A program made the translations under genes and the position numbers. A stretch of DNA of 64,000 nucleotides from an uncultured Eubacteriales bacterium (GTDB taxonomy: Bacteria > Bacillota > Clostridia > Oscillospirales > Oscillospiraceae). How positions within the stretch are numbered: the first letter of the stretch is position 1; each line of letters opens with the position of its first letter. Under the pieces are notes generated by a model. It worked only from the letters and a program-made list of their open reading frames with translations, made no database searches and was not told where the DNA came from. Below, piece after piece: positions 1-64,000 of this stretch. The stretch spans positions 45,925 through 109,924 of the forward strand of contig ONSQ01000008.1 of assembly GCA_900320465.1 (NCBI GenBank), written 5' to 3'.

Positions 1-11
1 ATGCGCTTCAT
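1..11 (-). CDS. Start of a leftward gene running off the left edge (partial)
   Basis: Only the first few codons are visible, so no product can be named. A GGAGGAGGG ribosome site on the minus strand (30 to 22) is followed by an ATG at 11-9, or alternatively a GTG at 15-13 in another frame. A near-perfect minus-strand promoter lies at 96 to 67. Promoter, ribosome site and start codon in order make a real gene likely; the choice between the two starts is open. Confidence 0.4.
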
Positions 12-66
12 CCACGGCTGTCCCTCCTCCGCGCTCTTGAAATATCTCAATCAGCTACTATACATG

Positions 67-96
67 ATTATAATAGCCTATAAAGCAATTTGTCAA
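67..96 (-). promoter_or_regulatory. Sigma-A type promoter for the leftward edge gene
   Basis: On the minus strand TTGACA (96-91) and TATAAT (72-67) are separated by 18 bases. Both hexamers match the consensus exactly. Transcription would start near 60 and read leftward into the partial gene. Confidence 0.7.
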
Positions 97-302
97 GGCG
101 GCAAATCCCGCCGCACTGTCCCGTGAATGGGAGAGTGGGCGCATCTGTCCGCGCCGCGGGAGCGTAACTGCACCCCCGCCCGCTCCCCTGCTCTTGCGGA
201 GGGCGGAGGGCGCTCCGCGGCCGGGACAGCAGCCCGGTGAAAAAGCTGGCGCAGTAAGCAATATTTAACTTCGTTTCCTGTAAAAACAAATTCGTTAATT
301 TG
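97..302. other. Intergenic GC-rich stretch without recognised gene
   Basis: This lies between two divergent promoters. It is C-rich and holds imperfect inverted repeats, for example 153-165 against 210-220, and GGCGG/CCGCC around 98-113. No open frame here has a ribosome site or a recognisable product. It resembles structured spacer DNA; I see no known riboswitch or tRNA. Confidence 0.4.
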
Positions 303-331
303 TTGACATGTTGGCATTTGCATGGTATGAT
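303..331 (+). promoter_or_regulatory. Sigma-A type promoter of the lipoprotein-apbE-rnf operon
   Basis: TTGACA (303-308), a 17-base spacer and TATGAT (326-331) form a strong promoter. The start would be near 338, giving a leader of about 70 bases before the lipoprotein ATG at 407. No other good promoter is visible before rnfC, so the whole electron-transfer operon may depend on it. Confidence 0.75.
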
Positions 332-406
332 GTCGCTGCTCTGATAGTGTCATAAAGAGGATGGCACAAGGAGCAAACAAGACTATATTAAAATAGGAGA
401 ATGAAA

Positions 407-1531
407 ATGAAAAAGATTCTTGCAATGCTGCTTCTGGTTTGCATGGTTCTGGCCATGGCCGCCTGCGGCCAGCAGGCAGCTCCCGCAGCCGCCCCCGCCG
501 CGGAAGCCGCTCCCGCTGAGGAAGCTGCTCCCGCCGAGGAAGCCGCTCCCGCCGAAGAGGCCGCCCCTGCTGAGGAGGCCGCCCCTGTTGAAGAGGCCGC
601 TCCTGCCGAGTACAAGCTCGGTATGGGTGTTGCCCTGAACATGGACAGCTCCAAGGCCGGCAACGCCCAGGTCGACGCCACTGTCGCCGCCGTCGTTCTC
701 GACGCCGAGGGCAAGATCGTCGCCGCCAAGCTGGACGTGGCCCAGAACAAGATGGACGTCACCGACGGCCAGGTTGATCCCGAGAAGGAATTCCTCTCCA
801 AGGTCGAGCTGGGCGATGACTACAACATGGTCAAGTTCTCTTCCGCCACGCACGAGTGGTACGAGCAGGCCGCCGCGTTCGAGGCCTACGTGATCGGCAA
901 GACCGCCGACGAGGTCAAGGGCATGGAGACCGTTGTCAACGAAGAGGGCCACAGCGTCACCACCGACGAGGAGCTCTTCGCCTCCTGCTCCATTTCCATC
1001 GCTGATTTCCAGGAAGCCATCTTCAAGGCCTGCAACGACGAGCAGAGCCAGTCCTTCATCTCCGACGGCGCTTTCACCCTGGGCGTTGCGGTCAACTCCA
1101 CCGCTGACGAGTCCACTGCCGCCACCGCCGACGAAGAGGGCGTTGTGAAGATGTACACCGACTACGCCGCCGCTGTTGTGGACAGCGAGGGCAAGATCAT
1201 CGCCGCCGTGACCGACGCCACCCAGCCCCAGATCAAGATCGACGCCAACGGCGAGATCGTTGAGACCGTCTTCAAAGGCACCAAGCGTGAGCTGAAGGAA
1301 GACTACAACATGGTCAAGTTCTCCGCCGCCACGCTCGAGTGGTATGAGCAGGCCCAGAACTTTGTCAACTACGTCGCCGGCAAGACCGCTGAAGAGCTGC
1401 GTGCCTCCGAGACCGTCCTCAACGAAGAAGGCCACCAGGTCTTTGCCGATGAGACCCTGTACGCCAGCGTCTCCATCAGCGTTGACGGTATGATCGACGT
1501 CGTTGCCAAGGCTGCTGACAACGCCAAGTAA
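407..1531 (+). CDS. Secreted lipoprotein with two copies of a divergent FMN-binding-like domain
   Basis: The 374-residue product has a signal peptide ending in a lipobox (AMAAC), so it should be lipid-anchored outside the membrane. An Ala/Pro/Glu linker (about residues 25-70) is followed by two homologous domains of roughly 150 residues. Each has a strand-turn-strand segment with GKI and then YNMVKFS-x-AT followed by EWYEQ. The SxAT tetrapeptides, at residues 145-148 and 306-309, resemble ApbE flavinylation sites, but the usual upstream Asp is missing. Start: AGGAG at 395-399 is correctly spaced for ATG 407 but too close to ATG 401. It is first in the apbE-rnf operon, so an extracytoplasmic electron carrier is a reasonable guess. 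I know no named family for it. Confidence 0.8.
   Translation: MKKILAMLLLVCMVLAMAACGQQAAPAAAPAAEAAPAEEAAPAEEAAPAEEAAPAEEAAPVEEAAPAEYKLGMGVALNMDSSKAGNAQVDATVAAVVLDAEGKIVAAKLDVAQNKMDVTDGQVDPEKEFLSKVELGDDYNMVKFSSATHEWYEQAAAFEAYVIGKTADEVKGMETVVNEEGHSVTTDEELFASCSISIADFQEAIFKACNDEQSQSFISDGAFTLGVAVNSTADESTAATADEEGVVKMYTDYAAAVVDSEGKIIAAVTDATQPQIKIDANGEIVETVFKGTKRELKEDYNMVKFSAATLEWYEQAQNFVNYVAGKTAEELRASETVLNEEGHQVFADETLYASVSISVDGMIDVVAKAADNAK
478..612 (+). repeat. In-frame 18-bp repeat encoding the APAEEA linker
   Basis: About six degenerate copies of an 18-base unit encode Ala-Pro-Ala-Glu-Glu-Ala. The stretch separates the lipid anchor from the first domain. Because the unit is a multiple of three, slippage would change linker length without breaking the frame. 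Confidence 0.8.
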
Positions 1532-1552
1532 AAAATCAATATCGCACAGGAG

Positions 1553-2653
1553 ATGAAACCTTTGTGCAGTTTTCGCCGGATCGGGGCGCTGTGTGTCCTG
1601 CTGGCGCTGCTGTCGGCTCTGGCCGGCTGCGGCACGCAGCAGACGGACACGGCCCTGCCGGAGGAGGAAGCGCAGAAGATCGAGCCGAAGGGAAAGGTGT
1701 ACTACGCCTACTTCGACACCGTCTCCTATGTCTATGACTACGCAGGAGATTCGGCAGAACGCTTTGACGAGCGTTCTGCCGAAGTTTCGCATATTCTGTC
1801 GGATTATCACCAGCTCTTCGACATCTATCACGAGTACAGCGGCATGGTGAATCTCTGCACCCTGAACAAAAACGCGGGGGGCGAGGCCATGACCGTCGAT
1901 CCGCGGCTGATGGATTTTCTTCTCTACGCCCGTGAGCTCTGCGAGCTGACCGGCGGCGAGATGAACGTGATGCTCGGCGCGCTGCTCCGCCCCTGGCACG
2001 AATGCCGCGAGGCCGCCGAGAGCGACCCCTCCGGCGCGTCGATCCCCGCGGAGGAGGACCTGATCGAGGCCTTCCGCCACACGGATATCGCACTGCTGGA
2101 GCTGGACGAGGACGCCAATACCGTTCGCATCGCCGACCCGCTGGCCTCCCTGGACGTGGGGGCCCTGGGCAAGGGCTACGCCACCGAGATGGCGGCCAGA
2201 TGGCTGGAGAGCGACGGCGCGCAGGGCTATGTGCTGAACATCGGCGGCAACATCCGCTGCATCGGCACGCGGCCCGACGGCAGCGGATGGGTCACGGCGG
2301 TCCGCAATCCGGATCGCTCCGCCGAGGATTTTGCCCGGCGGCTTCGCATCGCGGACATTTCCTGCGTGACCTCGGGGGTCTACGAGCGCTATTTCACCGT
2401 AAACGGCGTTCGCTATCACCACATCATTGACAAGGACACGCTCTATCCCGCGGCATACTACGATTCGCTGACCGTGCTCTGCCGGGACAGCGGACTGGCG
2501 GACGCGCTGTCCACGGCGCTTTTCTGCATGCCCTATGAGGACAGCCGCGCGCTGGCCGACAGTCTTGAGGGCGTGGAGGTGCTGTGGATCTTCCCCGACG
2601 GCGAGCAGCGCTGTACCGACGGCGTATGGCAAATGACAGAAAATGAAGCATAA
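1553..2653 (+). CDS. apbE: FAD:protein FMN transferase (ApbE)
   Basis: This exported flavin transferase moves FMN from FAD to a Thr or Ser on extracytoplasmic proteins. The lipobox is LAGC with Cys26. The ApbE core is clear: DVGALGKGY near residues 201-209, NIGGNI, TSGVYERYF, the HHIID segment and an Asp-rich metal site around LADALSTALF. Length (366) fits the lipoprotein ApbE branch. Start is uncertain: AGGAG at 1548-1552 abuts ATG 1553 but is nine bases before an in-frame TTG at 1562, which may be the true start. Likely substrates are RnfD and RnfG downstream, possibly the lipoprotein upstream. A perfect 14-bp hairpin lies inside the coding region at 1750-1783. Confidence 0.95.
   Translation: MKPLCSFRRIGALCVLLALLSALAGCGTQQTDTALPEEEAQKIEPKGKVYYAYFDTVSYVYDYAGDSAERFDERSAEVSHILSDYHQLFDIYHEYSGMVNLCTLNKNAGGEAMTVDPRLMDFLLYARELCELTGGEMNVMLGALLRPWHECREAAESDPSGASIPAEEDLIEAFRHTDIALLELDEDANTVRIADPLASLDVGALGKGYATEMAARWLESDGAQGYVLNIGGNIRCIGTRPDGSGWVTAVRNPDRSAEDFARRLRIADISCVTSGVYERYFTVNGVRYHHIIDKDTLYPAAYYDSLTVLCRDSGLADALSTALFCMPYEDSRALADSLEGVEVLWIFPDGEQRCTDGVWQMTENEA
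1750..1783 (+). other. Perfect 14-bp hairpin inside apbE
   Basis: The arms 1750-1763 and 1770-1783 are exact inverted complements with a six-base loop. They encode about residues 66-77 of ApbE, before its catalytic core. No T-run follows, so this is not an ordinary intrinsic terminator. It could be an RNA processing or stabilising element between the lipoprotein message and the downstream genes. Confidence 0.6.
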
Positions 2654-2677
2654 ACCAGTTCAAAGGAGGCGGGTATA

Positions 2678-4012
2678 TTGAGTCTCAGAAAAAAGATTTC
2701 TGCCCTGAAATTACCCCACTACAAAGGCACGGCCGGCATGGCGGCCGTGCGCATGGCGATCCCGAAGGAAGTCGTCCTGCCGATGAACATGCACTCCGGC
2801 CAGGCGGCCGAGCCGATCGTCCAGGTGGGCGATTACGTGACCGTCGGACAGCTGATCGCCCGGGAGGAGGGGCGCAACAGCGCGCCTGTGCACGCGTCGG
2901 TCTCCGGCACCGTCAAGGCCATTGAGCCCTACAGCGCCGGCGGACGCAAGACCACGGCCATCCGCATCGAAAGCGACGGCAAGATGGAAAAGTGCCCCGA
3001 TCTGAAGCTGCCCCAGCCGACGAATCTGGACGAATTCCTGCAGTGCGTGCGCGACAGCGGCGTGGTGGGTCTTGGCGGCGCGGCCTTCCCCGTGTGGGCA
3101 AAGCTGGCCGCGGCACAGAAGAACCACATCCAGACCGTTCTCATCAACGGCGCGGAGTGTGAGCCCTTCATCACCAGCGACCACCGCGTGATGCTGGAGC
3201 ACGGCGATCTGATCGAAAAGGGCATCGCCCTTCTCAAGCAGTTCCTCGGCTCTGAGGAGTATATCATCGGCATCGAGAAGAACAAGCCCGACGCCATCGC
3301 GCAGCTGACCGAGCGCTTTGCCAACGACAGCGCCGTCAAGGTCCTGCCGCTGGAGAGCGTCTATCCCCAGGGTGCCAAGCAGGTGCTGCTCTACAACGCC
3401 ACCGGCAAGGTGGTGGGGCCGGGACAGCGTCTGGCAAGTCTGGGCGTCATCATCATCAACGTGACCTCTCTGGTCAAAACGGCGGAATACTTTACCACCG
3501 GCATGCCGCTGGTGGAGCGCATCGTCACCATCGAGGGCTCCGCTGTCAAGGAGCCCAGGAACCTGATCGTCCCCATCGGCACCTCGATCCGCGACGCGGT
3601 GGAGGCCTGCGGCGGGCTGAAGGAAGAGCCCGGCAAGATCCTCTTCGGCGGCGCCATGATGGGCAAGACCGTGGATACGCTGGACGCCTCGATCCTCAAG
3701 GCCACCAACGCCGTGGTCATCATGAACCGCAAGGACGCCGAGAAGACCAAGCCCTCGCCCTGCATCCACTGCGGGCGCTGCGTGGCGGTCTGCCCCCTGG
3801 GGCTGAACCCCACGGCCTTTGCCCGCGCCATGGAGCTGGAGGACGAGGACGCGCGCGGCGCGCTGCTGCAGAAGGAGCAGGTGTCGCTGTGCATGGAGTG
3901 CGGCTGCTGCAGCTATGTCTGCCCGGCCCACCGTCCCCTGGCCGAAAACAACAGCGCCGCCCGCCGCTTTATCCGCACCTGGGAGAGCGCGAAGAAGGAA
4001 GGAGGGAAATAA
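2678..4012 (+). CDS. rnfC: Rnf-type electron transport complex subunit C
   Basis: RnfC is the cytoplasmic peripheral subunit that binds NAD(H), FMN and two [4Fe-4S] clusters. The Gly-rich flavin/nucleotide motif GLGGAAFP lies near residues 130-137. The cluster motifs are C362-x2-C365-x2-C368-x3-C372-P and C405-x2-C408-x2-C411-x3-C415-P, so all eight ligands are present. The 444-residue length fits the short clostridial form. The start is TTG at 2678, eight bases after AGGAGG (2664-2669). It is followed by rnfD, rnfG, rnfE and rnfA. The usual RnfB partner is absent from the window. Confidence 0.95.
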   Translation: MSLRKKISALKLPHYKGTAGMAAVRMAIPKEVVLPMNMHSGQAAEPIVQVGDYVTVGQLIAREEGRNSAPVHASVSGTVKAIEPYSAGGRKTTAIRIESDGKMEKCPDLKLPQPTNLDEFLQCVRDSGVVGLGGAAFPVWAKLAAAQKNHIQTVLINGAECEPFITSDHRVMLEHGDLIEKGIALLKQFLGSEEYIIGIEKNKPDAIAQLTERFANDSAVKVLPLESVYPQGAKQVLLYNATGKVVGPGQRLASLGVIIINVTSLVKTAEYFTTGMPLVERIVTIEGSAVKEPRNLIVPIGTSIRDAVEACGGLKEEPGKILFGGAMMGKTVDTLDASILKATNAVVIMNRKDAEKTKPSPCIHCGRCVAVCPLGLNPTAFARAMELEDEDARGALLQKEQVSLCMECGCCSYVCPAHRPLAENNSAARRFIRTWESAKKEGGK

Positions 4013-4015
4013 GCC

Positions 4016-4945
4016 GTGGAGAATAAACCCATCATGGCCGCAGGGCCTCATATCCACAGTGCCGACAGCTCGCGCCGGATCATGCTGGACGTGATCATCG
4101 CGCTGCTTCCCGCCTCTGTCGCCGCCGTCGTGCTCTTCGGCATGAAGGCGCTGGCGATGATCTGTGTCTGCGTGATCGCAGCGGTGGTCTCGGAATTTCT
4201 GTTCAATCTGATCGCCCGCCGCGAGCAGAGCGTGGGCGATCTCAGCGCCGTTGTGACGGGCCTGCTGCTGGCGCTCAATCTCTCCACCAACGTGCCGCTG
4301 TGGCAGTGCGCGCTGGGCTCGATCTTCGCGATCGTGCTGGTCAAGTGCGCCTTCGGCGGCATGGGACATAACTTTGCAAACCCGGCCATCACCGCGCGTG
4401 TGTTCCTGTTGATGGCCTTTACCTCCACCGTGGCCGGCGGAGCCCAGCCCATCCTGGTCGACGCCGTCAGCTCCGCCACCCCGCTGGATCTGATCGCCGC
4501 GGGCGGCGAGGGGCTTCCCGGCCTGGGCGCGATGCTGCTGGGTCTGCGGGGCGGCGCCATCGGCGAGGGCTGCATCGTGGCTCTGCTGGCAGGCTTTGCC
4601 TACCTGCTGATCCGCCGCGTGATCCACTGGCAGACGCCGGTGATCTTTATCGCCACCGTGTTTGTCTGCTATCTTGTCGCCTCGGGTGATTTCACCGTCG
4701 CCCTCTACGAGATTCTGGCGGGCGGTCTGGTGCTGGGCGCCGTGTTCATGGCCACCGACTACACCACCACCCCCATCACCGCCGAGGGCCGCTGGCTCTT
4801 TGCGCTGGGCTGCGGACTGCTGACCTTTGTGATCCGCCGCTTCTGCTCTTTCCCCGAGGGCGTTTCCTATTCCATTCTGTGCATGAACATCCTCTCCCCC
4901 TGGCTGGAGAAGTGGACGCGCAGAAAGCCGCTGGGAGGTGTGTGA
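4016..4945 (+). CDS. rnfD: Rnf-type electron transport complex subunit D
   Basis: This is an integral membrane flavoprotein of 309 residues with about eight hydrophobic segments. It carries covalent FMN in the family, and the acceptor motif is intact: DAVSSAT puts the threonine at residue 155, with Asp six positions earlier. Conserved GGMGHNFANPAITAR and TDYTTTP segments are also present. The start is GTG 4016 after an AAGGAGG site. It is three bases downstream of rnfC and one base upstream of rnfG. It should be a substrate of the ApbE encoded upstream. Confidence 0.95.
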   Translation: MENKPIMAAGPHIHSADSSRRIMLDVIIALLPASVAAVVLFGMKALAMICVCVIAAVVSEFLFNLIARREQSVGDLSAVVTGLLLALNLSTNVPLWQCALGSIFAIVLVKCAFGGMGHNFANPAITARVFLLMAFTSTVAGGAQPILVDAVSSATPLDLIAAGGEGLPGLGAMLLGLRGGAIGEGCIVALLAGFAYLLIRRVIHWQTPVIFIATVFVCYLVASGDFTVALYEILAGGLVLGAVFMATDYTTTPITAEGRWLFALGCGLLTFVIRRFCSFPEGVSYSILCMNILSPWLEKWTRRKPLGGV

Positions 4946-4946
4946 T

Positions 4947-6239
4947 ATGAAGAATACTTCGCTTCTTCGCTCCGCCCTGTGCCTGGTGCTGCTCTTCTGT
5001 CTGATGGGCGCGCTGGTCTACGGCGTCAACGGCGTGGCCGCCCCCATCGTGGCGGAAAACGAGCGCCGCGCGGCCGAGGCTGCCGCCGAGGCAGAAAAGG
5101 CTCTTCTGGGCGACAGCGTGCTGCTCTATGACCGCGCCGACCCGGACGCCTCCACCCTGGCGGTGAGCGCCGAGAGCGTGCAGAGCGTCTATCGCGACGA
5201 GACCAAGGGCCAGTATCTGCTCCGTCTCGAAACCAGCGAGGGCTACTCCAAGCTGCCCATCCGTCTGACGCTGACGGTGGACTTTGAGGGCAAGATCGTT
5301 GATCTCACGGTCGAGGAGAACCCGGACGACAAGGAGCTGGGCGAGGACTTCCCCGCCAGCTTTGCCGGCCAGGATTCCACGCTGTCCGGCGTGAATCTGG
5401 TGGCGGGCGTCACCTTCTCGTCCAGCGCGATCCGCGGTGCCGTCAACGACGGCTTCAACGCTCTCATTGAAAACGGCCTCTTCGCCGCGGCGGAGAAGGA
5501 CGATTCCCAGCTTCTCAACGAGCTGATCCCGCTGGTCTACCCCGGTATCGTCAACAAGCCCGGCGTTGTCCAGGGCGAGGAGCTCGCGGGCAGCGGCAAT
5601 GTGGTCTCCGGCTTCAAGGCCGCCAACGGCAGCGGCTTCGTCTGGTTCGTCACCGATAACGGCGCCAACGAGCTGGCCGTGTGGACGGTCCTGGGCGGCA
5701 CGAGGCTCTACAACACCGCCGGCGAGGACGTGACCGCTTCTGCGGACGCCGCTCTGCTTGCGGAGATCGACGCGCTGAGCGCTGAAAACGCGGAGGATCT
5801 GTCCAAGACCTACGAGAAGAACTTCGGCCGTATGCTCGACGAGGGCGCCGAGCTGACGCCGGTTTCGATTCCCGGCCTTGCCAACAGCGTCACTGCGGCC
5901 TACACCGTGCAGGGCGCTGAGGGCACGCTCTATGCCTTTGCCGCGCGTCCCTACGGTTACTCCAACGAGGTCATGCAGCTGTTCTACGTGCTCGATGAGA
6001 CCGGCGCCATCGTCTCCTTCCGCGCCAGCGAGCTGATCCTCCATTCGGATTACTTCAGCAGCTACCAGCTGGACGAGCCCGCCTACAAGGAAGGCTTCCT
6101 TGGTCTGACGGCTGACAGCTACACCGGCGAGCAGGCGCTGATCACCGGCGCCACCATGAGCACCGACGCCGTGGATACCGCCACCGCCGACGTGTTTGCC
6201 GCCTTTGCTCTTCTGACGGAAAATGAGGTGAACGCATGA
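4947..6239 (+). CDS. rnfG: RnfG-like protein with two FMN-binding domains, the first lacking its acceptor Thr
   Basis: RnfG normally has one transmembrane helix and one extracytoplasmic domain with FMN on a threonine, in about 200 residues. This product has 430 residues and two such domains. The first (about 60-185) ends in FSSSAI, where Ile162 stands in the acceptor position. The second (about 300-425) has ITGAT with Thr403 intact. So one covalent FMN is predicted, plus one degenerate module. The true start is ATG 4947, eight bases after GGGAGG (4933-4938); a GTG at 4938 overlaps the ribosome site. The stop overlaps rnfE by four bases. Confidence 0.9.
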   Translation: MKNTSLLRSALCLVLLFCLMGALVYGVNGVAAPIVAENERRAAEAAAEAEKALLGDSVLLYDRADPDASTLAVSAESVQSVYRDETKGQYLLRLETSEGYSKLPIRLTLTVDFEGKIVDLTVEENPDDKELGEDFPASFAGQDSTLSGVNLVAGVTFSSSAIRGAVNDGFNALIENGLFAAAEKDDSQLLNELIPLVYPGIVNKPGVVQGEELAGSGNVVSGFKAANGSGFVWFVTDNGANELAVWTVLGGTRLYNTAGEDVTASADAALLAEIDALSAENAEDLSKTYEKNFGRMLDEGAELTPVSIPGLANSVTAAYTVQGAEGTLYAFAARPYGYSNEVMQLFYVLDETGAIVSFRASELILHSDYFSSYQLDEPAYKEGFLGLTADSYTGEQALITGATMSTDAVDTATADVFAAFALLTENEVNA

Positions 6240-6871
6240 AAAACGATAAACTTCTCTTCCGAAATCCCGCCGCGGTGCTGTTTCTCGGCGCCGCTCCCGC
6301 CTTGGGAGCCAGCACGGACGTGCGCGCGGCTCTGGCCATGAGCGCGGCGGTGCTGGGCGTGCTGCTGTGCTCGTCGCTGCTGCTGGGTCTCATCCGCAAG
6401 CTTCTCCCGCGCGAGGCCTTCCTCGCCGCGGCCATGCTGGTGGTGGCCGGCTTTGCCTCCGCCGCCCAGCTGCTGCTCCAGGCCTTTGTTCCCTCGGTGT
6501 ATGAAATGCTGGGCTTTTACGCCGCCATCCTGGCCGTTGACCTGCTGCTGTTCGCCGGCGCAGAGTGCGCCGAAGAGCAGGGTCTGGGCAAGGCGCTGGT
6601 AAACGCGCTTCTCAGCGGTCTCATTTTCACCGTGTTTGTGCTCCTGCTCGCCGCCATCCGCGAGCTGTTCGGCAGCGCCAGCTTCGACGGGCAGAGCGTG
6701 GAGGCTCTGAAGAACATCCGCATCAACGTCCTCACCCAGGCCTCCGGCGGTCTGATCGTCTTTGCGATCCTGCTCGCCGTCGTCAACGCCCTGTGCCCCG
6801 CCGCCCTCTCTCTGGACAGGCTGAGCTCTCTGGCTGTGGGCTGTGAGGAGAAAGAGGAGGAGGAAGCATGA
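6236..6871 (+). CDS. rnfE: Rnf-type subunit E lacking the FeS-ligand cysteines
   Basis: This 211-residue membrane protein aligns with RnfE/RsxE/NqrD over its length. Recognisable pieces are the N-terminal NPAAVLFLGAAPALGAS and the GAE segment in mid-protein. In classical RnfE the first reads LGLCP and the second TNCxxxGRAE, and the two Cys take part in an intramembrane [2Fe-2S] cluster shared with RnfA. Here those positions are Ala20 and Leu103. The C terminus is a charged tail of Glu residues. It overlaps rnfG and rnfA by four bases each (ATGA), so translation is coupled. Confidence 0.9.
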   Translation: MKNDKLLFRNPAAVLFLGAAPALGASTDVRAALAMSAAVLGVLLCSSLLLGLIRKLLPREAFLAAAMLVVAGFASAAQLLLQAFVPSVYEMLGFYAAILAVDLLLFAGAECAEEQGLGKALVNALLSGLIFTVFVLLLAAIRELFGSASFDGQSVEALKNIRINVLTQASGGLIVFAILLAVVNALCPAALSLDRLSSLAVGCEEKEEEEA

Positions 6872-7401
6872 AAGAAACGATCCTTCTGATTCTCGGCTTT
6901 GTGCTCGTGAACAACTACGCGCTGACGGCCTATCTGGGTCTGACGCCGCTGATCGGCTTTGCCGCGAAGCGCGACAAGATCCTGGTGCTGGGTCTGTCCG
7001 TCACGGGCGTGACGCTGCTGCTGTCCGTGCTGCTGTGGCTGCTGCGCTCTCTCATCCCCGCCTGGCTGCAGCTGCTCGCGGCCGTTGCCATCACCCTGGT
7101 GCTGGTGTGGCTGCTGCAGCTGGCTCTGGGCAAAAAGCTGGGACTTTACTTCCCGGTCATCGCCCTCAACAGCGTGGTGCTGGGCCTTGCGCTCAACACG
7201 ATCGCTGCCGAAGGTCTTCTGACCGTGATTCTCAGCGCCCTGGGCGCCGGTGTGGGCTTCCTCTTCGCGCTGTTTCTGATGAACGGCATCCAGACGCGCA
7301 TCGAGAGCGAGCATCTGCCCCGCGCCTTCCGCGGACTACCGATCCAGTTCCTGGCCGCCGGTATTCTGGCCCTCGCGCTGACCGCCTTTAACTTCCAATG
7401 A
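6868..7401 (+). CDS. rnfA: Rnf-type subunit A lacking the FeS-ligand cysteines
   Basis: This 177-residue, roughly six-helix protein is clearly RnfA: it has LVNNYALTAYLG near the N terminus and LPRAFRGLPIQF near the C terminus. Classical RnfA has LGLCP and TTNCAVLG, whose Cys complete the [2Fe-2S] site at the RnfA-RnfE interface. Here they are Thr26 (LGLTP) and Ser102 (ALNSVVLG). With the matching changes in RnfE, all four ligands are gone. The next gene begins inside its last codons, and it is not rnfB. Confidence 0.92.
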   Translation: MKETILLILGFVLVNNYALTAYLGLTPLIGFAAKRDKILVLGLSVTGVTLLLSVLLWLLRSLIPAWLQLLAAVAITLVLVWLLQLALGKKLGLYFPVIALNSVVLGLALNTIAAEGLLTVILSALGAGVGFLFALFLMNGIQTRIESEHLPRAFRGLPIQFLAAGILALALTAFNFQ

Positions 7402-7787
7402 AAGGCAAGCCTGCTGCCGGGCATCTGCGCGCCGACCTGCTTGTGATCGGCGGGCTGCTGCTCCTGTCCCTGGTGCTCTACCTCGCGTTCCATCTGGGGC
7501 GCGAGGAGGGCGGCTGGGCCGTGGTGCGCATTGACGGCCTCGAGGTGGAGCGCCACGCGCTGTCCGTCGACGGGAGCTATTCACTCAACGGCGGCACCAA
7601 TCTGCTGGTCATCGAGAATGGCCGCGCCTATCTCAGCTACGCCGACTGTCCCGATCAGATCTGCGTCAAGCACGCCCCTGTTCGCTACACCCACGAGGTC
7701 ATCACCTGTCTGCCCAACCGTCTGACCGTCACCGTCGAGGGCGGCGAGAGCAACGGCGTGGACTTCACCGTCGGAGGCATCGGATGA
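7398..7787 (+). CDS. NusG domain II membrane protein (EetA-like)
   Basis: The 129-residue protein has one N-terminal transmembrane helix (about 12-32) and an extracytoplasmic NusG-II domain. The typical pattern ADCPDQIC, then a second Cys in TCLPNRL, is present. Proteins of this family sit beside Gx-transporter proteins, and to my recollection EetA of Gram-positive flavin-based extracellular electron transfer loci belongs to it. It overlaps rnfA by four bases and the next gene by four bases, so it is an integral part of the operon. Its biochemical role is not known. Confidence 0.85.
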   Translation: MKGKPAAGHLRADLLVIGGLLLLSLVLYLAFHLGREEGGWAVVRIDGLEVERHALSVDGSYSLNGGTNLLVIENGRAYLSYADCPDQICVKHAPVRYTHEVITCLPNRLTVTVEGGESNGVDFTVGGIG

Positions 7788-8266
7788 AAACCAGACGAAT
7801 CACCATCATGGCCATGTGCGTGGCGCTGGCGATGATCCTGTCCTATGTGGAGAGCATGATCCCCTCCCCCGGCATCCCGGGCGTCAAGCTGGGGCTTGCC
7901 AACATCGTGGTGGTCTTCGCCCTCTACAAGCTGGGCTGGAAAGAGGCCGTCGGCATTTCGCTGCTGCGCGTATTTCTGGTCTCGCTGCTCTTCGGCCACG
8001 CGGCCAGTCTGATGTACAGCGCCTCCGGCGCGGTGCTGAGTCTGGCGGGCATGATCCTGCTGAAGAAGAGCGACAAGCTCAGCTGCGTCGCCGTCAGCGT
8101 GCTGGGAGGCGTGCTGCATAACGCGGGCCAGATTCTGATGGCCGTGGTGCTGATGGGACACAACGTGGTGTATTATCTGCCCGTGCTGATCCTCAGCGGC
8201 ACCGTGGCCGGCATCGGCATCGGTCTGGTGGCGGCCATCCTGGTCCGGCGCATCCCGACAGAATAA
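7784..8266 (+). CDS. Gx transporter family membrane protein (EetB-like; formerly HepT component I)
   Basis: The 160-residue protein has about five transmembrane helices and the family pattern VKLGLANIVVVFALYKLG near residues 35-52. Such proteins are often annotated as heptaprenyl diphosphate synthase component I, but no synthase partner is present here. As I recall, EetB of extracellular electron transfer loci belongs to this family. It is the last gene of the rnf-like operon and is followed by a strong terminator. Confidence 0.85.
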   Translation: MKTRRITIMAMCVALAMILSYVESMIPSPGIPGVKLGLANIVVVFALYKLGWKEAVGISLLRVFLVSLLFGHAASLMYSASGAVLSLAGMILLKKSDKLSCVAVSVLGGVLHNAGQILMAVVLMGHNVVYYLPVLILSGTVAGIGIGLVAAILVRRIPTE

Positions 8267-8281
8267 CAAAACAAGCAACAA

Positions 8282-8320
8282 AAAAGAGACGTTGAAAACC
8301 TTGTTTTCAACGTCTCTTTT
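8282..8320. terminator. Bidirectional intrinsic terminator
   Basis: An 18-bp perfect stem (8282-8299 with 8303-8320) with a three-base loop has A and T runs on both sides. It ends the rnf-like operon and also the leftward-arriving cation efflux operon. Confidence 0.9.
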
Positions 8321-8332
8321 CTGTTTGATCGC

Positions 8333-9466
8333 TCAGTCGCTCAGATCCAGGTCCGGCGCGATGATCACCGTATAATCCGGGACCATTTCCTGCACCTCCT
8401 GCCGGATCTCCTCCAGCAGCGCTCTGGCGTCCACGTCGAAGCTGAACACCACGTCAAAGCGCAGCTCTTTCGCCTCGCTGTCCAGATAGAAGCCGTGCAC
8501 CTGCAGCGTGCCCTCGTGGGCCATGACGGCCTTGGTCACGCGGCTGCGCAGCGCGCGGCACTCCTCGTCGGTGGTGTTGTGGGAGTACACGCCCACGCCC
8601 GCCAACACGATGCCGGTCTCGCGCATCACGCGCGCCTGCATGCTGCGGGTCATGCGGTCCAGCTCCGCGGCGGTGGTGGTGTCCGCCACCTCGATGTGAA
8701 CCGTGGCATAGTTGCGTCCCGGGCCGTAGTTGTTCAGAAACAGGTCATAGGCCCCGCGAACGCCCTCTTCCTCGCAGATCAGCGACTTGATCCGGCGGCT
8801 GAGCTCCGGGTCTGTGCGGGCGCCCAGCAGGTCGTCCAGCGTGCCGCCGAGCATCTCGATGCCCGACTTGATGATAAAGGCCGCGATCACCACGCCCACA
8901 TAGGCCTCCAGTGAAAGGCCCGTGAGCATGTACAGGATCGCGCAGGCCAGCACGGAGCCGGAGAGGATCGCGTCAAAGCGCGCGTCCGAGCCCGAGGCCA
9001 CCAGGGCGTCGGAATCGGCCTTTTTCCCCTGCGCCGTCACATAGGCGCCCAGCACCAGCTTGGCCGCCACGGCAGCGGCGATCAGCAGCAGCGAGAGCAG
9101 CGTATACTCCGCCTTTTCGGGGGTGATGATCTTCTTGACCGACTCCACCAGCGCCGTCAGACCGGCGTAGAGCACCAGCGCCGCCACGATCATGGCGCTG
9201 AAATACTCGATCCTTCCGTAGCCCAGGGGGTGCTTCCTGTCCGGTTTCTTGGCCGATAGTCTGGCCCCCACGATGGTGATGATGCTCGACAGCGCGTCGG
9301 AGAGGTTGTTGACCGCGTCGAGCACTACGGCGATGGAGTTGGTCAGCAGACCCACCGCTGCCTTCATAGCCGCGAGCAGCACGTTGGCTCCCACTCCTAC
9401 CAGGCTGGTGCGCACGATCAGGGCATTGCGTACGCTTTGATCCTTCAGGACAATTTTTTCCGTCAT
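8333..9466 (-). CDS. Cation diffusion facilitator family efflux protein
   Basis: This membrane exporter of divalent metals has about six transmembrane helices followed by a cytoplasmic region. The metal-site segment of helix 2 reads LDAVNNLSD (Asp50, Asp57) and that of helix 5 reads GSDARFD, a DxxxD pattern. The lack of His fits the Mn2+/Fe2+ branch better than the Zn2+ branch, though substrate is inferred. ATG 9466, one base after the ohrR stop, is preferred over an upstream start at 9496 that would overlap ohrR. The long C-terminal part (about 90 residues past the normal domain) is of unknown use. It is co-transcribed with ohrR. Confidence 0.9.
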   Translation of the reverse strand: MTEKIVLKDQSVRNALIVRTSLVGVGANVLLAAMKAAVGLLTNSIAVVLDAVNNLSDALSSIITIVGARLSAKKPDRKHPLGYGRIEYFSAMIVAALVLYAGLTALVESVKKIITPEKAEYTLLSLLLIAAAVAAKLVLGAYVTAQGKKADSDALVASGSDARFDAILSGSVLACAILYMLTGLSLEAYVGVVIAAFIIKSGIEMLGGTLDDLLGARTDPELSRRIKSLICEEEGVRGAYDLFLNNYGPGRNYATVHIEVADTTTAAELDRMTRSMQARVMRETGIVLAGVGVYSHNTTDEECRALRSRVTKAVMAHEGTLQVHGFYLDSEAKELRFDVVFSFDVDARALLEEIRQEVQEMVPDYTVIIAPDLDLSD

Positions 9467-9467
9467 T

Positions 9468-9905
9468 TTACTCTTCCACCACATCCAGGAGCTCATACAG
9501 GAGGCCGTACAGCTCCCGGGCCCGCTCCGGCGGCAGGGGGATGCACGCGCCCACCTGCTCCGGCACGGCCAGCGCCTTTTCCCGTAGGGCCAGCCCCTGC
9601 TCTGTCAGCGAGACGAGCACACTTCGCTCGTCCTGCTCGCTGCGGCTGCGGTGGATCAGCCCCTTTTTTTCCATGGCCTTGAGCAGCGGCGTCAGCGTCC
9701 CGGAGTCCAGATACAGCCGCTCGCCCAGGGCTTTGACGCTCAGCGGCGCGCTCTCCCACAGGGCCATCATGGCGATATACTGGGTATAGGTCAGATCGAG
9801 CACGCTCAGATACGGGTGGTACAGCCGGATCACGGCACGGGAGGCCGCGTACAGCGGAAAGCAGAGCTGGCGATCCAGCTCCAGTGCCTCATAAGCTTGG
9901 GACAT
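9468..9905 (-). CDS. ohrR: OhrR-type MarR family peroxide-sensing repressor
   Basis: The 145-residue winged-helix protein contains the OhrR sensing residues at the positions known from Bacillus subtilis: Cys15 in LDRQLCF, with Tyr19, Tyr29 and Tyr40. In the family, oxidation of this Cys by organic hydroperoxide releases the repressor from DNA. Its usual partner Ohr is absent; a glutathione peroxidase lies upstream and a metal exporter downstream in the same direction. The likely target is the 20-bp palindrome over the peroxidase promoter at 10507-10526. Confidence 0.9.
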   Translation of the reverse strand: MSQAYEALELDRQLCFPLYAASRAVIRLYHPYLSVLDLTYTQYIAMMALWESAPLSVKALGERLYLDSGTLTPLLKAMEKKGLIHRSRSEQDERSVLVSLTEQGLALREKALAVPEQVGACIPLPPERARELYGLLYELLDVVEE

Positions 9906-9932
9906 GGTGTGATAACCTTCTTTTTTCTGTGT

Positions 9933-10475
9933 TTACAGCAGGGCCTCGACGGCCTCAGCAACCTTCTTCATGTCGTGGGTGGGCTCAAAACGGGCCACCA
10001 CATTGCCCTCGCGGTCCACGAGGAACTTGGTGAAATTCCACTTGATGGCGGGGTTATTCTTGTAGTCCTTGTCGAACTTCTTGAGCATGGCGCTCATGGC
10101 CAGGGCGGTGGGGCCTTTGCCGAAGCCCTCAAAGCCCTTCTGGGACTTGAGGAAGGTGTAGAGCGGCAGCTCATTCTCGCCGTTGACGTCGGACTTTTTC
10201 ATCTGCGCAAACTGGGTGTTGTAGTGCAGCGTGCAGAACTCATGGATCTCCTCGTCGGTGCCGGGGGTCTGGCCGGCGAACTGGTTGCAGGGGATATCCA
10301 GGATCTCGAGCCCGCGCTCATGGTACTTTTCGTACATCTCCTCCAGGGGCTTGTACTGGGGCGTGAAGCCGCAGCCGGTGGCGGTGTTGACAACCAGGAC
10401 GACCTTGCCGCGGAAATTCTCCAGCGAGAAGTCCTCGCCGGTGCGGGTCTTGACGGTGTAATCATAGAAAGACAT
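9933..10475 (-). CDS. Glutathione peroxidase family protein (probably thioredoxin-dependent)
   Basis: The 180-residue protein reduces peroxides with a catalytic cysteine, Cys35 in NTATGCGFTPQY. Gln69 (FAGQ) and the KWNFTKFLVD motif complete the catalytic set. A second Cys at 63 and another at 81 could serve as resolving residues, as in the thioredoxin-linked bacterial forms. It is the first gene of a leftward unit with ohrR and the CDF exporter. Its promoter (10539-10511) is overlapped by a palindromic operator, so induction by peroxide through OhrR is expected. Confidence 0.92.
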   Translation of the reverse strand: MSFYDYTVKTRTGEDFSLENFRGKVVLVVNTATGCGFTPQYKPLEEMYEKYHERGLEILDIPCNQFAGQTPGTDEEIHEFCTLHYNTQFAQMKKSDVNGENELPLYTFLKSQKGFEGFGKGPTALAMSAMLKKFDKDYKNNPAIKWNFTKFLVDREGNVVARFEPTHDMKKVAEAVEALL

Positions 10476-10506
10476 AGGGAACCCTCCTGAACAAAATTTT
10501 GATCAA

Positions 10507-10526
10507 TTAGATTGTACTCAATCTAA
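10507..10526. promoter_or_regulatory. 20-bp palindromic operator over the peroxidase promoter
   Basis: TTAGATTG and CAATCTAA are exact inverted repeats separated by TACT. The site covers the -10 and part of the spacer of the minus-strand promoter, an ideal position for repression. OhrR encoded two genes downstream is the natural candidate. Confidence 0.7.
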
Positions 10527-10539
10527 CTGAATTTGTCAA
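10511..10539 (-). promoter_or_regulatory. Promoter of the peroxidase-ohrR-CDF unit
   Basis: On the minus strand TTGACA (10539-10534), a 17-base spacer and TACAAT (10516-10511) form a strong sigma-A type promoter. The spacer and -10 lie inside the palindrome at 10507-10526. Confidence 0.8.
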
Positions 10540-10560
10540 GCGGTATTTTGAATTCCTATC

Positions 10561-10589
10561 TTGACAAAGGGAATTAATGGTGCTACACT
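10561..10589 (+). promoter_or_regulatory. Promoter of the DUF3793-flavodoxin-HMA unit
   Basis: TTGACA (10561-10566), a 17-base spacer and TACACT (10584-10589) lie back to back with the peroxidase promoter. A second palindrome sits at the expected transcription start. Confidence 0.8.
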
Positions 10590-10596
10590 CCGTGTA

Positions 10597-10612
10597 GTTA
10601 GATATCTCTAAC
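10597..10612. promoter_or_regulatory. 16-bp palindromic operator downstream of the DUF3793 promoter
   Basis: GTTAGA and TCTAAC flank TATC in perfect dyad symmetry, just after the -10 element. The TTAGAT half-site is shared with the operator at 10507-10526. The form also resembles DtxR-family iron boxes, which would suit a flavodoxin operon. Repressor identity is inference. Confidence 0.6.
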
Positions 10613-10634
10613 CACGTGGAGAAAGGAGCCCGCC

Positions 10635-11186
10635 ATGATCGATGAACTGTTGGTAAGCTGCTGCGCTCCTACGCTTGCGGGGCTCAAAACCGGCAGTCTC
10701 TTCTCCTGTCCCTATGAATCCCGAAACGCGCTCCTGGGCGAGCTGTCCCGTCTCAACCGGTTTTTTCGTCCCCGGGCTCTTCAGTTGATCGCGCTGCGCT
10801 TCGGTGAGCGGCGGGCGCTTTTGTATCTCTACCGGCCCGCGGCATTGGAAAGGGATCTCAGCTGCCGCTGTGCCAGGGAGATCCTCGCCGAGGCCGGCTA
10901 CGGCGACAGCTGCTGCGGCAGCTGTCTGCAATGCCTGATCCGCCGTCTGCACGAGGGCGGCGAGTTTCCCCATGAGATCGGACTGTTCCTCAGCTATCCT
11001 CCGGACGATGTGCGCGGCTTTATTGACAACAAGGCGCGCAACTTCAAGCTCAGCGGGCAATGGAAGGTCTATGGGGATGAGGAAAAAGCCCTGGCTCTTT
11101 TTGAAAAATACAAAAAGTGTACCCGATCCTACTGTGCGTTTTTCCGCGCCGGCTTCGGCGTGGAGCGGCTCGCAGTGGCAAGTTAA
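10635..11186 (+). CDS. DUF3793 family protein
   Basis: The 183-residue Cys-rich protein belongs to a family of unknown function common in Clostridia. Family hallmarks are CAPTLAGLKTGSLFSC at the N terminus and FPHEIGLFLSYPPDDVRGFI in mid-protein, with a CCGSCLQC cluster near residue 95. Members are often next to flavodoxins and iron transport genes, which suggests a part in iron or redox metabolism. It is the first gene after a promoter with a palindromic operator. Confidence 0.88.
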   Translation: MIDELLVSCCAPTLAGLKTGSLFSCPYESRNALLGELSRLNRFFRPRALQLIALRFGERRALLYLYRPAALERDLSCRCAREILAEAGYGDSCCGSCLQCLIRRLHEGGEFPHEIGLFLSYPPDDVRGFIDNKARNFKLSGQWKVYGDEEKALALFEKYKKCTRSYCAFFRAGFGVERLAVAS

Positions 11187-11219
11187 ATACAAAAATAAAA
11201 TGAAGAAAGGACTAAGAAC

Positions 11220-11642
11220 ATGAACAAAGTCGCAGTTATCTACTGGAGCGGAACCGGCAACACCGAGGCCATGGCCCAGGCCGTCGCAAAGGGCGCGCAG
11301 GGCGCCGGCGCCTCGGCGCAGCTTTACGCGGTGTCAGATTTTTCTCCTGCGCAGGCCGCGCAGTATGACGCCTTTGCCCTGGGCTGCCCCGCCATGGGCA
11401 GCGAGGCGCTGGAGGACGGCGAATTTGAGCCCGTTTACCAGTCTCTCAAGGCCTCTCTGGCGGATCGCAAGGTCGCGCTGTTCGGCTCCTACGGCTGGGG
11501 CGACGGCGAGTGGATGCGCTCCTGGGAAGCGGATTGTGCCGATGCGGGCATCACGCTTGCCGCCGAGAGCGTTATCTGCAACGACGCGCCGGACGACGAG
11601 GCGCTTTCAGCCTGCAAGGCGCTTGGCGCTGCTCTGGTCTGA
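11220..11642 (+). CDS. Flavodoxin
   Basis: This 140-residue FMN electron carrier replaces ferredoxin in many anaerobes when iron is short. The phosphate-binding loop SGTGNTEAMA (residues 10-19) and the FMN-ring loops near GCPAMGSE (55-62) and GSYGWGDGEW (90-99) are present. It is the second gene of the DUF3793 unit, with a ribosome site AAAGGA before the ATG. The adjacent operators suggest metal- or redox-responsive expression. Confidence 0.95.
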   Translation: MNKVAVIYWSGTGNTEAMAQAVAKGAQGAGASAQLYAVSDFSPAQAAQYDAFALGCPAMGSEALEDGEFEPVYQSLKASLADRKVALFGSYGWGDGEWMRSWEADCADAGITLAAESVICNDAPDDEALSACKALGAALV

Positions 11643-11645
11643 GCC

Positions 11646-11894
11646 ATGATCAGAACGGTATTGAAAATCGACGGCATGGCCTGCACTATGTGCGAGGCTC
11701 ATGTCAACGACGCCATCCGCAAAGCCGTGGCCGGGACGAAGAAGCTATCGTCCTCCTACCGCAAGGGGGAATCGAGCTTTCTGACCGAAGAGGCGCCGGA
11801 TCTGAACGCTCTGCGCGCCGAGATCGAAAAGACCGGCTATCGCGTTCTCTCCGCCGAGAGCGAGCCCTATGTGAAAAAAGGGCTCTTCGGCTGA
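11646..11894 (+). CDS. Heavy-metal-associated domain protein
   Basis: An 82-residue single HMA-like domain, with the metal motif MACTMCEAHV near residues 11-20. HMA proteins bind Cu+ or similar soft metals for transfer to partners. The segment after the motif lacks the usual hydrophobic pattern in places, so metal and role are uncertain. It begins three bases after the flavodoxin stop and is followed by a terminator. Confidence 0.8.
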   Translation: MIRTVLKIDGMACTMCEAHVNDAIRKAVAGTKKLSSSYRKGESSFLTEEAPDLNALRAEIEKTGYRVLSAESEPYVKKGLFG

Positions 11895-11910
11895 CATCGG
11901 CATATCTTTC

Positions 11911-11941
11911 AAAAACGGACAGCTTCACGCTGTCCGTTTTT
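11911..11941. terminator. Intrinsic terminator after the flavodoxin unit
   Basis: A stem of about 12 bp built on ACGGACAGC and GCTGTCCGT is flanked by A and T runs. It separates the HMA gene from the promoter at 11943. Confidence 0.85.
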
Positions 11942-11942
11942 C

Positions 11943-11971
11943 TTTACAGGAGCCGGAAAAAAGCTTATACT
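11943..11971 (+). promoter_or_regulatory. Promoter of the lipoprotein-YgjP pair
   Basis: TTTACA (11943-11948), a 17-base spacer and TATACT (11966-11971). The -35 begins within the T-tail of the preceding terminator. Confidence 0.65.
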
Positions 11972-12002
11972 GTATGCAGGATGAAAACAAGGAGGGATCG
12001 GC

Positions 12003-12554
12003 GTGAAAAAAGCTCTGTGCCTGTTGTTGGCGTTGCTGCTGGCGCTGCTGATGCCGGGCTGCGGCGCGGCCCAGGGCGCGCCGACCGTTTCGGAGACGCC
12101 TGAGTCGGAGGCGCTCATCATCACCGGCGACTACACGCTCTTTGCGCTCAGCTACGCCGATCAGCTGGTGGCGGCCGACGCCATGGAGCTTTTCTCCATA
12201 CTCACTTTGGCGGAAAACGGCGGCTCGCTGACCATAGGTGCCGAGCAGGGCCGTGTGCTGGACTGGGAGGTCCGGGACGGGCAGCTCACGCTCCACAGCA
12301 CGCTGGGCAGCTTTTCCGGCACCGTCGCCGACGGCGTGGCCGTGCTCACAAGCGACGGCGAGACCCGCCTGTACTACGCCGCGCCCGGCGCGGATCTGAA
12401 CGCCTATTCTCCGCTGGACCGGGACGCACTGGAGGCCTATTTGCTGCAGGAGGCCCTGGGCGAGACCGAGCTGCCGGACATGGAGGCGCTGCTGGAGTCT
12501 CTGCCCGCCGCCCCGGCGGAATCCGAGGAGCCCGAGGGCTCCCCTGCTCCATGA
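12003..12554 (+). CDS. Hypothetical lipoprotein
   Basis: The 183-residue product has a Leu-rich signal peptide and a lipobox ending in Cys (LMPGC), so it should be anchored outside the membrane. The middle section consists of alternating polar and hydrophobic strands; the C terminus is rich in Pro, Glu and Ala. I recognise no family. The start is GTG 12003, six bases after AAGGAGGG. Its stop overlaps the next gene by four bases. Confidence 0.8.
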   Translation: MKKALCLLLALLLALLMPGCGAAQGAPTVSETPESEALIITGDYTLFALSYADQLVAADAMELFSILTLAENGGSLTIGAEQGRVLDWEVRDGQLTLHSTLGSFSGTVADGVAVLTSDGETRLYYAAPGADLNAYSPLDRDALEAYLLQEALGETELPDMEALLESLPAAPAESEEPEGSPAP

Positions 12555-13255
12555 AGCGCAGCGTCCGTCTGAACGGCCGGGACGTCCCCTACACGCTGGA
12601 GCGCAAGGGCGTGAAGAACCTGAACCTGCGCATCCGCGCAGGAGAGGTCTACGTCTCCGCCTCCCGCTGGGTCCCTGTCGGCGTCATTGAAAGCTTTCTG
12701 CAAAGCCGCGCGGAATTCATCCTCGACGCCATCGAACGCTCCGGGGCGAAGAGAGTAGTGCGTTTTGCCGAAGGCGAGCGCTTCTTCTACCGCGGCAGGA
12801 GCTATCCGCTCGCGCTCAGCCGCGGCGCGAAAAACGAGGTCTGCGTCCTGGAGGACGCGCTGCTTCTCAGCCTGCGCGAGCCTGCCGACGAAGCGCTGGC
12901 CCGCCGGGTGCTGCAGGGCTGGTATCGCGCCGAGAGCGAACGGCTCTGCCGCTTATCCTGCGCGCGTCTGCTGCCCTGCTTTGCCCCCTGTGGCGTGCCG
13001 CAGGAGATCGAGATTCGCATGCGCGTCATGCGCTCCTGCTGGGGCAACTGCCGTCCCTCCCGGCGGATTGTGACCTTCAACGCCTTTCTCGCCGCCGTGC
13101 CGGACGAAAGTCTGGATTACGTGGTGGCCCATGAGCTGACCCATTTTCTCCACGCCGACCACTCCGCCGCCTTTTACGCCGCACTCGCACGCGTGATGCC
13201 CGACTGGAAGCCGCGCCGCGCGGCGCTGAAGGACTATCAGGCGGTGCCGTTCTGA
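12551..13255 (+). CDS. YgjP-like (DUF45) zinc metallopeptidase
   Basis: The 234-residue protein has the HELTHFLHADH zinc motif near residues 195-205, and the RSCWGNC segment that precedes it in the family. The N-terminal half matches the DUF45 pattern (YTLERKGVKNLNLRI). No signal peptide, so it is cytoplasmic. Substrates of this family are not established. It is translationally coupled to the upstream lipoprotein by an ATGA overlap. Confidence 0.88.
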   Translation: MKRSVRLNGRDVPYTLERKGVKNLNLRIRAGEVYVSASRWVPVGVIESFLQSRAEFILDAIERSGAKRVVRFAEGERFFYRGRSYPLALSRGAKNEVCVLEDALLLSLREPADEALARRVLQGWYRAESERLCRLSCARLLPCFAPCGVPQEIEIRMRVMRSCWGNCRPSRRIVTFNAFLAAVPDESLDYVVAHELTHFLHADHSAAFYAALARVMPDWKPRRAALKDYQAVPF

Positions 13256-13395
13256 CGGGGCAGGTCCCGTATCTTATACTGATACCCAATAAAAACAAGA
13301 CAATCTTTGCGGCCAGAATTGCGCCATACATCGTTGGAGCCCTTGCAAATATATCTCCATTATTCGCTGCCACTCACAACCGAGGTGACGCTCTG

Positions 13396-14742
13396 TTGCA
13401 TTCCTCCCAGCTTTTGATGACCGACGGCAGCATAAGCGGCAAGATGCTCCGCTTTGCCCTGCCGGTGTTCATCGGCAATCTTTTTCAGCAGCTTTATAAC
13501 GTGGCCGACGCGCTGATCGTCGGCAATTTCGTCGGCAACGATGCGCTGGCCGCCGTCAGCGCCACAGGCAACCTGGTGTTTCTGCTCATCAGCTTTTTCG
13601 CCGGGGTGTCCATGGGCGCCGGCGTGGTCATCTCCCGCTATTTCGGCGCAAGGGATGAAGAAAAAATGCGTCTTGCCATCCACACCTCGGTGGCCTTCAA
13701 TCTGGTCACCGGCCTGGGGCTGACGCTGGCGGGCACCACGCTGACGCCCTGGCTGCTGCGGCTGATGGGCACGCCGGAGGACGTGATGGCCCTGTCGGTC
13801 ACCTATATCCGCATTTTCTTTGCCGGGTCGCTGGGGCTTGTGATGTACAACTCCTTCTGCGGGATCATGCGGGCCGTGGGCGACAGCCGGAATCCGCTGA
13901 TCTATCTGGTGATCTCCTCGCTGTTGAACGTCACGATGGATCTGATCTTCGTGGCCGGGCTGCACATGGGCGTCACCGGTGCGGCGCTGGCCACGATCCT
14001 GGCCCAGTTTCTCAGCGCCATCCTCTGTGCGCTGAAGCTGATGCGCACCGCCGACAGCCATCGGCTGGTGCTGCGCCAGGTCCGCTTTGACCGGGACATG
14101 ACCGGACTGATCGTCCGCTACGGTCTGCCCACGGGCATGCAGAACTCGGTCATCGCCATCGCCAACGTGGTGGTCCAGTCCAATATCAACGCCTTCGGCA
14201 CGATGGCCGTGTCCGGCTGCGGCGCCTACGCCAAGATCGAGGGCTTCGCCTTTCTGCCCATCACCAGCTTCCAGATGGCGCTGACCACCTTCGTTGGCCA
14301 GAATCTGGGCGCCGGCGAGTATGAGCGCGCCAAAAAGGGCGCCCGCTTCGGCATCTGGTGCTCCATCGCGGCGGCAGAGCTGATCGGCCTTGCGATCTAC
14401 GTCTCCGCGCCGCATTTGATCGGCGCCTTCACTTCTGAGCCCGAGGCCATCGCCTTCGGCGTGCGCAAGGCGGAGATCTGCTCCATGTTCTTCTTCCTGC
14501 TCTCGGCGTCCCACTGTCTTTCGGCGGTGCTGCGCGGCGCGGGCAAGGCCAGCATCCCCATGCTGGCGATGCTGATTTTCTGGTGTGTCATCCGCGTGAG
14601 CTTCATCGCGGTAGCCATGCCCTATTATCGCTCCATCGACGTGGTCAACTGGGTTTATCCGCTGACCTGGCTTCTGAGCACGATCTTCCTGGTGATCTAT
14701 TATGTGCGGGCCGACTGGCTGCACAGCTTTGTAAAAGCATAA
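13396..14742 (+). CDS. MATE family multidrug/cation efflux transporter
   Basis: The 448-residue protein has twelve predicted helices in two similar halves. Early motifs include FIGNLFQQLYNVADALIVG and the repeat-half GLPTGMQNSV. MATE pumps export organic compounds using H+ or Na+ gradients. The start is TTG 13396, seven bases after GAGGTGA; an internal ATG at 13417 is less well placed. The 140-base gap upstream shows no convincing promoter. Confidence 0.93.
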   Translation: MHSSQLLMTDGSISGKMLRFALPVFIGNLFQQLYNVADALIVGNFVGNDALAAVSATGNLVFLLISFFAGVSMGAGVVISRYFGARDEEKMRLAIHTSVAFNLVTGLGLTLAGTTLTPWLLRLMGTPEDVMALSVTYIRIFFAGSLGLVMYNSFCGIMRAVGDSRNPLIYLVISSLLNVTMDLIFVAGLHMGVTGAALATILAQFLSAILCALKLMRTADSHRLVLRQVRFDRDMTGLIVRYGLPTGMQNSVIAIANVVVQSNINAFGTMAVSGCGAYAKIEGFAFLPITSFQMALTTFVGQNLGAGEYERAKKGARFGIWCSIAAAELIGLAIYVSAPHLIGAFTSEPEAIAFGVRKAEICSMFFFLLSASHCLSAVLRGAGKASIPMLAMLIFWCVIRVSFIAVAMPYYRSIDVVNWVYPLTWLLSTIFLVIYYVRADWLHSFVKA

Positions 14743-14769
14743 ATCCGTGCAGAAAGAGAGAGAAAGACT

Positions 14770-15702
14770 ATGGCGATTGTTGTTGTGGGAACCGTTTTTG
14801 TGGACATCAAGGGCTTTCCCGAGGAGCTGTATATCCCCGGCGGGCGCAACTCCGGCAGCGTGCAGATCGTGCACGGCGGCGTGGGGCGCAACGTGGCGGA
14901 GGATATCGGCAACGTGGAGCTGCGCCCGGTTTTCGTCAGCATGGTGGACGACTCGGCCGAGGGGGCAGAGGTGGTGCGCAAGCTGCGCAATCACCGTGTA
15001 AACACGGATTACATCGTCACGGTGCCCGACGGCATGGGCATGTGGCTGGCGGTCTTTGACGAGACCGGCGACGTGGTCGGCTCCATCTCCAAGCGGCCCA
15101 AGATGGACGCGCTGGCCGCGCTGATCGACGAGAAGGGCGACGAGATCTTTCGTGACGCCGACAGCATCATCATTGAGATCGACCTGGACAAGTCGGTGGT
15201 CAAGCGGGTGCTGAGCTACGCGCGCAAGTATCACAAAAAGGTCTACGCGGTGGTGGCCAACATGTCCATTGCCACCCAGCGGCGGGACTTTTTGCAGGAT
15301 ATCGACTGCTTCATCTGCAACGTGCAGGAGGCCGGCATCCTCTTTGTCAGCGATTTTTCCGACTACACGCCCGAGCAGCTGTGCGACACGCTCTCGCAGA
15401 ATCTGGTCAACGCGGACTTTCGCTCGATGATCGTCACCATGGGCAGTCGCGGCGCGGTCTATGCCGACAAGAACGGTGAGCGCGGCGTGTGTCCGGCCAG
15501 CAGCGTGACTGTGCGCGACACCACCGGTGCCGGCGACGCCTTCTGCGCCGGGGCCTCCATCGCGCTGACCTACGGCAAGCACATGCGCGAGGCCGTGGAG
15601 ATCGGCACCCGTCTGGCCGCCTCGGTCATCAAGGTGTCGGAGAACGTCTGTCCGCGCTTCCGTCCCCAGGAGCTGGGGCTGGATATCGAGGTCACGGATT
15701 AG
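14770..15702 (+). CDS. PfkB family sugar or nucleoside kinase
   Basis: The 310-residue ribokinase-fold enzyme has the substrate-side motif HGGVGRNVAEDIG near residues 36-48 and the ATP/catalytic motif DTTGAGDAF near 250-258. The GGVGRN form is typical of nucleoside-type members such as pseudouridine kinases, but no pseudouridine glycosidase gene is nearby, so the substrate is left open. It lies 27 bases after the MATE gene and may share its message. Confidence 0.88.
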   Translation: MAIVVVGTVFVDIKGFPEELYIPGGRNSGSVQIVHGGVGRNVAEDIGNVELRPVFVSMVDDSAEGAEVVRKLRNHRVNTDYIVTVPDGMGMWLAVFDETGDVVGSISKRPKMDALAALIDEKGDEIFRDADSIIIEIDLDKSVVKRVLSYARKYHKKVYAVVANMSIATQRRDFLQDIDCFICNVQEAGILFVSDFSDYTPEQLCDTLSQNLVNADFRSMIVTMGSRGAVYADKNGERGVCPASSVTVRDTTGAGDAFCAGASIALTYGKHMREAVEIGTRLAASVIKVSENVCPRFRPQELGLDIEVTD

Positions 15703-15795
15703 TTTTTAGCTTTTAGTTTTTAGACATATACCAATGACGACGCCGGGGCAGTCCTGCCCCGGCGTTTCTAAAACTATTCTCTAAAAACTAAGAAT
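15701..15795. repeat. Heptamer repeats flanking a GC-rich hairpin terminator
   Basis: AGTTTTT, AGCTTTT and AGTTTTT run in tandem at 15701-15721. A 12-bp perfect stem follows (15740-15751 with 15754-15765), then related heptamers in inverted orientation to 15795. The hairpin lies between convergent genes and probably terminates both. The same heptamer type recurs at 40066-40094. Confidence 0.7.
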
Positions 15796-17408
15796 TATCC
15801 CCAGAGAGCCGTGAGCATGGGGATGATCTGCTTTTTGCGGCTCATGACGCCGGGCAGGAACATGGCCTTGTCCCGCGGCTTCACGCCGAAGGCCTGCTGC
15901 ATGTCGTCGTCGCTGCCCACATACAGTAGATGCGAGCCCTCCTGCAGCACGTCCGTGATCATCAGGATCACGAAGTTGAACTCCTTTTCGCGCTGCAGCT
16001 TCTGCATATAGGCCATAAACTCGTCCCGCCGGTTCAGCAGCGGGGAGGCGTCGGCGCAGGTGATCTGGCTGACGCCGATATTATGCTCGGCGATATGGAA
16101 TACCTTGTAGTCCGTCCGGAACAGCTCCTCGATGGGCTTTTCCTCGGCGCCCTCCACGGCGAAGAGCTCCCGCCCGATCTCCTGGAGTGAGATATGGGCG
16201 ATCCGCGCCAGGCGCTCGGCCATGGCGATGTCCTTCTTGGTGCAGGTGGGCGACTTGAACATGACGGTGTCGGACAGAATGGCCGCCGCCATCAGTCCCG
16301 CCATCTTGGGTGAGGGCATGACGCCGTATTCCTGATACATGGACGTGATGATCGTCACGGTGCTGCCCACCGGCTCATTGCGGACGCTGATGGGCTGGCC
16401 GGTCTGGATATCGGCCAGACGGTGGTGATCGATGATCTCCATGATCTCCACCTGGTCCAGCCCCGGCACGGACTGGGCCGACTCGTTATGATCCACCAGC
16501 ACCACGCGCTTGCGCCGCGGACGCAGCAGGTGGAAGCGCGAGAGCGTGCCCACCACCCGCTCGTTTTCATCCAGCACGGGATAGCAGCGATAGCGGCTCT
16601 TGAGCAGGACCTCGCGCACGTCGTCCAAATAGTCGCCCAGATGGAACATCACGATGTTTTCGGTATGGCAGGCCCGCTCCACCGGAACGGCCTGGTAGAT
16701 CAGTCTGGCGGCCGTGCGCGCGTCCAACGGCGTGGAGACGATGCAGGTGTTGGCCGTGCTGTGGACCCACTCGCTTCTGATCTCGCTCTGGCAGATGACC
16801 AGGCAGTTGACCTCCCGCTCCAGCGCCTGCTCGATGATCTCCGGCTGCTCGCCGCAGATGAGGATCGTGTCCTTTCCCTCCGCAAGCGGATCGTCGATGG
16901 CCTGGGGCACGGCGATGCGCACCTCGCCGGAGACGGTTTCGATCACGAAGCTGCTCTCGTTGACCAGCTGAGCCTGCAGAACGCTCAGCAGGTTGAACAC
17001 CGGCAGCTCGTCGATCCGGCTGTCGGCAATGGTCTGCATGTCGTGGGTGGCGATGTCGCCGGCACTCAGAAGGCCGAACAGGCGGCCCTCCTCGTCCACG
17101 ATCGGCAGCGTGGAGGCCTCCACGTCCCGCATCGTGCGCCAGGCCAGGTCCATCGTCACATTCGACGTCAGAGCCGGAGGCCGGTCATAGTCGAGATCGC
17201 TGACCTGGGTGCGCATGTTTTTGATCAGCTGCGGCGGCTCAAAGCCGAACTTTTCCAGCATCCGGGCCGACTCATCATTGATCGATCCGATGCGCGCGGC
17301 CCGGTATTCCCTGTCGCCCAGCGCGTTGCGCAGCGCGGCGTAGGAGATGGCCGCCACGATGGAATCGGTGTCCGGGTTGCGGTGACCGGTGACAAAAATC
17401 TCGCTCAT
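15795..17408 (-). CDS. Mn2+-dependent family II inorganic pyrophosphatase with CBS and DRTGG regulatory insert
   Basis: This 537-residue cytoplasmic enzyme hydrolyses pyrophosphate. The DHH phosphoesterase motifs are GHRNPDTDS near residues 8-16, LVDHNE and IDHHRLADI. Between them lies a long insert with CBS and DRTGG features, which in known CBS-pyrophosphatases binds adenine nucleotides and regulates activity. The C-terminal DHHA2 domain carries the substrate-binding basic residues. The start ATG follows a GAGAGGAG site and a promoter at 17490-17462. Confidence 0.93.
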   Translation of the reverse strand: MSEIFVTGHRNPDTDSIVAAISYAALRNALGDREYRAARIGSINDESARMLEKFGFEPPQLIKNMRTQVSDLDYDRPPALTSNVTMDLAWRTMRDVEASTLPIVDEEGRLFGLLSAGDIATHDMQTIADSRIDELPVFNLLSVLQAQLVNESSFVIETVSGEVRIAVPQAIDDPLAEGKDTILICGEQPEIIEQALEREVNCLVICQSEIRSEWVHSTANTCIVSTPLDARTAARLIYQAVPVERACHTENIVMFHLGDYLDDVREVLLKSRYRCYPVLDENERVVGTLSRFHLLRPRRKRVVLVDHNESAQSVPGLDQVEIMEIIDHHRLADIQTGQPISVRNEPVGSTVTIITSMYQEYGVMPSPKMAGLMAAAILSDTVMFKSPTCTKKDIAMAERLARIAHISLQEIGRELFAVEGAEEKPIEELFRTDYKVFHIAEHNIGVSQITCADASPLLNRRDEFMAYMQKLQREKEFNFVILMITDVLQEGSHLLYVGSDDDMQQAFGVKPRDKAMFLPGVMSRKKQIIPMLTALWG

Positions 17409-17461
17409 GACTTCTGCTCCTCTCTGTCCGGGCCCTGGACGGGTGCCCGGCTTTTCTATTA

Positions 17462-17490
17462 ATTATAGGGGATGGGGCCCTGGAATGCAA
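17462..17490 (-). promoter_or_regulatory. Promoter of the CBS-pyrophosphatase gene
   Basis: On the minus strand TTGCAT (17490-17485), a 17-base spacer and TATAAT (17467-17462). The leader is about 50 bases. Confidence 0.7.
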
Positions 17491-17559
17491 GCTGATTTCC
17501 TCTTTCTTTTCTCGCCGCGGTATGGTAAGATAGTCGAAAAAAGGCAAAAGGAGTATCCC

Positions 17560-19371
17560 ATGAAGAAGAAACTGACCGCGCTTCTCTCTCTGCTGCTTGC
17601 GCTGCTGATGCTCGCCGGCTGTTCGCTGCAGCCCACCGATCTGGGTGAGGCAGTACGCGATAAGCTCGGCGCCCTGTCGGGCGGCGACAGTGAGCACAAC
17701 CCTGACGGCGTGATGTTCAGCGACATGCGCTATTCCCGTCCGGACACCGAAGCGCTCTACACCGACATCGACGCCGTGCAGCAGGCCCTCGACGGCGGCT
17801 CGCGTCTGAAGAAGGTGGAGGAGCTGCTGGACGTGTGCATGGATGATTATTATACCTTTTCCACCATGTACGCCCTGTGCAACATCTTCAACTGCCGGGA
17901 TCTGCGGGACGAGTACTACGCCGACGAGTACGAGTGGATAAGCGCCGAGAGCGCCGAGGTCTCCCGCCGCTTCGACGAGCTGTATTACGCCTGCGCCGGC
18001 TCCTCGCTGGGCCGCGAGCTGGAGGAGGACTATTTCTGGGAGGGCTTCTGCGAGGATTACGCCGACCCCAACGACTCCTACTACAACGACGTGACCGTGG
18101 CTCTCATGCAGCAGGAAAGCGACCTGATCAGCCGCTACCGCAGCATCGTGGCCGACCCGGTGATTCTCTTTGAGGGCGAGGAGCAGAGCTTTCTTGAGCT
18201 CAGCGAGGAGCTGCTCTCCGACGACGGCTACGGCAGCTACACGCGCTATCTCTCGGCGCTGATGACCTACTACGAGACCTACAGCGTGCCGCTTGCCGAC
18301 GTGTATATCGAGCTCATGCGCGTGCGCGGTGAGATGGCCGAGGCCATGGGCTTTGACGGGGTGGAGGCCATGGAGTTTGACTTCGGCTTTGACCGGGATT
18401 ACAGTCCCTCCGACGCCGCCGTGTTCGTCAGCGACGTCAAGACCCACCTGGTGCCGATCTACCGCTGGGCCGAGGACGAGGGCGTGTCTTATTCCGTCAA
18501 CTATTCCTCCCTGAACTCCGACGAGCTTTTTGACGACATGCGGAGCGTGGCCGGCCAGATCGGCGGCAGCTGTGCCGAGGCCTTTGCCTTTATGAGCCGC
18601 TACGGGCTGTACGACATTGCCCCCAGCCCCTATAAGGCCGACACCTCCTTCCAGACCTATCTGGACGACTACGAATCCCCCTTCATTTTCCTCAACCCCA
18701 ACGGCACCACCAGCGATCTGCTGACCTTTGTGCACGAGTTTGGCCACTTCACCGACGCCTACGTCAACTTTGACGCCGCCGAGTCCATCGACCTGGCGGA
18801 GACCTTCTCCCAGAGTCTGGAATTCCTGTCCCTGTCCCACATGGACCAGGTGCTCAGCGACCGCGAGATCCGGCAGCTGCGCCATGCCAAGATGTACGAC
18901 GCGCTGGACACCTTTATCCAGCAGTGCGCCTTCGCGGACTTTGAGAGCAAGGCCCACGCCATCGGCCCCGACGCGCTGGACGCCGACAAGCTCTGTGAGC
19001 TGGCGCTGCAGAGCGCCAGGGACTTCGGCTTCTGCTCGGAGGGCTTTGAGAGCTATATCCAGTACTACTGGATGGACATCACCCACCTGTACGAGTATCC
19101 CTTCTACGTGATCTCGTACCCGGTTTCCCTGGCCGTCTCAATGGAAATCTACGGTCTGGAGCTGGAGGAGAGCGGCAAGGGTCTGGAAAAGTATTTCGAG
19201 ATCATGCCCCGCGACTATGATACCTTTATGGAGACCGTGCGCGCCGGTGGACTGGACAGTCCCTTTGCCAAGGGCTCCATGGCCGCCATCGCCGACATGA
19301 TCGGCGACACGCTGGGCTACGACGGCTCCGACTCCTCCGGGCGCGGCCGAAGCGGTCTGCACCAGCCCTGA
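17560..19371 (+). CDS. Exported M3 family (oligoendopeptidase F-like) metallopeptidase lipoprotein
   Basis: The 603-residue product carries a signal peptide with lipobox LAGC, then a helical M3-like body. The zinc motif is HEFGH at residues 392-396, with Glu414 as the likely third ligand. M3 oligoendopeptidases are usually cytoplasmic; a lipid-anchored version points to cleavage of peptides outside the cell. The start is ATG 17560, six bases after AAAGGAG; the upstream in-frame extension overlaps the promoter of the divergent gene and is rejected. A terminator follows. Confidence 0.9.
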   Translation: MKKKLTALLSLLLALLMLAGCSLQPTDLGEAVRDKLGALSGGDSEHNPDGVMFSDMRYSRPDTEALYTDIDAVQQALDGGSRLKKVEELLDVCMDDYYTFSTMYALCNIFNCRDLRDEYYADEYEWISAESAEVSRRFDELYYACAGSSLGRELEEDYFWEGFCEDYADPNDSYYNDVTVALMQQESDLISRYRSIVADPVILFEGEEQSFLELSEELLSDDGYGSYTRYLSALMTYYETYSVPLADVYIELMRVRGEMAEAMGFDGVEAMEFDFGFDRDYSPSDAAVFVSDVKTHLVPIYRWAEDEGVSYSVNYSSLNSDELFDDMRSVAGQIGGSCAEAFAFMSRYGLYDIAPSPYKADTSFQTYLDDYESPFIFLNPNGTTSDLLTFVHEFGHFTDAYVNFDAAESIDLAETFSQSLEFLSLSHMDQVLSDREIRQLRHAKMYDALDTFIQQCAFADFESKAHAIGPDALDADKLCELALQSARDFGFCSEGFESYIQYYWMDITHLYEYPFYVISYPVSLAVSMEIYGLELEESGKGLEKYFEIMPRDYDTFMETVRAGGLDSPFAKGSMAAIADMIGDTLGYDGSDSSGRGRSGLHQP

Positions 19372-19387
19372 AGCGATCCTGTCCGTC

Positions 19388-19425
19388 AAAAAACCGGCTG
19401 TGACCAGTGGTCACAGCCGGTTTTT
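19388..19425. terminator. Bidirectional intrinsic terminator
   Basis: A stem of about 17 bp (19388-19405 with 19409-19425) closes on a three-base loop, with A and T runs at either end. It lies between convergent genes and serves both. Confidence 0.9.
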
Positions 19426-19435
19426 GCTGCTGGCA

Positions 19436-20617
19436 TCATTTTTCCTCGATCAGTTCCCTGAAGATCGGCAGCGCGCGCTTTACCGTGTCGGTGCTCACGC
19501 AGGTGCCCAGCCGCAGATAGCCCGGGCAGCCGAAGTCGTCGCAGGGCACGATCAGCACGTCCCGCGCCTTGGCCCGGTCGGAGAACTCCCTTGCGCTGCC
19601 CCGGGGCGAGCGGATCAGCAGATAAAAGGCTCCCTGCGGCGGCACGCACTCATAGCCGTAAGAGCAGAGCGCCTCGTACAGCAGACGGCGGTTGCGGTCA
19701 TAAACCTCCAGATCGGGGCGCACCGAGGCGCAGCGGGCGATCATATGCTGCATCAGCGACGGGGCGCACACATGTCCCGCGGCGCGGGCGGCACCGGCCA
19801 CGGCCGCGTAGACGGACTCGCTGTCCTCCATCGCGTCGGGGATGTAGAGATAGCCCAGTCTCTCGCCGGGCAGGGAGAGAGACTTGGAGTAGGAATAGCA
19901 CACGATGCTGTTGCGCACCAGCAGCGGCACAAAGGGCACGCTCAGTCCGTCGTAGACCAGCTCGCGATAGGGCTCGTCCGCCACCAGATAGATCGGGTGG
20001 CCGTATTCCTTCCCCTTGCGCTCCAGAAGCTCGCCCAGCGCGCGGATGCGCTCGGCGCTGTACACCACGCCCGAGGGGTTGTTGGGTGAGTTGATCAGCA
20101 CCGCCTGGGTGCGGGGCGTGAGCCAGGGCTCCACCGCCGAAGCGTGCAGCTGGAAATCCGAGGTCACGGGCGGCACGATCACGCTCTTCATCCCGGCGGC
20201 CTCGGCGTATACCGTGTACTCCGGGAAAAACGGCGCGACGATCACGCACTCTCCCTCCGCCACGCCCAGCGCGGCGAGCGCGGTGGCCACGGCCGGGGCG
20301 GCACCGCAGGTGAAGAACAGGTTTTCCGGCCTTGCGCCGCAGTCAAAACGCTCGTTGAGATCCGCCGCCACGGCGCGGCGCGCGTCGGCCCCGCCGCCTG
20401 CCGGCGTATAGCTGTGTACGGCCGCGGCGGGCAGCATGCTGACGATGTCCACGATCGCCTCGTTCACCGCCGCCGGCGCGGGCACAGACGGATTGCCGAT
20501 GGAAAAATCAAACACATTCTCCCGCCCGATCTGAGCGGCGCGGGCCATGCCGTATTCGGCCAGCTCGCGGATATACAGCCGGTTCGTCCCCAGCGCGTAA
20601 AACTTTTCATTGACCAT
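19436..20617 (-). CDS. Pyridoxal-phosphate aminotransferase, class I/II
   Basis: The 393-residue fold-type I enzyme shows the family order: SIGNPSVPAP near the N terminus, INSPNNPSG, ADEPYRE and the lysine motif SYSKSLSLPGERLGY that binds pyridoxal phosphate. This form, with GERLGY, resembles aspartate-type aminotransferases in Clostridia; the amino acid substrate is not certain. ATG 20617 is chosen because GGGAGGG lies seven bases upstream; a further upstream in-frame start would precede the promoter start point. Confidence 0.9.
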   Translation of the reverse strand: MVNEKFYALGTNRLYIRELAEYGMARAAQIGRENVFDFSIGNPSVPAPAAVNEAIVDIVSMLPAAAVHSYTPAGGGADARRAVAADLNERFDCGARPENLFFTCGAAPAVATALAALGVAEGECVIVAPFFPEYTVYAEAAGMKSVIVPPVTSDFQLHASAVEPWLTPRTQAVLINSPNNPSGVVYSAERIRALGELLERKGKEYGHPIYLVADEPYRELVYDGLSVPFVPLLVRNSIVCYSYSKSLSLPGERLGYLYIPDAMEDSESVYAAVAGAARAAGHVCAPSLMQHMIARCASVRPDLEVYDRNRRLLYEALCSYGYECVPPQGAFYLLIRSPRGSAREFSDRAKARDVLIVPCDDFGCPGYLRLGTCVSTDTVKRALPIFRELIEEK

Positions 20618-20640
20618 TTCAAATCCCTCCCAGGTTTTCA

Positions 20641-20669
20641 AGTATACTTCCCCTGGCTGCAAATGGCAA
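20641..20669 (-). promoter_or_regulatory. Promoter of the aminotransferase gene
   Basis: Minus-strand TTGCCA (20669-20664), a 17-base spacer and TATACT (20646-20641). The leader would be under 20 bases, which fixes the start at 20617. Confidence 0.65.
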
Positions 20670-20679
20670 GAAAAAAGGC

Positions 20680-20708
20680 TTGTAAGCGCGCGCGGGTTGA
20701 GGTATACT
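20680..20708 (+). promoter_or_regulatory. Promoter of the L,D-transpeptidase gene
   Basis: TTGTAA (20680-20685), a 17-base spacer and TATACT (20703-20708), divergent from the aminotransferase promoter. Confidence 0.65.
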
Positions 20709-20746
20709 GTCTTTGTAACAATTTGTAACCACGGAGAGTTTTTTCC

Positions 20747-21766
20747 ATGAAACGCTTATTTGCCTTTCTGCTGATCCTGGTGCTGGCCTTCGCCATGTAC
20801 GCGGGCGCCGCCGCAGCCAGCTTCACGCTCAGCGCGCCTCAGACCGCGCCCCTGGTGGTGGAGACCGCCCCGGATCCCAGTCCGGAGCCCACGCCCGAAC
20901 CCACGCCGGAGTCAACGCCCGCGCCCACCCCGGAACCGACCCCGGAGCCCACGCCCGCGCCAACGCCCGAACCCACCCCCGAACCGACACCGGAGCCTAC
21001 TCCGGAACCCACGCCCGTCCCCGGCGAGGAGGCTGCGCGCCGCTTCCCCTATCTGCGGCGGGACAATTTCCTGTACTACATCAAGGTCAACGTCACCACC
21101 AACACCGTCACGGTCTACACCAAGAGCGATTCCGGCGAGTTCGACCTGCCCTTTATGGCCATGGTCTGCTCCACCGGCGCCGACACGCCGCGCAGCGGCA
21201 TCTACCGTCTGGGCTGGCGGCTGGAATGGCAGGATCTGTTCTATGACGTGTACGGTCACTATGTGACCCAGATCACCGGCAACATTCTCTTTCACTCCGT
21301 CCCCTATCAGGTGAAGTACGACAACGGCTCGCTGGAGTATTGGGAGTTTGACAAGCTGGGCACCAGCGCCTCCGCCGGCTGCGTCCGCCTGCAGATCAAG
21401 GACGCCAAGTGGATCTACGAGAACGCATACAGCGTCTACGCGGTGGAGTTTTACCAGGATGAGGATCCCGGTCCTCTGGGCAAGCCCAGCGCTCCTCTGA
21501 TTTCCGACAACGAGCTGCGCTGCGGCTGGGACCCCACCGATCCCGACCGGGACAATCCCTGGTACATGACCGACGAACAGATCTACAACGCCTACCCCTG
21601 GCTGCGCCCGGTCCCCACGCCGGAGCCCACCCCCGAACCGACACCGGAGCCTACTCCGGAACCCACGCCGGAGCCTACTCCGGAACCGACCCCCGAGCCC
21701 ACGCCGGAGGTCTCGCCCGAGCCCGGTGACGGGGAAACCGGGGACGACGTCATCGTCATCGGATAA
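20747..21766 (+). CDS. Exported L,D-transpeptidase (YkuD) between Pro-Thr-Glu repeats
   Basis: The catalytic domain (about residues 100-230) has the YkuD pattern: His183 in NILFHSVPY and Cys212 in SASAGCVRL. Enzymes of this family cross-link peptidoglycan between meso-diaminopimelate residues and resist many beta-lactams. An N-terminal signal sequence directs export. Both sides of the domain consist of PEPTPEPT repeats (about 45-90 and 290-320), probably an extended wall-spanning linker. No other wall-binding domain is visible. Confidence 0.92.
   Translation: MKRLFAFLLILVLAFAMYAGAAAASFTLSAPQTAPLVVETAPDPSPEPTPEPTPESTPAPTPEPTPEPTPAPTPEPTPEPTPEPTPEPTPVPGEEAARRFPYLRRDNFLYYIKVNVTTNTVTVYTKSDSGEFDLPFMAMVCSTGADTPRSGIYRLGWRLEWQDLFYDVYGHYVTQITGNILFHSVPYQVKYDNGSLEYWEFDKLGTSASAGCVRLQIKDAKWIYENAYSVYAVEFYQDEDPGPLGKPSAPLISDNELRCGWDPTDPDRDNPWYMTDEQIYNAYPWLRPVPTPEPTPEPTPEPTPEPTPEPTPEPTPEPTPEVSPEPGDGETGDDVIVIG
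20876..21018 (+). repeat. Tandem Pro-Glu-Pro-Thr coding repeat, N-terminal
   Basis: Twelve-base units encoding PEPT or PAPT are repeated with third-position changes. The same repeat type recurs at 21612-21706, after the catalytic domain. Confidence 0.85.
21612..21706 (+). repeat. Tandem Pro-Glu-Pro-Thr coding repeat, C-terminal
   Basis: About eight 12-base units encode PEPT. Sub-blocks match the N-terminal repeat nearly base for base, so recombination between the two could remove the catalytic domain in frame. Confidence 0.85.
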
Positions 21767-21777
21767 TCGCATAAACA

Positions 21778-21810
21778 AAAAGGATGTGAGCTGCGGCTCA
21801 CATCCTTTTT
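21778..21810. terminator. Bidirectional intrinsic terminator
   Basis: A 13-14-bp stem built on AAGGATGTGAGC and its complement, with A and T runs. It lies between the transpeptidase and the convergent dnaC-like gene. Confidence 0.85.
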
Positions 21811-22781
21811 GTTTCGGTTCCCTTATTCTTCTTTTTCAGCCGCAGATCCTGGCCGAAGAAGCGCAAAAGCTCATAGCTGCCACGCAGACGCGAATAGATC
21901 TGGGCGGTATAGCGTTTTTCCAGCTCCTCATAGCTGAGATTGGTGCTGATGATGGTCTTTTTCTTTTCGTTGAGCCGGGTGTTGATCAGGGTGTACAGGG
22001 CGCTGTCGGAAAAGGGCGTGCTCATCTCCGTACCCAGGTCGTCCAGGATCATCAGATCGCAGGCCAGCATGCGCCGCACCCGCGCGTCCGCAGTCTCACT
22101 GCGGTTGAACTTCTGCTCCTCGAAGCCGGCGATCACCGCCGAGGTGCTGTCGTAGCAGACCGAATAGCCTCTTGCGGCGACCACGCGGGCCACGCAGGCG
22201 GACAAAAAGGTCTTGCCCAGGCCCGTGCCGCCTTGGAAAAGCAGGTTGTCCGGACCGTCGGGAAAGTGCTCGGCGTAGTTCCGGGCGAAGGCCAGCACAT
22301 CCTTCATTCTCTCGCGGGCCGTGCCCTCGTACAGGGACAGGTCGAATTTCTCGAAGCTCTCGTCGCCGTTTTTCAGCAGCACGCCCACGTCGCGGGTGAG
22401 CTCGGCATTGTACAGTTTTTTCAGACAATCACACACGCCGCCGCCATATACGCCGCTGTCGCCGCACTTGCCGCAGCTGACGATGGGGTCCAGCCAGTCC
22501 GCGCCGCGGCCCAGCGATCTGAGCAGCTCCCGCCGCCGGGCCTGTACGGCCAGGTTGTCCTCCCGCAGTCGCTGGATCTGCTCGGCGCTGTCGCTCGCCC
22601 CCGACAGGGTGATGCGGACAAGCTCTGTCATCTGCGCGCGCATCTTTTCGTCGCAGTCCTGAATAGCCGGGCAGGCGGCATAGGCCTCGCTGAGGCGAAG
22701 CTGATGCTCGTTTTCGTTGCTCTCCCGGACCCGGTCCAGCGCCGTGCGCGCCCGGGCCAGGATCTTTCCGTCGTAGGTCAT
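21798..22781 (-). CDS. DnaC/DnaI-type replicative helicase loader ATPase
   Basis: This 327-residue AAA+ protein should deliver the replicative helicase to the origin or to stalled forks. Features in order: a helical N-terminal part, a four-Cys zinc site (CGKC followed by CDC) near residues 103-120, a Walker A GGTGLGKT near 185-192 and a Walker B LMILDDLGTE. IstB transposition proteins share the ATPase core, but the zinc site and pairing with dnaD favour the loader. It overlaps dnaD by four bases. Confidence 0.9.
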   Translation of the reverse strand: MTYDGKILARARTALDRVRESNENEHQLRLSEAYAACPAIQDCDEKMRAQMTELVRITLSGASDSAEQIQRLREDNLAVQARRRELLRSLGRGADWLDPIVSCGKCGDSGVYGGGVCDCLKKLYNAELTRDVGVLLKNGDESFEKFDLSLYEGTARERMKDVLAFARNYAEHFPDGPDNLLFQGGTGLGKTFLSACVARVVAARGYSVCYDSTSAVIAGFEEQKFNRSETADARVRRMLACDLMILDDLGTEMSTPFSDSALYTLINTRLNEKKKTIISTNLSYEELEKRYTAQIYSRLRGSYELLRFFGQDLRLKKKNKGTETKRM

Positions 22782-23701
22782 GCTTTCTCTCCCCAGTACT
22801 GTTTCATTCTGCCGGCCAGATCCTCGTCGTCCTCATCCTGCTGGGCGCTGCGCCCGCCGGAGCCGGGGCGGTGCTTTCCCTCAGCCTCTTCGATGGCCTC
22901 CACGCTGTGCAGCCCCTTGGCGTGCCATTTTTCCAGGATGCCGTTCATATACCGCCATTTCAGCGCGCCGGTATTGGTCAGCGTCTTGTCCAGAGCCATG
23001 AGAATGGCCTCGTCGTCAAAGCCCATCTCCGCCCATGTCTCCACATATTTGCTCTCGGTCTGGCTCAGCTCCCGGCCGCGGATGCCCAGCAGCTCCGCCA
23101 GACGCACCTTGTCCTCCCGCCGCCGCGCCATCTCACGGATATAGTCCTCGGCCAGCTCCAGCGTCAGGATCTCCCGGTTGGCCCAGCGGTAGGCCTCCTC
23201 CGTCAGGTACCGCGGCGTGGGACGCCGGGACGAGCCCCAGCGCCGCCTCGATTCGCCGTCGCAGTAATGCAGAAGCAGCATGATGACCTCCGGCGGCATG
23301 CCCAGGTGGTCGTACATATCCACCAGCGCGTTGAGATAGGCCCGCGAGGGCACGGTGCCGATGATGCGCCCCAGCTCGTCCACCAGTGGGGAGAAGCCGC
23401 TGTCGTTCCGAAAGCTGTCCACGATGTCGCGCACCGGATACTGCACGCTCTCCTCCGCCGGGACGAGCTGTTCGGGCTCGGCGCGCCGACCAGGCGCGCT
23501 CTTGAGCAGCCGCTGCAGCTTTTCCCGGGCGGCGTCGATCTCGGCGCGGGTACGGCACAGCACGGCCGCCGCCGTCTCGGCGTCGGCCTCCGGGTGACGG
23601 GCCGCGTACAGGCAGTAGAGCGCCACGTCGCCGTCATGGGCTGCGATCAGCGCGTCCGCCGCTGCGGGGCTTATGAGCTTGTCTGTTTCTCTGTCCGGCA
23701 T
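22778..23701 (-). CDS. DnaD domain replication initiation protein
   Basis: The 307-residue protein has a winged-helix-like N-terminal half and a DnaD/DnaB C-terminal domain. The latter ends in the family signature WRYMNGILEKWHAKGL near residues 255-270. DnaD-type proteins work with the helicase loader at replication start. ATG 23701 follows GGAGAG by eight bases; an upstream in-frame start at 23722 lacks a site. It is the first gene of a two-gene unit with the loader. Confidence 0.9.
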   Translation of the reverse strand: MPDRETDKLISPAAADALIAAHDGDVALYCLYAARHPEADAETAAAVLCRTRAEIDAAREKLQRLLKSAPGRRAEPEQLVPAEESVQYPVRDIVDSFRNDSGFSPLVDELGRIIGTVPSRAYLNALVDMYDHLGMPPEVIMLLLHYCDGESRRRWGSSRRPTPRYLTEEAYRWANREILTLELAEDYIREMARRREDKVRLAELLGIRGRELSQTESKYVETWAEMGFDDEAILMALDKTLTNTGALKWRYMNGILEKWHAKGLHSVEAIEEAEGKHRPGSGGRSAQQDEDDEDLAGRMKQYWGEKA

Positions 23702-23747
23702 AATCGTCTCTCCGCTGTGCATTCGGGATTGTTTTCATTGATTTCAT

Positions 23748-23797
23748 ATTATAGCATCAATTGCATCTTGTCGCAAGAGGGGGACTTGTGGTATACT
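23748..23797. promoter_or_regulatory. Overlapping divergent promoters for dnaD and the U32 gene
   Basis: Leftward: TTGCGA (23776-23771), 17 bases, TATAAT (23753-23748). Rightward: TTGTCG (23768-23773), 18 bases, TATACT (23792-23797). The two -35 elements overlap, so polymerase cannot fill both at once. Confidence 0.6.
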
Positions 23798-23875
23798 TTA
23801 GGTTGAATTACTATGGAGCATCGCAACAACAGCTTACAGTGACTAATACTTTCATTACCGCAAGGAGATCTGTTC

Positions 23876-25963
23876 ATGACCGAGCTTCTCTCCCCCGCCG
23901 GCTCGCCCGAAGCCGTCATTGCCGCCGTTCAGAACGGCGCCGATGCCGTGTACCTGGGCATGGGCAACTTCAACGCCCGCCGCGGCGCCAAGAATTTTAC
24001 CGAGGAAGAATTTCAAAAGGCCGTACGCTACTGCCGCATCCGCGGCTGCAAGGTCTATGTCACGCTCAACACCCTTGTGGGCGACCGCGAAGTGGAATCC
24101 GCCGTCAACCAGGCCCGTCTTGCCTCCGCGCTGGGGGCTGACGGACTGATCGTCCAGGATCTGGGGCTGGTGCGGGCGCTGCACGCCGCCGTGCCCGATC
24201 TGCCGCTGCACGCCAGCACGCAGATGAGCCTGCACAACCTGGCCGGCGTCGAGGCCGCGGCCCAGATGGGGCTGACGCGCGCCGTCCTGGCGCGGGAGCT
24301 GTCCATCGACCAGATCCGCTATATCACCTCCCACGCCTCCATCGAGACCGAGGTGTTCGTCCACGGTGCCCTGTGCTTCTGCCACAGCGGTCAGTGCTAC
24401 ATGTCCGCCCTCATCGGCCGCCGCAGCGGCAACCGCGGCATGTGCGCCCAGCCCTGCCGGATGCAGTATTCTCTCGGCGGGCGGATGGACGACTATCCCC
24501 TCTCCCTCAAGGACAACTGTCTGGTGGAGAAGCTTGCCGAGCTGGAGGAGGCCGGGGTCTCCTGTCTGAAGATCGAAGGGCGCATGAAGCGGCCGGAATA
24601 CACCGCCATCGTCACCGGCATCTACGCCAAGGTGCTGCACGACAAGCGCCCGCCCACGCCCGACGAGCTGAAAACGCTGGAGGCAGCCTTCTCCCGCGAG
24701 GGCTTCACCCAGGGCTATTACAACGGCGACAAGCAGGACATGTTCGGCGTGCGCGCCGAAGCGCCCGATCGGGATACGGACAAGCTGTTTGCCGACGCCC
24801 GCCGCGCCTATTCCGACGGCGAGCTGCGCCGTGTGGGCGTGCACTTCTACACCGTCTGTGAAAAGGATCAGCGCATCCGCGCCATTGCCTTTGACGACGA
24901 GGGCCACCGCGCCGTGGCCGCCGGCCCGGTGCCGGAGGCCGCCAAGCGCCAGGGTCTGACCGAGAGCTACATCACCGACCAGATGTTCAAGACTGGCGGC
25001 ACGCCCTATCTGTGCGTGGAAAACCGTGCCAAGACCGATCCGGGTCTGTTCGTTCCCGCGGCGGAGATCAACGAGCTGCGCCGCAAGCTGATCTCTTCGC
25101 TCAGCGAAGAGCGCGCCAAGCCTCCCGTCCGCCGCAGTCTGCCGATCCCGCCCCTCGCCCCCGCCGCACCCCGCCGGGGCGGCAGCGCCTGGATCTTCCA
25201 GGTCCGCACCATCGAACAGCTGGGCGACGAGCTCTGCGCCCTCCATCCGGACTATCTCTACGTTCCGGCCACGGAGCTGGCCATCGACTTCACCCGCGCC
25301 CGCCGGTTTATGGAAAACGGCACGCGCGTGGTGGCGGTGCTGCCCCGCGTCATCACCGACAACGAGCTCAAGACCGTTGCCGACACGCTTGCCTCACTGC
25401 GTGAGCAGGGCGTGGAGGAGGCGCTGGTGGGCAATCTGGGCCACGTGGCTCTGGCCCGCAGCGCAGGCATGGCCGTGCGCGCCGACTTCGGCATGAACGC
25501 CTTCAACTCCCGCACACTGGAGGTGCTGCGCGACTGCGGCATTATCTCGGCCACCGCTTCCTTTGAGCTGCGTCTGAGCCAGGTCCGCGATCTGAACAAG
25601 GCGCTGGACACCGAGCTGATCGTCTACGGACGTCTGCCGCTGATGGTTTCGGACCAGTGCGTGATCCGCCACAGCGCGGGCCGCTGCACCTGCTCCACCC
25701 CGGCCCAGATGTCCGACCGCACGGGCAACGTGTTCCACGTGGTCAAGGAATTCGGCTGCCGCAACGTGATCTACAACGCCCACAAGCTGTATCTGGCCGA
25801 CAAGCGTGACGAGCTGGATACCCTGGGTCTGTGGGGCTACCGCCTGATGTTCACCACCGAAAGCGCCCGCGAATGCGCCGAGGTGGCCAAGGGCTATCTG
25901 GGGCTGAGCGATTACCGCCCCAACGTGCTGACCCGCGGGCTTTACTACCGCGGCGTAGACTGA
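23876..25963 (+). CDS. Peptidase U32 family protein with C-terminal DUF3656 region
   Basis: The 695-residue protein has an N-terminal U32 barrel beginning ELLSPAGSPEAV, and the Cys-bearing signature GQCYMSALIGRRSGNRGMC near residues 178-196 with a following CR. Cysteines there may bind an iron-sulfur cluster. Several U32 members are RNA hydroxylases (such as RlhA) rather than proteases, so a tRNA or rRNA modification role is as likely as peptidase activity. The long C-terminal half is typical of the two-domain form. The gene precedes maf and mre genes. Confidence 0.9.
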   Translation: MTELLSPAGSPEAVIAAVQNGADAVYLGMGNFNARRGAKNFTEEEFQKAVRYCRIRGCKVYVTLNTLVGDREVESAVNQARLASALGADGLIVQDLGLVRALHAAVPDLPLHASTQMSLHNLAGVEAAAQMGLTRAVLARELSIDQIRYITSHASIETEVFVHGALCFCHSGQCYMSALIGRRSGNRGMCAQPCRMQYSLGGRMDDYPLSLKDNCLVEKLAELEEAGVSCLKIEGRMKRPEYTAIVTGIYAKVLHDKRPPTPDELKTLEAAFSREGFTQGYYNGDKQDMFGVRAEAPDRDTDKLFADARRAYSDGELRRVGVHFYTVCEKDQRIRAIAFDDEGHRAVAAGPVPEAAKRQGLTESYITDQMFKTGGTPYLCVENRAKTDPGLFVPAAEINELRRKLISSLSEERAKPPVRRSLPIPPLAPAAPRRGGSAWIFQVRTIEQLGDELCALHPDYLYVPATELAIDFTRARRFMENGTRVVAVLPRVITDNELKTVADTLASLREQGVEEALVGNLGHVALARSAGMAVRADFGMNAFNSRTLEVLRDCGIISATASFELRLSQVRDLNKALDTELIVYGRLPLMVSDQCVIRHSAGRCTCSTPAQMSDRTGNVFHVVKEFGCRNVIYNAHKLYLADKRDELDTLGLWGYRLMFTTESARECAEVAKGYLGLSDYRPNVLTRGLYYRGVD

Positions 25964-25982
25964 AAACGGAGTTTCTTTCGAC

Positions 25983-26555
25983 ATGAGATTTATCCTGGCC
26001 TCGGCCTCTCCCCGGCGGAGAGAGCTGATGGAAATGCTCGGTGTGGCAGATCTGGCGATCATGCCCGCCGTGGGTGAGGAAAAGGCCGATCCCGCCCTGG
26101 GGCCGGACGAGCTGGTCATGGCCCTGGCCCGTGCCAAGGCGCGGGAGGTCGCGCCCCGGGCGGCGGCGGACGACGTGGTCATCGCGGCGGACACCATCGT
26201 GTATCATGGCGGCCGCGTCTACGGCAAGCCGCACAGCGAGACCGAGGCGGCGGCGATGCTGCGCACTCTCTCCGGCGCCACCCACGAGGTGTTCACCGGC
26301 GTGTGCGTGATCCGCCGCGGGCGCGAGCTCTGCCGGGCCGACCGCAGCGCCGTCACCTTCCGTCCCCTCTCGGAGGAGGAGATCACGCGCTATATCGCCA
26401 CCGGCGAGCCCATGGACAAGGCCGGCGCCTACGGCGCCCAGGGCAGGGGTGCGCTGTTTGTCGAGCGCATCGACGGCGACTTTTTCAACGTCATGGGCCT
26501 GCCCCTGTGCATGCTCGGGGAAATGCTCAAAGAGCAAGGAGTTGGACTGCTTTGA
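25983..26555 (+). CDS. maf: Maf family nucleoside triphosphate pyrophosphatase
   Basis: The 190-residue enzyme hydrolyses non-canonical or selected nucleoside triphosphates to monophosphates. The phosphate-binding SASPRRREL lies at residues 7-15, the catalytic AADTIV near 70-75, and the YGKP segment follows. Maf genes sit next to mreB/mreC in many Firmicutes, as here. The stop overlaps the TTG start of mreC. Confidence 0.93.
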   Translation: MRFILASASPRRRELMEMLGVADLAIMPAVGEEKADPALGPDELVMALARAKAREVAPRAAADDVVIAADTIVYHGGRVYGKPHSETEAAAMLRTLSGATHEVFTGVCVIRRGRELCRADRSAVTFRPLSEEEITRYIATGEPMDKAGAYGAQGRGALFVERIDGDFFNVMGLPLCMLGEMLKEQGVGLL

Positions 26556-27394
26556 AGGAATATATCAAGAAATACGGCGTACGCGTAGGTGTGATCATCG
26601 CCTCCGTGGCGCTGATCATCGCGCTGACCACCGCCGCCCGCGGCGGGCGGATCAGTCTGGTGCACAACGTCTCGGGCGTGCTGATTTCGCCGGTGCAGAA
26701 GGTCGTGAGCTCGGCTGTCAACTGGTTTGACACGATCTACGGCTACCTGTACAAATACGACAGCCTGCTGGCCGAGAACGAGTCGCTGCGCAGCCAGCTG
26801 GCCGACGCCCAGCAGAGCGCCCGCGACGGCATTGCCGCCTCGGAGGAGAACACCCGTCTGCGCGAGCTGCTGAATCTGCGCGAGAAGCATGCGGACTATG
26901 TCTTTGAGTCCTGCAAGGTCGTGCTCTGGTCCTCATCCAACTGGGCCCACAGCTTCACGATCTCCAAGGGTGCCAGCTCCGGTATCGAGTTGGGCGACCC
27001 GGTGGTGACCGAGTACGGCGCCGTGGTCGGCCAGGTGACCGAACTGGGCGAGACCTGGGCCACGGTCTCCACGCTCATCGACGTGGACATGTCCGTCGGC
27101 GCCTTTGTGGGCGACACGGGTACCTCCGGCATCGTCATGGGCGAGTATTCGTTCATGAAAAACCGACTGGCCAAGCTGACCTTCCTGGCGGACGGCGCGC
27201 ACATCTACGTGGGCGACGAGGTGCTGACCTCCGGCAACGGAGGCGCTTTCCCCCAGGGTCTTGTCATCGGCCGCATCACCGCCGTCCAGACCGAGGCCGG
27301 CGGCCAGATCGAATACGGCGTGGTGGAACCCCAGGTGGCCTTTGACTCGCTGGTACAGGTATTTGTGATCAAGGACTTTGAAGTGGTGGAATAA
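26552..27394 (+). CDS. mreC: Rod shape-determining protein MreC
   Basis: MreC is a bitopic membrane protein that scaffolds the elongation machinery outside the membrane. The 280-residue product has one helix near residues 12-30, a coiled coil at about 65-110 and two beta-barrel domains carrying GDPVVTEYGAVVGQV and the GDEVLTSGNGGAFPQGLVIG signature. The start is TTG 26552, which overlaps the maf stop and has AAGGAG ten bases upstream. mreB is not in the window. Confidence 0.93.
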   Translation: MKEYIKKYGVRVGVIIASVALIIALTTAARGGRISLVHNVSGVLISPVQKVVSSAVNWFDTIYGYLYKYDSLLAENESLRSQLADAQQSARDGIAASEENTRLRELLNLREKHADYVFESCKVVLWSSSNWAHSFTISKGASSGIELGDPVVTEYGAVVGQVTELGETWATVSTLIDVDMSVGAFVGDTGTSGIVMGEYSFMKNRLAKLTFLADGAHIYVGDEVLTSGNGGAFPQGLVIGRITAVQTEAGGQIEYGVVEPQVAFDSLVQVFVIKDFEVVE

Positions 27395-27919
27395 GTGCTG
27401 AAACGACTGTTCAGAAAAGATCTTTTCAAAGATTTTCTCACGCCGCGCCGTTTTCGCCGCGTGCTGTGGTACGGTGTATATATGCTTCTGGTGCTCATCG
27501 TGCAGGACATGGTGCTCACCCAGATCCGGCCAGCGGGCGTATGCGCCTTCATTCCGCCCGCCGCCGTGGCGGCCGTCGGCATGTTCGAGGGCGCCATCCC
27601 CGGCGTGGTGTTCGGGCTGATCATGGGGATTTTTACCGACATGTTCACCCCCCACACCGTCATCACCTACACGGTGCTCTTCCCCATCATCGCCTTCGGC
27701 GTGGGCTTCATCTCCCAGTTTTTCATCAACCGCCGCTTCATGGGCTATATGCTCACGGCCTTTGCCGCGCTGCTGCTGACGGCGGTGATCCAGGCGCTGC
27801 TGGTGACTCTGGGCGATTCACTGAGTTTTTCGATATTGGGCACCGCCCTGCTCCAGGCTCTGTATTCTCTGCCGGTGACGGTGCTGTGCTATTTCCCGCC
27901 TGCCAAATGGATTGAGTGA
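27395..27919 (+). CDS. mreD: Rod shape-determining protein MreD
   Basis: The 174-residue protein has about five transmembrane helices and no soluble domain, as expected for MreD, which bridges MreC and PBP2. Its GTG start directly abuts the mreC stop, so the two are translated together. Sequence conservation in this family is low; the assignment rests on position and topology. Confidence 0.9.
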   Translation: MLKRLFRKDLFKDFLTPRRFRRVLWYGVYMLLVLIVQDMVLTQIRPAGVCAFIPPAAVAAVGMFEGAIPGVVFGLIMGIFTDMFTPHTVITYTVLFPIIAFGVGFISQFFINRRFMGYMLTAFAALLLTAVIQALLVTLGDSLSFSILGTALLQALYSLPVTVLCYFPPAKWIE

Positions 27920-27952
27920 TCCCCCTTCCCCGAGGGCCAGAAAGGAACCCCT

Positions 27953-30100
27953 ATGAACAAAACGATTTCCAAACAGCGTGTGATCGCCATGGTGGTCATG
28001 CTCCTGATTTTGCTGACGGTCTACCTGATCTTCCTCTACCGGGTACAGATCATCGAGGGCGAGCGCTATTACAGCGCCAGCAGCGAGCTGCAGCAGAAGG
28101 AGGAGACCGTCACCGCCTCACGCGGCGACATTCTTGACCGTTACGGCCGCACGCTGATCAGCAACAAGGAATGCTACAACCTCACCATCGACACCTCCAA
28201 GCTCTTCGCCAGCGAGGACCCCAACGCCGTCCTGCTGGAGCTGGTCAACATGGTGGAGGAGTTCGGCGACACTTATGTGGACGATCTGCCGATCACAAAA
28301 ACGCCGCCCTTTGAATACGACCCCAACATGACCGAGATCCAGCGCACCATGCTGGAGGCCTATTTCAAGGACAAGTCCAAGAGTCTGCCTGAGGCGCCCA
28401 CCGCGGTGGAGCTGCTGAGCTACATGCGCAGCCGCTATGACATCGACAGCAACTATTCGGCCGAGGACATGCGCAAGATCGCCGGCCTGCGCTATTCCAT
28501 CAACGTCCGCTACGCCATCAACACCGCCGATTACGTCTTTGTCCAGGACGCCAGCATGAAGCTCATCACCTCCATCATGGAGACGAAGCTGGCCGGCATC
28601 CAGGTCAAGCGTGCCTATACCCGCGACTACCAGACCAACTACGCCGCCCACATTCTGGGCTACACCGGTCTGATGACCCAGGAGGAGTACGAGCGCTACT
28701 CCCTGCTGGACTACTCCACCGACGCCATGGTGGGCAAGGACGGCATCGAATACGCCTTTGAAAACTACCTGCACGGCAACGACGGCAAGGTCAAGGTCAC
28801 CCGCACCGCCGGCGGCACCGTGCTGGCCAACGAATACATCAAGGAGCCAGAGCCCGGCAACCACGTCTACATCACGCTGGACATCGTGCTGCAGGAGCAG
28901 GTGGAGCGTATCCTGGCCAACGGCATCGACATCCTCATGAGCGAGCGCCGGAACGAAAAGGCCGAGCAGACCGCCATGGGCAACTGGACCTTTGAGGACG
29001 GCTACTGGGAGATCACCGGCGGCGCCTGCGTGGTGGTGGACGTGAAGAGCGGCGAGCCGCTTGCCATCGCCAGCTGGCCCACCTATGACGTCTCCACGAT
29101 CATCGAAAAATACTCCGAGCTGCTGGAAGAGCCCAACGCGCCGCTGTTCAACCGCGCGCTGATGGGCGCCTACGCCCCCGGCTCGGCCTTCAAGCCCTGC
29201 ACCGCTACGGCGGCGCTGGCTCAGAACATCATCAATACCGAGGACACGGTCAAGTGCGCCGGCGTCTTCACCAAATACGCGGCCAACGGCTACGCGCCGG
29301 AATGCTGGATCTGGACCGCCGTGGAGGGCGAGCATTACACCCACGGCGAGCTGACCGTCACCGAGGCGCTGCTGCACTCGTGCAACTACTTCTTCTACAC
29401 CGTGGCCGACCAGCTGGGCGTCGACGAGCTGGGCAAATACGCCCACGCCTACGGTTTGGGCGAGCATACCGGCATCGAGCTGACCGAGACCGTCGGCAAC
29501 ATGTCCAACCGTGCCAACCACGCCGACTACACCGGTACCGAGTGGCGAATCGGTGATACGCTGCAGGCCGGCATCGGCCAGTCCGACTCCATCTTTTCCC
29601 CCATCCAGCTGGCCGAGTACTGCGCCACCGTGGCCAACAGCGGCGTGCGCCACAGCGCCTCGCTGCTCAAGTATGTCAGAAGCTACGACTATGACGAGTT
29701 GATCTACGAGCGCAGCGCCGAGGTGCTCAGTGACGTCAACGACCTCAAGCCCAACGGCATCGGCGACTATAACTGGTACGCCATCCAGGAGGGCATGCGT
29801 CTGGTGGCCAACGACCTCGTCAACAACTACTCCGTCGCCCGCTACTTCTTCGACTATCCCCAGTCCAAGCGCGTCGCCGCCAAGACCGGAACGGCCCAGA
29901 AGGGCAAGAACATCGTCAACGACGCCATTTTCATCTGCTACGCCCCCTATGACGATCCCCAGATTGCCATGGCCTTTGTGGTGGAGCGCGGCAAGGCCGG
30001 CGCCAACTGCGCCTTCATGGCGCGTCAGGTGCTGGACGCCTACTGGACCATCAAGAGCTATTCCGACACCTCCGAGCACGAGATGGCTCTGCTGAAATAA
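27953..30100 (+). CDS. mrdA: Penicillin-binding protein 2 (elongation transpeptidase)
   Basis: This class B penicillin-binding protein cross-links peptidoglycan during side-wall growth. It has 715 residues: one N-terminal helix (about 10-30), a dimerisation domain, and a transpeptidase domain with the three motifs S411-x2-K414, S476-C-N478 and K644-T-G646. It is the partner of MreC/MreD and follows them by 33 bases. Spacing of the motifs is slightly longer than in E. coli PBP2, as usual in Clostridia. Confidence 0.95.
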   Translation: MNKTISKQRVIAMVVMLLILLTVYLIFLYRVQIIEGERYYSASSELQQKEETVTASRGDILDRYGRTLISNKECYNLTIDTSKLFASEDPNAVLLELVNMVEEFGDTYVDDLPITKTPPFEYDPNMTEIQRTMLEAYFKDKSKSLPEAPTAVELLSYMRSRYDIDSNYSAEDMRKIAGLRYSINVRYAINTADYVFVQDASMKLITSIMETKLAGIQVKRAYTRDYQTNYAAHILGYTGLMTQEEYERYSLLDYSTDAMVGKDGIEYAFENYLHGNDGKVKVTRTAGGTVLANEYIKEPEPGNHVYITLDIVLQEQVERILANGIDILMSERRNEKAEQTAMGNWTFEDGYWEITGGACVVVDVKSGEPLAIASWPTYDVSTIIEKYSELLEEPNAPLFNRALMGAYAPGSAFKPCTATAALAQNIINTEDTVKCAGVFTKYAANGYAPECWIWTAVEGEHYTHGELTVTEALLHSCNYFFYTVADQLGVDELGKYAHAYGLGEHTGIELTETVGNMSNRANHADYTGTEWRIGDTLQAGIGQSDSIFSPIQLAEYCATVANSGVRHSASLLKYVRSYDYDELIYERSAEVLSDVNDLKPNGIGDYNWYAIQEGMRLVANDLVNNYSVARYFFDYPQSKRVAAKTGTAQKGKNIVNDAIFICYAPYDDPQIAMAFVVERGKAGANCAFMARQVLDAYWTIKSYSDTSEHEMALLK

Positions 30101-30116
30101 AAAACACAGCTCACCG

Positions 30117-30153
30117 GACGCCGGAGCATATGACTTGCATATGCTCCGGCGTC
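30117..30153 (+). terminator. Hairpin terminator after the mre-PBP2 unit
   Basis: A 16-bp perfect stem (30117-30132 with 30138-30153) and a five-base loop. There is no T-run after it, so termination may be factor-aided, or the hairpin may protect the 3' end of the message. Confidence 0.65.
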
Positions 30154-30201
30154 TGCGATAAGTAAAATGCAAAAAAATACCACTGTACCGCCATTTTTCT
30201 G

Positions 30202-30230
30202 TTGAACTTTGGGCGATTGCCGTTTATAAT
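30202..30230 (+). promoter_or_regulatory. Promoter of the methylglyoxal-synthase-like gene
   Basis: TTGAAC (30202-30207), a 17-base spacer and TATAAT (30225-30230). The leader is about 80 bases. Confidence 0.75.
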
Positions 30231-30314
30231 AAACAAGATAGAACAAATGTGGAAATCTGCCGGTTTCTCACGGCGCGCCGGCGGAGCGCGCCTCTCACCA
30301 AAAGGAGTTACAGA

Positions 30315-30719
30315 ATGAATATTGCATTGATGGCCCACGACAGGAAAAAGGAACTGATGGTACAGTTCTGCATCGCTTACTGCGGCATTCTGGCCGAGCA
30401 TTCGCTCTGCGCCACTCACGTGACGGGCAAGCTCGTCGCCGAAGCCACAGGGCTTCCCATCACGCTCTACCTCCACGCCGACCAGGGCGGTGCCCAGCAG
30501 ATCGGCGCGCGCATTTCCTTCAATGAGATCGATCTGGTGCTCTTCTTCTGCGATCCCGCCAACCCCAGCGGCTTTGACGACATCAACAAGATCGAGCGTC
30601 TCTGCGATCAATATCAGATCCCCTTCGCCACCAACGCCGCCACGGCGGAGGTGCTGGTGCAGGGGCTGCGGCGCGGCGATCTGGACTGGCGCAACATCGT
30701 CAATCCTCAAAAGCGCTGA
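30315..30719 (+). CDS. Methylglyoxal synthase-like protein with altered active site
   Basis: The 134-residue protein has the methylglyoxal synthase fold: MAHDRKK at the N terminus, GGAQQIGARI, FFCDPANP and ATNAATAEVLV in order. In true synthases GGDQQxGA holds the catalytic base Asp; here it is Ala60. The active-site His after the DP motif is Phe87, and the following Asp is Ile90. The phosphate-binding elements remain. Activity as a synthase is therefore doubtful, and a ligand-binding or regulatory role is possible. Start: ATG 30315 after AAAGGAG; an upstream extension overlaps the leader. Confidence 0.8.
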   Translation: MNIALMAHDRKKELMVQFCIAYCGILAEHSLCATHVTGKLVAEATGLPITLYLHADQGGAQQIGARISFNEIDLVLFFCDPANPSGFDDINKIERLCDQYQIPFATNAATAEVLVQGLRRGDLDWRNIVNPQKR

Positions 30720-30743
30720 GCCTTTTCCCTCTCTTCGACACCA

Positions 30744-30783
30744 AACCGCAGTTCGTGCGTTTTGCGCCCTGCGGTTTTTTATT
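30744..30783 (+). terminator. Intrinsic terminator before hisS
   Basis: AAACCGCAG (30744-30752) pairs with CTGCGGTTT (30770-30778), with an inner GCG/CGC pairing, followed by a T-rich tail. Confidence 0.75.
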
Positions 30784-30817
30784 TGATGAAATCCCATCCC
30801 CGAAAGGAACCGAACCT

Positions 30818-32173
30818 ATGTCTAAAGTGATGCCGCGCACGCTCTCCGGCTTTATGGAGCTGCTCCCGGGCGAGCAGCAGATCATGGAGCGCATGAAGGA
30901 CGTGCTGCGCGAAACCTATTCCTCCTACGGCTTTACGCCGCTGGACACGCCGGTGATCGAATCGGCCGAGGTGCTGCTGGCCAAGGGCGGCGGAGAGACC
31001 GAGAAGCAGATCTACCGCTTCACCAAGGGCGACAGCGATCTGGCGCTGCGCTTTGACCTGACCGTGCCGCTGGCCAAATATGTCGCCGCCCACTATGCCG
31101 AGCTGTCCTTCCCCTTCCGCCGCTATCAGATCGGCAAGGTCTACCGGGGCGAGCGCGCCCAGCGCGGCCGCTTCCGCGAGTTTTACCAGGCCGACATCGA
31201 CATCATCGGCGACGGCAAGCTGGACATCACCAACGAGGCCGAGATCCCGGCCATCATCTACGACACCTTTACGCGCCTGGGCGTCAGCCGCTTCCAGATC
31301 CGCGTGAACAACCGCAAGCTCTTAAACGGCTTCTACGCCATGAACGGCATGAGCGAGAAGGCCGGCGAGATCATGCGCACCGTGGACAAGCTGGACAAGA
31401 TCGGCGCCGAAAAGGTCCGCCAGCTGCTGATCGACGAGGTCAAAATGCTCCCCTGCAAGGCCGAGAACGTCATGGACTTCATGGCTATCTGCGGTACCAA
31501 CGACGAGGTGCTCGCCGCGCTTGAGCGCTACCGCGGCATGGACGCCACCTTTGACGAGGGCCTTGATGAGCTGAAGACCGTGGTGAAGTACCTCTCCGCC
31601 TTCGGCGTGAGCGAGGAAAACTTTGCCGTGGATCTGACCATCGCCCGCGGGCTGGACTACTACACCGGGACCGTGTACGAGACCATCATGCTCGACCACC
31701 CGGAGATCGGCTCGGTCTGCTCCGGCGGCCGCTACGACAACCTGGCGGAATATTATACCGACCGTCAGCTGCCGGGCGTGGGCATCTCCATCGGTCTGAC
31801 GCGCTTCTTCTATGTGCTCAATGAGCAGGGCCTGCTGTCCGACGAGATCAGCCGCGCCCCCTGCGACGCGCTGATCCTGCCGATGACCGAGGATCTGGGC
31901 TTTGCCATCTCCGCCGCCAGCGCGCTGCGCCGCGCCGGGCTGCGCGTCCAGCTCTACACCGAAAAGAAAAAGTTCAAGGCCAAAATGAGCTACGCCGACA
32001 AGATCGGCACGCCCTTCACCGTCTTTGTGGGCGAGGACGAGATCGCCGCGCAAAGTCTTTCCGTCAAGGACATGCGCACCGGCGAGCAGCGCGCCCTGAG
32101 CGTTTCCGACGCCTGCGCCTGGATCGGCGCCCAGGTCGCCACGAGCCGCAACGGCGCCATCATCAAGGAATAA
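30818..32173 (+). CDS. hisS: Histidyl-tRNA synthetase
   Basis: This class II synthetase charges tRNA-His. The 451-residue protein shows motif 2 with YRGERAQRGRFREFYQAD, the histidine-specific GLDYYTGTVYET and the C-terminal anticodon-binding domain beginning near DALILPMTED. ATG 30818 follows AAAGGAA; the upstream in-frame extension lies in the terminator region. No T-box leader is visible. aspS follows after 36 bases, a common pairing in Firmicutes. Confidence 0.95.
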   Translation: MSKVMPRTLSGFMELLPGEQQIMERMKDVLRETYSSYGFTPLDTPVIESAEVLLAKGGGETEKQIYRFTKGDSDLALRFDLTVPLAKYVAAHYAELSFPFRRYQIGKVYRGERAQRGRFREFYQADIDIIGDGKLDITNEAEIPAIIYDTFTRLGVSRFQIRVNNRKLLNGFYAMNGMSEKAGEIMRTVDKLDKIGAEKVRQLLIDEVKMLPCKAENVMDFMAICGTNDEVLAALERYRGMDATFDEGLDELKTVVKYLSAFGVSEENFAVDLTIARGLDYYTGTVYETIMLDHPEIGSVCSGGRYDNLAEYYTDRQLPGVGISIGLTRFFYVLNEQGLLSDEISRAPCDALILPMTEDLGFAISAASALRRAGLRVQLYTEKKKFKAKMSYADKIGTPFTVFVGEDEIAAQSLSVKDMRTGEQRALSVSDACAWIGAQVATSRNGAIIKE

Positions 32174-32209
32174 AGGCTTAGCCTTTGTGAGAAGAAAAGA
32201 GGACAGACT

Positions 32210-33991
32210 ATGAAACAATCCCGTACACACAACTGCGGCGAGCTGCGTCTTGGCGACGCGGGCGCGCGCGTAACGCTCTGCGGCTGGATGGAGAACGTCC
32301 GTGCGGTCTCCTCGTCGCTGGCCTTTGTGGTTCTGCGCGACTACTACGGCACCACCCAGCTGGTGATCGAGACCGAGGAGATGATGGGCGTCATCCGCGC
32401 CATCAACAAGGAGTCCACGATCTCCGTCACCGGAACCGTGCGCGAGCGTGCCAGCAAGAACCCCAATCTCCCTACCGGCGAGATCGAGATCGTCCCGGAG
32501 AGCATCTCCGTGCTGGGCAAATGCCGCTACAACGAGCTTCCCTTTGAGATCAACCGCAGCCGCGAGGCCGACGAAGCCACGCGTCTGAAGTACCGCTTCC
32601 TGGATCTGCGCAACCCGGCAGTGAAGAGCAACATCATCCTCCGCTGCCAGGTGGTGGCCGAGATCCGCCGTCTCATGACCGAGCACGGTTTTCTGGAGAT
32701 CACCACCCCGATCCTCACCGCCTCCTCGCCGGAGGGCGCGCGCGACTATCTGGTGCCCGCCAGAAAGCACCCCGGCAAGTTCTACGCCCTGCCCCAGGCG
32801 CCCCAGCAGTTCAAGCAGCTGCTGATGGCCTCGGGCTTTGACCGCTACTTCCAGATCGCTCCCTGCTTCCGTGACGAGGACGCCCGCGGCGACCGTACGC
32901 CGGGCGAGTTCTACCAGCTGGACATGGAAATGAGCTTCGCCACCCAGGAGGATGTGCTGGGCGTGCTGGAAGAGGTGCTGGTGCCGGTGTTTGAAAAGTA
33001 CGGTCTCTACGGCAACCGCGTCAGCCCCGCTCCCTTCCGCCGCATCCCCTATCTGGAGGCGATGGAGAAGTACGGCACCGACAAGCCCGACCTGCGCATC
33101 GATCTGGAGATCCAGGACGCCACCGCCCTGCTGCAGAACATCGGCTTCGGCCCCTTTGAGGGCAACACCGTCAAGGCCGTCGTGGTCTCCGGCTTCAACG
33201 CCACCCGCAAGCAGATCGACAAGCTCTGCGCGGACGTGGAGGTGCAGACTGCCCAGAAGAGCTACTGGTTCCGTCTGGACGAGAACGGCGAGATCGTCGG
33301 CGGCATCGCCAAGTTTGTCCAGGGCGTGAAGGACGAGCTGATCGCCGCCCTGGGTCTGCAGCCCGGCTGCTTTGTGGCCCTGGCCGCCGGCAAGCTGGCC
33401 GTGGCCCAGAAGACCGCGGGCGTGCTGCGCTCCAAGCTGGGACTGCTGTGCCCCGAGCATATGGACAAGGAGCAGTATCAGCTCTGCTGGATCGTGGACT
33501 TCCCGATGTACGAAATCGGCGAGGAGAGCGGCGAGCTGGAATTCTGCCACAACCCCTTCTCCATGCCCACCGGCGGTCTCGAGGTCCTCGAGAAGGCCGA
33601 GCGCGGCGAGATCGACCCGCTCACCATCATGGCCAACCAGTACGACCTGGTCTGCAACGGCTATGAAAGCGCCTCCGGCGCCGTGCGCAACCACGATCCC
33701 GAGATCATGATCAAGGCCTTTGAGTTGGTTCGTCTGGGCGAGGAGGACGTGAAGAAGAAGTTCCCCGCCATGTACAATGCCTTCTGCTACGGCGCTCCCC
33801 CTCACGCCGGCGCCGCCCCCGGCATCGACCGCATTGTCATGCTGCTCACGGGCGAGGAGTCGATCCGCGAGGTCATCACCTTCCCGATGAACCAGAAGGC
33901 CCAGGACCTGATGATGGGCGCCCCGTCCGAAGTCACGCAGAAGCAGCTCGATGAACTGCACATTGCGATCGTCGGCGAAGTAGAAGAATAA
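32210..33991 (+). CDS. aspS: Aspartyl-tRNA synthetase
   Basis: The 593-residue class II enzyme has the bacterial form: an N-terminal OB-fold (residues 1-110), motif 2 with FRDEDARGDRTPGEFYQLDMEM split by the catalytic Arg, a GAD insert (about 310-420) and motif 3 GAAPGIDRIVMLL near the C terminus. Whether it is discriminating for Asp or also charges Asn cannot be judged here, since gatCAB is outside the window. It is in the same direction as hisS. Confidence 0.95.
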   Translation: MKQSRTHNCGELRLGDAGARVTLCGWMENVRAVSSSLAFVVLRDYYGTTQLVIETEEMMGVIRAINKESTISVTGTVRERASKNPNLPTGEIEIVPESISVLGKCRYNELPFEINRSREADEATRLKYRFLDLRNPAVKSNIILRCQVVAEIRRLMTEHGFLEITTPILTASSPEGARDYLVPARKHPGKFYALPQAPQQFKQLLMASGFDRYFQIAPCFRDEDARGDRTPGEFYQLDMEMSFATQEDVLGVLEEVLVPVFEKYGLYGNRVSPAPFRRIPYLEAMEKYGTDKPDLRIDLEIQDATALLQNIGFGPFEGNTVKAVVVSGFNATRKQIDKLCADVEVQTAQKSYWFRLDENGEIVGGIAKFVQGVKDELIAALGLQPGCFVALAAGKLAVAQKTAGVLRSKLGLLCPEHMDKEQYQLCWIVDFPMYEIGEESGELEFCHNPFSMPTGGLEVLEKAERGEIDPLTIMANQYDLVCNGYESASGAVRNHDPEIMIKAFELVRLGEEDVKKKFPAMYNAFCYGAPPHAGAAPGIDRIVMLLTGEESIREVITFPMNQKAQDLMMGAPSEVTQKQLDELHIAIVGEVEE

Positions 33992-34004
33992 TCACAAGAT
34001 CGCG

Positions 34005-34038
34005 ACAGCCGGAGAAAGCAATTCCTCCGGCTGTTTTA
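34005..34038 (+). terminator. Weak hairpin terminator after aspS
   Basis: ACAGCCGGAG (34005-34014) pairs with CTCCGGCTGT (34025-34034), followed by TTT and then the ribosome site of the next gene. The short T-run suggests partial termination. Confidence 0.6.
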
Positions 34039-34051
34039 AGGAGAATGAGCC

Positions 34052-35572
34052 ATGCTTTCCTGTGTCAAAAGCTTTGGCGTCAGCGGCGTGGGCGGCTTTG
34101 CCGTCGCCGTGGAGGTCTATATCTCCGGCGGCCTGCCGGGTTTTGAGATCGTGGGGCTGCCCGACGCGGCGGTGCGCGAAGCGCGCGAGCGCGTGCGCGC
34201 GGCCATCAAGAACAACGGCTTTCGCTTTCCTCCCAGCCGGCTGACCGTGAATCTCGCCCCGGCCGACCGCAAAAAGGCCGGCACGCTCTACGACCTGCCG
34301 ATCCTCATCGGCATCCTCGCGGCCCAGGGGGAGATCGACGCGCCGAGCGGCGACTGCGCCTTTCTGGGCGAGCTTGCCCTGGACGGCTCGCTGCGCCGGG
34401 TGTCCGGGGCGCTGCCCATGGCCATCGCGGCGGAGCGCAGCGGGGTGAAAAAGCTCTTCCTGCCCGCCGAGAACGCCGCGGAGGCCGCCTTTGCCGAAAG
34501 CGTGGAGGTCTACGGTGTGGAGAGCGTGCGTGATCTCATCGCCCATCTGCGCGGTGAGAAGGAGATTTCCCCCGCCGCGGCGCCGGACATATTTGCCGAG
34601 GCGCTGCCGCTGCCGGACTATGCCGACGTCAAGGGCCAGGAGAGCGTCAAGCGCGCCTTCGAGGTGGCCGCAGCTGGCGGTCACAATCTGCTGTGCGTGG
34701 GTCCGCCGGGCTCTGGTAAGTCGATGATGGCCAAGCGTCTGCCCTCGATTCTGCCGGACATGAGCCGGGAGGAGATCATCGAGGCCACCGAGATCCACTC
34801 CGTGGCCGGGCTCACCAGCCGGGAAAAGCCCATTGTCTGCACGCGGCCCTTCCGCTCGCCCCACCACACGGTGTCCGGGCCGGGTCTGTCCGGCGGCGGC
34901 ACCATCCCCCGCCCGGGGGAGATCAGTCTGGCCGACACCGGCGTGCTGTTTCTCGATGAGCTGCCGGAATTTCGCAGCGACGTGCTGGAGGTGCTGCGCC
35001 AGCCCCTGGAGGACGGCGAGGTCACGGTCTCGCGCGTGTCCGGCTCGGTCAGCTTTCCCAGTCACTTCATGCTCGTCTGCGCCATGAACCCCTGCAAGTG
35101 CGGCTGGTACGGCCACCCCTCGGGGCGCTGCCGCTGCAGCGAGGCGGACATCCGCCGCTATCAGGGGCGCATCTCCGGTCCCCTGCTGGACCGTATCGAC
35201 ATCATCACCGAGGTCCCCTCGCTGGAGTTTGACGAGCTCAAGCGCCGCGCCCCGGCCGAGAGCTCGGCTGAGATCAAAAAGCGGGTGGACGCCGCCCGCG
35301 CCATCCAGCGTCGGCGCTTTTCCTCCTCCGTCACCTCCTGCAACGCCCGCATGGACAGCCGTGAGCTTCGCAGCTTCTGCGTCCTGGACGCCGAGAGCGA
35401 GGAACTCATGCGCGGCGCCTTTGAGGCTATGGGGCTGTCCGCCCGCAGCTATGACCGCATCCTGCGCGTGGCGCGCACCATTGCGGACCTGGACGGCTCG
35501 GAGGAGATCCGCAGCGACCATCTGGCCGAGGCGATCCAATACCGCAGCTATGACCTGGCGAAAGGAGAGTGA
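34052..35572 (+). CDS. YifB/ComM family Mg-chelatase-like AAA ATPase
   Basis: The 506-residue protein has the N-terminal YifB region (FEIVGLPDAAVREARERVR), a Walker A GPPGSGKS near residues 217-224 and the Mg-chelatase-type core with a zinc-like CNPCKCGWYGHP stretch. ComM of this family is a helicase that aids branch migration in natural transformation. Start ATG 34052 follows AAGGAG. The next gene begins three bases after the stop. Confidence 0.92.
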   Translation: MLSCVKSFGVSGVGGFAVAVEVYISGGLPGFEIVGLPDAAVREARERVRAAIKNNGFRFPPSRLTVNLAPADRKKAGTLYDLPILIGILAAQGEIDAPSGDCAFLGELALDGSLRRVSGALPMAIAAERSGVKKLFLPAENAAEAAFAESVEVYGVESVRDLIAHLRGEKEISPAAAPDIFAEALPLPDYADVKGQESVKRAFEVAAAGGHNLLCVGPPGSGKSMMAKRLPSILPDMSREEIIEATEIHSVAGLTSREKPIVCTRPFRSPHHTVSGPGLSGGGTIPRPGEISLADTGVLFLDELPEFRSDVLEVLRQPLEDGEVTVSRVSGSVSFPSHFMLVCAMNPCKCGWYGHPSGRCRCSEADIRRYQGRISGPLLDRIDIITEVPSLEFDELKRRAPAESSAEIKKRVDAARAIQRRRFSSSVTSCNARMDSRELRSFCVLDAESEELMRGAFEAMGLSARSYDRILRVARTIADLDGSEEIRSDHLAEAIQYRSYDLAKGE

Positions 35573-35575
35573 ACC

Positions 35576-36532
35576 ATGAAAGCAAGACGACTTTGCGCGC
35601 TGCTTCTCTGCGCGCTGCTTCTTTCCGGCTGCGGCGCCGCGCCCCTCTCCCAAAGCCCCGCCCCCGCGGTGGAGAGTGCCATGCCGAGCGCCCCGGCGGA
35701 ATCGCCGGAGGCAGCCCCGGCGTCTGATGTGACCGTGACGGAGGACCTGCCGGACGCGCTGCGTTTTTCCGTCTCCCTGCCGGCGCTGCCGGATTCGCCC
35801 TACGATCTGGAGCGCTGCTTTTCCGGTGCCGATGAGCACGACTGCGCCTTCTGCTACCCGGATTTCTGCGAGCAGTGGGTGGAGGACGGTGTGATCCGCC
35901 TGTCCCCCCGGCGCTTCTTCGGCCGTATTTTTCTCTCCTCCGTCCGCCGCGACGCACCGGACGCGCCGCAAACCCTGCTCTCGCTGCTGGATACCGCCAA
36001 GTGGGGCGCCTCGGCCAATGAAATGACCGTGGGCAGCGGCCACGACGGCCTGCGCATGAGCCATTTGAAATACGACACCTACCGCCGCTGGATCGTGTGG
36101 GAGGCCGGGGATCGCTACTACACCCTCTATGCCGCCTGCTTTGACCGCTATGAGGACACCATCAACGCAGTGCTCGACACCATCGTCGCCTCCTTCCTCA
36201 CCCAGGAAGAGCTGACCGGCTGCTCCTGCGCTCCCGGTGCGCTGCTGCGCCAAAGCAGAGGCCTGAGCCTGTCTTACGACAGCGCGTCCCTGGCTCTCAC
36301 GGACGAGGGCTTTGCCCTGCGTCTGCTGCTCAGAGCCGACAGCGCCTCCGACAGCCCCGTCGTGCTCTCGGCCGGCTCCGCCGTCTGCACGATCTCCCCG
36401 GGCGAGAGCGCCCTCTGGCCCCTGGAACTGCCCCTCTCCGTCGGAGGGGAAACCACGCTGTCCATTACCGCCCGTTCCGAGGACGCAGATCTTGCCGACC
36501 TCGGACTGGAGCTGATCATAAAGGAAACCTGA
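35576..36532 (+). CDS. Hypothetical lipoprotein
   Basis: The 318-residue product has a signal peptide with lipobox LSGC, an Ala/Pro/Glu linker to about residue 55 and an unrecognised globular part. The mature region contains several Cys, including DEHDCAFCYPDFCEQW near residues 86-101, which may form disulfides. It sits between yifB and thiI with tight spacing, which suggests co-expression rather than shared function. Confidence 0.8.
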   Translation: MKARRLCALLLCALLLSGCGAAPLSQSPAPAVESAMPSAPAESPEAAPASDVTVTEDLPDALRFSVSLPALPDSPYDLERCFSGADEHDCAFCYPDFCEQWVEDGVIRLSPRRFFGRIFLSSVRRDAPDAPQTLLSLLDTAKWGASANEMTVGSGHDGLRMSHLKYDTYRRWIVWEAGDRYYTLYAACFDRYEDTINAVLDTIVASFLTQEELTGCSCAPGALLRQSRGLSLSYDSASLALTDEGFALRLLLRADSASDSPVVLSAGSAVCTISPGESALWPLELPLSVGGETTLSITARSEDADLADLGLELIIKET

Positions 36533-36533
36533 T

Positions 36534-37706
36534 ATGAAAGAAATCATCCTCTGCAAGCTCGGTGAGATCGTTCTCAAGGGTCTCAACCGCAAGAGCTTTG
36601 AACAAAAGCTGCTGTCCAATCTGCGCCACAGTCTCTATCCTCTGGGCAACTACCGCGTCTGGTGCGCCCAGTCCACGGTGTATGTGGAAGCAGCCGACGA
36701 GAACGCCGACATGGACGCGGCCTATGAGGCGGCCAAAAAGGTCTTCGGCATCATCAAGCTCAGCCGGGCCGCCGCCTGTGAAAAGGACAAGGACGCCATC
36801 ACCGCCCTGGCCAGGGAGTACCTGCACGACGCGCTCATGAGCGCCAGGAGCTTCAAGGTGGAAACCAAGCGCAGCGACAAGCGCTTCCCCATGACCAGCA
36901 TCGAGCTGAGCCAGTATGTGGGCGGCGAGCTGGCCGAGGCTTATCCCCATCTGCGGGTGGACATGCACGAGCCGGAGCTGATCGTCAATCTGGAGGTCCG
37001 CGACGTGGCGGCCTATGTACACACCGCGGCTGAGGACGGCGCGGGCGGCATGCCCGTGGGCTCCAACGGCGTGGCGGTCTCGCTGCTCTCCGGCGGCATC
37101 GACAGCCCGGTGTCCACCTACATGATCGCCCGGCGCGGCGTGCGCCTGGTGCCGGTGCACTTCTTCTCCTTCCCCTACACCTCCGAGGCGGCCAAGGAAA
37201 AGGTCATCGAGCTTGCCCGTCTGCTGACGCCCTATTGCGGCAAGATGTGCCTGCTGGTGGTCCCCTTCACCCATATCCAGGAGGAGATCCGCGACAAGTG
37301 CCCCGAGGAGTACTTCACGCTGATCATGCGCCGCTTCATGATGCGCATTGCCCAGGCCATCGCCGCCGATCAGGGCGCCAGGGCCATCGTCACCGGTGAA
37401 AATCTGGGCCAGGTGGCCAGCCAGACAATGGAAGCCATGGCCTCCACCCAGTCGGTGATCTCCCTGCCCGTGCTCCAGCCGCTCATCGGCATGGACAAGG
37501 AGGAGATCATCCGCTTTGCCCGCCGCATCGGCACCTTTGAGACCTCGATCCTGCCCTATGAGGACTGCTGCACGGTCTTTACGCCCCGGCATCCCAAGAC
37601 CCATCCGAAGCTGGAAGAGGTGGCCAGGGCCGAGAGCGCCATGGACGTGGGCGCCCTGGTGGCCGAGGCGCTGGCCGGTGTGGAGAGAGTGCAGGTGGGC
37701 CGATGA
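36534..37706 (+). CDS. thiI: tRNA 4-thiouridine synthase ThiI
   Basis: ThiI transfers sulfur to U8 of tRNA and can supply thiamine synthesis. The 390-residue protein has an N-terminal ferredoxin-like and THUMP part, and the PP-loop SGGIDSPVSTYM near residues 186-197. The C-terminal rhodanese domain found in E. coli is absent, so sulfur must come from a partner. It overlaps cinA by four bases. Confidence 0.94.
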   Translation: MKEIILCKLGEIVLKGLNRKSFEQKLLSNLRHSLYPLGNYRVWCAQSTVYVEAADENADMDAAYEAAKKVFGIIKLSRAAACEKDKDAITALAREYLHDALMSARSFKVETKRSDKRFPMTSIELSQYVGGELAEAYPHLRVDMHEPELIVNLEVRDVAAYVHTAAEDGAGGMPVGSNGVAVSLLSGGIDSPVSTYMIARRGVRLVPVHFFSFPYTSEAAKEKVIELARLLTPYCGKMCLLVVPFTHIQEEIRDKCPEEYFTLIMRRFMMRIAQAIAADQGARAIVTGENLGQVASQTMEAMASTQSVISLPVLQPLIGMDKEEIIRFARRIGTFETSILPYEDCCTVFTPRHPKTHPKLEEVARAESAMDVGALVAEALAGVERVQVGR

Positions 37707-38965
37707 GCGATCGGGCCTACAACACCGAGATCCTCTCCGTCGGCACTGAGCTGCTGCTGGGTCACGTGACCAACACTGACGCCCGGGACATTTCCGAGAT
37801 GCTCTCCAAAATCGGCATCAACGTGCGCTACCACACGGTGGTGGGCGACAACCCCCAGCGTCTGCGCGACTGCGTGGAGATCGCCAAGGGCCGCGCCGAC
37901 ATCATCATCACCACCGGCGGTCTGGGGCCCACCTGCGACGATCTGACCAAGCAGATCCTCGCCGAGTCCTTCGGTCTGAAGCTGGTGGAGGACAAGGCCG
38001 AGCGCGAGGGGCTGTACGACTATATCAAATACAGCCGCCGCTTCACCCCGAACAACTATGCCCAGGCCATGCTGCCCGAGGGCTGCACGGTCTTTCACAA
38101 CAACTGCGGCACCGCGCCGGGCTGCGCCTTTGAAAAGGACGGCAAGACCGTGATCATGATCCCCGGCCCCCCCAAGGAGTGCCGCGCCATGTTCACCGAG
38201 AGCGCGCTGCCCTATCTCAGAAAGCTCTCGGGCGGCCAGATCGTGTCCCACTCGCTGCGCATCTTCGGCATCGGCGAGAGCGCCGTGGACCAGATGTTCC
38301 GCGACGAGATGGACCGGATGACGAATCCCACCATGGCCCCCTACGCCAAGGAGTGCGACTGTCTGCTGCAGGTGACGGCCAAGGCCGATACCGCCGCCGA
38401 GGCCGAGGCCATGATCCGTCCCGTGATGGAGAGGGCGGCCGCCCGTTTGGGCGACTATGTCTACGGCGTGGACGTGGAGTGTATGGAGGAGGCGGTTTTC
38501 GCCCTGATGGAGCAAAACGGCATGACCTTCGCCGCGGCCGAAAGCTGCACCGGCGGTGAGCTTGCCAAGCGCTTCACCGACATTCCCGGCGCCAGCGCCC
38601 ATTTTCTGGGCGGCGTGGTGACCTACACCAACGAAATGAAGGCAAAGCTTCTGGGCATCGATCCCGCGCTGATCGCATCAAAGGGCGCCGTGAGCTATGA
38701 GGTCGCCTACGAGATGGCCGACCGCATCCGCCGCCTCTCCGGGGCCGACTTCGGCGTAGGCGTCACGGGACTGGCGGGGCCGGACGGCGACGGCGTGCAC
38801 GAGGTGGGCACGGTGTTCGTCTCGCTCGCGGACAAGGATGGCGTCACCGTACGGGAGCTGCACCTGGGGGCTCACCGCACCCGCAGCTTCATCCGCCGCA
38901 TGGCTGGCAACCACGTTTACGACATGCTCCGCCGCGCCATGACCGGGCTGAAACTTACGCCTTGA
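37703..38965 (+). CDS. cinA: CinA family protein (NMN deamidase / competence-damage protein)
   Basis: The 420-residue protein has the N-terminal MoaB-like domain (VGTELLLGHVTNTDA, TTGGLGPTCDD) and the C-terminal nicotinamide mononucleotide deamidase domain (ESCTGGELAKR). The GPPKEC loop lies between. Together the domains recycle NMN in NAD metabolism. It is the last gene before the pta promoter, which overlaps its stop codon. Confidence 0.94.
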   Translation: MSDRAYNTEILSVGTELLLGHVTNTDARDISEMLSKIGINVRYHTVVGDNPQRLRDCVEIAKGRADIIITTGGLGPTCDDLTKQILAESFGLKLVEDKAEREGLYDYIKYSRRFTPNNYAQAMLPEGCTVFHNNCGTAPGCAFEKDGKTVIMIPGPPKECRAMFTESALPYLRKLSGGQIVSHSLRIFGIGESAVDQMFRDEMDRMTNPTMAPYAKECDCLLQVTAKADTAAEAEAMIRPVMERAAARLGDYVYGVDVECMEEAVFALMEQNGMTFAAAESCTGGELAKRFTDIPGASAHFLGGVVTYTNEMKAKLLGIDPALIASKGAVSYEVAYEMADRIRRLSGADFGVGVTGLAGPDGDGVHEVGTVFVSLADKDGVTVRELHLGAHRTRSFIRRMAGNHVYDMLRRAMTGLKLTP

Positions 38966-38990
38966 AAAACGCACTCAACCGTGATACAGT
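38962..38990 (+). promoter_or_regulatory. Promoter of pta
   Basis: TTGAAA (38962-38967), a 17-base spacer and TACAGT (38985-38990). The -35 overlaps the cinA stop codon. Confidence 0.65.
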
Positions 38991-39053
38991 ATTCTTGTTG
39001 AGCAAAGATCCTTTGAATGGAAAAAACATATATTTTCATTGGAGGCATAAAAC

Positions 39054-40055
39054 ATGTTTGAGAACCTGATCGAGATCCTGAAGGCCAATCCCCGGAAGAT
39101 CGTTTATACCGAGGGTACCGACGCGCGTATTCTCGAGTCCGTCGCCCGTCTGAAGAAGGACGGCTTTCTGACCCCCATCCTGGTGGGCAACGTGGAGGCC
39201 GTCAAGGCAGCTGCCGAAAAGGGCGGCTTTGATATCGAGGGTCTGGAAATCGTTGACCCCGCCACCTACGAGCGCATGGACGAGATGGTCGAGACCATGG
39301 TCGCCCTGCGCAAGGGCAAGATGACCGCCGAGGAATGCCGCGCCAGTCTGCAGAAGGGCAACTACTTCGGCACCATGCTGGTCAAGATGGGTGTGGCCGA
39401 CGCGCTTCTGGGCGGCGCCACCTACTCCACCGCCGACACCGTCCGTCCGGCCCTGCAGCTGGTCAAGACCCGCAAGGGCGCCAATCTGGTGAGCTCCTGC
39501 TTCATTCTGGTCAAGGAAGGCGCGCCGATGCTGTGCATGGGCGACTGCGCCATCAACATCAGCTATGAAGACCGTCTGGACAAGGAAGGCAACGTGGTCC
39601 TCTCTGCCGCGGCCCAGCTGGCCGAGGTTGCCGTGGCCACCGCCGGCACCGCCAAGGTCTTCGGCATGGACCCCAAGGTCGCCATGCTGTCCTACTCCAC
39701 CAAGGGCTCCGGCAAGGGCGCCAACGTGGATCTGGTCCGCAACGCCACCGCCATCGCCAAGGAAATGGCTCCCGAGCTGGATCTGGACGGCGAGATGCAG
39801 TTTGACGCCGCCGTCAGCCCCGTCGTCGGCCAGCTGAAGTTCCCCGGCAGCAAGGTTGCCGGCTATGCCAACACCTTCATCTTCCCGGAGATCCAGTCCG
39901 GCAACATCGGCTACAAGATCGCCCAGCGTCTCGGCGGTTACGCCGCCTACGGCCCCATCCTGCAGGGTCTGAACGCGCCCATCAACGATCTGTCCCGCGG
40001 CTGCGACGCCGAGGAGGTCTACCAGATGTCCATCATCACCGCTGCGCTGGCCTGA
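39054..40055 (+). CDS. pta: Phosphate acetyltransferase
   Basis: The enzyme interconverts acetyl-CoA and acetyl phosphate, the first step of ATP-yielding acetate formation. The 333-residue, single-domain form matches Clostridia: YTEGTDARI near the N terminus, GMDPKVAMLSYSTKGSGKG in mid-protein and PEIQSGNIGYKIAQRLGG near the C terminus. GGAGG precedes ATG 39054. Acetate kinase is not adjacent. Codon use is strongly biased, in keeping with high expression. Confidence 0.94.
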   Translation: MFENLIEILKANPRKIVYTEGTDARILESVARLKKDGFLTPILVGNVEAVKAAAEKGGFDIEGLEIVDPATYERMDEMVETMVALRKGKMTAEECRASLQKGNYFGTMLVKMGVADALLGGATYSTADTVRPALQLVKTRKGANLVSSCFILVKEGAPMLCMGDCAINISYEDRLDKEGNVVLSAAAQLAEVAVATAGTAKVFGMDPKVAMLSYSTKGSGKGANVDLVRNATAIAKEMAPELDLDGEMQFDAAVSPVVGQLKFPGSKVAGYANTFIFPEIQSGNIGYKIAQRLGGYAAYGPILQGLNAPINDLSRGCDAEEVYQMSIITAALA

Positions 40056-40065
40056 CGCCGTTTTG

Positions 40066-40121
40066 GTTTTTAGTTCTTAGTTTTTAGTTCTTAGAGAAAG
40101 GGCGGCCTTTGGCCGCCCTTT
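40066..40121 (+). terminator. Heptamer repeats and hairpin terminator after pta
   Basis: GTTTTTA and GTTCTTA alternate over 40066-40093, then an 11-bp perfect stem (40097-40107 with 40111-40121) follows with a three-base loop and T-run. The heptamers match the type at 15701-15795. Confidence 0.8.
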
Positions 40122-40136
40122 ATTGAGGTGAAGAGC

Positions 40137-40583
40137 ATGGAGCATGAAGGCTATATGCGCATGGCGCTGGAGCTGGCGCGCGAGGCCGCGGCGGACGGCG
40201 AGGTGCCCGTCGGCTGCGTGATCGCGGACGCCGACGGTGCCGTCATCGGCCGCGGGCGCAACCGGCGGGAGAAACACGCCGACGCCACCGCTCACGCCGA
40301 AGTGGAGGCCATCCGCCAGGCGGGCGAGGCTCTGGGCAGCTGGCGGCTGGACGGCTGCACGCTGTATGTGACGCTGGAGCCCTGCCCCATGTGCGCCGGG
40401 GCCATCATCAACGCCCGCGTCCCCACCGTGGTCTACGCCGCGGCGGACGAGCTCAGCGGCTCCTGCGGCAGCGTGATCGACCTGTTTTTCGAGCGCTATC
40501 CCCATCATCCACGCGTCTTCGCCGGGTGTCTGGCGGAGGAGAGCGCTGCGCTGCTTCGATCTTTTTTCAGCTCGCTGCGCTGA
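40137..40583 (+). CDS. tadA: tRNA-specific adenosine deaminase
   Basis: TadA converts the wobble adenosine of tRNA-Arg to inosine. The 148-residue protein has the zinc-binding and proton-shuttle motifs HAEVEAI near residues 46-52 and PCPMCAGA near 81-88. ATG 40137 is seven bases after GAGGTG; an upstream in-frame GTG lies within that site. It is a single gene between a terminator and a long non-coding interval. Confidence 0.95.
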   Translation: MEHEGYMRMALELAREAAADGEVPVGCVIADADGAVIGRGRNRREKHADATAHAEVEAIRQAGEALGSWRLDGCTLYVTLEPCPMCAGAIINARVPTVVYAAADELSGSCGSVIDLFFERYPHHPRVFAGCLAEESAALLRSFFSSLR

Positions 40584-40853
40584 TTATCTATCATTATCAT
40601 ATCTTTTTCGTATGATACTTTTCCCGGTCTCCAGATCCTTCCATACGACGGTTTGCCGACAGTGCGGCAAACCGTCGTATTGCTGCATTTTGGGCCTTTA
40701 TTTGCGTTTTTTTCGTCCATGCGCCGAAATGTGCGGCTTGTTTTGACAAATATATAACAATGTGCTTTAATAATTGATAGTATTCTACCGGCTTTTTTCC
40801 GGCAAACGGCTCGATTGTGTGTTTAATTTGACAAGAGAAATGGCCGTATTGCC
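40584..40853. other. Intergenic region with a perfect 16-bp hairpin
   Basis: No open frame here has a ribosome site. The main feature is an exact 16-bp stem, 40643-40658 with 40665-40680, with a six-base loop. It lacks a T-run, so it may terminate tadA with help, or be a structured RNA. The rest (40690-40850) is A+T-rich compared with the window and has no convincing gene. Confidence 0.6.
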
Positions 40854-40882
40854 TTGAAACCGGGGAGAGAATGCGGTAAAAT
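40854..40882 (+). promoter_or_regulatory. Promoter of the V-type ATPase operon
   Basis: TTGAAA (40854-40859), a 17-base spacer and TAAAAT (40877-40882). The leader of about 55 bases contains a small hairpin, 40901-40907 with 40912-40918 around a TCCG loop, just before the ribosome site. Confidence 0.75.
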
Positions 40883-40944
40883 ATCCTATGTTGCAAAGAC
40901 TCCGTCCTCCGGGACGGAAATCACCGATCAGAGGGGGTGTGTCG

Positions 40945-41259
40945 ATGTCATTCGAGGCGATTTACAACATTGCCGAGGCCGAGGCCCAGGCCAAAGCCGC
41001 GGTTGCCGAGGCCGAGAGCCGCGCGCGCGCGATGCTGGCCGAGGCTGAGAACGAGGGAAAGGCTTCTGTCGATGCCGCCGTCGCCAAGGCCGAGCGTGAG
41101 CTGAGCGCCCTGCGCGTCAAGGCCGCGGAGAAGGCCGAGGGAGAGGCCGCACGTCTTTCCGGCGAGCTGGACACGAAAAAAGCCGTGCTGCTTGCCAAGG
41201 CCCAGGCCAAGCTCGATCGCGCCGCATCTCTCGTAGTGGAAAGGATAGTGAACAACTGA
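40945..41259 (+). CDS. ntpF: V-type ATP synthase subunit G/H-like stalk protein
   Basis: The 104-residue, highly charged, Ala- and Glu-rich protein is helical and forms a coiled coil over most of its length. Such small subunits pair with subunit E as the peripheral stalk. Assignment rests on length, coiled-coil pattern and first place in the operon, as for ntpF of Enterococcus. ATG 40945 is seven bases after GAGGGGG. Confidence 0.85.
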   Translation: MSFEAIYNIAEAEAQAKAAVAEAESRARAMLAEAENEGKASVDAAVAKAERELSALRVKAAEKAEGEAARLSGELDTKKAVLLAKAQAKLDRAASLVVERIVNN

Positions 41260-41260
41260 G

Positions 41261-43754
<2,494 letters not shown>

Positions 43755-43777
43755 TAGCGCGAGAAGGAAGGTTCGCT

Positions 43778-44368
43778 ATGAAAGGCACCGAAAAAATCAT
43801 CGCGCATATCCAGGCCGACTCCCAGGCGCAGTGCGATGCGATCCTGGCCCGGGCGCAGGAGCAGTGCGACGCCATCCGCGCCGACTACGCCAAAAAGGCA
43901 GCCGACGCCTATGCCGAGAAGATCCGCGCCGGCGTCAAGGCCTGCACGGACGACGCCGACAGCGCCGAGCGCCTTGCGCGCATGGAGGCCAAGAAGTCCC
44001 TTCTCGCCCTCAAGCAGGAGATGATCTCCCAGAGCTTTGCCCTGGCCGAGAAGAAGCTTGTCGCCCTGCCGGAGGAACAGTATGTGCCCCTGCTGGCCAA
44101 ACTGGCCGCCAACGCCGCCGTCACCGGAGACGAGGAGATCATCCTCAGCGCCCATGACCGTGAGCGTGTGGGCGAGGCCGTTGTCCGCCAGGCCAACGAG
44201 CAGCTGGGCGACAAGGGCGCGCTGCATCTGAGCGAGAGCACCGGCGACTTTGACGGCGGCTTGATCCTCAAGCGCGGCAACATTGAGGTCAACTGCACGG
44301 CGCAGCTCCTGGTGGAGCTTTGCCGCGGCGATATGTCCGCCGCGCTCGCCGGCGTGCTGTTCGACTGA
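43778..44368 (+). CDS. ntpE: V-type ATP synthase subunit E
   Basis: The 196-residue peripheral stalk subunit has a long helical N-terminal half (about 1-100, Ala/Glu/Lys-rich) and a compact C-terminal domain with GDFDGGLILKRGNIEVN near residues 154-168, typical of subunit E. ATG 43778 follows an AGAAGGAAGG site; an earlier in-frame extension lies in ntpK. Spacing to its neighbours is 23 and 22 bases. Confidence 0.92.
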   Translation: MKGTEKIIAHIQADSQAQCDAILARAQEQCDAIRADYAKKAADAYAEKIRAGVKACTDDADSAERLARMEAKKSLLALKQEMISQSFALAEKKLVALPEEQYVPLLAKLAANAAVTGDEEIILSAHDRERVGEAVVRQANEQLGDKGALHLSESTGDFDGGLILKRGNIEVNCTAQLLVELCRGDMSAALAGVLFD

Positions 44369-44390
44369 TCCCGTAAGGGAGGGAATTCGA

Positions 44391-45383
44391 TTGGCTATCA
44401 ACAAGGAAGCGTATCTGTGCCTCTCGGCCATGCTGCGCGCCCGTGAGGTGCGCATGCTCAGCGCCGAGCGCGCGGGGCGCGTGCTGGACGCCTCCGGCAT
44501 CGACGAGAGCGTGAAGCTCCTGGCCGAGTGCGGCTATGAAGAACTGGGCGGTCTGAACGCCGCCGGGATCGACGCTGCGCTCAGTGCGCGGCGCGCCGCC
44601 CTCTTCGACGAGGTGGAGCGGCTTGTCCCCGCCGAGCATCGGGCACTTGTCACGCTCTTTCGTCTGAAATATGACTATCACAATGCCAAGGCCGTGCTGA
44701 AGGCCGAGGCCATGGGCCAGGACCCGCTGCGCCTCATGAGCGACTGCGGCCGTATCGCGCCGGACAAGCTCAAGGCCGCCTATGACGAGGAGCGCCGCGG
44801 CGATCTGCCCGGTCTGCTGGGCGCTGCCATGGCGGAGGCCGGGGAAACCCTGGCCCGCACGGCCAACCCGCAGATGGCGGATTTTGAGCTGGACCGCGCG
44901 TATTTCGCCGAGATGAAGCAGGCTGCTGACAGCATCGGCAACACCTTTGTCTCCGGCTATGTATCGCTGCTCATCGACGCGGCCAACCTCAAGAGCGCCG
45001 TGCGCACCGCCCGCATGCACAAGAGCGCGGACTTTCTGCGCGACGCCCTGATCCCCGGCGGCCTGGATGTGGACCGCCTCGTCGGCGCCGACGGCGACGG
45101 TCTTAGCGCGCTCTTCGCCCACACGCCGCTGGAAAAGGCGGCCGCGGCGGGCGCCGAGGCCATGCGCGGCGGCTCCATGACGGTCTTTGAGCGTGAGAGC
45201 GACAACGCCGTAAACAGCTATATCCGTTCTTCCAAGCTCCTGGCCTACGGCCCCGAGGTGGTCGTGTCCTATCTGGCCGCGGCGGAGAACGAGATCACCG
45301 CCGTGCGCATGATCCTGACGGGTCAGCTCTCCGGCGTTCCGGCGGAGACGATCCGGGAAAGGCTGCGTGATTTTTATGCTTAA
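44391..45383 (+). CDS. ntpC: V-type ATP synthase subunit C
   Basis: The 330-residue, mainly helical subunit links the central rotor shaft to the proteolipid ring. Its order in the operon and the DFELDRAYFAEM-like repeat pattern support the call. The start is TTG 44391, seven bases after AAGGGAGGG. The last codons overlap ntpG by eight bases. Confidence 0.9.
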   Translation: MAINKEAYLCLSAMLRAREVRMLSAERAGRVLDASGIDESVKLLAECGYEELGGLNAAGIDAALSARRAALFDEVERLVPAEHRALVTLFRLKYDYHNAKAVLKAEAMGQDPLRLMSDCGRIAPDKLKAAYDEERRGDLPGLLGAAMAEAGETLARTANPQMADFELDRAYFAEMKQAADSIGNTFVSGYVSLLIDAANLKSAVRTARMHKSADFLRDALIPGGLDVDRLVGADGDGLSALFAHTPLEKAAAAGAEAMRGGSMTVFERESDNAVNSYIRSSKLLAYGPEVVVSYLAAAENEITAVRMILTGQLSGVPAETIRERLRDFYA

Positions 45384-45696
45384 GATTGCGGTAATTGGAG
45401 GTCGCGAAACGGTCATGGGCTTCAAGGCTCTGGGGCTGGAGACCTTCGGCGTGGACAACGCCCAGGAGGGTCTGGCCGCGCTGAAGAAGCTCACGCGCGA
45501 AAGCGACGATTACGCCATCATCTACATTGAGGAAAATCTGGCCGGCGAGCTGGAACATGAGATCTCCCGCTACAAGGACAGTCCCACGCCAGCCATCATT
45601 CTGATCCCCGGCCGCCAGGGCAGCCTCGGTCTGGGCCAGAACGCGCTGAAGGCCGCGGTGGAACGGGCCGTCGGCACCAACATCCTCGGCGATTGA
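45376..45696 (+). CDS. ntpG: V-type ATP synthase subunit F
   Basis: The 106-residue Rossmann-like subunit binds the rotor shaft. MLKIAVIGGRETVMGFKALG at the N terminus and LIPGRQG near residue 77 are family features. ATG 45376 is preferred over GTG 45367. It overlaps the ntpC stop, so translation is coupled. Confidence 0.93.
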   Translation: MLKIAVIGGRETVMGFKALGLETFGVDNAQEGLAALKKLTRESDDYAIIYIEENLAGELEHEISRYKDSPTPAIILIPGRQGSLGLGQNALKAAVERAVGTNILGD

Positions 45697-45744
45697 TCCG
45701 AGCAAACGGTATCCTTCGAAAAAACGCAAAAGGAAGGTATGTAA

Positions 45745-47400
45745 ATGAGCGGAACTATTACAAAGGTCTCCGGCCCGCTTGTGGTAGCCACGGGGCTTGC
45801 CGATGCCAACGTGTCCGACGTTGTGCGCGTGGGCTCCCAGCGCCTGATCGGCGAGATCCTGAACATGGTCGGAGACAGCGCCTCCATCCAGGTATATGAA
45901 GAGACCTCCGGTCTCGGCCCCGGCGCCGAGGTCATCACCACCGGCATGCCCATGTCCGTGGAGCTGGGCCCCGGCATGCTGGACAATATCTACGACGGCA
46001 TCCAGCGTCCGCTGCCCGAGATGCGCCGCCTCTCCGGCGACAGCATCAGCCGCGGCATCGACGTGCCGGCGCTGAACCGTGACAAGAAATGGGACTTCGT
46101 TCCCGTGGCCAAGCCCGGCGACAGGCTGATCGCCGGCGACGTGCTGGGTACCGTGCAGGAGACCTCTGCCATCCTACACAAGATCATGGTACCCCACGGT
46201 CTGGCGGGCGAGCTGGTCTCCATCGAGAGCGGCGAGCACACCGTGGCCGACGTCGTCGCGACCCTGCGCGACGACAAGGGCAAGCTCCATGAGCTGACGA
46301 TGCTCCAGCGCTGGCCGGTGCGTATTGCCCGTCCCTACCAGCGCAAATACGTCCCCAGCCGCCCGATGAACAGCGGCCAGCGCATCATCGATACCCTCTT
46401 CCCCATCGCCAAGGGCGGCACCGCCGCCGTGCCGGGCCCCTTCGGCTCGGGCAAGACCGTGGTGCAGCACCAGCTGGCCAAGTGGTCCGACGTGGACATC
46501 GTCATCTACATCGGCTGCGGTGAGCGCGGCAACGAGATGACCGACGTTCTCATGGAGTTCCCCGAGCTCAAGGACCCCCGCAACGGCGAGCCGCTGATGA
46601 AGCGCACCGTGCTGATCGCCAACACCTCCGACATGCCCGTTGCGGCGCGTGAGGCCTCGATCTACACCGGCATCACCATTGCCGAGTACTTCCGTGACAT
46701 GGGCTACGATGTGGCTGTTCTGGCCGACTCCACCTCCCGCTGGGCCGAGGCTCTGCGTGAGATGTCCGGCCGTCTGGAAGAGATGCCCGGCGAAGAGGGC
46801 TACCCCGCCTACCTGGCCTCCCGTCTGGCCCAGTTCTACGAACGCGCCGGCGTGGTGGAGTGTCTGGGCAGCGACGAGCGCCGCGGCTCCGTCACCGCCA
46901 TCGGCGCCGTGTCGCCTCCGGGCGGCGATATTTCCGAGCCTGTCTCCCAGGCCACGATGCGTATCGTCAAGGTGTTCTGGGCACTGGACTCCTCTCTGGC
47001 CTATGCCCGTCACTTCCCGGCCATCAACTGGCTGACCAGCTATTCGCTGTATCTGGACACCCTCGCCCCCTGGTATACCCAGAACTTCGGCGAGGCCTAC
47101 ATGAAGAACCGCGAGCGCGCCATGCACATCCTCCAGGAGGAGAGCGAGCTCCAGGAGATCGTCCGTCTGGTGGGCCAGGACGCCCTGTCCCCCAACGACC
47201 GTCTGACCATGGAGACCGCCAAGATGATCCGCGAGGACTTCCTGCAGCAGAACGCCTTCGTGGACGAGGACGCCTACAGCGCCTACGCCAAGCAGTACCG
47301 TCTGCTGGACATGATCCTGCAGTACGACGTGCTCTGCCGCGAGGCTCTTGAGATGAAGCAGGAAATCGACGCAGTCATTGCCGGAGGTGAGGACGCATGA
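45745..47400 (+). CDS. ntpA: V-type ATP synthase catalytic subunit A
   Basis: The 551-residue ATPase subunit has a Walker A GPFGSGKT at residues 231-238, Walker B-like [17 protein letters not shown] and the long non-homologous insert (about 110-190) that marks V-type A subunits. It is somewhat shorter than many A subunits (about 590), mostly at the C terminus. The stop overlaps ntpB by four bases. Confidence 0.96.
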
Positions 47401-48770
47401 TCAAAGAGTATAAAACCATCCGTGAGATCGCGAGCCCGCTGATGGTCGTCGAGGGCGTCGAGGGCGTCACCTATGACGAGCTGGGCGAGCTGGAGCTCCC
47501 CAACGGCCAGATCCGCCGCTGCAAGGTGCTGGAGGTGGAGGGCAACCGCGCCGTTGTTCAGCTGTTCGAAAGCGCCCAGGGCATCAACCTGGCCGAAACC
47601 AAGGTCCGCTTCCTGGGTCATCCCCAGCAGCTGGCCGTCAGCGAGGATATGCTGGGCCGCGTCTTCAACGGCATGGGCCAGCCCATCGACGGCGGCCCGG
47701 ACATCCTGCCCGACGCCTATATGGACATCAACGGTCTGCCCATGAATCCGGCGGCCCGCGCCTACCCTGCCGAATTTATCCAGACCGGCGTTTCCACGAT
47801 CGACGGTCTGAACACCCTGGTCCGCGGCCAGAAGCTGCCGATCTTCTCCGGCTCCGGCCTGCCCCACGCCGCTCTGGCCGCGCAGATCGCCCGCCAGGCC
47901 CGGGTCTTAGGCGACAACGAGACCTTCGCCGTGGTCTTTGCCGCCATCGGCATCACCTTTGAGGAGTCCGAGTACTTCATCAACGACTTCCGCCGCACCG
48001 GCGCCATCGACCGCACCGTGGTCTTCTCGAACCTGGCCAACGACCCGGCTGTCGAGCGTATCGCCACCCCGCGTATGGCGCTGACCGCTGCGGAGTATCT
48101 GGCCTTTGAAAAGGACATGCAGGTGCTGGTCATCCTCACCGACATCACCAACTATGCCGAGGCGCTGCGCGAGGTCTCCGCGGCCAAGAAGGAAGTCCCC
48201 GGCCGCCGCGGCTATCCCGGCTATCTCTACACCGACCTAGCGACGATGTATGAGCGCGCCGGCCGCCGCCAGGGCAAGAAGGGCTCCATCACGATGATCC
48301 CGATCCTGACCATGCCCGAGGACGACAAGACCCACCCGATCCCCGACCTGACCGGCTACATCACCGAGGGTCAGATCATCCTCTCCCGCGACCTGCACCG
48401 CAAGGGCATCGTCCCGCCCGTGGACGTGCTGCCCTCGCTGAGCCGTCTGAAGGACAAGGGCATCGGCGTCGGCAAGACCCGCGAGGATCACGCCGGCACC
48501 ATGAACCAGCTCTTCGCCGCCTACTCCCGCGGCAAAGACGCCAAGGAGCTGATGACCATTTTGGGCGAGGCCGCGCTGAGCGAGGACGACAAGCTCTTCG
48601 CCAAGTTCGCCGACGAGTTTGAGCGCCAGTACGTCTCCCAGGGCAACACCACCAACCGCAGCATCCAGGAGACGCTGGATCTGGGCTGGAAGCTGCTGAA
48701 GATCCTGCCGCGGCGCGAGCTGAAGCGCATCAAGCCTGAGATGATCGAAAAATACCTGCCGAAGGACTGA
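47397..48770 (+). CDS. ntpB: V-type ATP synthase subunit B
   Basis: The 457-residue regulatory subunit alternates with A in the catalytic ring. The [17 protein letters not shown] region near residues 152-168 takes the place of a P-loop. [25 protein letters not shown], seen here as several shorter conserved blocks, confirms the family. Translation is coupled to ntpA. Confidence 0.96.
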
Positions 48771-48811
48771 TCCCCAAGGCTTTATCAAACATGATCAGGA
48801 GGTGATGTTTT

Positions 48812-49465
48812 TTGGCAAGCACGACCATAACCCCGACCCGTATGGTGCTCAATCAGCTCAAGGGCCGACTGAAAACCGCCCGCCGCGGCCACAAGCTCCT
48901 GAAGGACAAGCGTGACGAGCTGATGCGCCAGTTCATGGACGTGGTCAAGCAGAACAAGGCGCTGCGTCTGCGCGTGGAGGAGGGCCTGACCCAGGCCTTT
49001 GCCTCGCTGCAGGTGGCCAGCTCCATCATGTCCCCCGAGATGCTGGAGCAGGCGCTGCTCTATCCGCGCCAGAGCGTGGAGCTGGGCATGGATTTCAAGA
49101 ACATCATGAGCGTCAACGTGCCGCTCTACAGCTTCAAGACCAAAAACAACGACCCGGCGGAGATCTATCCCTACGGCTTTGCCCAGACCTCCGGCGAGCT
49201 GGACGACGCGCTGGATCAGCTCTCGCGCGTGTTCGAGGACATGCTGGAGCTGGCCCAGGTGGAGAAGACCATGCAACTGCTGGCCGAGGAGATCGAAAAG
49301 ACCCGCCGCCGCGTCAACGCGCTGGAGTACGTCATGATCCCCGAGCTGGAGGGCAACATCAAGTACATCTCCATGAAGCTGGAGGAAAACGAGAACGCCA
49401 CCAAGGTCCGTCTGTTAAAGGTCAAGGAAATGGTGCTGCAGGACGCGCACCACTATCAGCAGTAA
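48812..49465 (+). CDS. ntpD: V-type ATP synthase subunit D
   Basis: The 217-residue, almost fully helical protein forms the central rotor shaft. PTRMVLNQLKGRLKTARRGH at the N terminus and RRRVNALEYVMIP near residues 168-180 are hallmarks. The start is TTG 48812, eight bases after AGGAGGTGAT. It is the last gene of the operon and is followed by two hairpins. Confidence 0.95.
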   Translation: MASTTITPTRMVLNQLKGRLKTARRGHKLLKDKRDELMRQFMDVVKQNKALRLRVEEGLTQAFASLQVASSIMSPEMLEQALLYPRQSVELGMDFKNIMSVNVPLYSFKTKNNDPAEIYPYGFAQTSGELDDALDQLSRVFEDMLELAQVEKTMQLLAEEIEKTRRRVNALEYVMIPELEGNIKYISMKLEENENATKVRLLKVKEMVLQDAHHYQQ

Positions 49466-49471
49466 AAAGCA

Positions 49472-49556
49472 AAAAGCACTCCGTTATCGGAGTGCTTTTG
49501 CTTTTCCCAAAAGGGCGAGACATAACAAAAGGGAACAGCGGATGCTGTTCCCTTTT
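49472..49556 (+). terminator. Tandem hairpin terminators after the V-type ATPase operon
   Basis: The first has a 12-bp stem (49472-49483 with 49488-49499) and a T-run. The second has a 13-bp stem (49527-49539 with 49544-49556). The second can also end the convergent leftward message. Confidence 0.85.
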
Positions 49557-49673
49557 GCTATATGGATGAGGACAAAATGAAAAAGATGAGTCACACTTCA
49601 TCGTGTTCTTATCTTAGTCCTCAGATGTTACGTAAACAAGATTGAAAATGTTTCGAAAATGTAAAATGCATGA

Positions 49674-50480
49674 TCAATCCAGCGTGAGATTCCACTCGGT
49701 GCCCCCGGTCAACGGCGCGTCAGCGGTGATATAGGGCTCTCCCCCGCTTGCCGCAGGAAGGAAAAAGACCGCCTCGCGGCAGCCGAGTACCGCCGCGGCA
49801 GAGGCTGCGAAAACGGCTGGATCGCCTCTCGCGCAAAGGATTTCACGCACGATCAGCCTGTCGCCGTCGCAATAAGCGGCCAGTATGCCGTCCTCGCCTG
49901 CATACAGCCCTCCGCCGTAGGCCTCGCACAGGGCGCGCTGCGCCTCGAGCATCGGATAGGACAGTCGGACGAAGTCACGCCCCCGCAGCAGATTCTCGCG
50001 CCAGAGCATATATTCCGTCCCGGTCAGCTTCATTATGTCAACCGCTTTGCAGGCTTCGACGGTATGCGCCTCGCGCCGCAGCAGGTGCCTTGCACCGATA
50101 GCCTTTTCATACCAGCCGTAGAGCGGCTCATTGGCCGGGAGCGTCGTGACGATCTTCGACTCCCGCTTCCGACAGAGCGCGGCCGCGGCCTGAGAAAGCG
50201 CGGCACCGATCCCCTGTCCGCGCGCCGTCTCGTCCACGGCGACGGCATAGAGGTAGCCGAGCTGTGTGCGCGTCCCGTCGGCTTTCTGCCATTCAAAGCC
50301 GGTCAGCGCGTAAGCCGCGCCCAGCAGCTCATCGTGCTCGTCCGTTGCGACGACGGCGCTGCCGATATCGGGCAGGAGACGGAAGAAGGCGTCGAGAAAG
50401 GCCTCGCTCTCGTCAAAGACGCGGCGCCACAGCGCCCGCATGGCCGGCACGTCGGCGCTGCTGTATTCACGGATCATCAT
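49674..50480 (-). CDS. GNAT family N-acetyltransferase
   Basis: The 268-residue protein has a GNAT domain in its first 150 residues; the acetyl-CoA loop is DETARGQGIGAAL near residues 83-95. The C-terminal half resembles a second, poorly conserved GNAT-like unit. The substrate is unknown. It overlaps the upstream DUF2156 gene by four bases, and the pair may act on the same target. Confidence 0.85.
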   Translation of the reverse strand: MMIREYSSADVPAMRALWRRVFDESEAFLDAFFRLLPDIGSAVVATDEHDELLGAAYALTGFEWQKADGTRTQLGYLYAVAVDETARGQGIGAALSQAAAALCRKRESKIVTTLPANEPLYGWYEKAIGARHLLRREAHTVEACKAVDIMKLTGTEYMLWRENLLRGRDFVRLSYPMLEAQRALCEAYGGGLYAGEDGILAAYCDGDRLIVREILCARGDPAVFAASAAAVLGCREAVFFLPAASGGEPYITADAPLTGGTEWNLTLD

Positions 50481-51382
50481 ATCACGCTCCAGGTCGCGGT
50501 ATATTTCTTCAGGAGATATGCCGGCTTGTATGACTCCTTCGAGCGGCGCAGGGCCTCGATGCCCATGTCGTCCTCCCGGTTCATGTAACGCAGAGACGGG
50601 TGCCTTTCCATCAGCATTCTGGTCAGTTCCCGGCAGGTCATGGGGTAGGCGCCGTTTATGCTGCCCTCGGCCTTTTCGAAGTGCACGTCAAAGGTGTCCT
50701 CGCAGACCATCTCGCCCAGCGTAAAGCCCACGATTTTTCCGTTGGCGTACAGCACGCCGCCCTCCAGCCCCAGCTTCTCAAAGGCTGCGAAGGCGCGTAC
50801 GATGGCGGTGTGCTCATAGACGATGCTCTTGTCCAGCCGCTGGGCGTTTTCTTCCGACCAGACATCCAGCATGTCGAGGCAGTCCGGGATCAGCTGGCGC
50901 GTCAGCGGGACGAAGGACCAGTCGTTTTCGGCCTCAAAGCGGTTGCAGTGGTTCTTTTTGCCGTGCAGCGCCTTGCCCGCGTAGGTGGCCAGCTTCTCGG
51001 CCTCATAGATATAGTCGGCGTTGTCGCTGTCCTCGGTGTAGGCAAAGCAGCCGGGGTATTCCGCCTCCAGCAGCGCGCGGTGCTCCTCGGTGATCCCGCG
51101 CAGGCAGAAGGGCTCATAGCCCTTTTCCACGGCAAACGTGCGAAGCGCCTCGATGGCGGGGCGCAGCGGCCCGGTGCCGATGGGAAAAACGAAGGTGGGC
51201 CTGCCCGCATAGCGCAGCTTGGTCAGCATACGGCCGTCCGCGCGGGCCACCAGCTGCCGGTAGCGATTGTCCCAGATATAGATATTGCCGAAGTTGTAGT
51301 CCGCGCTGCGGCTGCCCTCGGCCATGACGATCTCGTCGATCCAGTGCTTGTCACAGAGCCTGACGGTTTTAAAATCGATCAT
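50477..51382 (-). CDS. DUF2156 (phosphatidylglycerol lysyltransferase C-terminal-like) protein
   Basis: The 301-residue soluble protein matches the DUF2156 family, which has a tandem acyltransferase fold and is related to the soluble domain of MprF. Clear segments are HGKKNHCNRFEAENDW near residues 140-155 and the C-terminal YMNREDDMGIEALRRSKESY. No membrane part is present, so lipid aminoacylation is unlikely and the substrate unknown. It is part of a leftward unit with cca and udg. Confidence 0.88.
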   Translation of the reverse strand: MIDFKTVRLCDKHWIDEIVMAEGSRSADYNFGNIYIWDNRYRQLVARADGRMLTKLRYAGRPTFVFPIGTGPLRPAIEALRTFAVEKGYEPFCLRGITEEHRALLEAEYPGCFAYTEDSDNADYIYEAEKLATYAGKALHGKKNHCNRFEAENDWSFVPLTRQLIPDCLDMLDVWSEENAQRLDKSIVYEHTAIVRAFAAFEKLGLEGGVLYANGKIVGFTLGEMVCEDTFDVHFEKAEGSINGAYPMTCRELTRMLMERHPSLRYMNREDDMGIEALRRSKESYKPAYLLKKYTATWSVI

Positions 51383-51391
51383 AATGAATCC

Positions 51392-51964
51392 TTAGCTTTG
51401 GTAGATTTGTGTCTCCCGGCGCAGCACCGCGCGCAGCTCCCGCAGATCTTCAAAGGTCTCCGGCCGTTTGGACAGGTCACGCAGCAGCGCCGAGGGGTGG
51501 TAGATGGCCATGTAGCGCACGCCGTTTTTCTCAAACCACTGTCCGTGCTCACGGGTGATGCGAAAGTCGGGGCGGATCAGCTGCGAGGCGGCGATACGCC
51601 CCAGGCACACCACGATCTTCGGCCGCACCAGGGCGAACTGGCCGTCCAGCCAGGGGCGGCAGGCGCGCAGCTCCCCATCCTCCGGGTCGCGATTCATGGG
51701 CGGGCGGCACTTGACGGTGTTTCCGATATAGACCCGGCTGCGGTCCAGCCCGATCATTTCCAGCATATCGTCCAGCAGCTTGCCGGCCGGGCCGACGAAG
51801 GGCTCGCCCTGCAGATCTTCCTGCTCGCCGGGGCCTTCGCCCACGAACATCAGTTCACTGGGGACCTTCCCCACGCCGAACACCAGATTCGTCCGCGTTG
51901 TCCCCAGCGCGCAGCGGCTGCAGGCGGCGCACTCGCTCTCCAGCCGTTTCATTTCCTCGCTCAT
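51392..51964 (-). CDS. Family 4 uracil-DNA glycosylase
   Basis: This 190-residue [4Fe-4S] enzyme removes uracil from DNA. The N-terminal CAACSRC provides two cluster ligands, and the catalytic region is GEGPGEQEDLQGEPFVGPAG. The C-terminal YHPSALLR carries the His of motif 2. ATG 51964 is one base after the cca stop and eight after GGAGGAG. Confidence 0.93.
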   Translation of the reverse strand: MSEEMKRLESECAACSRCALGTTRTNLVFGVGKVPSELMFVGEGPGEQEDLQGEPFVGPAGKLLDDMLEMIGLDRSRVYIGNTVKCRPPMNRDPEDGELRACRPWLDGQFALVRPKIVVCLGRIAASQLIRPDFRITREHGQWFEKNGVRYMAIYHPSALLRDLSKRPETFEDLRELRAVLRRETQIYQS

Positions 51965-51965
51965 G

Positions 51966-53162
51966 TCAGTTCTCCTCCGTCCCGGAGGCAAGCTGCAGCA
52001 GCAGCTCGCGGCGGTTGTTCTCGGGATAGTCCATCACATAGTCCAGCAGGAAATCCAGCATCTCGCCCAGCGCCCGGCCCCGCAGACCCAGCTCCACCAG
52101 ATCGTCACCCGTGACGGCCAGGTGGCGGACCGAGAAGCACTCGCCGCTTTTGAGCACGGCGCGCAGCGCCTCCCGGCATTTCCCGCCCCGCAGGGCGTCG
52201 CTGACCTGCGCGGCGCACATGGCCGTGTCCACGCCGCAGCGGTTGAGCAGCTTTTTCCAGCTTTTCTTAGTCTGCGGCGGCTCGGTATGCAGCAGCGCGC
52301 AGCAATCCCCGCAGCAGCGGATCGTCCGTCCGTCCAGCCGCAGCGCGCTCAAGAAGTCTCCGGCAGAGGTGATCATGCCGTTTTGCTCCAGCAGCGCGCA
52401 CAGCCCCGCCCACCGGGGCATGGCCTTGCGCGGCAGGGCCTGCAGCGCCCGGAACTGCGGCGTAAGATTCTCGCCGCGGTGCAGCAGAAAACGGTCCAGC
52501 AGTCCGGTCTCGATCACCAGGCTCAATATCTCCGGCGATTTGGTCAGCAGCATTTTCTCCGTCTCGTCCCGCACGCGCTCGGCAGACAGGTTCACGGCCA
52601 GATGTGCCTTGCGATAGATGGCGTGCAGCGTCTCCTCCTCCACCGCGAAGCCCAGTCGGGCGGAGAAGCGCAGCGCGCGGAACATGCGCAGCGCGTCCTC
52701 CTCATAGCGGCGCTCCGGCTCTCCCACGCAGCGGATGATGCCCTTTTGAATGTCCTCCACGCCGCCGAAGGGATCGGCCAGCAGGCCGTCCGGCGGCAGG
52801 GCAATGGCGTTCATCGTAAAGTCCCGTCTGGCCAGATCCGAGGTCAGGTCGCCCACAAAGCTGACCGCCTCGGGATGGCGGTGATCCAACGAGCCACCGT
52901 CCGTCCGAAAGGTGGTCACCTCCACGCCGTGTGAGCCGACCATCACCGTCACAGTGCCGTGGCGGATGCCGGTAGCCACAGTGTGCGCGAACAGGCTCTG
53001 CACCTGCTCCGGCAGGGCGCTGGTGCAGATGTCCCAGTCCTGCGGGTGCACGCCCAGGATCATATCCCGCACGCAGCCGCCCACCAGATAGGCCAGATAG
53101 CCCCTGGACTGGAGTGTAATCAGTACCTGTTTGACATATTTGGGAGGTGTTATGACAGCCAT
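51966..53162 (-). CDS. cca: CCA tRNA nucleotidyltransferase
   Basis: The class II enzyme adds or repairs the 3' CCA end of tRNA. The 398-residue protein has the nucleotidyltransferase signature GGCVRDMILG near residues 28-37, the DWDICTSA metal site and the RRDFTMNAIA motif. There is no HD domain. It is the first gene of the leftward unit cca-udg-DUF2156-GNAT, with GAGG before its ATG. Confidence 0.94.
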   Translation of the reverse strand: MAVITPPKYVKQVLITLQSRGYLAYLVGGCVRDMILGVHPQDWDICTSALPEQVQSLFAHTVATGIRHGTVTVMVGSHGVEVTTFRTDGGSLDHRHPEAVSFVGDLTSDLARRDFTMNAIALPPDGLLADPFGGVEDIQKGIIRCVGEPERRYEEDALRMFRALRFSARLGFAVEEETLHAIYRKAHLAVNLSAERVRDETEKMLLTKSPEILSLVIETGLLDRFLLHRGENLTPQFRALQALPRKAMPRWAGLCALLEQNGMITSAGDFLSALRLDGRTIRCCGDCCALLHTEPPQTKKSWKKLLNRCGVDTAMCAAQVSDALRGGKCREALRAVLKSGECFSVRHLAVTGDDLVELGLRGRALGEMLDFLLDYVMDYPENNRRELLLQLASGTEEN

Positions 53163-53181
53163 AGGCAGCCTCGATTCCTAC

Positions 53182-53231
53182 TTGCATAACGGCGGCGCCG
53201 GTATTATAATATATCTGTTTAGACAGGGCAA
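53182..53231. promoter_or_regulatory. Overlapping bidirectional promoter for cca and murC
   Basis: Rightward: TTGCAT (53182-53187), 17 bases, TATAAT (53205-53210). Leftward: TTGCCC (53231-53226), 17 bases, TATAAT (53208-53203). The two -10 elements share four bases, so only one direction can fire at a time. Confidence 0.7.
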
Positions 53232-53274
53232 GAGTCCTGCATCGGTGCGGCTTTCCGCCGCTTCTATTTTATCA

Positions 53275-53288
53275 TTGCACACGTGCAA
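53275..53288. promoter_or_regulatory. Small palindrome in the murC leader
   Basis: TTGCAC and GTGCAA flank AC in perfect symmetry within the murC leader. It could be a repressor site; no regulator is linked to it here. Confidence 0.3.
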
Positions 53289-53319
53289 CATCAATACTCT
53301 TTTTCGGAGTGCAGTTACC

Positions 53320-54696
53320 ATGATTGAATTTGACAACTTCCTCTCGCCCGGCCGCAGGGGCCACCTGGTCGGTATCGGCGGCGTGTCGATGTCCTCGCTG
53401 GCCGAGGTGCTCCAGGACATGGGCATCTGCGTCACCGGCTCGGATATGAACGAAAGCCGCAACGTCCTCTCGCTGCGCGAGCACGGCATCAACGTCTTTA
53501 TCGGCCACCGGGCTGAGAATATCACCGACGAGGTGGAATTTCTTGTCCGCACGGCCGCCGTCCACGACGACAACCCCGAGATTGCCGAGGCCCACCGGCG
53601 CGGCATCCCGGTGTTTGAGCGCACCCAGGCCTGGGGCGCCATCTCCAAGGACTACCAGAACGCCCTGTGCATTTCCGGCACTCACGGCAAGACCACGACC
53701 ACCTCGATGTGCACCCACATCAACATGGCCGCGGACCGGGACCCCACCGTCATGATCGGCGGCACGCTGCCGCTGCTCCACTCCGGCCACCGCATCGGCC
53801 GCGGCAACACGATCATCATGGAGGCCTGTGAGTATTACAACTCCTTTCTCTCCTTCCACCCCACCATCGCCGTGATCCTCAACGTGGAGGCCGACCATCT
53901 GGACTTCTTCAAGGATCTGGACGACATCAAGCGCTCCTTCCGCGCCTTTGCCGAGCGCACCAGCGAGGACGGCACGGTCATCGTCAACCTGGACGATCCC
54001 AACGCCATGGACGCCGTAAAGGGCATCGATCGCCGCATCATGACCTTCGGTCTGACCCCCAAGGCCGATGTTTACGCCAGGAACATCACGTATCTGGGCG
54101 AGAACAGCCAGTTTGACATCTACTACCACGGTCGGAAGTTCACCGACGTAACGCTGCACGTCCCCGGTGAGCACAACGTGAAAAACGCGCTGGCCGCCTG
54201 CGCCGCCTCCATCTGCCTTGGCATCCGTCCCCTGGCTGTCAAGTACGGTCTGGCTGGCTTCAACGGCGCCGGACGTCGGTTTGAGTTCAAGGGCAAATTC
54301 AACGGTGCCGACGTCTATGACGACTACGCCCACCATCCCGGCGAGCTGAAGGCTCTGCTGGACATGGTGCAGCATCTGAACTACAAGCGTACCGTCGTTG
54401 TCTTCCAGCCCCACACCTATACCCGCACCGCCGCCCTGTTTGACGACTTTGTGGTGCAGCTGCGGCGGCCGGATGTGCTGCTCCTGGCGGAGATCTTCGC
54501 CGCCCGTGAGCAGAACACCATCGGCATCTCCTCCTCCATGCTCTCCGAGAAAATACCCGGCTCCAACTTCTACCCCGGTTTTGAGGAGTTGGAAAATGCG
54601 CTCCGCTCCCTGGCCCAGCCCGGCGATATCATCATCACCGTCGGCGCGGGCGACGTGTATCGGATCGGCGAAAGGCTTGTCGCGGAAGAGAAATAA
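53320..54696 (+). CDS. murC: UDP-N-acetylmuramate--L-alanine ligase
   Basis: MurC adds L-alanine to UDP-MurNAc in the cytoplasm, the first peptide step of wall synthesis. The 458-residue protein has the N-terminal Rossmann loop VGIGGVSMSSLAE, the ATP loop GTHGKTTTTSM near residues 118-128, EACEYYNSFL and DDYAHHPGELKALL. ATG 53320 has GGAG ten bases upstream, a modest site. It is a single gene. Confidence 0.95.
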   Translation: MIEFDNFLSPGRRGHLVGIGGVSMSSLAEVLQDMGICVTGSDMNESRNVLSLREHGINVFIGHRAENITDEVEFLVRTAAVHDDNPEIAEAHRRGIPVFERTQAWGAISKDYQNALCISGTHGKTTTTSMCTHINMAADRDPTVMIGGTLPLLHSGHRIGRGNTIIMEACEYYNSFLSFHPTIAVILNVEADHLDFFKDLDDIKRSFRAFAERTSEDGTVIVNLDDPNAMDAVKGIDRRIMTFGLTPKADVYARNITYLGENSQFDIYYHGRKFTDVTLHVPGEHNVKNALAACAASICLGIRPLAVKYGLAGFNGAGRRFEFKGKFNGADVYDDYAHHPGELKALLDMVQHLNYKRTVVVFQPHTYTRTAALFDDFVVQLRRPDVLLLAEIFAAREQNTIGISSSMLSEKIPGSNFYPGFEELENALRSLAQPGDIIITVGAGDVYRIGERLVAEEK

Positions 54697-54706
54697 AACT
54701 CCCTCC

Positions 54707-54745
54707 AAGCCGCCGGTTCGTTACCCGGCGGCTTTCCGATTTTTC
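54707..54745 (+). terminator. Intrinsic terminator after murC
   Basis: AAGCCGCCGG (54707-54716) pairs with CCGGCGGCTT (54725-54734) around an eight-base loop, followed by a T-rich run. Confidence 0.8.
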
Positions 54746-54771
54746 CCCACAGAATCGAAAGGAGGTCTCCC

Positions 54772-55864
54772 ATGAAACGACTCTTTGCCCTGCTGCTGTG
54801 CTGTCTGCTGCTGGTCTCTCTCTGTCCCCCCGCCGCCGCTGAGGCCGGCGCCGCGCCCCATTCCTGCGGCGACCGGGACTTTGAAACGCCCCTCCACGGC
54901 GATCTCTCCGGCTCCCTGGCCCCGGGCAGCTATTATCTGGACGGCCCCGGCACCCTGAAGGGCCACGTGAAGATCACCGGCGAGGTCAGTCTCTGCCTCA
55001 ACGGCTTTTCGATCTCGGCCCAGGGCTCCAGCACCTTCATGGTCTGCGACGGCGGCGTGTTCAACCTGTACGACTGCACCGGCGAGGGACTGGTAGGCGC
55101 CTATCAGACGACCCAGCAGAACAATCCCCTGACCATTCAGAAGGGCGGTACCGTCAACCTCTACGGCGGGCGGCTGTATTCCAAGCTGGGGGCCAACCCC
55201 GTCAATTCCCAGGGCACGCTGAACGTCTACGGCGGCCGGATCGACAGCGAGGGCAACTACCTCTGCGCCGTCCGCAACGAGGGCGTGGTCAATCTCTACG
55301 GCGGCCGGCTCACGGGCCATGTGGGCATTTCCCAGCGCTACGGTGCCGTGCTGAACCTGTGCGGGGATGATTTCGTGATCGACGCGGGAGCGCTGGCCGT
55401 CCAGTATGTGACCGCCACCGCGCCCCTGGTGATCCAGACCGAGAGCTACCGCTGGCGCACCGATGCGCGGGCGGAGTTCTCCCTGAGCGAGGACGCGCCC
55501 TACGTTTACGACCCCAAGGGCAGCTATGTGGAGTTTGAGCCGCTGTACTATCCGCTGAGCTTTGAGCTGGAAGGGCTATCTGTTCACCGGCTGGATGATC
55601 TCCGACGGCGGAGGCTATGTCAGCGAGGTGGGCGCGGATCGCAGCGGGCCGCTGACGCTGTGGGCCATGTACGAGCCCGCCCCTGTCGTCACGGTGTCCG
55701 AGGCTCCTGAGGTCTGGGACGAGATCCCGGTGGAGACCGACCCGCTGGACGGCAGCTTTGCCGCGCCCCTCTTCCTGGCGATCCTGGGCGCCGCCATGGT
55801 GGTTCTGGTGGTGGGCGTGGTGCTTGTCCTCCGCCGCTGGAAGGACGACGACGCTGTTCTTTGA
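54772..55864 (+). pseudogene. Exported beta-helix-like surface protein, frameshifted near 55566
   Basis: The first frame gives a signal peptide and about 260 residues with repeated NLYGGR/NVYGGR units spaced about 20-25 residues, a pattern of right-handed beta-helix proteins. After YPLSFEL the frame runs into unrelated sequence and stops at 55710. Frame +1 continues with WKGYLFTGWMISDGG, as in wall-protein repeat modules, then a C-terminal membrane helix (LAILGAAMVVLVVGVV) and a basic tail. One inserted base near 55566 explains both. It could be a true mutation or an assembly error. Confidence 0.8.
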
Positions 55865-55877
55865 TTCTCAATACAAT

Positions 55878-55918
55878 AAAAAAGATTCCCGGTTCCGACG
55901 GAACCGGGAATCTTTTTT
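55878..55918. terminator. Bidirectional intrinsic terminator
   Basis: A 19-bp perfect stem (55878-55896 with 55900-55918) with a three-base loop and A/T runs, between convergent units. Confidence 0.92.
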
Positions 55919-55929
55919 TCATCTTATTG

Positions 55930-57315
55930 TCAGCTGTCAAAGGCCGACATGGAGGCGGCCAGCCAGCTGCCGTCAGAGCGGATAAAGACCATCTTGTATC
56001 CGTCCTGCATGGCGTAGGAGACCGTGCTGTACCACTGCTGGGCCGTGTAGTCCGCCTTGAAGCGGATCGTGCAGGTGAAGCAGTCGTCGCTGACAAAATG
56101 GTAATTGTCAAAGCTCAGCTCCTCGTACGAAACCTCTGTGGCGCTTGCCCAGATCATGGCGTCGTAGGAGTTGTTCACATAGCTGTACAGCTCGGTGCCC
56201 GGCAGGATGCGGTCGCTGAGATTTTTCAGCGCCACGCCGTTGTACTTGTAGGAGGAATACCAGGTATACGCGCCGAAGAACTCCTCGGCCGCGTCCCGCA
56301 TGCCCTGGTTTGTCGCGGCGTCCGTGGGATAGAAGTAGAACAGTCTGCCATCCTCGCCGATGACCGGCGTCAGTTCAACGCCGTTGTAGCTGGCGGTGAT
56401 CACCGGCTCGCTGTACAGACCGTCCGCGGCATACTGCAGCGTCTCATAGCCGCCGCCGGGCACATCCAGCTTGCGGAACATATTGCTCTCGCGCCCGGTC
56501 ACGTCCTCCTCGCCCAAAACCGCGCCGCTCACGTTCACCTCGATGCCCTCGGGCGCCTCGATGCGGAAGGAATAGGTCTGGCGGGGCTTGATCACATAGT
56601 GCACGCTGCCGTTTTCCACAGTACCGCTGGGGGCTATCTCCGTCCCCTCGGCGTCGGTCACGGTGATGGCGCCGTACAGGGGGCTGACACTGTAGCGTAC
56701 CAGCCGCTGGCGCGTGGTGAAGCGCTGCTCCAGCGCGCTGATCTCTTCAAGGCTCACCGCCGGATCGACGACCTGCTCCTGGCGCAGCTCTACGCCGTTG
56801 AGATACACGCTCTCGCCGTCGGGGGCGTCGACAAGCACCGTGACGGCCTGCAGGCATTCAGACAGGGGGCGGGCCGTGACGCTACCCAGCTGCCACTCGT
56901 GCCGACCGAAGCCGTACACGGTTCCGTTTTCTTTGGGTAGGAGCGACACCTCGCCGATGCGCGTGATCCCCGCGTAGAGCGAGAACACCGCCTCGTCGGC
57001 GCTGGAACGGGACACCGCGCTGCGGTACTCCAGCTCGGCGTCTCTCACCGTGGCGTCAAAGAAATCCGCGTACAGCGCCTCGGCGTCCTCATACTCGTTG
57101 AGCGTGCCCGCGGTGGGGCTGAGAGCGGCGTACCAGTCGTCGGCGCTGTAGCTGGCCATGATCTCGTCCATCGTCAGCTCGGGCCGGGTGGACTCAAAGG
57201 CGTCCAGATATTTATACAGAAACGCACAGCCCAGTGCGCCGATCACCAGCAGCAGCACCGCCCAGATCACCAGGAACCGACGCCAGGCTCTGCTTCTTCT
57301 TTTCCGCTTAGCCAT
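55930..57315 (-). CDS. Unknown membrane-anchored extracytoplasmic protein
   Basis: The 461-residue protein has a basic N terminus, one membrane helix (about 14-34) and a large outside part of alternating strands. Two segments (near 155-175 and 240-260) look like PEGA-type repeats (VTVLVDAPDGESVYLNG). I recognise no enzyme. The C-terminal 100 residues resemble small NTF2-like domains by eye only. It overlaps the upstream glycosidase gene by eight bases, so it belongs to the surface operon. Confidence 0.75.
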   Translation of the reverse strand: MAKRKRRSRAWRRFLVIWAVLLLVIGALGCAFLYKYLDAFESTRPELTMDEIMASYSADDWYAALSPTAGTLNEYEDAEALYADFFDATVRDAELEYRSAVSRSSADEAVFSLYAGITRIGEVSLLPKENGTVYGFGRHEWQLGSVTARPLSECLQAVTVLVDAPDGESVYLNGVELRQEQVVDPAVSLEEISALEQRFTTRQRLVRYSVSPLYGAITVTDAEGTEIAPSGTVENGSVHYVIKPRQTYSFRIEAPEGIEVNVSGAVLGEEDVTGRESNMFRKLDVPGGGYETLQYAADGLYSEPVITASYNGVELTPVIGEDGRLFYFYPTDAATNQGMRDAAEEFFGAYTWYSSYKYNGVALKNLSDRILPGTELYSYVNNSYDAMIWASATEVSYEELSFDNYHFVSDDCFTCTIRFKADYTAQQWYSTVSYAMQDGYKMVFIRSDGSWLAASMSAFDS

Positions 57316-58375
57316 CGATATCCTCCTCTCTGAGCACGATAAAGCCCGTGGGGATCCGACGGGGGCCGGTAATAGAAGCGCAGTTGTTGATGATCTCGTC
57401 GCCGTAGACCATGACCGAGGAGGAGCCGCCGTCCAGGTTGCCGGCGTTCACCGCGCCGTAGTCCAGCATGATGTCCACCACGTTCTCCAGCGTGGCACCC
57501 AGGGTCTTGGCGCTCCGGCCGTCCAGCACAAGCAGCAGCAGGTCGCCGTTCTCCCGCTGGCCGATGGCCGTGCGGGGGTTGACGCCGGGGCCCAGGTTCT
57601 GGTTCTGCACTTCGCCGTTGATGATCAGCGACGAGGCGATGCCGTCGTGGGTGACGAAGCTGACCGCCCATTTCATGCCGCTGTCGATGGCCTCGCGTCC
57701 GGTCATGGTGCCCACGTGCAGGATGCCGTCGTTGTCCAGACCGATGACGTTATAGCGCTCCCACTCGTTGCCGTTGAGGATCTTTCCGTCAGCCAGCACC
57801 AGTCCGGTGGGGGTGCCGCCGTTGCCCACGCCGTTGTTGTCCACAAAGCCGCCGGCATTGGTGCCGGCCAGGCCGTTGTACTTGGCCACCATATCGGTCA
57901 GCCGCAGTCCCGGCTCCACACCGAAGCCGTCCGAGGTACCCAGGATCACGCCCTTGGGGTTGCGGATGATCAGCAGCTTGCCCTTGCAGGTGCCGTAGGA
58001 GATGTCCACCAGCTCCAGATAGGGCTCCTTGACGCCGTTTTCATCCACGCGCGCCTCGGACACATGGATCAGCGAGGTGTTCACCTGCTCGGTCTCCAGG
58101 TCCTCGGTGCTCTCCAGCAGATAGCTTTTCAGCTCCTCCTCCGGCAAGAACAGTCCCGGTACCCAGCGGACGGCGCTGGTCTCGCGAAAGCTGTTGCAGG
58201 CTATCTTGCGGCTTGAGGGGAAGGGCCCCCGGAACAGGACCGCACAGAGGCCCGCGGCCACGATGGCCAGACACAGCACAGTCACGACCAGAAAGGCCAG
58301 TATCCGTCCGAATGTGCTGGCGCGGCGGCGTTTCTTTTTCGGTTTGCGTTTGATTTCTTCTTCCATGGCGATCAT
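57308..58375 (-). CDS. Phosphodiester glycosidase (NAGPA-type) family protein, copy 1
   Basis: The 355-residue protein has a basic N terminus, one membrane helix (about 22-45) and an outside NAGPA-type domain. Conserved parts are GTNAGGF near residues 167-173 and NLDGGSSSVMV near 320-330. Family members cleave N-acetylglucosamine-phosphodiester bonds or act in exopolysaccharide metabolism. ATG 58375 overlaps the upstream stop with GGGAGGAG nearby. A second copy is encoded at 59946-61049. Confidence 0.88.
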   Translation of the reverse strand: MIAMEEEIKRKPKKKRRRASTFGRILAFLVVTVLCLAIVAAGLCAVLFRGPFPSSRKIACNSFRETSAVRWVPGLFLPEEELKSYLLESTEDLETEQVNTSLIHVSEARVDENGVKEPYLELVDISYGTCKGKLLIIRNPKGVILGTSDGFGVEPGLRLTDMVAKYNGLAGTNAGGFVDNNGVGNGGTPTGLVLADGKILNGNEWERYNVIGLDNDGILHVGTMTGREAIDSGMKWAVSFVTHDGIASSLIINGEVQNQNLGPGVNPRTAIGQRENGDLLLLVLDGRSAKTLGATLENVVDIMLDYGAVNAGNLDGGSSSVMVYGDEIINNCASITGPRRIPTGFIVLREEDIDG

Positions 58376-59748
58376 GCAACTCCTCCCGACGGAGAATTGA
58401 AGAGCATCAGCTTCCAGTTCAGCAGATCATAGCCCATCTGCTCGCGCAGCAGCTGATAGCGTTCGGTGAGCCCGCCGTTGGGATTGAAGCGCCAGCTGCC
58501 CGAGCTGTTGGGGTCGCCGCCGTAGTCGCTGACGAAGGTATCCGGCAGCTGTACCTTCAGCTCCTCCACCTGCTCCTTGGTGATATGCATCCACGTGGAG
58601 CCGCAGATACGCACGATCTTCAGGTTTTTCAGCCCGTACAGGGGAGACAGGTCCGTCAGATTCGGGAGGTTGGCGATATTGAGATATTCCAGCTTGTCCT
58701 TGTCGGCCAGGGGGCTCAGATCGCTGATCTGGCAGGAATGGCATTCCAGGAACTCCAGATCCTTGCAGTCCTCGAGCGGGGAAAGGTCGGCGATATTCGT
58801 CAGCGTCAGGATGACCACCTGCAGCTTGGGGAAATAGCGGGCAAACTCGATATTCGTCAGCTTGGCGTTGTGTCCGATATCCAGATACAGCACATCGGGC
58901 ATGTATTGCAGCAGGTAGGTATTGTCGTCCCGCAGGATCAGCGCGGCGTTGACGCGGGTGGTATCGGTCATGCAGGGATAGCCGCCGATGTTGACGCTCC
59001 ACACCACGTTCTTTTCCGGGAAGTCGGCGCGCAGCGCGGCCATGGCGTCGTGATCCTCGATGCCGCACTCCTCCAGCCGCAGCAGGTGCAGCGTGCGCAG
59101 ATACGGCAGCGCGGCGCGGAAGGCGTCGATGCAATCGTCGCCCAGGAGGCTGTGGTCGTATCGCAGTTCCTCCGTGGTCCAGTCGGCCGTCTGGCCGAAG
59201 AGCTCAAAGCGGCAGTTCAGCTCCGCCTCCGGCGCGGCAGCGGCGATGGCGTCCAGGCTCTCAAAGCTCAGGGCGGTCACGTCTCCCTCGCCGGCCAGAT
59301 TGATCGTGCGCAGCTCCGGCAGCAGCGCCAGGGCGGCGCAGATGTCCGGCACCTCATCGTCCGTGGCAGCGGAGAGATCCAGCTCCTGCACGTCGTCGGC
59401 CACCCGGCCGCCGGGCAGAGCTGCCTCCCAGCTCACATGTGCGTTGGGGAAGGCGGCGCGCACAGCCTGCAGCTGGGCCAGCGTCCCCCTGGTCACGCCC
59501 AGGGAGATCTCGCTCACGCCGTCGATCTTGCCGCTCAGGCGCATCAGATCCTCCAGCGAGGCGCCGGTCTGCTCCAGATCGATGGCCGTCAGCTCGCTCG
59601 TCACGGTCAGCGATCCCAGCGTCAGCACCTCCGGCGTGGGCTCGACCGTCGGTTCGGGATCGGCGGCGGTCGTCTGCGCGCCGCAGGCGGCCAGGCAGAG
59701 CGCCAGGGCCGCGAGGCACGCGATCAGGGTCATTCTCCTGCGTCTCAC
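58372..59748 (-). CDS. Leucine-rich-repeat lipoprotein
   Basis: The 458-residue product has a lipobox (LAAC) and a Pro/Thr/Glu spacer, then about seven leucine-rich repeats. The best are in the last third, e.g. LPNLTDLSPLYGLKNLKIV. Such domains bind proteins or glycans at the surface. The start is a GTG at 59748. It lies between the small membrane protein and glycosidase copy 1 in the same message. Confidence 0.85.
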   Translation of the reverse strand: MRRRRMTLIACLAALALCLAACGAQTTAADPEPTVEPTPEVLTLGSLTVTSELTAIDLEQTGASLEDLMRLSGKIDGVSEISLGVTRGTLAQLQAVRAAFPNAHVSWEAALPGGRVADDVQELDLSAATDDEVPDICAALALLPELRTINLAGEGDVTALSFESLDAIAAAAPEAELNCRFELFGQTADWTTEELRYDHSLLGDDCIDAFRAALPYLRTLHLLRLEECGIEDHDAMAALRADFPEKNVVWSVNIGGYPCMTDTTRVNAALILRDDNTYLLQYMPDVLYLDIGHNAKLTNIEFARYFPKLQVVILTLTNIADLSPLEDCKDLEFLECHSCQISDLSPLADKDKLEYLNIANLPNLTDLSPLYGLKNLKIVRICGSTWMHITKEQVEELKVQLPDTFVSDYGGDPNSSGSWRFNPNGGLTERYQLLREQMGYDLLNWKLMLFNSPSGGVA

Positions 59749-59753
59749 TTGAC

Positions 59754-59942
59754 TCAGTCCCTTCTTTGATAGACGATCAGAACGATCGATTCGATGAAAA
59801 CCAGCACCAGAAACACAGCGAACGGGATTTTGAACACGTCGCGGGAGAGGAAGTTCATCGCGCCGTTGATGCGATCCAGCACGAAGAGCACCATGAAAAT
59901 AACGGAAATATCCAGACAGATATGGGGAAGCAATCTCTTCAT
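59754..59942 (-). CDS. Small two-helix membrane protein (62 residues)
   Basis: Two hydrophobic helices (about 8-27 and 36-57) are joined by a short polar loop and end in QRRD. It fits exactly between neighbours, with three bases upstream and five downstream, which supports a real gene despite its size. No family is recognised. It may be an accessory subunit of the surface cluster. Confidence 0.7.
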   Translation of the reverse strand: MKRLLPHICLDISVIFMVLFVLDRINGAMNFLSRDVFKIPFAVFLVLVFIESIVLIVYQRRD

Positions 59943-59945
59943 TTC

Positions 59946-61049
59946 TCAGCCCTCGCTTTCCACGGGCGTGTCGGTGACATAGATGATGTCCGACAGGGTC
60001 CGCCCGTAGTTGACGTTGATCCGCTCGCCCATCCAGGCGATCGCCGCGCTGCGGCCGCCGTCCAGGTTATAGGCGCACTTGCAGCCCATCTGTTCGAACA
60101 GCGTACCCATTTCGCTGAGCGTCAGCCCGTAGGAGCCGATAAAGCAGCCGGCGCGGTTACCCTCGATCTCCACCAGGCAGTAGTGGCCGGGCTCGTAATA
60201 GCCGATAGCCGAGCGCGGGTTCTGGGGGTTGATGCCCATCACGTTCGCCTGGTGATCGCCGAAGGTCTTGGCGTGTCCCTCCGCGTCCAGCAGTCCGGGG
60301 CCGAAGCTCCAGGCCTGCCAGACTCCGGCGGCCTTGACGGCCTCGATGTCCAGTTCGTCTCTTGTCATGGTCTCCATGCGTCCGTCGGTATACAGCACGC
60401 ACACATCCTGGAAGGGGGTCTCCTGATACAGCACGCCGTTGCGGACGATCAGTCCCTCCTGGCGGCCGTGGTAGTGGTCGCCGCAGATAGCCACGATGGC
60501 GTTGACACGCTTGGCCATGGCGTCGATCTCCGCAAGGCCGGAGCGGAAGTCACCGTTGCCCTCGCCGTGGGCGAAGGCCGTACCCAGGTATTTCAGATCG
60601 CTGACGTAGACGTCCGCCACGTAGTAGACCAGTCTGTCCTCCACCACGCGCTCCACCGTCACGCTGACGTTTTCGCTGCGGTAGCTGTTCTCGGTCTGGA
60701 TGACCTCTCCCTCGGTGAACTTGTCGGCGAACTTCTCGCCCCAGACGCCGGAGTAGACGCGCGTGGGCGTGGGCTCGGGCGTGGGCTCCGCCTCCTCTGT
60801 TTCCGTCCCCTCGCTCTGCGCGGGGGCGGCGGTGGGCTCCAGGCTGACGGCCGGCTGCGGCGGCAGGGTGGCCAGCACCACCGGCTCGCTCTTCTTCACG
60901 CCGAAGCCGAAATAGGTCGGCAGCACGTGATGGAACAGGGCGAACACCACCAGGCCGATTCCGATAGCCAGCACGTCCAGCAGGATCATGGCTGCCACGC
61001 TCATCCGTTTGGGCTTGCTGCTGTGACTTCCTTGTCTTTTTCTGCTCAT
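59946..61049 (-). CDS. Phosphodiester glycosidase (NAGPA-type) family protein, copy 2
   Basis: The 367-residue protein has one membrane helix (about 17-40), a Pro/Thr/Glu linker and a NAGPA-type domain. NLDGGRSAAIAW near residues 327-338 is intact, but the NGGF-type segment of the family is CGDHYHGR here. The two copies share little beyond the core, so they probably have different substrates. It lies nine bases after the CotH gene. Confidence 0.86.
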   Translation of the reverse strand: MSRKRQGSHSSKPKRMSVAAMILLDVLAIGIGLVVFALFHHVLPTYFGFGVKKSEPVVLATLPPQPAVSLEPTAAPAQSEGTETEEAEPTPEPTPTRVYSGVWGEKFADKFTEGEVIQTENSYRSENVSVTVERVVEDRLVYYVADVYVSDLKYLGTAFAHGEGNGDFRSGLAEIDAMAKRVNAIVAICGDHYHGRQEGLIVRNGVLYQETPFQDVCVLYTDGRMETMTRDELDIEAVKAAGVWQAWSFGPGLLDAEGHAKTFGDHQANVMGINPQNPRSAIGYYEPGHYCLVEIEGNRAGCFIGSYGLTLSEMGTLFEQMGCKCAYNLDGGRSAAIAWMGERINVNYGRTLSDIIYVTDTPVESEG

Positions 61050-61058
61050 ATGTCTTCC

Positions 61059-63533
61059 TTATCCTCTCGGCGGGAAGAGACGCGCCATGGTCTCGTCGTC
61101 CGCGCCGGAAAAGTCCTGTACGATTTTCAGCCAGCTGTCGTCGCGCGCCTGGTTGAAGCGCGCCAGCTGGGCGGCAAGGTTCGCGTCATACAGCGCCCGC
61201 CCCTCGCCCCAGCGGTTGAGATTGCGATTCATTTCGGGCTCCAGCTCGGTGACCATCCTATCGAAGATCTCCAGCACCAGCTCATAGCCCAGCCCGTTGT
61301 TGTACATGCCCGAGGCGGTCTCCAAAAACAGCTGCTTGAAGTCCGGGCTCTTGAGCAGGTTCGTCAGCATGCGGCCGATCTGGGACTCAGCGGGATTGAT
61401 GACCTCCCAGATGACGGCGTTGCCGTTCTCCATGGAGATATCCAGATCGAAGAACATGGTGCGCCACTTGCTGTCCGGCTGCACGCCGCGGAAATAGCGG
61501 ATATTGCCCGCCGTGTCGCGGTTGTTGAAGTAGGTCTCCAGCAGCAGCCACTGGGCAAAGGACTGCAGATCCACCCGGTCGGCAATATACTGGTAGTTAT
61601 CCGGGTTCGTGATATCGCAGCTGATGATGAAGTTATGCAGCTGGAACAGCTCCGGCTGATACTCGATGCGGATGGGGGCGCGGCTGATGGTGTTCAGATC
61701 CTCCGGCGAGCCGGTGTGGCTCTCGATATACTTGTTGGAGTAGGCCTCGCGCAGCGAGTAGATGCCGTAGTACTTGCCGTTGACATACAGGATGCAGAAG
61801 CGCGAATCCAGCGCATAGGGATCCTCCACCGCCACGCGCTCGGCAAACTCGGCGGACAGAGGCTCGCGGAAGGTCTTCATCGTGACCGAATCGCCGCCCC
61901 GCAGGTTCAGCGAGTGGAACTCGGTAATGCCCTGTCCGAAGAGGTCATAGCGGATGTCCCCGCCGTAGCGGTCGCGGAACACCACCTTGAAGCTCTTCTT
62001 GGCCCAGGCGCTGCGGGAGGCCGCGCCGTGCAGGGTGATCATGCAGTCGGAGCTGAAGCTGCCGCCGTCGGTGTCGTAAAACTCGGTGTGCGAGTCATAC
62101 TCCATGTGGCCGTTGTGGTTGTACAGCACGTCCAGCTTCATGGGCTCCAGCGCCACGCACACCACGGGCAGCGTGTGGTTTTCGTTGATCACATAAGTAA
62201 AGCTGGCCGTCTGGCTGGGCAGCTTGCCGTCCGTCATGGACACGGCGCGGATCAGCGTGGTCTCGGTCAGATGGATGGGGCCGTTGTAGACGTAGGAGGC
62301 CCGGTCGGGCAGGTTGCCGTTGAGGGTGTAGTAGATGGTCCCCTCGCCGGTGAGCTCCACGTCCACGCCGGCCACGCCGTTGTACACGCCGGTGCGGGTC
62401 AGACTCTCGGGCCGCAGGGCGGTCCGCCGCGCCCAGGCGCCGTTGTTCTGGGCCGCGGGCGAGGGCGAGGAGAAGAAGAAAAAGCCGCTCTCGTCGCTGA
62501 CTCTGCCCTTGCTCAGATTAAAGGGCACGCCGTACAGACTGACATAGTCCGACAGACTGCCGTCGGCGCGGTAGATGTAAAAGGCGTCGCCCGAGGAGGC
62601 GAGCTTGAACGGCGCATGACACGAGGCCGTGGCCAACAGCGGCTCGCCGCAGAAGACCACGTAGGTCTCGCCGGGCCGCAGCACGGCCGCGGGCAGTTGG
62701 AACTGCATGGGCTCGTCGTTGTCGTCGGTCACGTAATAGTCGCTGAGATTGATGGTCTCGCCCGAGACGTTGCGCAGCTCCACCCAGTCGTAGAAGCCGC
62801 CGGCGTGGAAGTGGAAGCTGTCGTTATAGGTCATGGCCTCGTTGACCACCAGCGCGCCGTGCCGATCGTTGGCGGCCACAAAGCGCTCGTAGCCGTCCTC
62901 GGTGTTGGGCCAGCCGGGCGTGGGGAAATAGCCGGTCTCATAGCTCTCGCCGCTGATGCTCAGAGAAGCGTCAGCCGGGCATTTCTCATAAGTAAAGCGC
63001 CAGATCTCCTGTCCCTCCGGGGACGAAAAGAGCAGCGTATCGCCGTTGTTGGACAGGCGGAAGGAGGTGTGCATTTCGCCCTCGGTCCGGTTTTTGCCCG
63101 AGCAGTAGATCACCCGGTATTCCCCGGGGGCGAGGATCATCTCGCCGAGCTGCCACTTCATGGGCTCGTTTTCATCGTCCGAGAAATAGCAGCCGGAGAT
63201 GTCGCAGCTCTCCGCGCCGGGGTTGTAAAGCTCGAACCAGTCGGAAAACTCCCCGTCGGCGTCCGTCACCGTGGCCTTGTTCTTGGCCTGCAGCTCGCTG
63301 AGCACCACGTCGGTGCGATAGGGCTCCGGTGTGGGCTCCGGCGTGGGCTCGGCCGTGGCCTCCGGCGCGCTCTGGGGCTGTTCGGCGGCGCTCGTCGGCT
63401 CAACGTCCTCGCTCTGCCCCGGCAGGGGCGGCAGCTCCGGCAGTCCGGCGCAGGCCGAAAGCAGCATCGCGCACAAAAGCAGCAGCGCCGTGATCAGTCT
63501 TGTTGTTTTATTTCGAAGAAGCAAATGTGACAC
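61059..63533 (-). CDS. Lipoprotein with two lamin-tail domains and a CotH kinase domain
   Basis: The 824-residue product has a lipobox (LLSAC), a Pro/Thr/Glu linker, two lamin-tail domains (about 72-190 and 210-335), a chitobiase-C-like module (about 385-450) and a CotH domain (about 460-780). CotH proteins are atypical kinases that phosphorylate spore-coat or surface proteins. The FFDLDISM motif fits the metal site. GTG 63533 is the start; the AAGGAG site is rather far (about 12 bases). It is the first gene of the surface operon, led by a strong promoter. Confidence 0.9.
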   Translation of the reverse strand: MSHLLLRNKTTRLITALLLLCAMLLSACAGLPELPPLPGQSEDVEPTSAAEQPQSAPEATAEPTPEPTPEPYRTDVVLSELQAKNKATVTDADGEFSDWFELYNPGAESCDISGCYFSDDENEPMKWQLGEMILAPGEYRVIYCSGKNRTEGEMHTSFRLSNNGDTLLFSSPEGQEIWRFTYEKCPADASLSISGESYETGYFPTPGWPNTEDGYERFVAANDRHGALVVNEAMTYNDSFHFHAGGFYDWVELRNVSGETINLSDYYVTDDNDEPMQFQLPAAVLRPGETYVVFCGEPLLATASCHAPFKLASSGDAFYIYRADGSLSDYVSLYGVPFNLSKGRVSDESGFFFFSSPSPAAQNNGAWARRTALRPESLTRTGVYNGVAGVDVELTGEGTIYYTLNGNLPDRASYVYNGPIHLTETTLIRAVSMTDGKLPSQTASFTYVINENHTLPVVCVALEPMKLDVLYNHNGHMEYDSHTEFYDTDGGSFSSDCMITLHGAASRSAWAKKSFKVVFRDRYGGDIRYDLFGQGITEFHSLNLRGGDSVTMKTFREPLSAEFAERVAVEDPYALDSRFCILYVNGKYYGIYSLREAYSNKYIESHTGSPEDLNTISRAPIRIEYQPELFQLHNFIISCDITNPDNYQYIADRVDLQSFAQWLLLETYFNNRDTAGNIRYFRGVQPDSKWRTMFFDLDISMENGNAVIWEVINPAESQIGRMLTNLLKSPDFKQLFLETASGMYNNGLGYELVLEIFDRMVTELEPEMNRNLNRWGEGRALYDANLAAQLARFNQARDDSWLKIVQDFSGADDETMARLFPPRG

Positions 63534-63582
63534 GCCTTTTAGTCTCCTTCATCGTGTATCTGCGTACACAGTAATTCATCAT

Positions 63583-63611
63583 AGTTTACCATTTTGCCGC
63601 TGGAGTGTCAA
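63583..63611 (-). promoter_or_regulatory. Promoter of the CotH-glycosidase surface operon
   Basis: Minus-strand TTGACA (63611-63606), a 17-base spacer and TAAACT (63588-63583). The leader is about 45 bases. Confidence 0.75.
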
Positions 63612-63838
63612 GGTTTCGCGCCCTCCCGATCGGCATGCGCCGTTGGCAGCCAGCCCCTTGCGCCGCAGTGAACACGCAAAAAAGCGCCGTCAGGCGCGGC
63701 GCGTGTAAGACATTCTCATTATTTTACAATTATGAAACAGTATTTCTCTTACTTCGTTAACAAATTACTGGTATTCTGACAGCGTAAACACAAAAAAGAA
63801 TCTTTTTCATTTTTCTCCTTTTTTCCTCTCATTTATAC
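63612..63838. other. Intergenic region upstream of the surface operon
   Basis: Apart from the possible 17-codon peptide, no gene is supported. A GC-rich stretch (63660-63710) with GCGCC/GGCGC pairing precedes A+T-rich DNA. Confidence 0.4.
63757..63810 (-). CDS. Possible 17-codon peptide upstream of the surface operon
   Basis: ATG at 63810-63808 follows AAAAGGAG by five bases and encodes a short hydrophobic, Lys-led peptide ending at TAA 63759-63757. The good ribosome site is the only support; no promoter was found, and it may be chance. Confidence 0.25.
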   Translation of the reverse strand: MKKILFCVYAVRIPVIC

Positions 63839-63883
63839 AAGATCAAAACGAAGTGGTCTCCACTTCGTTTTGATCTTTTTTAT
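63839..63883. terminator. Strong intrinsic terminator near the right edge
   Basis: An 18-bp perfect stem (63839-63856 with 63860-63877) with a three-base loop and T-run. The gene it serves is not in view; it could end a leftward unit beyond the right edge or isolate the region. Confidence 0.85.
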
Positions 63884-63902
63884 GCCCAAAGCCCCCTCCT
63901 TG

Positions 63903-64000
63903 TGAACTGCCCCGGATTGTGCGGACAGCACAAAAGAGGCCCCTAATGCAGGGTTATGAGAATTAAGCAACAGACTGACGTCGTTTTTCCAGCGGCGTCA
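63903..64000 (+). mobile_element. Possible IS3-family (IS150-type) element end, partial
   Basis: From 63903 the sequence TGAACTGCCCCGGATTGTGC and then GGACAG resembles the terminal inverted repeats of IS150-type elements (TGxACTGC...GGAC). No transposase codons are in view. Support is pattern similarity from memory only. Confidence 0.35.

Follow-up and report, generated by a model that had tools for sequence, protein, structure and literature searches.

An altered Rnf cassette without RnfB and without intramembrane cluster ligands in uncultured bacteria, apparently Clostridia, that probably directs electrons from NADH out of the cell through flavins

A group of uncultured bacteria, apparently Clostridia, carries a second, altered version of the Rnf membrane electron-transfer complex that has lost the ferredoxin-oxidising RnfB subunit and the cysteine ligands of the intramembrane cluster, and that probably passes electrons from NADH one way out of the cell through flavins. 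The cassette was examined in a window of 64,000 nucleotides (contig ONSQ01000008.1, positions 45,925 to 109,924), in which RnfC-D-G-E-A is encoded on the forward strand at positions 2678-7401. The original prediction that this set lacks rnfB and that all four ligand cysteines of RnfA and RnfE are replaced is correct to the residue, although its interval, 4016-7401, leaves out RnfC and an upstream lipoprotein and ApbE gene that belong to the operon. Its interpretation is partly supported: a coherent, rewired complex rather than a decaying one is borne out, but RnfB is not lost from the organism, the flavin sites are kept only in part, and the two genes that follow, regarded as non-Rnf, are not unrelated to the complex.

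The operon consists of nine genes, all on the forward strand. The first (401-1531) codes for a secreted lipoprotein with two internal repeats, which has no Pfam or NCBIfam match and carries the acceptor-like motifs ASCS and ASVS instead of SGAT. It is followed by an ApbE/FmnB-type FAD:protein FMN transferase (1553-2653; PF02424, E 1.7e-59) and by RnfC (2678-4012; PF01512, PF13375 and Fer4; TIGR01945, 412.7 bits over a cut-off of 245.95), which keeps the NAD(H)/FMN domain, the SLBB domain and the two [4Fe-4S] motifs with their eight cysteines. RnfD, the membrane flavin subunit (4016-4945; PF03116, E 1.1e-101; TIGR01946, 269.7 over 207.05), aligns with the classical copy of the same genome so as to place the FMN-attachment threonine at Thr155 (4478-4480) within SSATP; the classical RnfD reads TMAT where the cassette reads SSAT, so only the Ala-Thr is telling. 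RnfG (4938-6239) is enlarged to a two-domain protein of 433 aa with one N-terminal helix and a PF04205 match at residues 105-172. Its first domain bears the non-canonical motif AGVT (5403-5414), whose acceptor Thr159 is invariant in 25 sequences, and its second the canonical TGAT (6144-6155), whose A405 and T406 are likewise invariant in 25 sequences. An AF2 model of RnfG (pLDDT 82.4) gave one PDB match at E<=0.001 and its five best matches are RnfG chains, which supports at least one RnfG-like domain, while the second domain rests on motif and alignment.

RnfE (6236-6871) and RnfA (6868-7401) match the broader PF02508 family but fall far below the specific cut-offs, with 88.4 bits against 213.4 for TIGR01948 and 94 against 229.3 for TIGR01943, respectively. 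Alignment with the genome's own classical RnfE and RnfA and with relatives places Ala20 (6293-6295) and Leu103 (6542-6544) of RnfE, and Thr26 (6943-6945) and Ser102 (7171-7173) of RnfA, at the ligand positions, and alignments of the cassette profiles to the solved Rnf and Nqr chains 9eri, 7zc6, 8ahx and 7xk3 put the same columns opposite their cysteines. Replacement of the ligands by other cysteines is excluded for the window RnfA, which contains none; among the 42 cassette rows, no other cysteine column is shared by more than 18 in RnfE or by more than 13 in RnfA. Downstream lie a NusG domain II protein, EetA-type by position and family (7398-7787; PF07009, E 5.5e-23), and an EetB-type ECF-S protein (7784-8266; PF07456, Hpre_diP_synt_I, E 1e-40) that likely exports FAD for ApbE, in line with the function and family described for EetB (PMC9973259). 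No RnfB lies between or after these genes, and no NqrF-type input subunit (FAD, [2Fe-2S]) was found among the operon and the next genes.

The operon recurs in at least 41 of 101 genomes of the genus and in one of a sister genus. In 42 of 42 distinct cassette loci, no RnfB was found in the operon and at most one of the four ligand cysteines is left (none in the window and in 26 of the 41 others, one in 15 of 41), which is more than chance when set against four of four cysteines, with RnfB present, in 27 of 27 classical loci read alongside. Moreover, a phylum search gave 29 loci besides the window, four of them the same genes as four of the 27, in which RnfA has both cysteines and is followed by RnfB in 29 of 29, and RnfE has both cysteines in the 28 that include it. 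The gene-order, family and phylum searches covered 30 loci each, out of 160, 327 and 209 matching genomes, respectively, so that divergent cluster-less copies elsewhere are not excluded. The scan for close relatives in named genomes gave one contig (locus L068), and locus L178 was dropped as it was taken to be the same contig, with equal length (150,904) and equal protein lengths. Ferredoxin-type genes near three cassettes (loci L069, L072 and L074) are weak matches to the RnfB model that lie apart from the operon, and a PF04060 search of those genomes found nothing at those places. Cassette C, D, E and A each form one clade (39/39, 40/40, 42/42 and 42/42) among Clostridia-type rnf, with supports of 0.81, 0.95, 0.97 and 0.54, respectively, so that the monophyly of A alone is weak, whereas the concatenated tree recovers the cassette clade for 41 of 41 with a support of 74.

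RnfC cluster and FMN/NAD motifs are kept in 37 of 37 RnfC longer than 380 aa, and the ATP[LM] motif in 38 of 38 RnfD longer than 280 aa. In 16 cassette pairs, not all independent, dN/dS is 0.06-0.43 for E and 0.05-0.39 for A, and 0.02-0.31 for C in 15 pairs, while in the two of three classical pairs usable for these subunits it is 0.04-0.05 for E and 0.04-0.06 for A. Thus, A and E are under purifying selection, but are less constrained than when they carry electrons. This relaxation, together with the complete second set in the same genome, could be taken as ordinary decay of a redundant duplicate, but this reading is very unlikely and already contradicted by the open frames and the same gene order over a clade reaching down to 34% RnfA identity to the window, by the purifying selection, and by the presence of the cassette as the only set in one relative.

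An RnfB of the cassette that is merely split off from the operon was rejected, since the rnfB found in the genome belongs to a separate and complete classical rnfCDGEAB on another contig (C71) with all four cysteines. The cassette C/D/G subunits might borrow RnfA/E/B from the classical set, leaving cassette A and E as non-functional passengers. In favour of this, 38 of 41 cassette-bearing genus genomes have a full-length second RnfA match in the classical score range, one more (G975) has a contig-end fragment, and A and E have the highest median dN/dS of the five subunits; a further genome of the genus search, G1027, gave only partial, unresolved hits. Conversely, two genomes, G545 (95% complete) and G1005 (84% complete), carry the cassette with no second RnfA match and no PF04060 match, G545 having two PF02508 proteins, both of the cassette, and the dN/dS of A and E stays at or below 0.43. 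An accessory role is improbable, although the independence of the cassette rests on these two genomes.

The lipoprotein, ApbE and EetA/EetB point to flavin-based extracytosolic electron transfer. The locus of Listeria and relatives comprises Ndh2, DmkA/B, EetA, EetB, FmnA, FmnB and PplA; the cassette shares with it FmnB/ApbE, EetA and EetB, while Ndh2, polyprenyl synthase and UbiA are absent from the operon and RnfCDGEA takes their place. Relatives of the lipoprotein, ApbE, EetA and EetB lie in one row with Ndh2, polyprenyl synthase and UbiA at loci L109, L110 and L113, all seven genes having been Pfam-checked or scanned only for L113. The lipoprotein is of the same family as those of Ndh2-type loci, a comparison that did not include Listeria PplA itself and in which the flavinylation motifs are non-canonical. 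Its profile matched in 41 of 391 genomes of the class, own included, 16 others spanning 300 or more of 362 positions, but the family is not confined to such loci, since three of nine neighbourhoods laid out (L108, L112 and L114) show only lipoprotein and ApbE. An AF2 model of the lipoprotein (pLDDT 75.4) found no PDB match at E<=0.001, and a profile search gave only a weak match to 2kzx (E 0.0039). As the lipoprotein and the first RnfG domain also lack the canonical [S/T]GA[S/T] motif, their flavinylation is uncertain. EetA/EetB also sit beside classical Rnf sets, in 5 of the 27 classical loci, and EetB occurs with Rnf in 572 Clostridia genomes (PMC9973259). No UbiA quinone prenyltransferase was found above the cut-off in 10 of 10 genus genomes, with one sub-cut-off match, the control giving 14 of 14.

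The explanation favoured here, with moderate confidence, is that the cassette is a neofunctionalised Rnf duplicate that works as a one-way, quinone-free NADH:extracytosolic-flavin oxidoreductase built from the output half of Rnf. In solved Rnf, the RnfB-RnfAE half and the RnfD-RnfC half are separate paths meeting at RnfG (PMC9588780, PMC12174285). In this view, RnfC (FMN, two [4Fe-4S]) would oxidise NADH, RnfD (riboflavin, Thr-linked FMN) would carry the electrons across the membrane, and the two-domain RnfG would receive them outside and hand them to the lipoprotein and other flavin proteins, with ApbE attaching the flavins and the EetA/EetB pair supplying FAD outside. Removal of the input half (ferredoxin, RnfB and the RnfA/E cluster) would stop the electron loop back to the cytosol, and RnfA and RnfE would stay as structural partners of D and G, although why both are kept, if they carry no electrons, is not explained. 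The complex would do the job that Ndh2 plus demethylmenaquinone does in Listeria-type transfer. The gene content, the ligand loss, the retained RnfC/D/G motifs, the single cassette clade, the purifying selection, the absence of RnfB from the operon and the lack of a UbiA hit come from the analysis itself, whereas the direction of flow, its coupling, the C-D-G route, the cofactors themselves, the scaffold role of A and E, the acceptors and their reduction outside the cell are inferred without biochemical data. Flavin-linked reductases, including an FMN_bind-NrfA fusion, are candidate acceptors, but they do not track the cassette: the fusion was found in 4 of 6 cassette-bearing and 1 of 4 cassette-free genomes, a count in which not every FMN_bind protein of two genomes (G483 and G516) was domain-checked.

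Alternatively, the same path may still pump Na+ or H+ through RnfD or through the RnfA/E hourglass, so that NADH oxidation by an outside acceptor charges the membrane without the intramembrane cluster. RnfD, called the Na+-translocating subunit (PMC9588780), has the lowest dN/dS after RnfC (medians: C 0.08, D 0.15, G 0.16, A 0.20, E 0.21), and A and E are retained in every cassette read; however, in the Nqr work cited in PMC9588780, Na+ uptake is coupled to electron transfer from a [2Fe-2S] cluster to FMN, a step for which A and E here have no ligands, and this possibility is regarded as doubtful. A still bolder and rather unlikely form is a quinone-free respiration in which NADH oxidised by RnfC is wired through RnfD and the two-domain RnfG straight to flavinylated surface proteins and to an FMN_bind-NrfA nitrite reductase, with ion pumping still done by RnfD although the intramembrane [2Fe-2S] cluster, described as strictly conserved in Rnf and Nqr, would be gone. 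Electron uptake, from extracellular reduced flavins through G and D to RnfC and NAD+, is conceivable because RnfC normally passes electrons from RnfD riboflavin to NAD+ in the forward direction (PMC12174285), but it appears improbable, as the lipoprotein/ApbE/EetAB context and the FMN_bind reductases in the genomes suggest outward flow.

The cassette shares with the classical Rnf complex five of six subunits in the same C-D-G-E-A order, and differs from it in the missing RnfB, the missing A/E ligands and the two-domain RnfG. A one-way path from NAD(P)H to an extracytosolic FMN-binding protein through an NqrB/RnfD-type membrane protein has been proposed for NQR/RNF-like systems (PMC8238504, PMC11334425). 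However, those are two-subunit systems with RnfD fused to an NqrF-type NAD domain, defined by one protein with PF03116 and PF00175 (PMC8238504), and with no flavinylation threonine in the membrane subunit, whereas here RnfD matches PF03116 only and keeps its threonine, RnfC is the NAD(H) subunit, and A and E are retained. Na+-NQR is likewise held to be an rnf duplicate that lost rnfB (PMC4014512), but it gained NqrF and kept the A/E (NqrE/D) cysteines, as the 7xk3 alignments show, while NqrA lost the RnfC cofactor sites (PMC4014512); this cassette did the opposite.

The cofactors of A/E, D and G are described as strictly conserved between Rnf and Nqr (PMC12174285). A natural lineage that dropped the A/E ligands together with RnfB, while keeping the RnfC/D flavin half, separates the two electron paths of Rnf by evolution and offers a direct test of what A and E do without a cluster and whether RnfD alone can couple electron flow to ions. 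Surveys that define Rnf by RnfB, or one-way variants by an RnfD-NqrF fusion, would not count it (PMC8238504). Lastly, the cassette suggests how Clostridia in which no quinone synthesis was found could send electrons outside.

On the plus strand of the window, nine genes with short or overlapping junctions code for a lipoprotein (401-1531), ApbE (1553-2653), RnfC (2678-4012), RnfD (4016-4945), RnfG (4938-6239), RnfE (6236-6871), RnfA (6868-7401), a NusG domain II protein of the EetA type (7398-7787), and a PF07456 protein of the EetB type (7784-8266), while the next gene, coding for a cation-efflux protein, lies on the other strand. No RnfB is encoded in this array. The observation at the origin of this analysis, namely that the classical cysteines are replaced in RnfA and RnfE, is confirmed to the residue: in the alignment with the classical RnfE and RnfA of the same genome, the ligand columns are occupied by Ala20 and Leu103 in RnfE and by Thr26 and Ser102 in RnfA. 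Alignments to the solved Rnf and Nqr chains 9eri, 7zc6, 8ahx, and 7xk3 agree with this assignment, and the four invariant cysteines are named in the description of the Clostridium tetanomorphum structure (RnfA 25 and 113, RnfE 26 and 109; PMC9588780).

The locus (contig C49, positions 45925-109924) belongs to a draft genome of 2.36 Mb, 80% complete and split into 148 contigs, in which PF02508 identifies four proteins, that is, the two of the window and a classical pair on contig C71. The latter contig holds rnfCDGEAB in full, with all four cysteines, and the only PF04060 match of the genome. In the original prediction, the joint absence of rnfB and of the ligands suggested a coherent, rewired complex rather than decay; this reading is supported, but RnfB is not lost from the organism and belongs to another complete set.

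The distribution of the cluster-less cassette was assessed at several taxonomic levels. In the order (197 genomes, 160 with a match, of which 30 loci were retrieved), the 29 RnfA loci other than the window were all classical. In the family (400 genomes, 327 with a match, 30 loci retrieved), cluster-less pairs were present in five further genomes of the genus and in one genome of another genus (G243), whereas the other 23 loci were classical. A profile search of 101 genomes of the genus returned a match in 98, and reading of the loci with non-classical scores shows the cluster-less cassette in at least 41 of the 101, including the genome of the window; together with G243, these make 42 distinct loci. 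Conversely, a search of the phylum (398 genomes, 209 with a match, 30 loci retrieved, one of them being the window) returned only classical top hits, with both cysteines in RnfA and an RnfB in 29 of 29 and both cysteines in RnfE in the 28 loci that include it, although cluster-less copies elsewhere among the less similar matches, which lie beyond the loci read, are not excluded.

The order lipoprotein-ApbE-C-D-G-E-A-EetA-EetB recurs among the relatives, with some ends cut by contigs and with EetA or EetB not detected in a minority. Over the 42 loci, the first ligand position of RnfE is C in 15, A in 13, V in 10, I in 2, G in 1, and F in 1, and the second is L in 38, M in 3, and A in 1; in RnfA, the first position is T in 29, V in 4, S in 3, A in 3, D in 2, and G in 1, and the second is S in 37, A in 3, G in 1, and T in 1. 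No locus keeps more than one of the four cysteines, whereas 27 of 27 classical loci keep all four, with RnfB in the operon. Among the classical sets, a second type, found in six genomes (loci L214-L219, from G571, G483, G974, G971, G1008, and G1032), has C, D, E, A, and B, but its RnfG was not recognized by the RnfG model used; in G571 and G483, the open frame at the FMN_bind match is 516 aa. In the cassettes, RnfC keeps both CxxCxxCxxxCP motifs and the GGA-P, AECEP, and YPQGA motifs in 37 of 37 proteins longer than 380 aa, and RnfD keeps ATP[LM] in 38 of 38 proteins longer than 280 aa, as SSATPL in the window and MATPM in the classical copy. RnfG consists of two parts, specifically a first domain that matches PF04205 and bears AGVT at the usual site and a second one that ends in TGAT; the acceptor Thr of both is invariant in 25 aligned RnfG sequences. 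The predicted structure of RnfG (pLDDT 82.4) has five RnfG chains as its best PDB matches, one of them below E 0.001.

Separate trees of C, D, E, and A, built with 27 classical loci and E. coli as the outgroup, each place all the cassette rows in one clade among the classical Rnf sampled, although the support for A is weak. Pairwise dN/dS in 16 cassette pairs is 0.06-0.43 for E and 0.05-0.39 for A, while, of three classical pairs, two are usable and give 0.04-0.06. The cassette subunits are thus constrained, but A and E less than in those classical sets, as expected if they no longer hold a redox center.

INDEPENDENCE. The genome G545 (95% complete) has two PF02508 proteins, both of the cassette, and no PF04060 match, and G1005 (84% complete) has only the cassette RnfA match and, likewise, no PF04060. 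Of the other 39 cassette-bearing genomes of the genus, 38 show a full-length second RnfA match in the classical score range, most of these being assigned from the match without reading of the copy, and one (G975) shows a contig-end fragment. The altered set therefore does not seem to need a classical partner, but this inference rests on two draft genomes.

In the titles, abstract starts, and passages seen in searches of the open-access literature, which do not extend to subscription papers and supplements, no Rnf set lacking both RnfB and the A/E cysteines was found; related works (PMC7074142, PMC4014512, PMC10608574, and PMC11323493) were also considered. Meheust et al. define Rnf by RnfB and the NQR/RNF-like type by an RnfD-NqrF fusion (PMC8238504), so that this cassette falls between their classes.

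The accessory genes point to a link of the cassette with flavin-based EET. The lipoprotein has no Pfam match, but its profile matches in 41 of 391 genomes of the class, its own included; 16 others span 300 or more of 362 positions, and the rest are shorter or broken matches. In 20 neighborhoods retrieved, BLAST against the cassette and classical proteins shows no Rnf gene apart from one weak ferredoxin-type match. Of nine neighborhoods examined gene by gene, three (L109, L110, and L113) show Ndh2, polyprenyl synthase, UbiA, EetA, EetB, lipoprotein, and ApbE in a row, three (L106, L120, and L121) show parts of it, and three (L108, L112, and L114) show only lipoprotein and ApbE; these assignments rely on a Pfam scan of all seven genes for L113 and of Ndh2 and the lipoprotein for L106, and on sequence judgment for the others. 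The lipoproteins of this family outside the cassette (L105-L114, L116, and L121) carry SSVT-like motifs instead of the canonical [S/T]GA[S/T] flavinylation motif, at the place where the window has ASCS and ASVS, and the three that were scanned have no Pfam match. In one cassette (L182, genome G989), the lipoprotein is 657 aa long with four motif copies instead of two, an apparent internal duplication. EetB is an FAD-export ECF-S protein in Listeria, and EetB genes also sit beside Rnf in 572 Clostridia genomes (PMC9973259). UbiA-family prenyltransferases are needed for menaquinone-type quinones. No such enzyme was found above the cut-off in 10 of 10 genomes of the genus, one of which has a weak match, while all 14 control genomes have them. 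The cassette thus combines outer parts of an EET locus with an Rnf-derived core where Ndh2 and quinone would be.

Possible acceptors were sought in the same genomes. The genome of the window has, on contig C97 (2825-6612 of locus L246), an FMN_bind domain with an SGAT motif fused to a cytochrome c552/NrfA-type nitrite reductase and followed by ResB and a cytochrome c assembly gene; a literature search on this topic listed no paper that is evidently about such a fusion. The fusion also occurs in G545, G200, and G296, which have the cassette, and in G358, which does not. G571 has two FMN_bind-FAD_binding_2 proteins instead, in a comparison of domains that left out similar-length proteins of G483 and two FMN_bind proteins of G516, and the overall picture is suggestive only. 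On contig C32 of G571, which carries a classical rnf set, a 691-aa protein (1186-3261 of locus L252) has an apparent twin-arginine start, FMN_bind (TGAT), and FAD_binding_2.

In solved Rnf, electrons go from RnfB through the A/E cluster to RnfG outside and back through RnfD to RnfC and NAD (PMC9588780, PMC12174285). While the gene content, the ligand residues, and the retained motifs are read directly from the sequences, the mechanism of the cassette, including the direction of electron flow, the identity of the acceptor, and the role of A and E, is inferred from gene content and known structures. The retention of A and E remains unexplained, and the simplest view is that they serve as a scaffold for D and the RnfG helix. 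One-way use has been proposed by others for a different, two-subunit NQR/RNF-like design (PMC8238504, PMC11334425). For the cassette, the inference is that it has lost exactly the first path of solved Rnf, from RnfB through the A/E cluster to RnfG, and that what remains, if run from NADH, would lead outward through RnfC, RnfD, and RnfG, and then to the lipoprotein or other flavin proteins.
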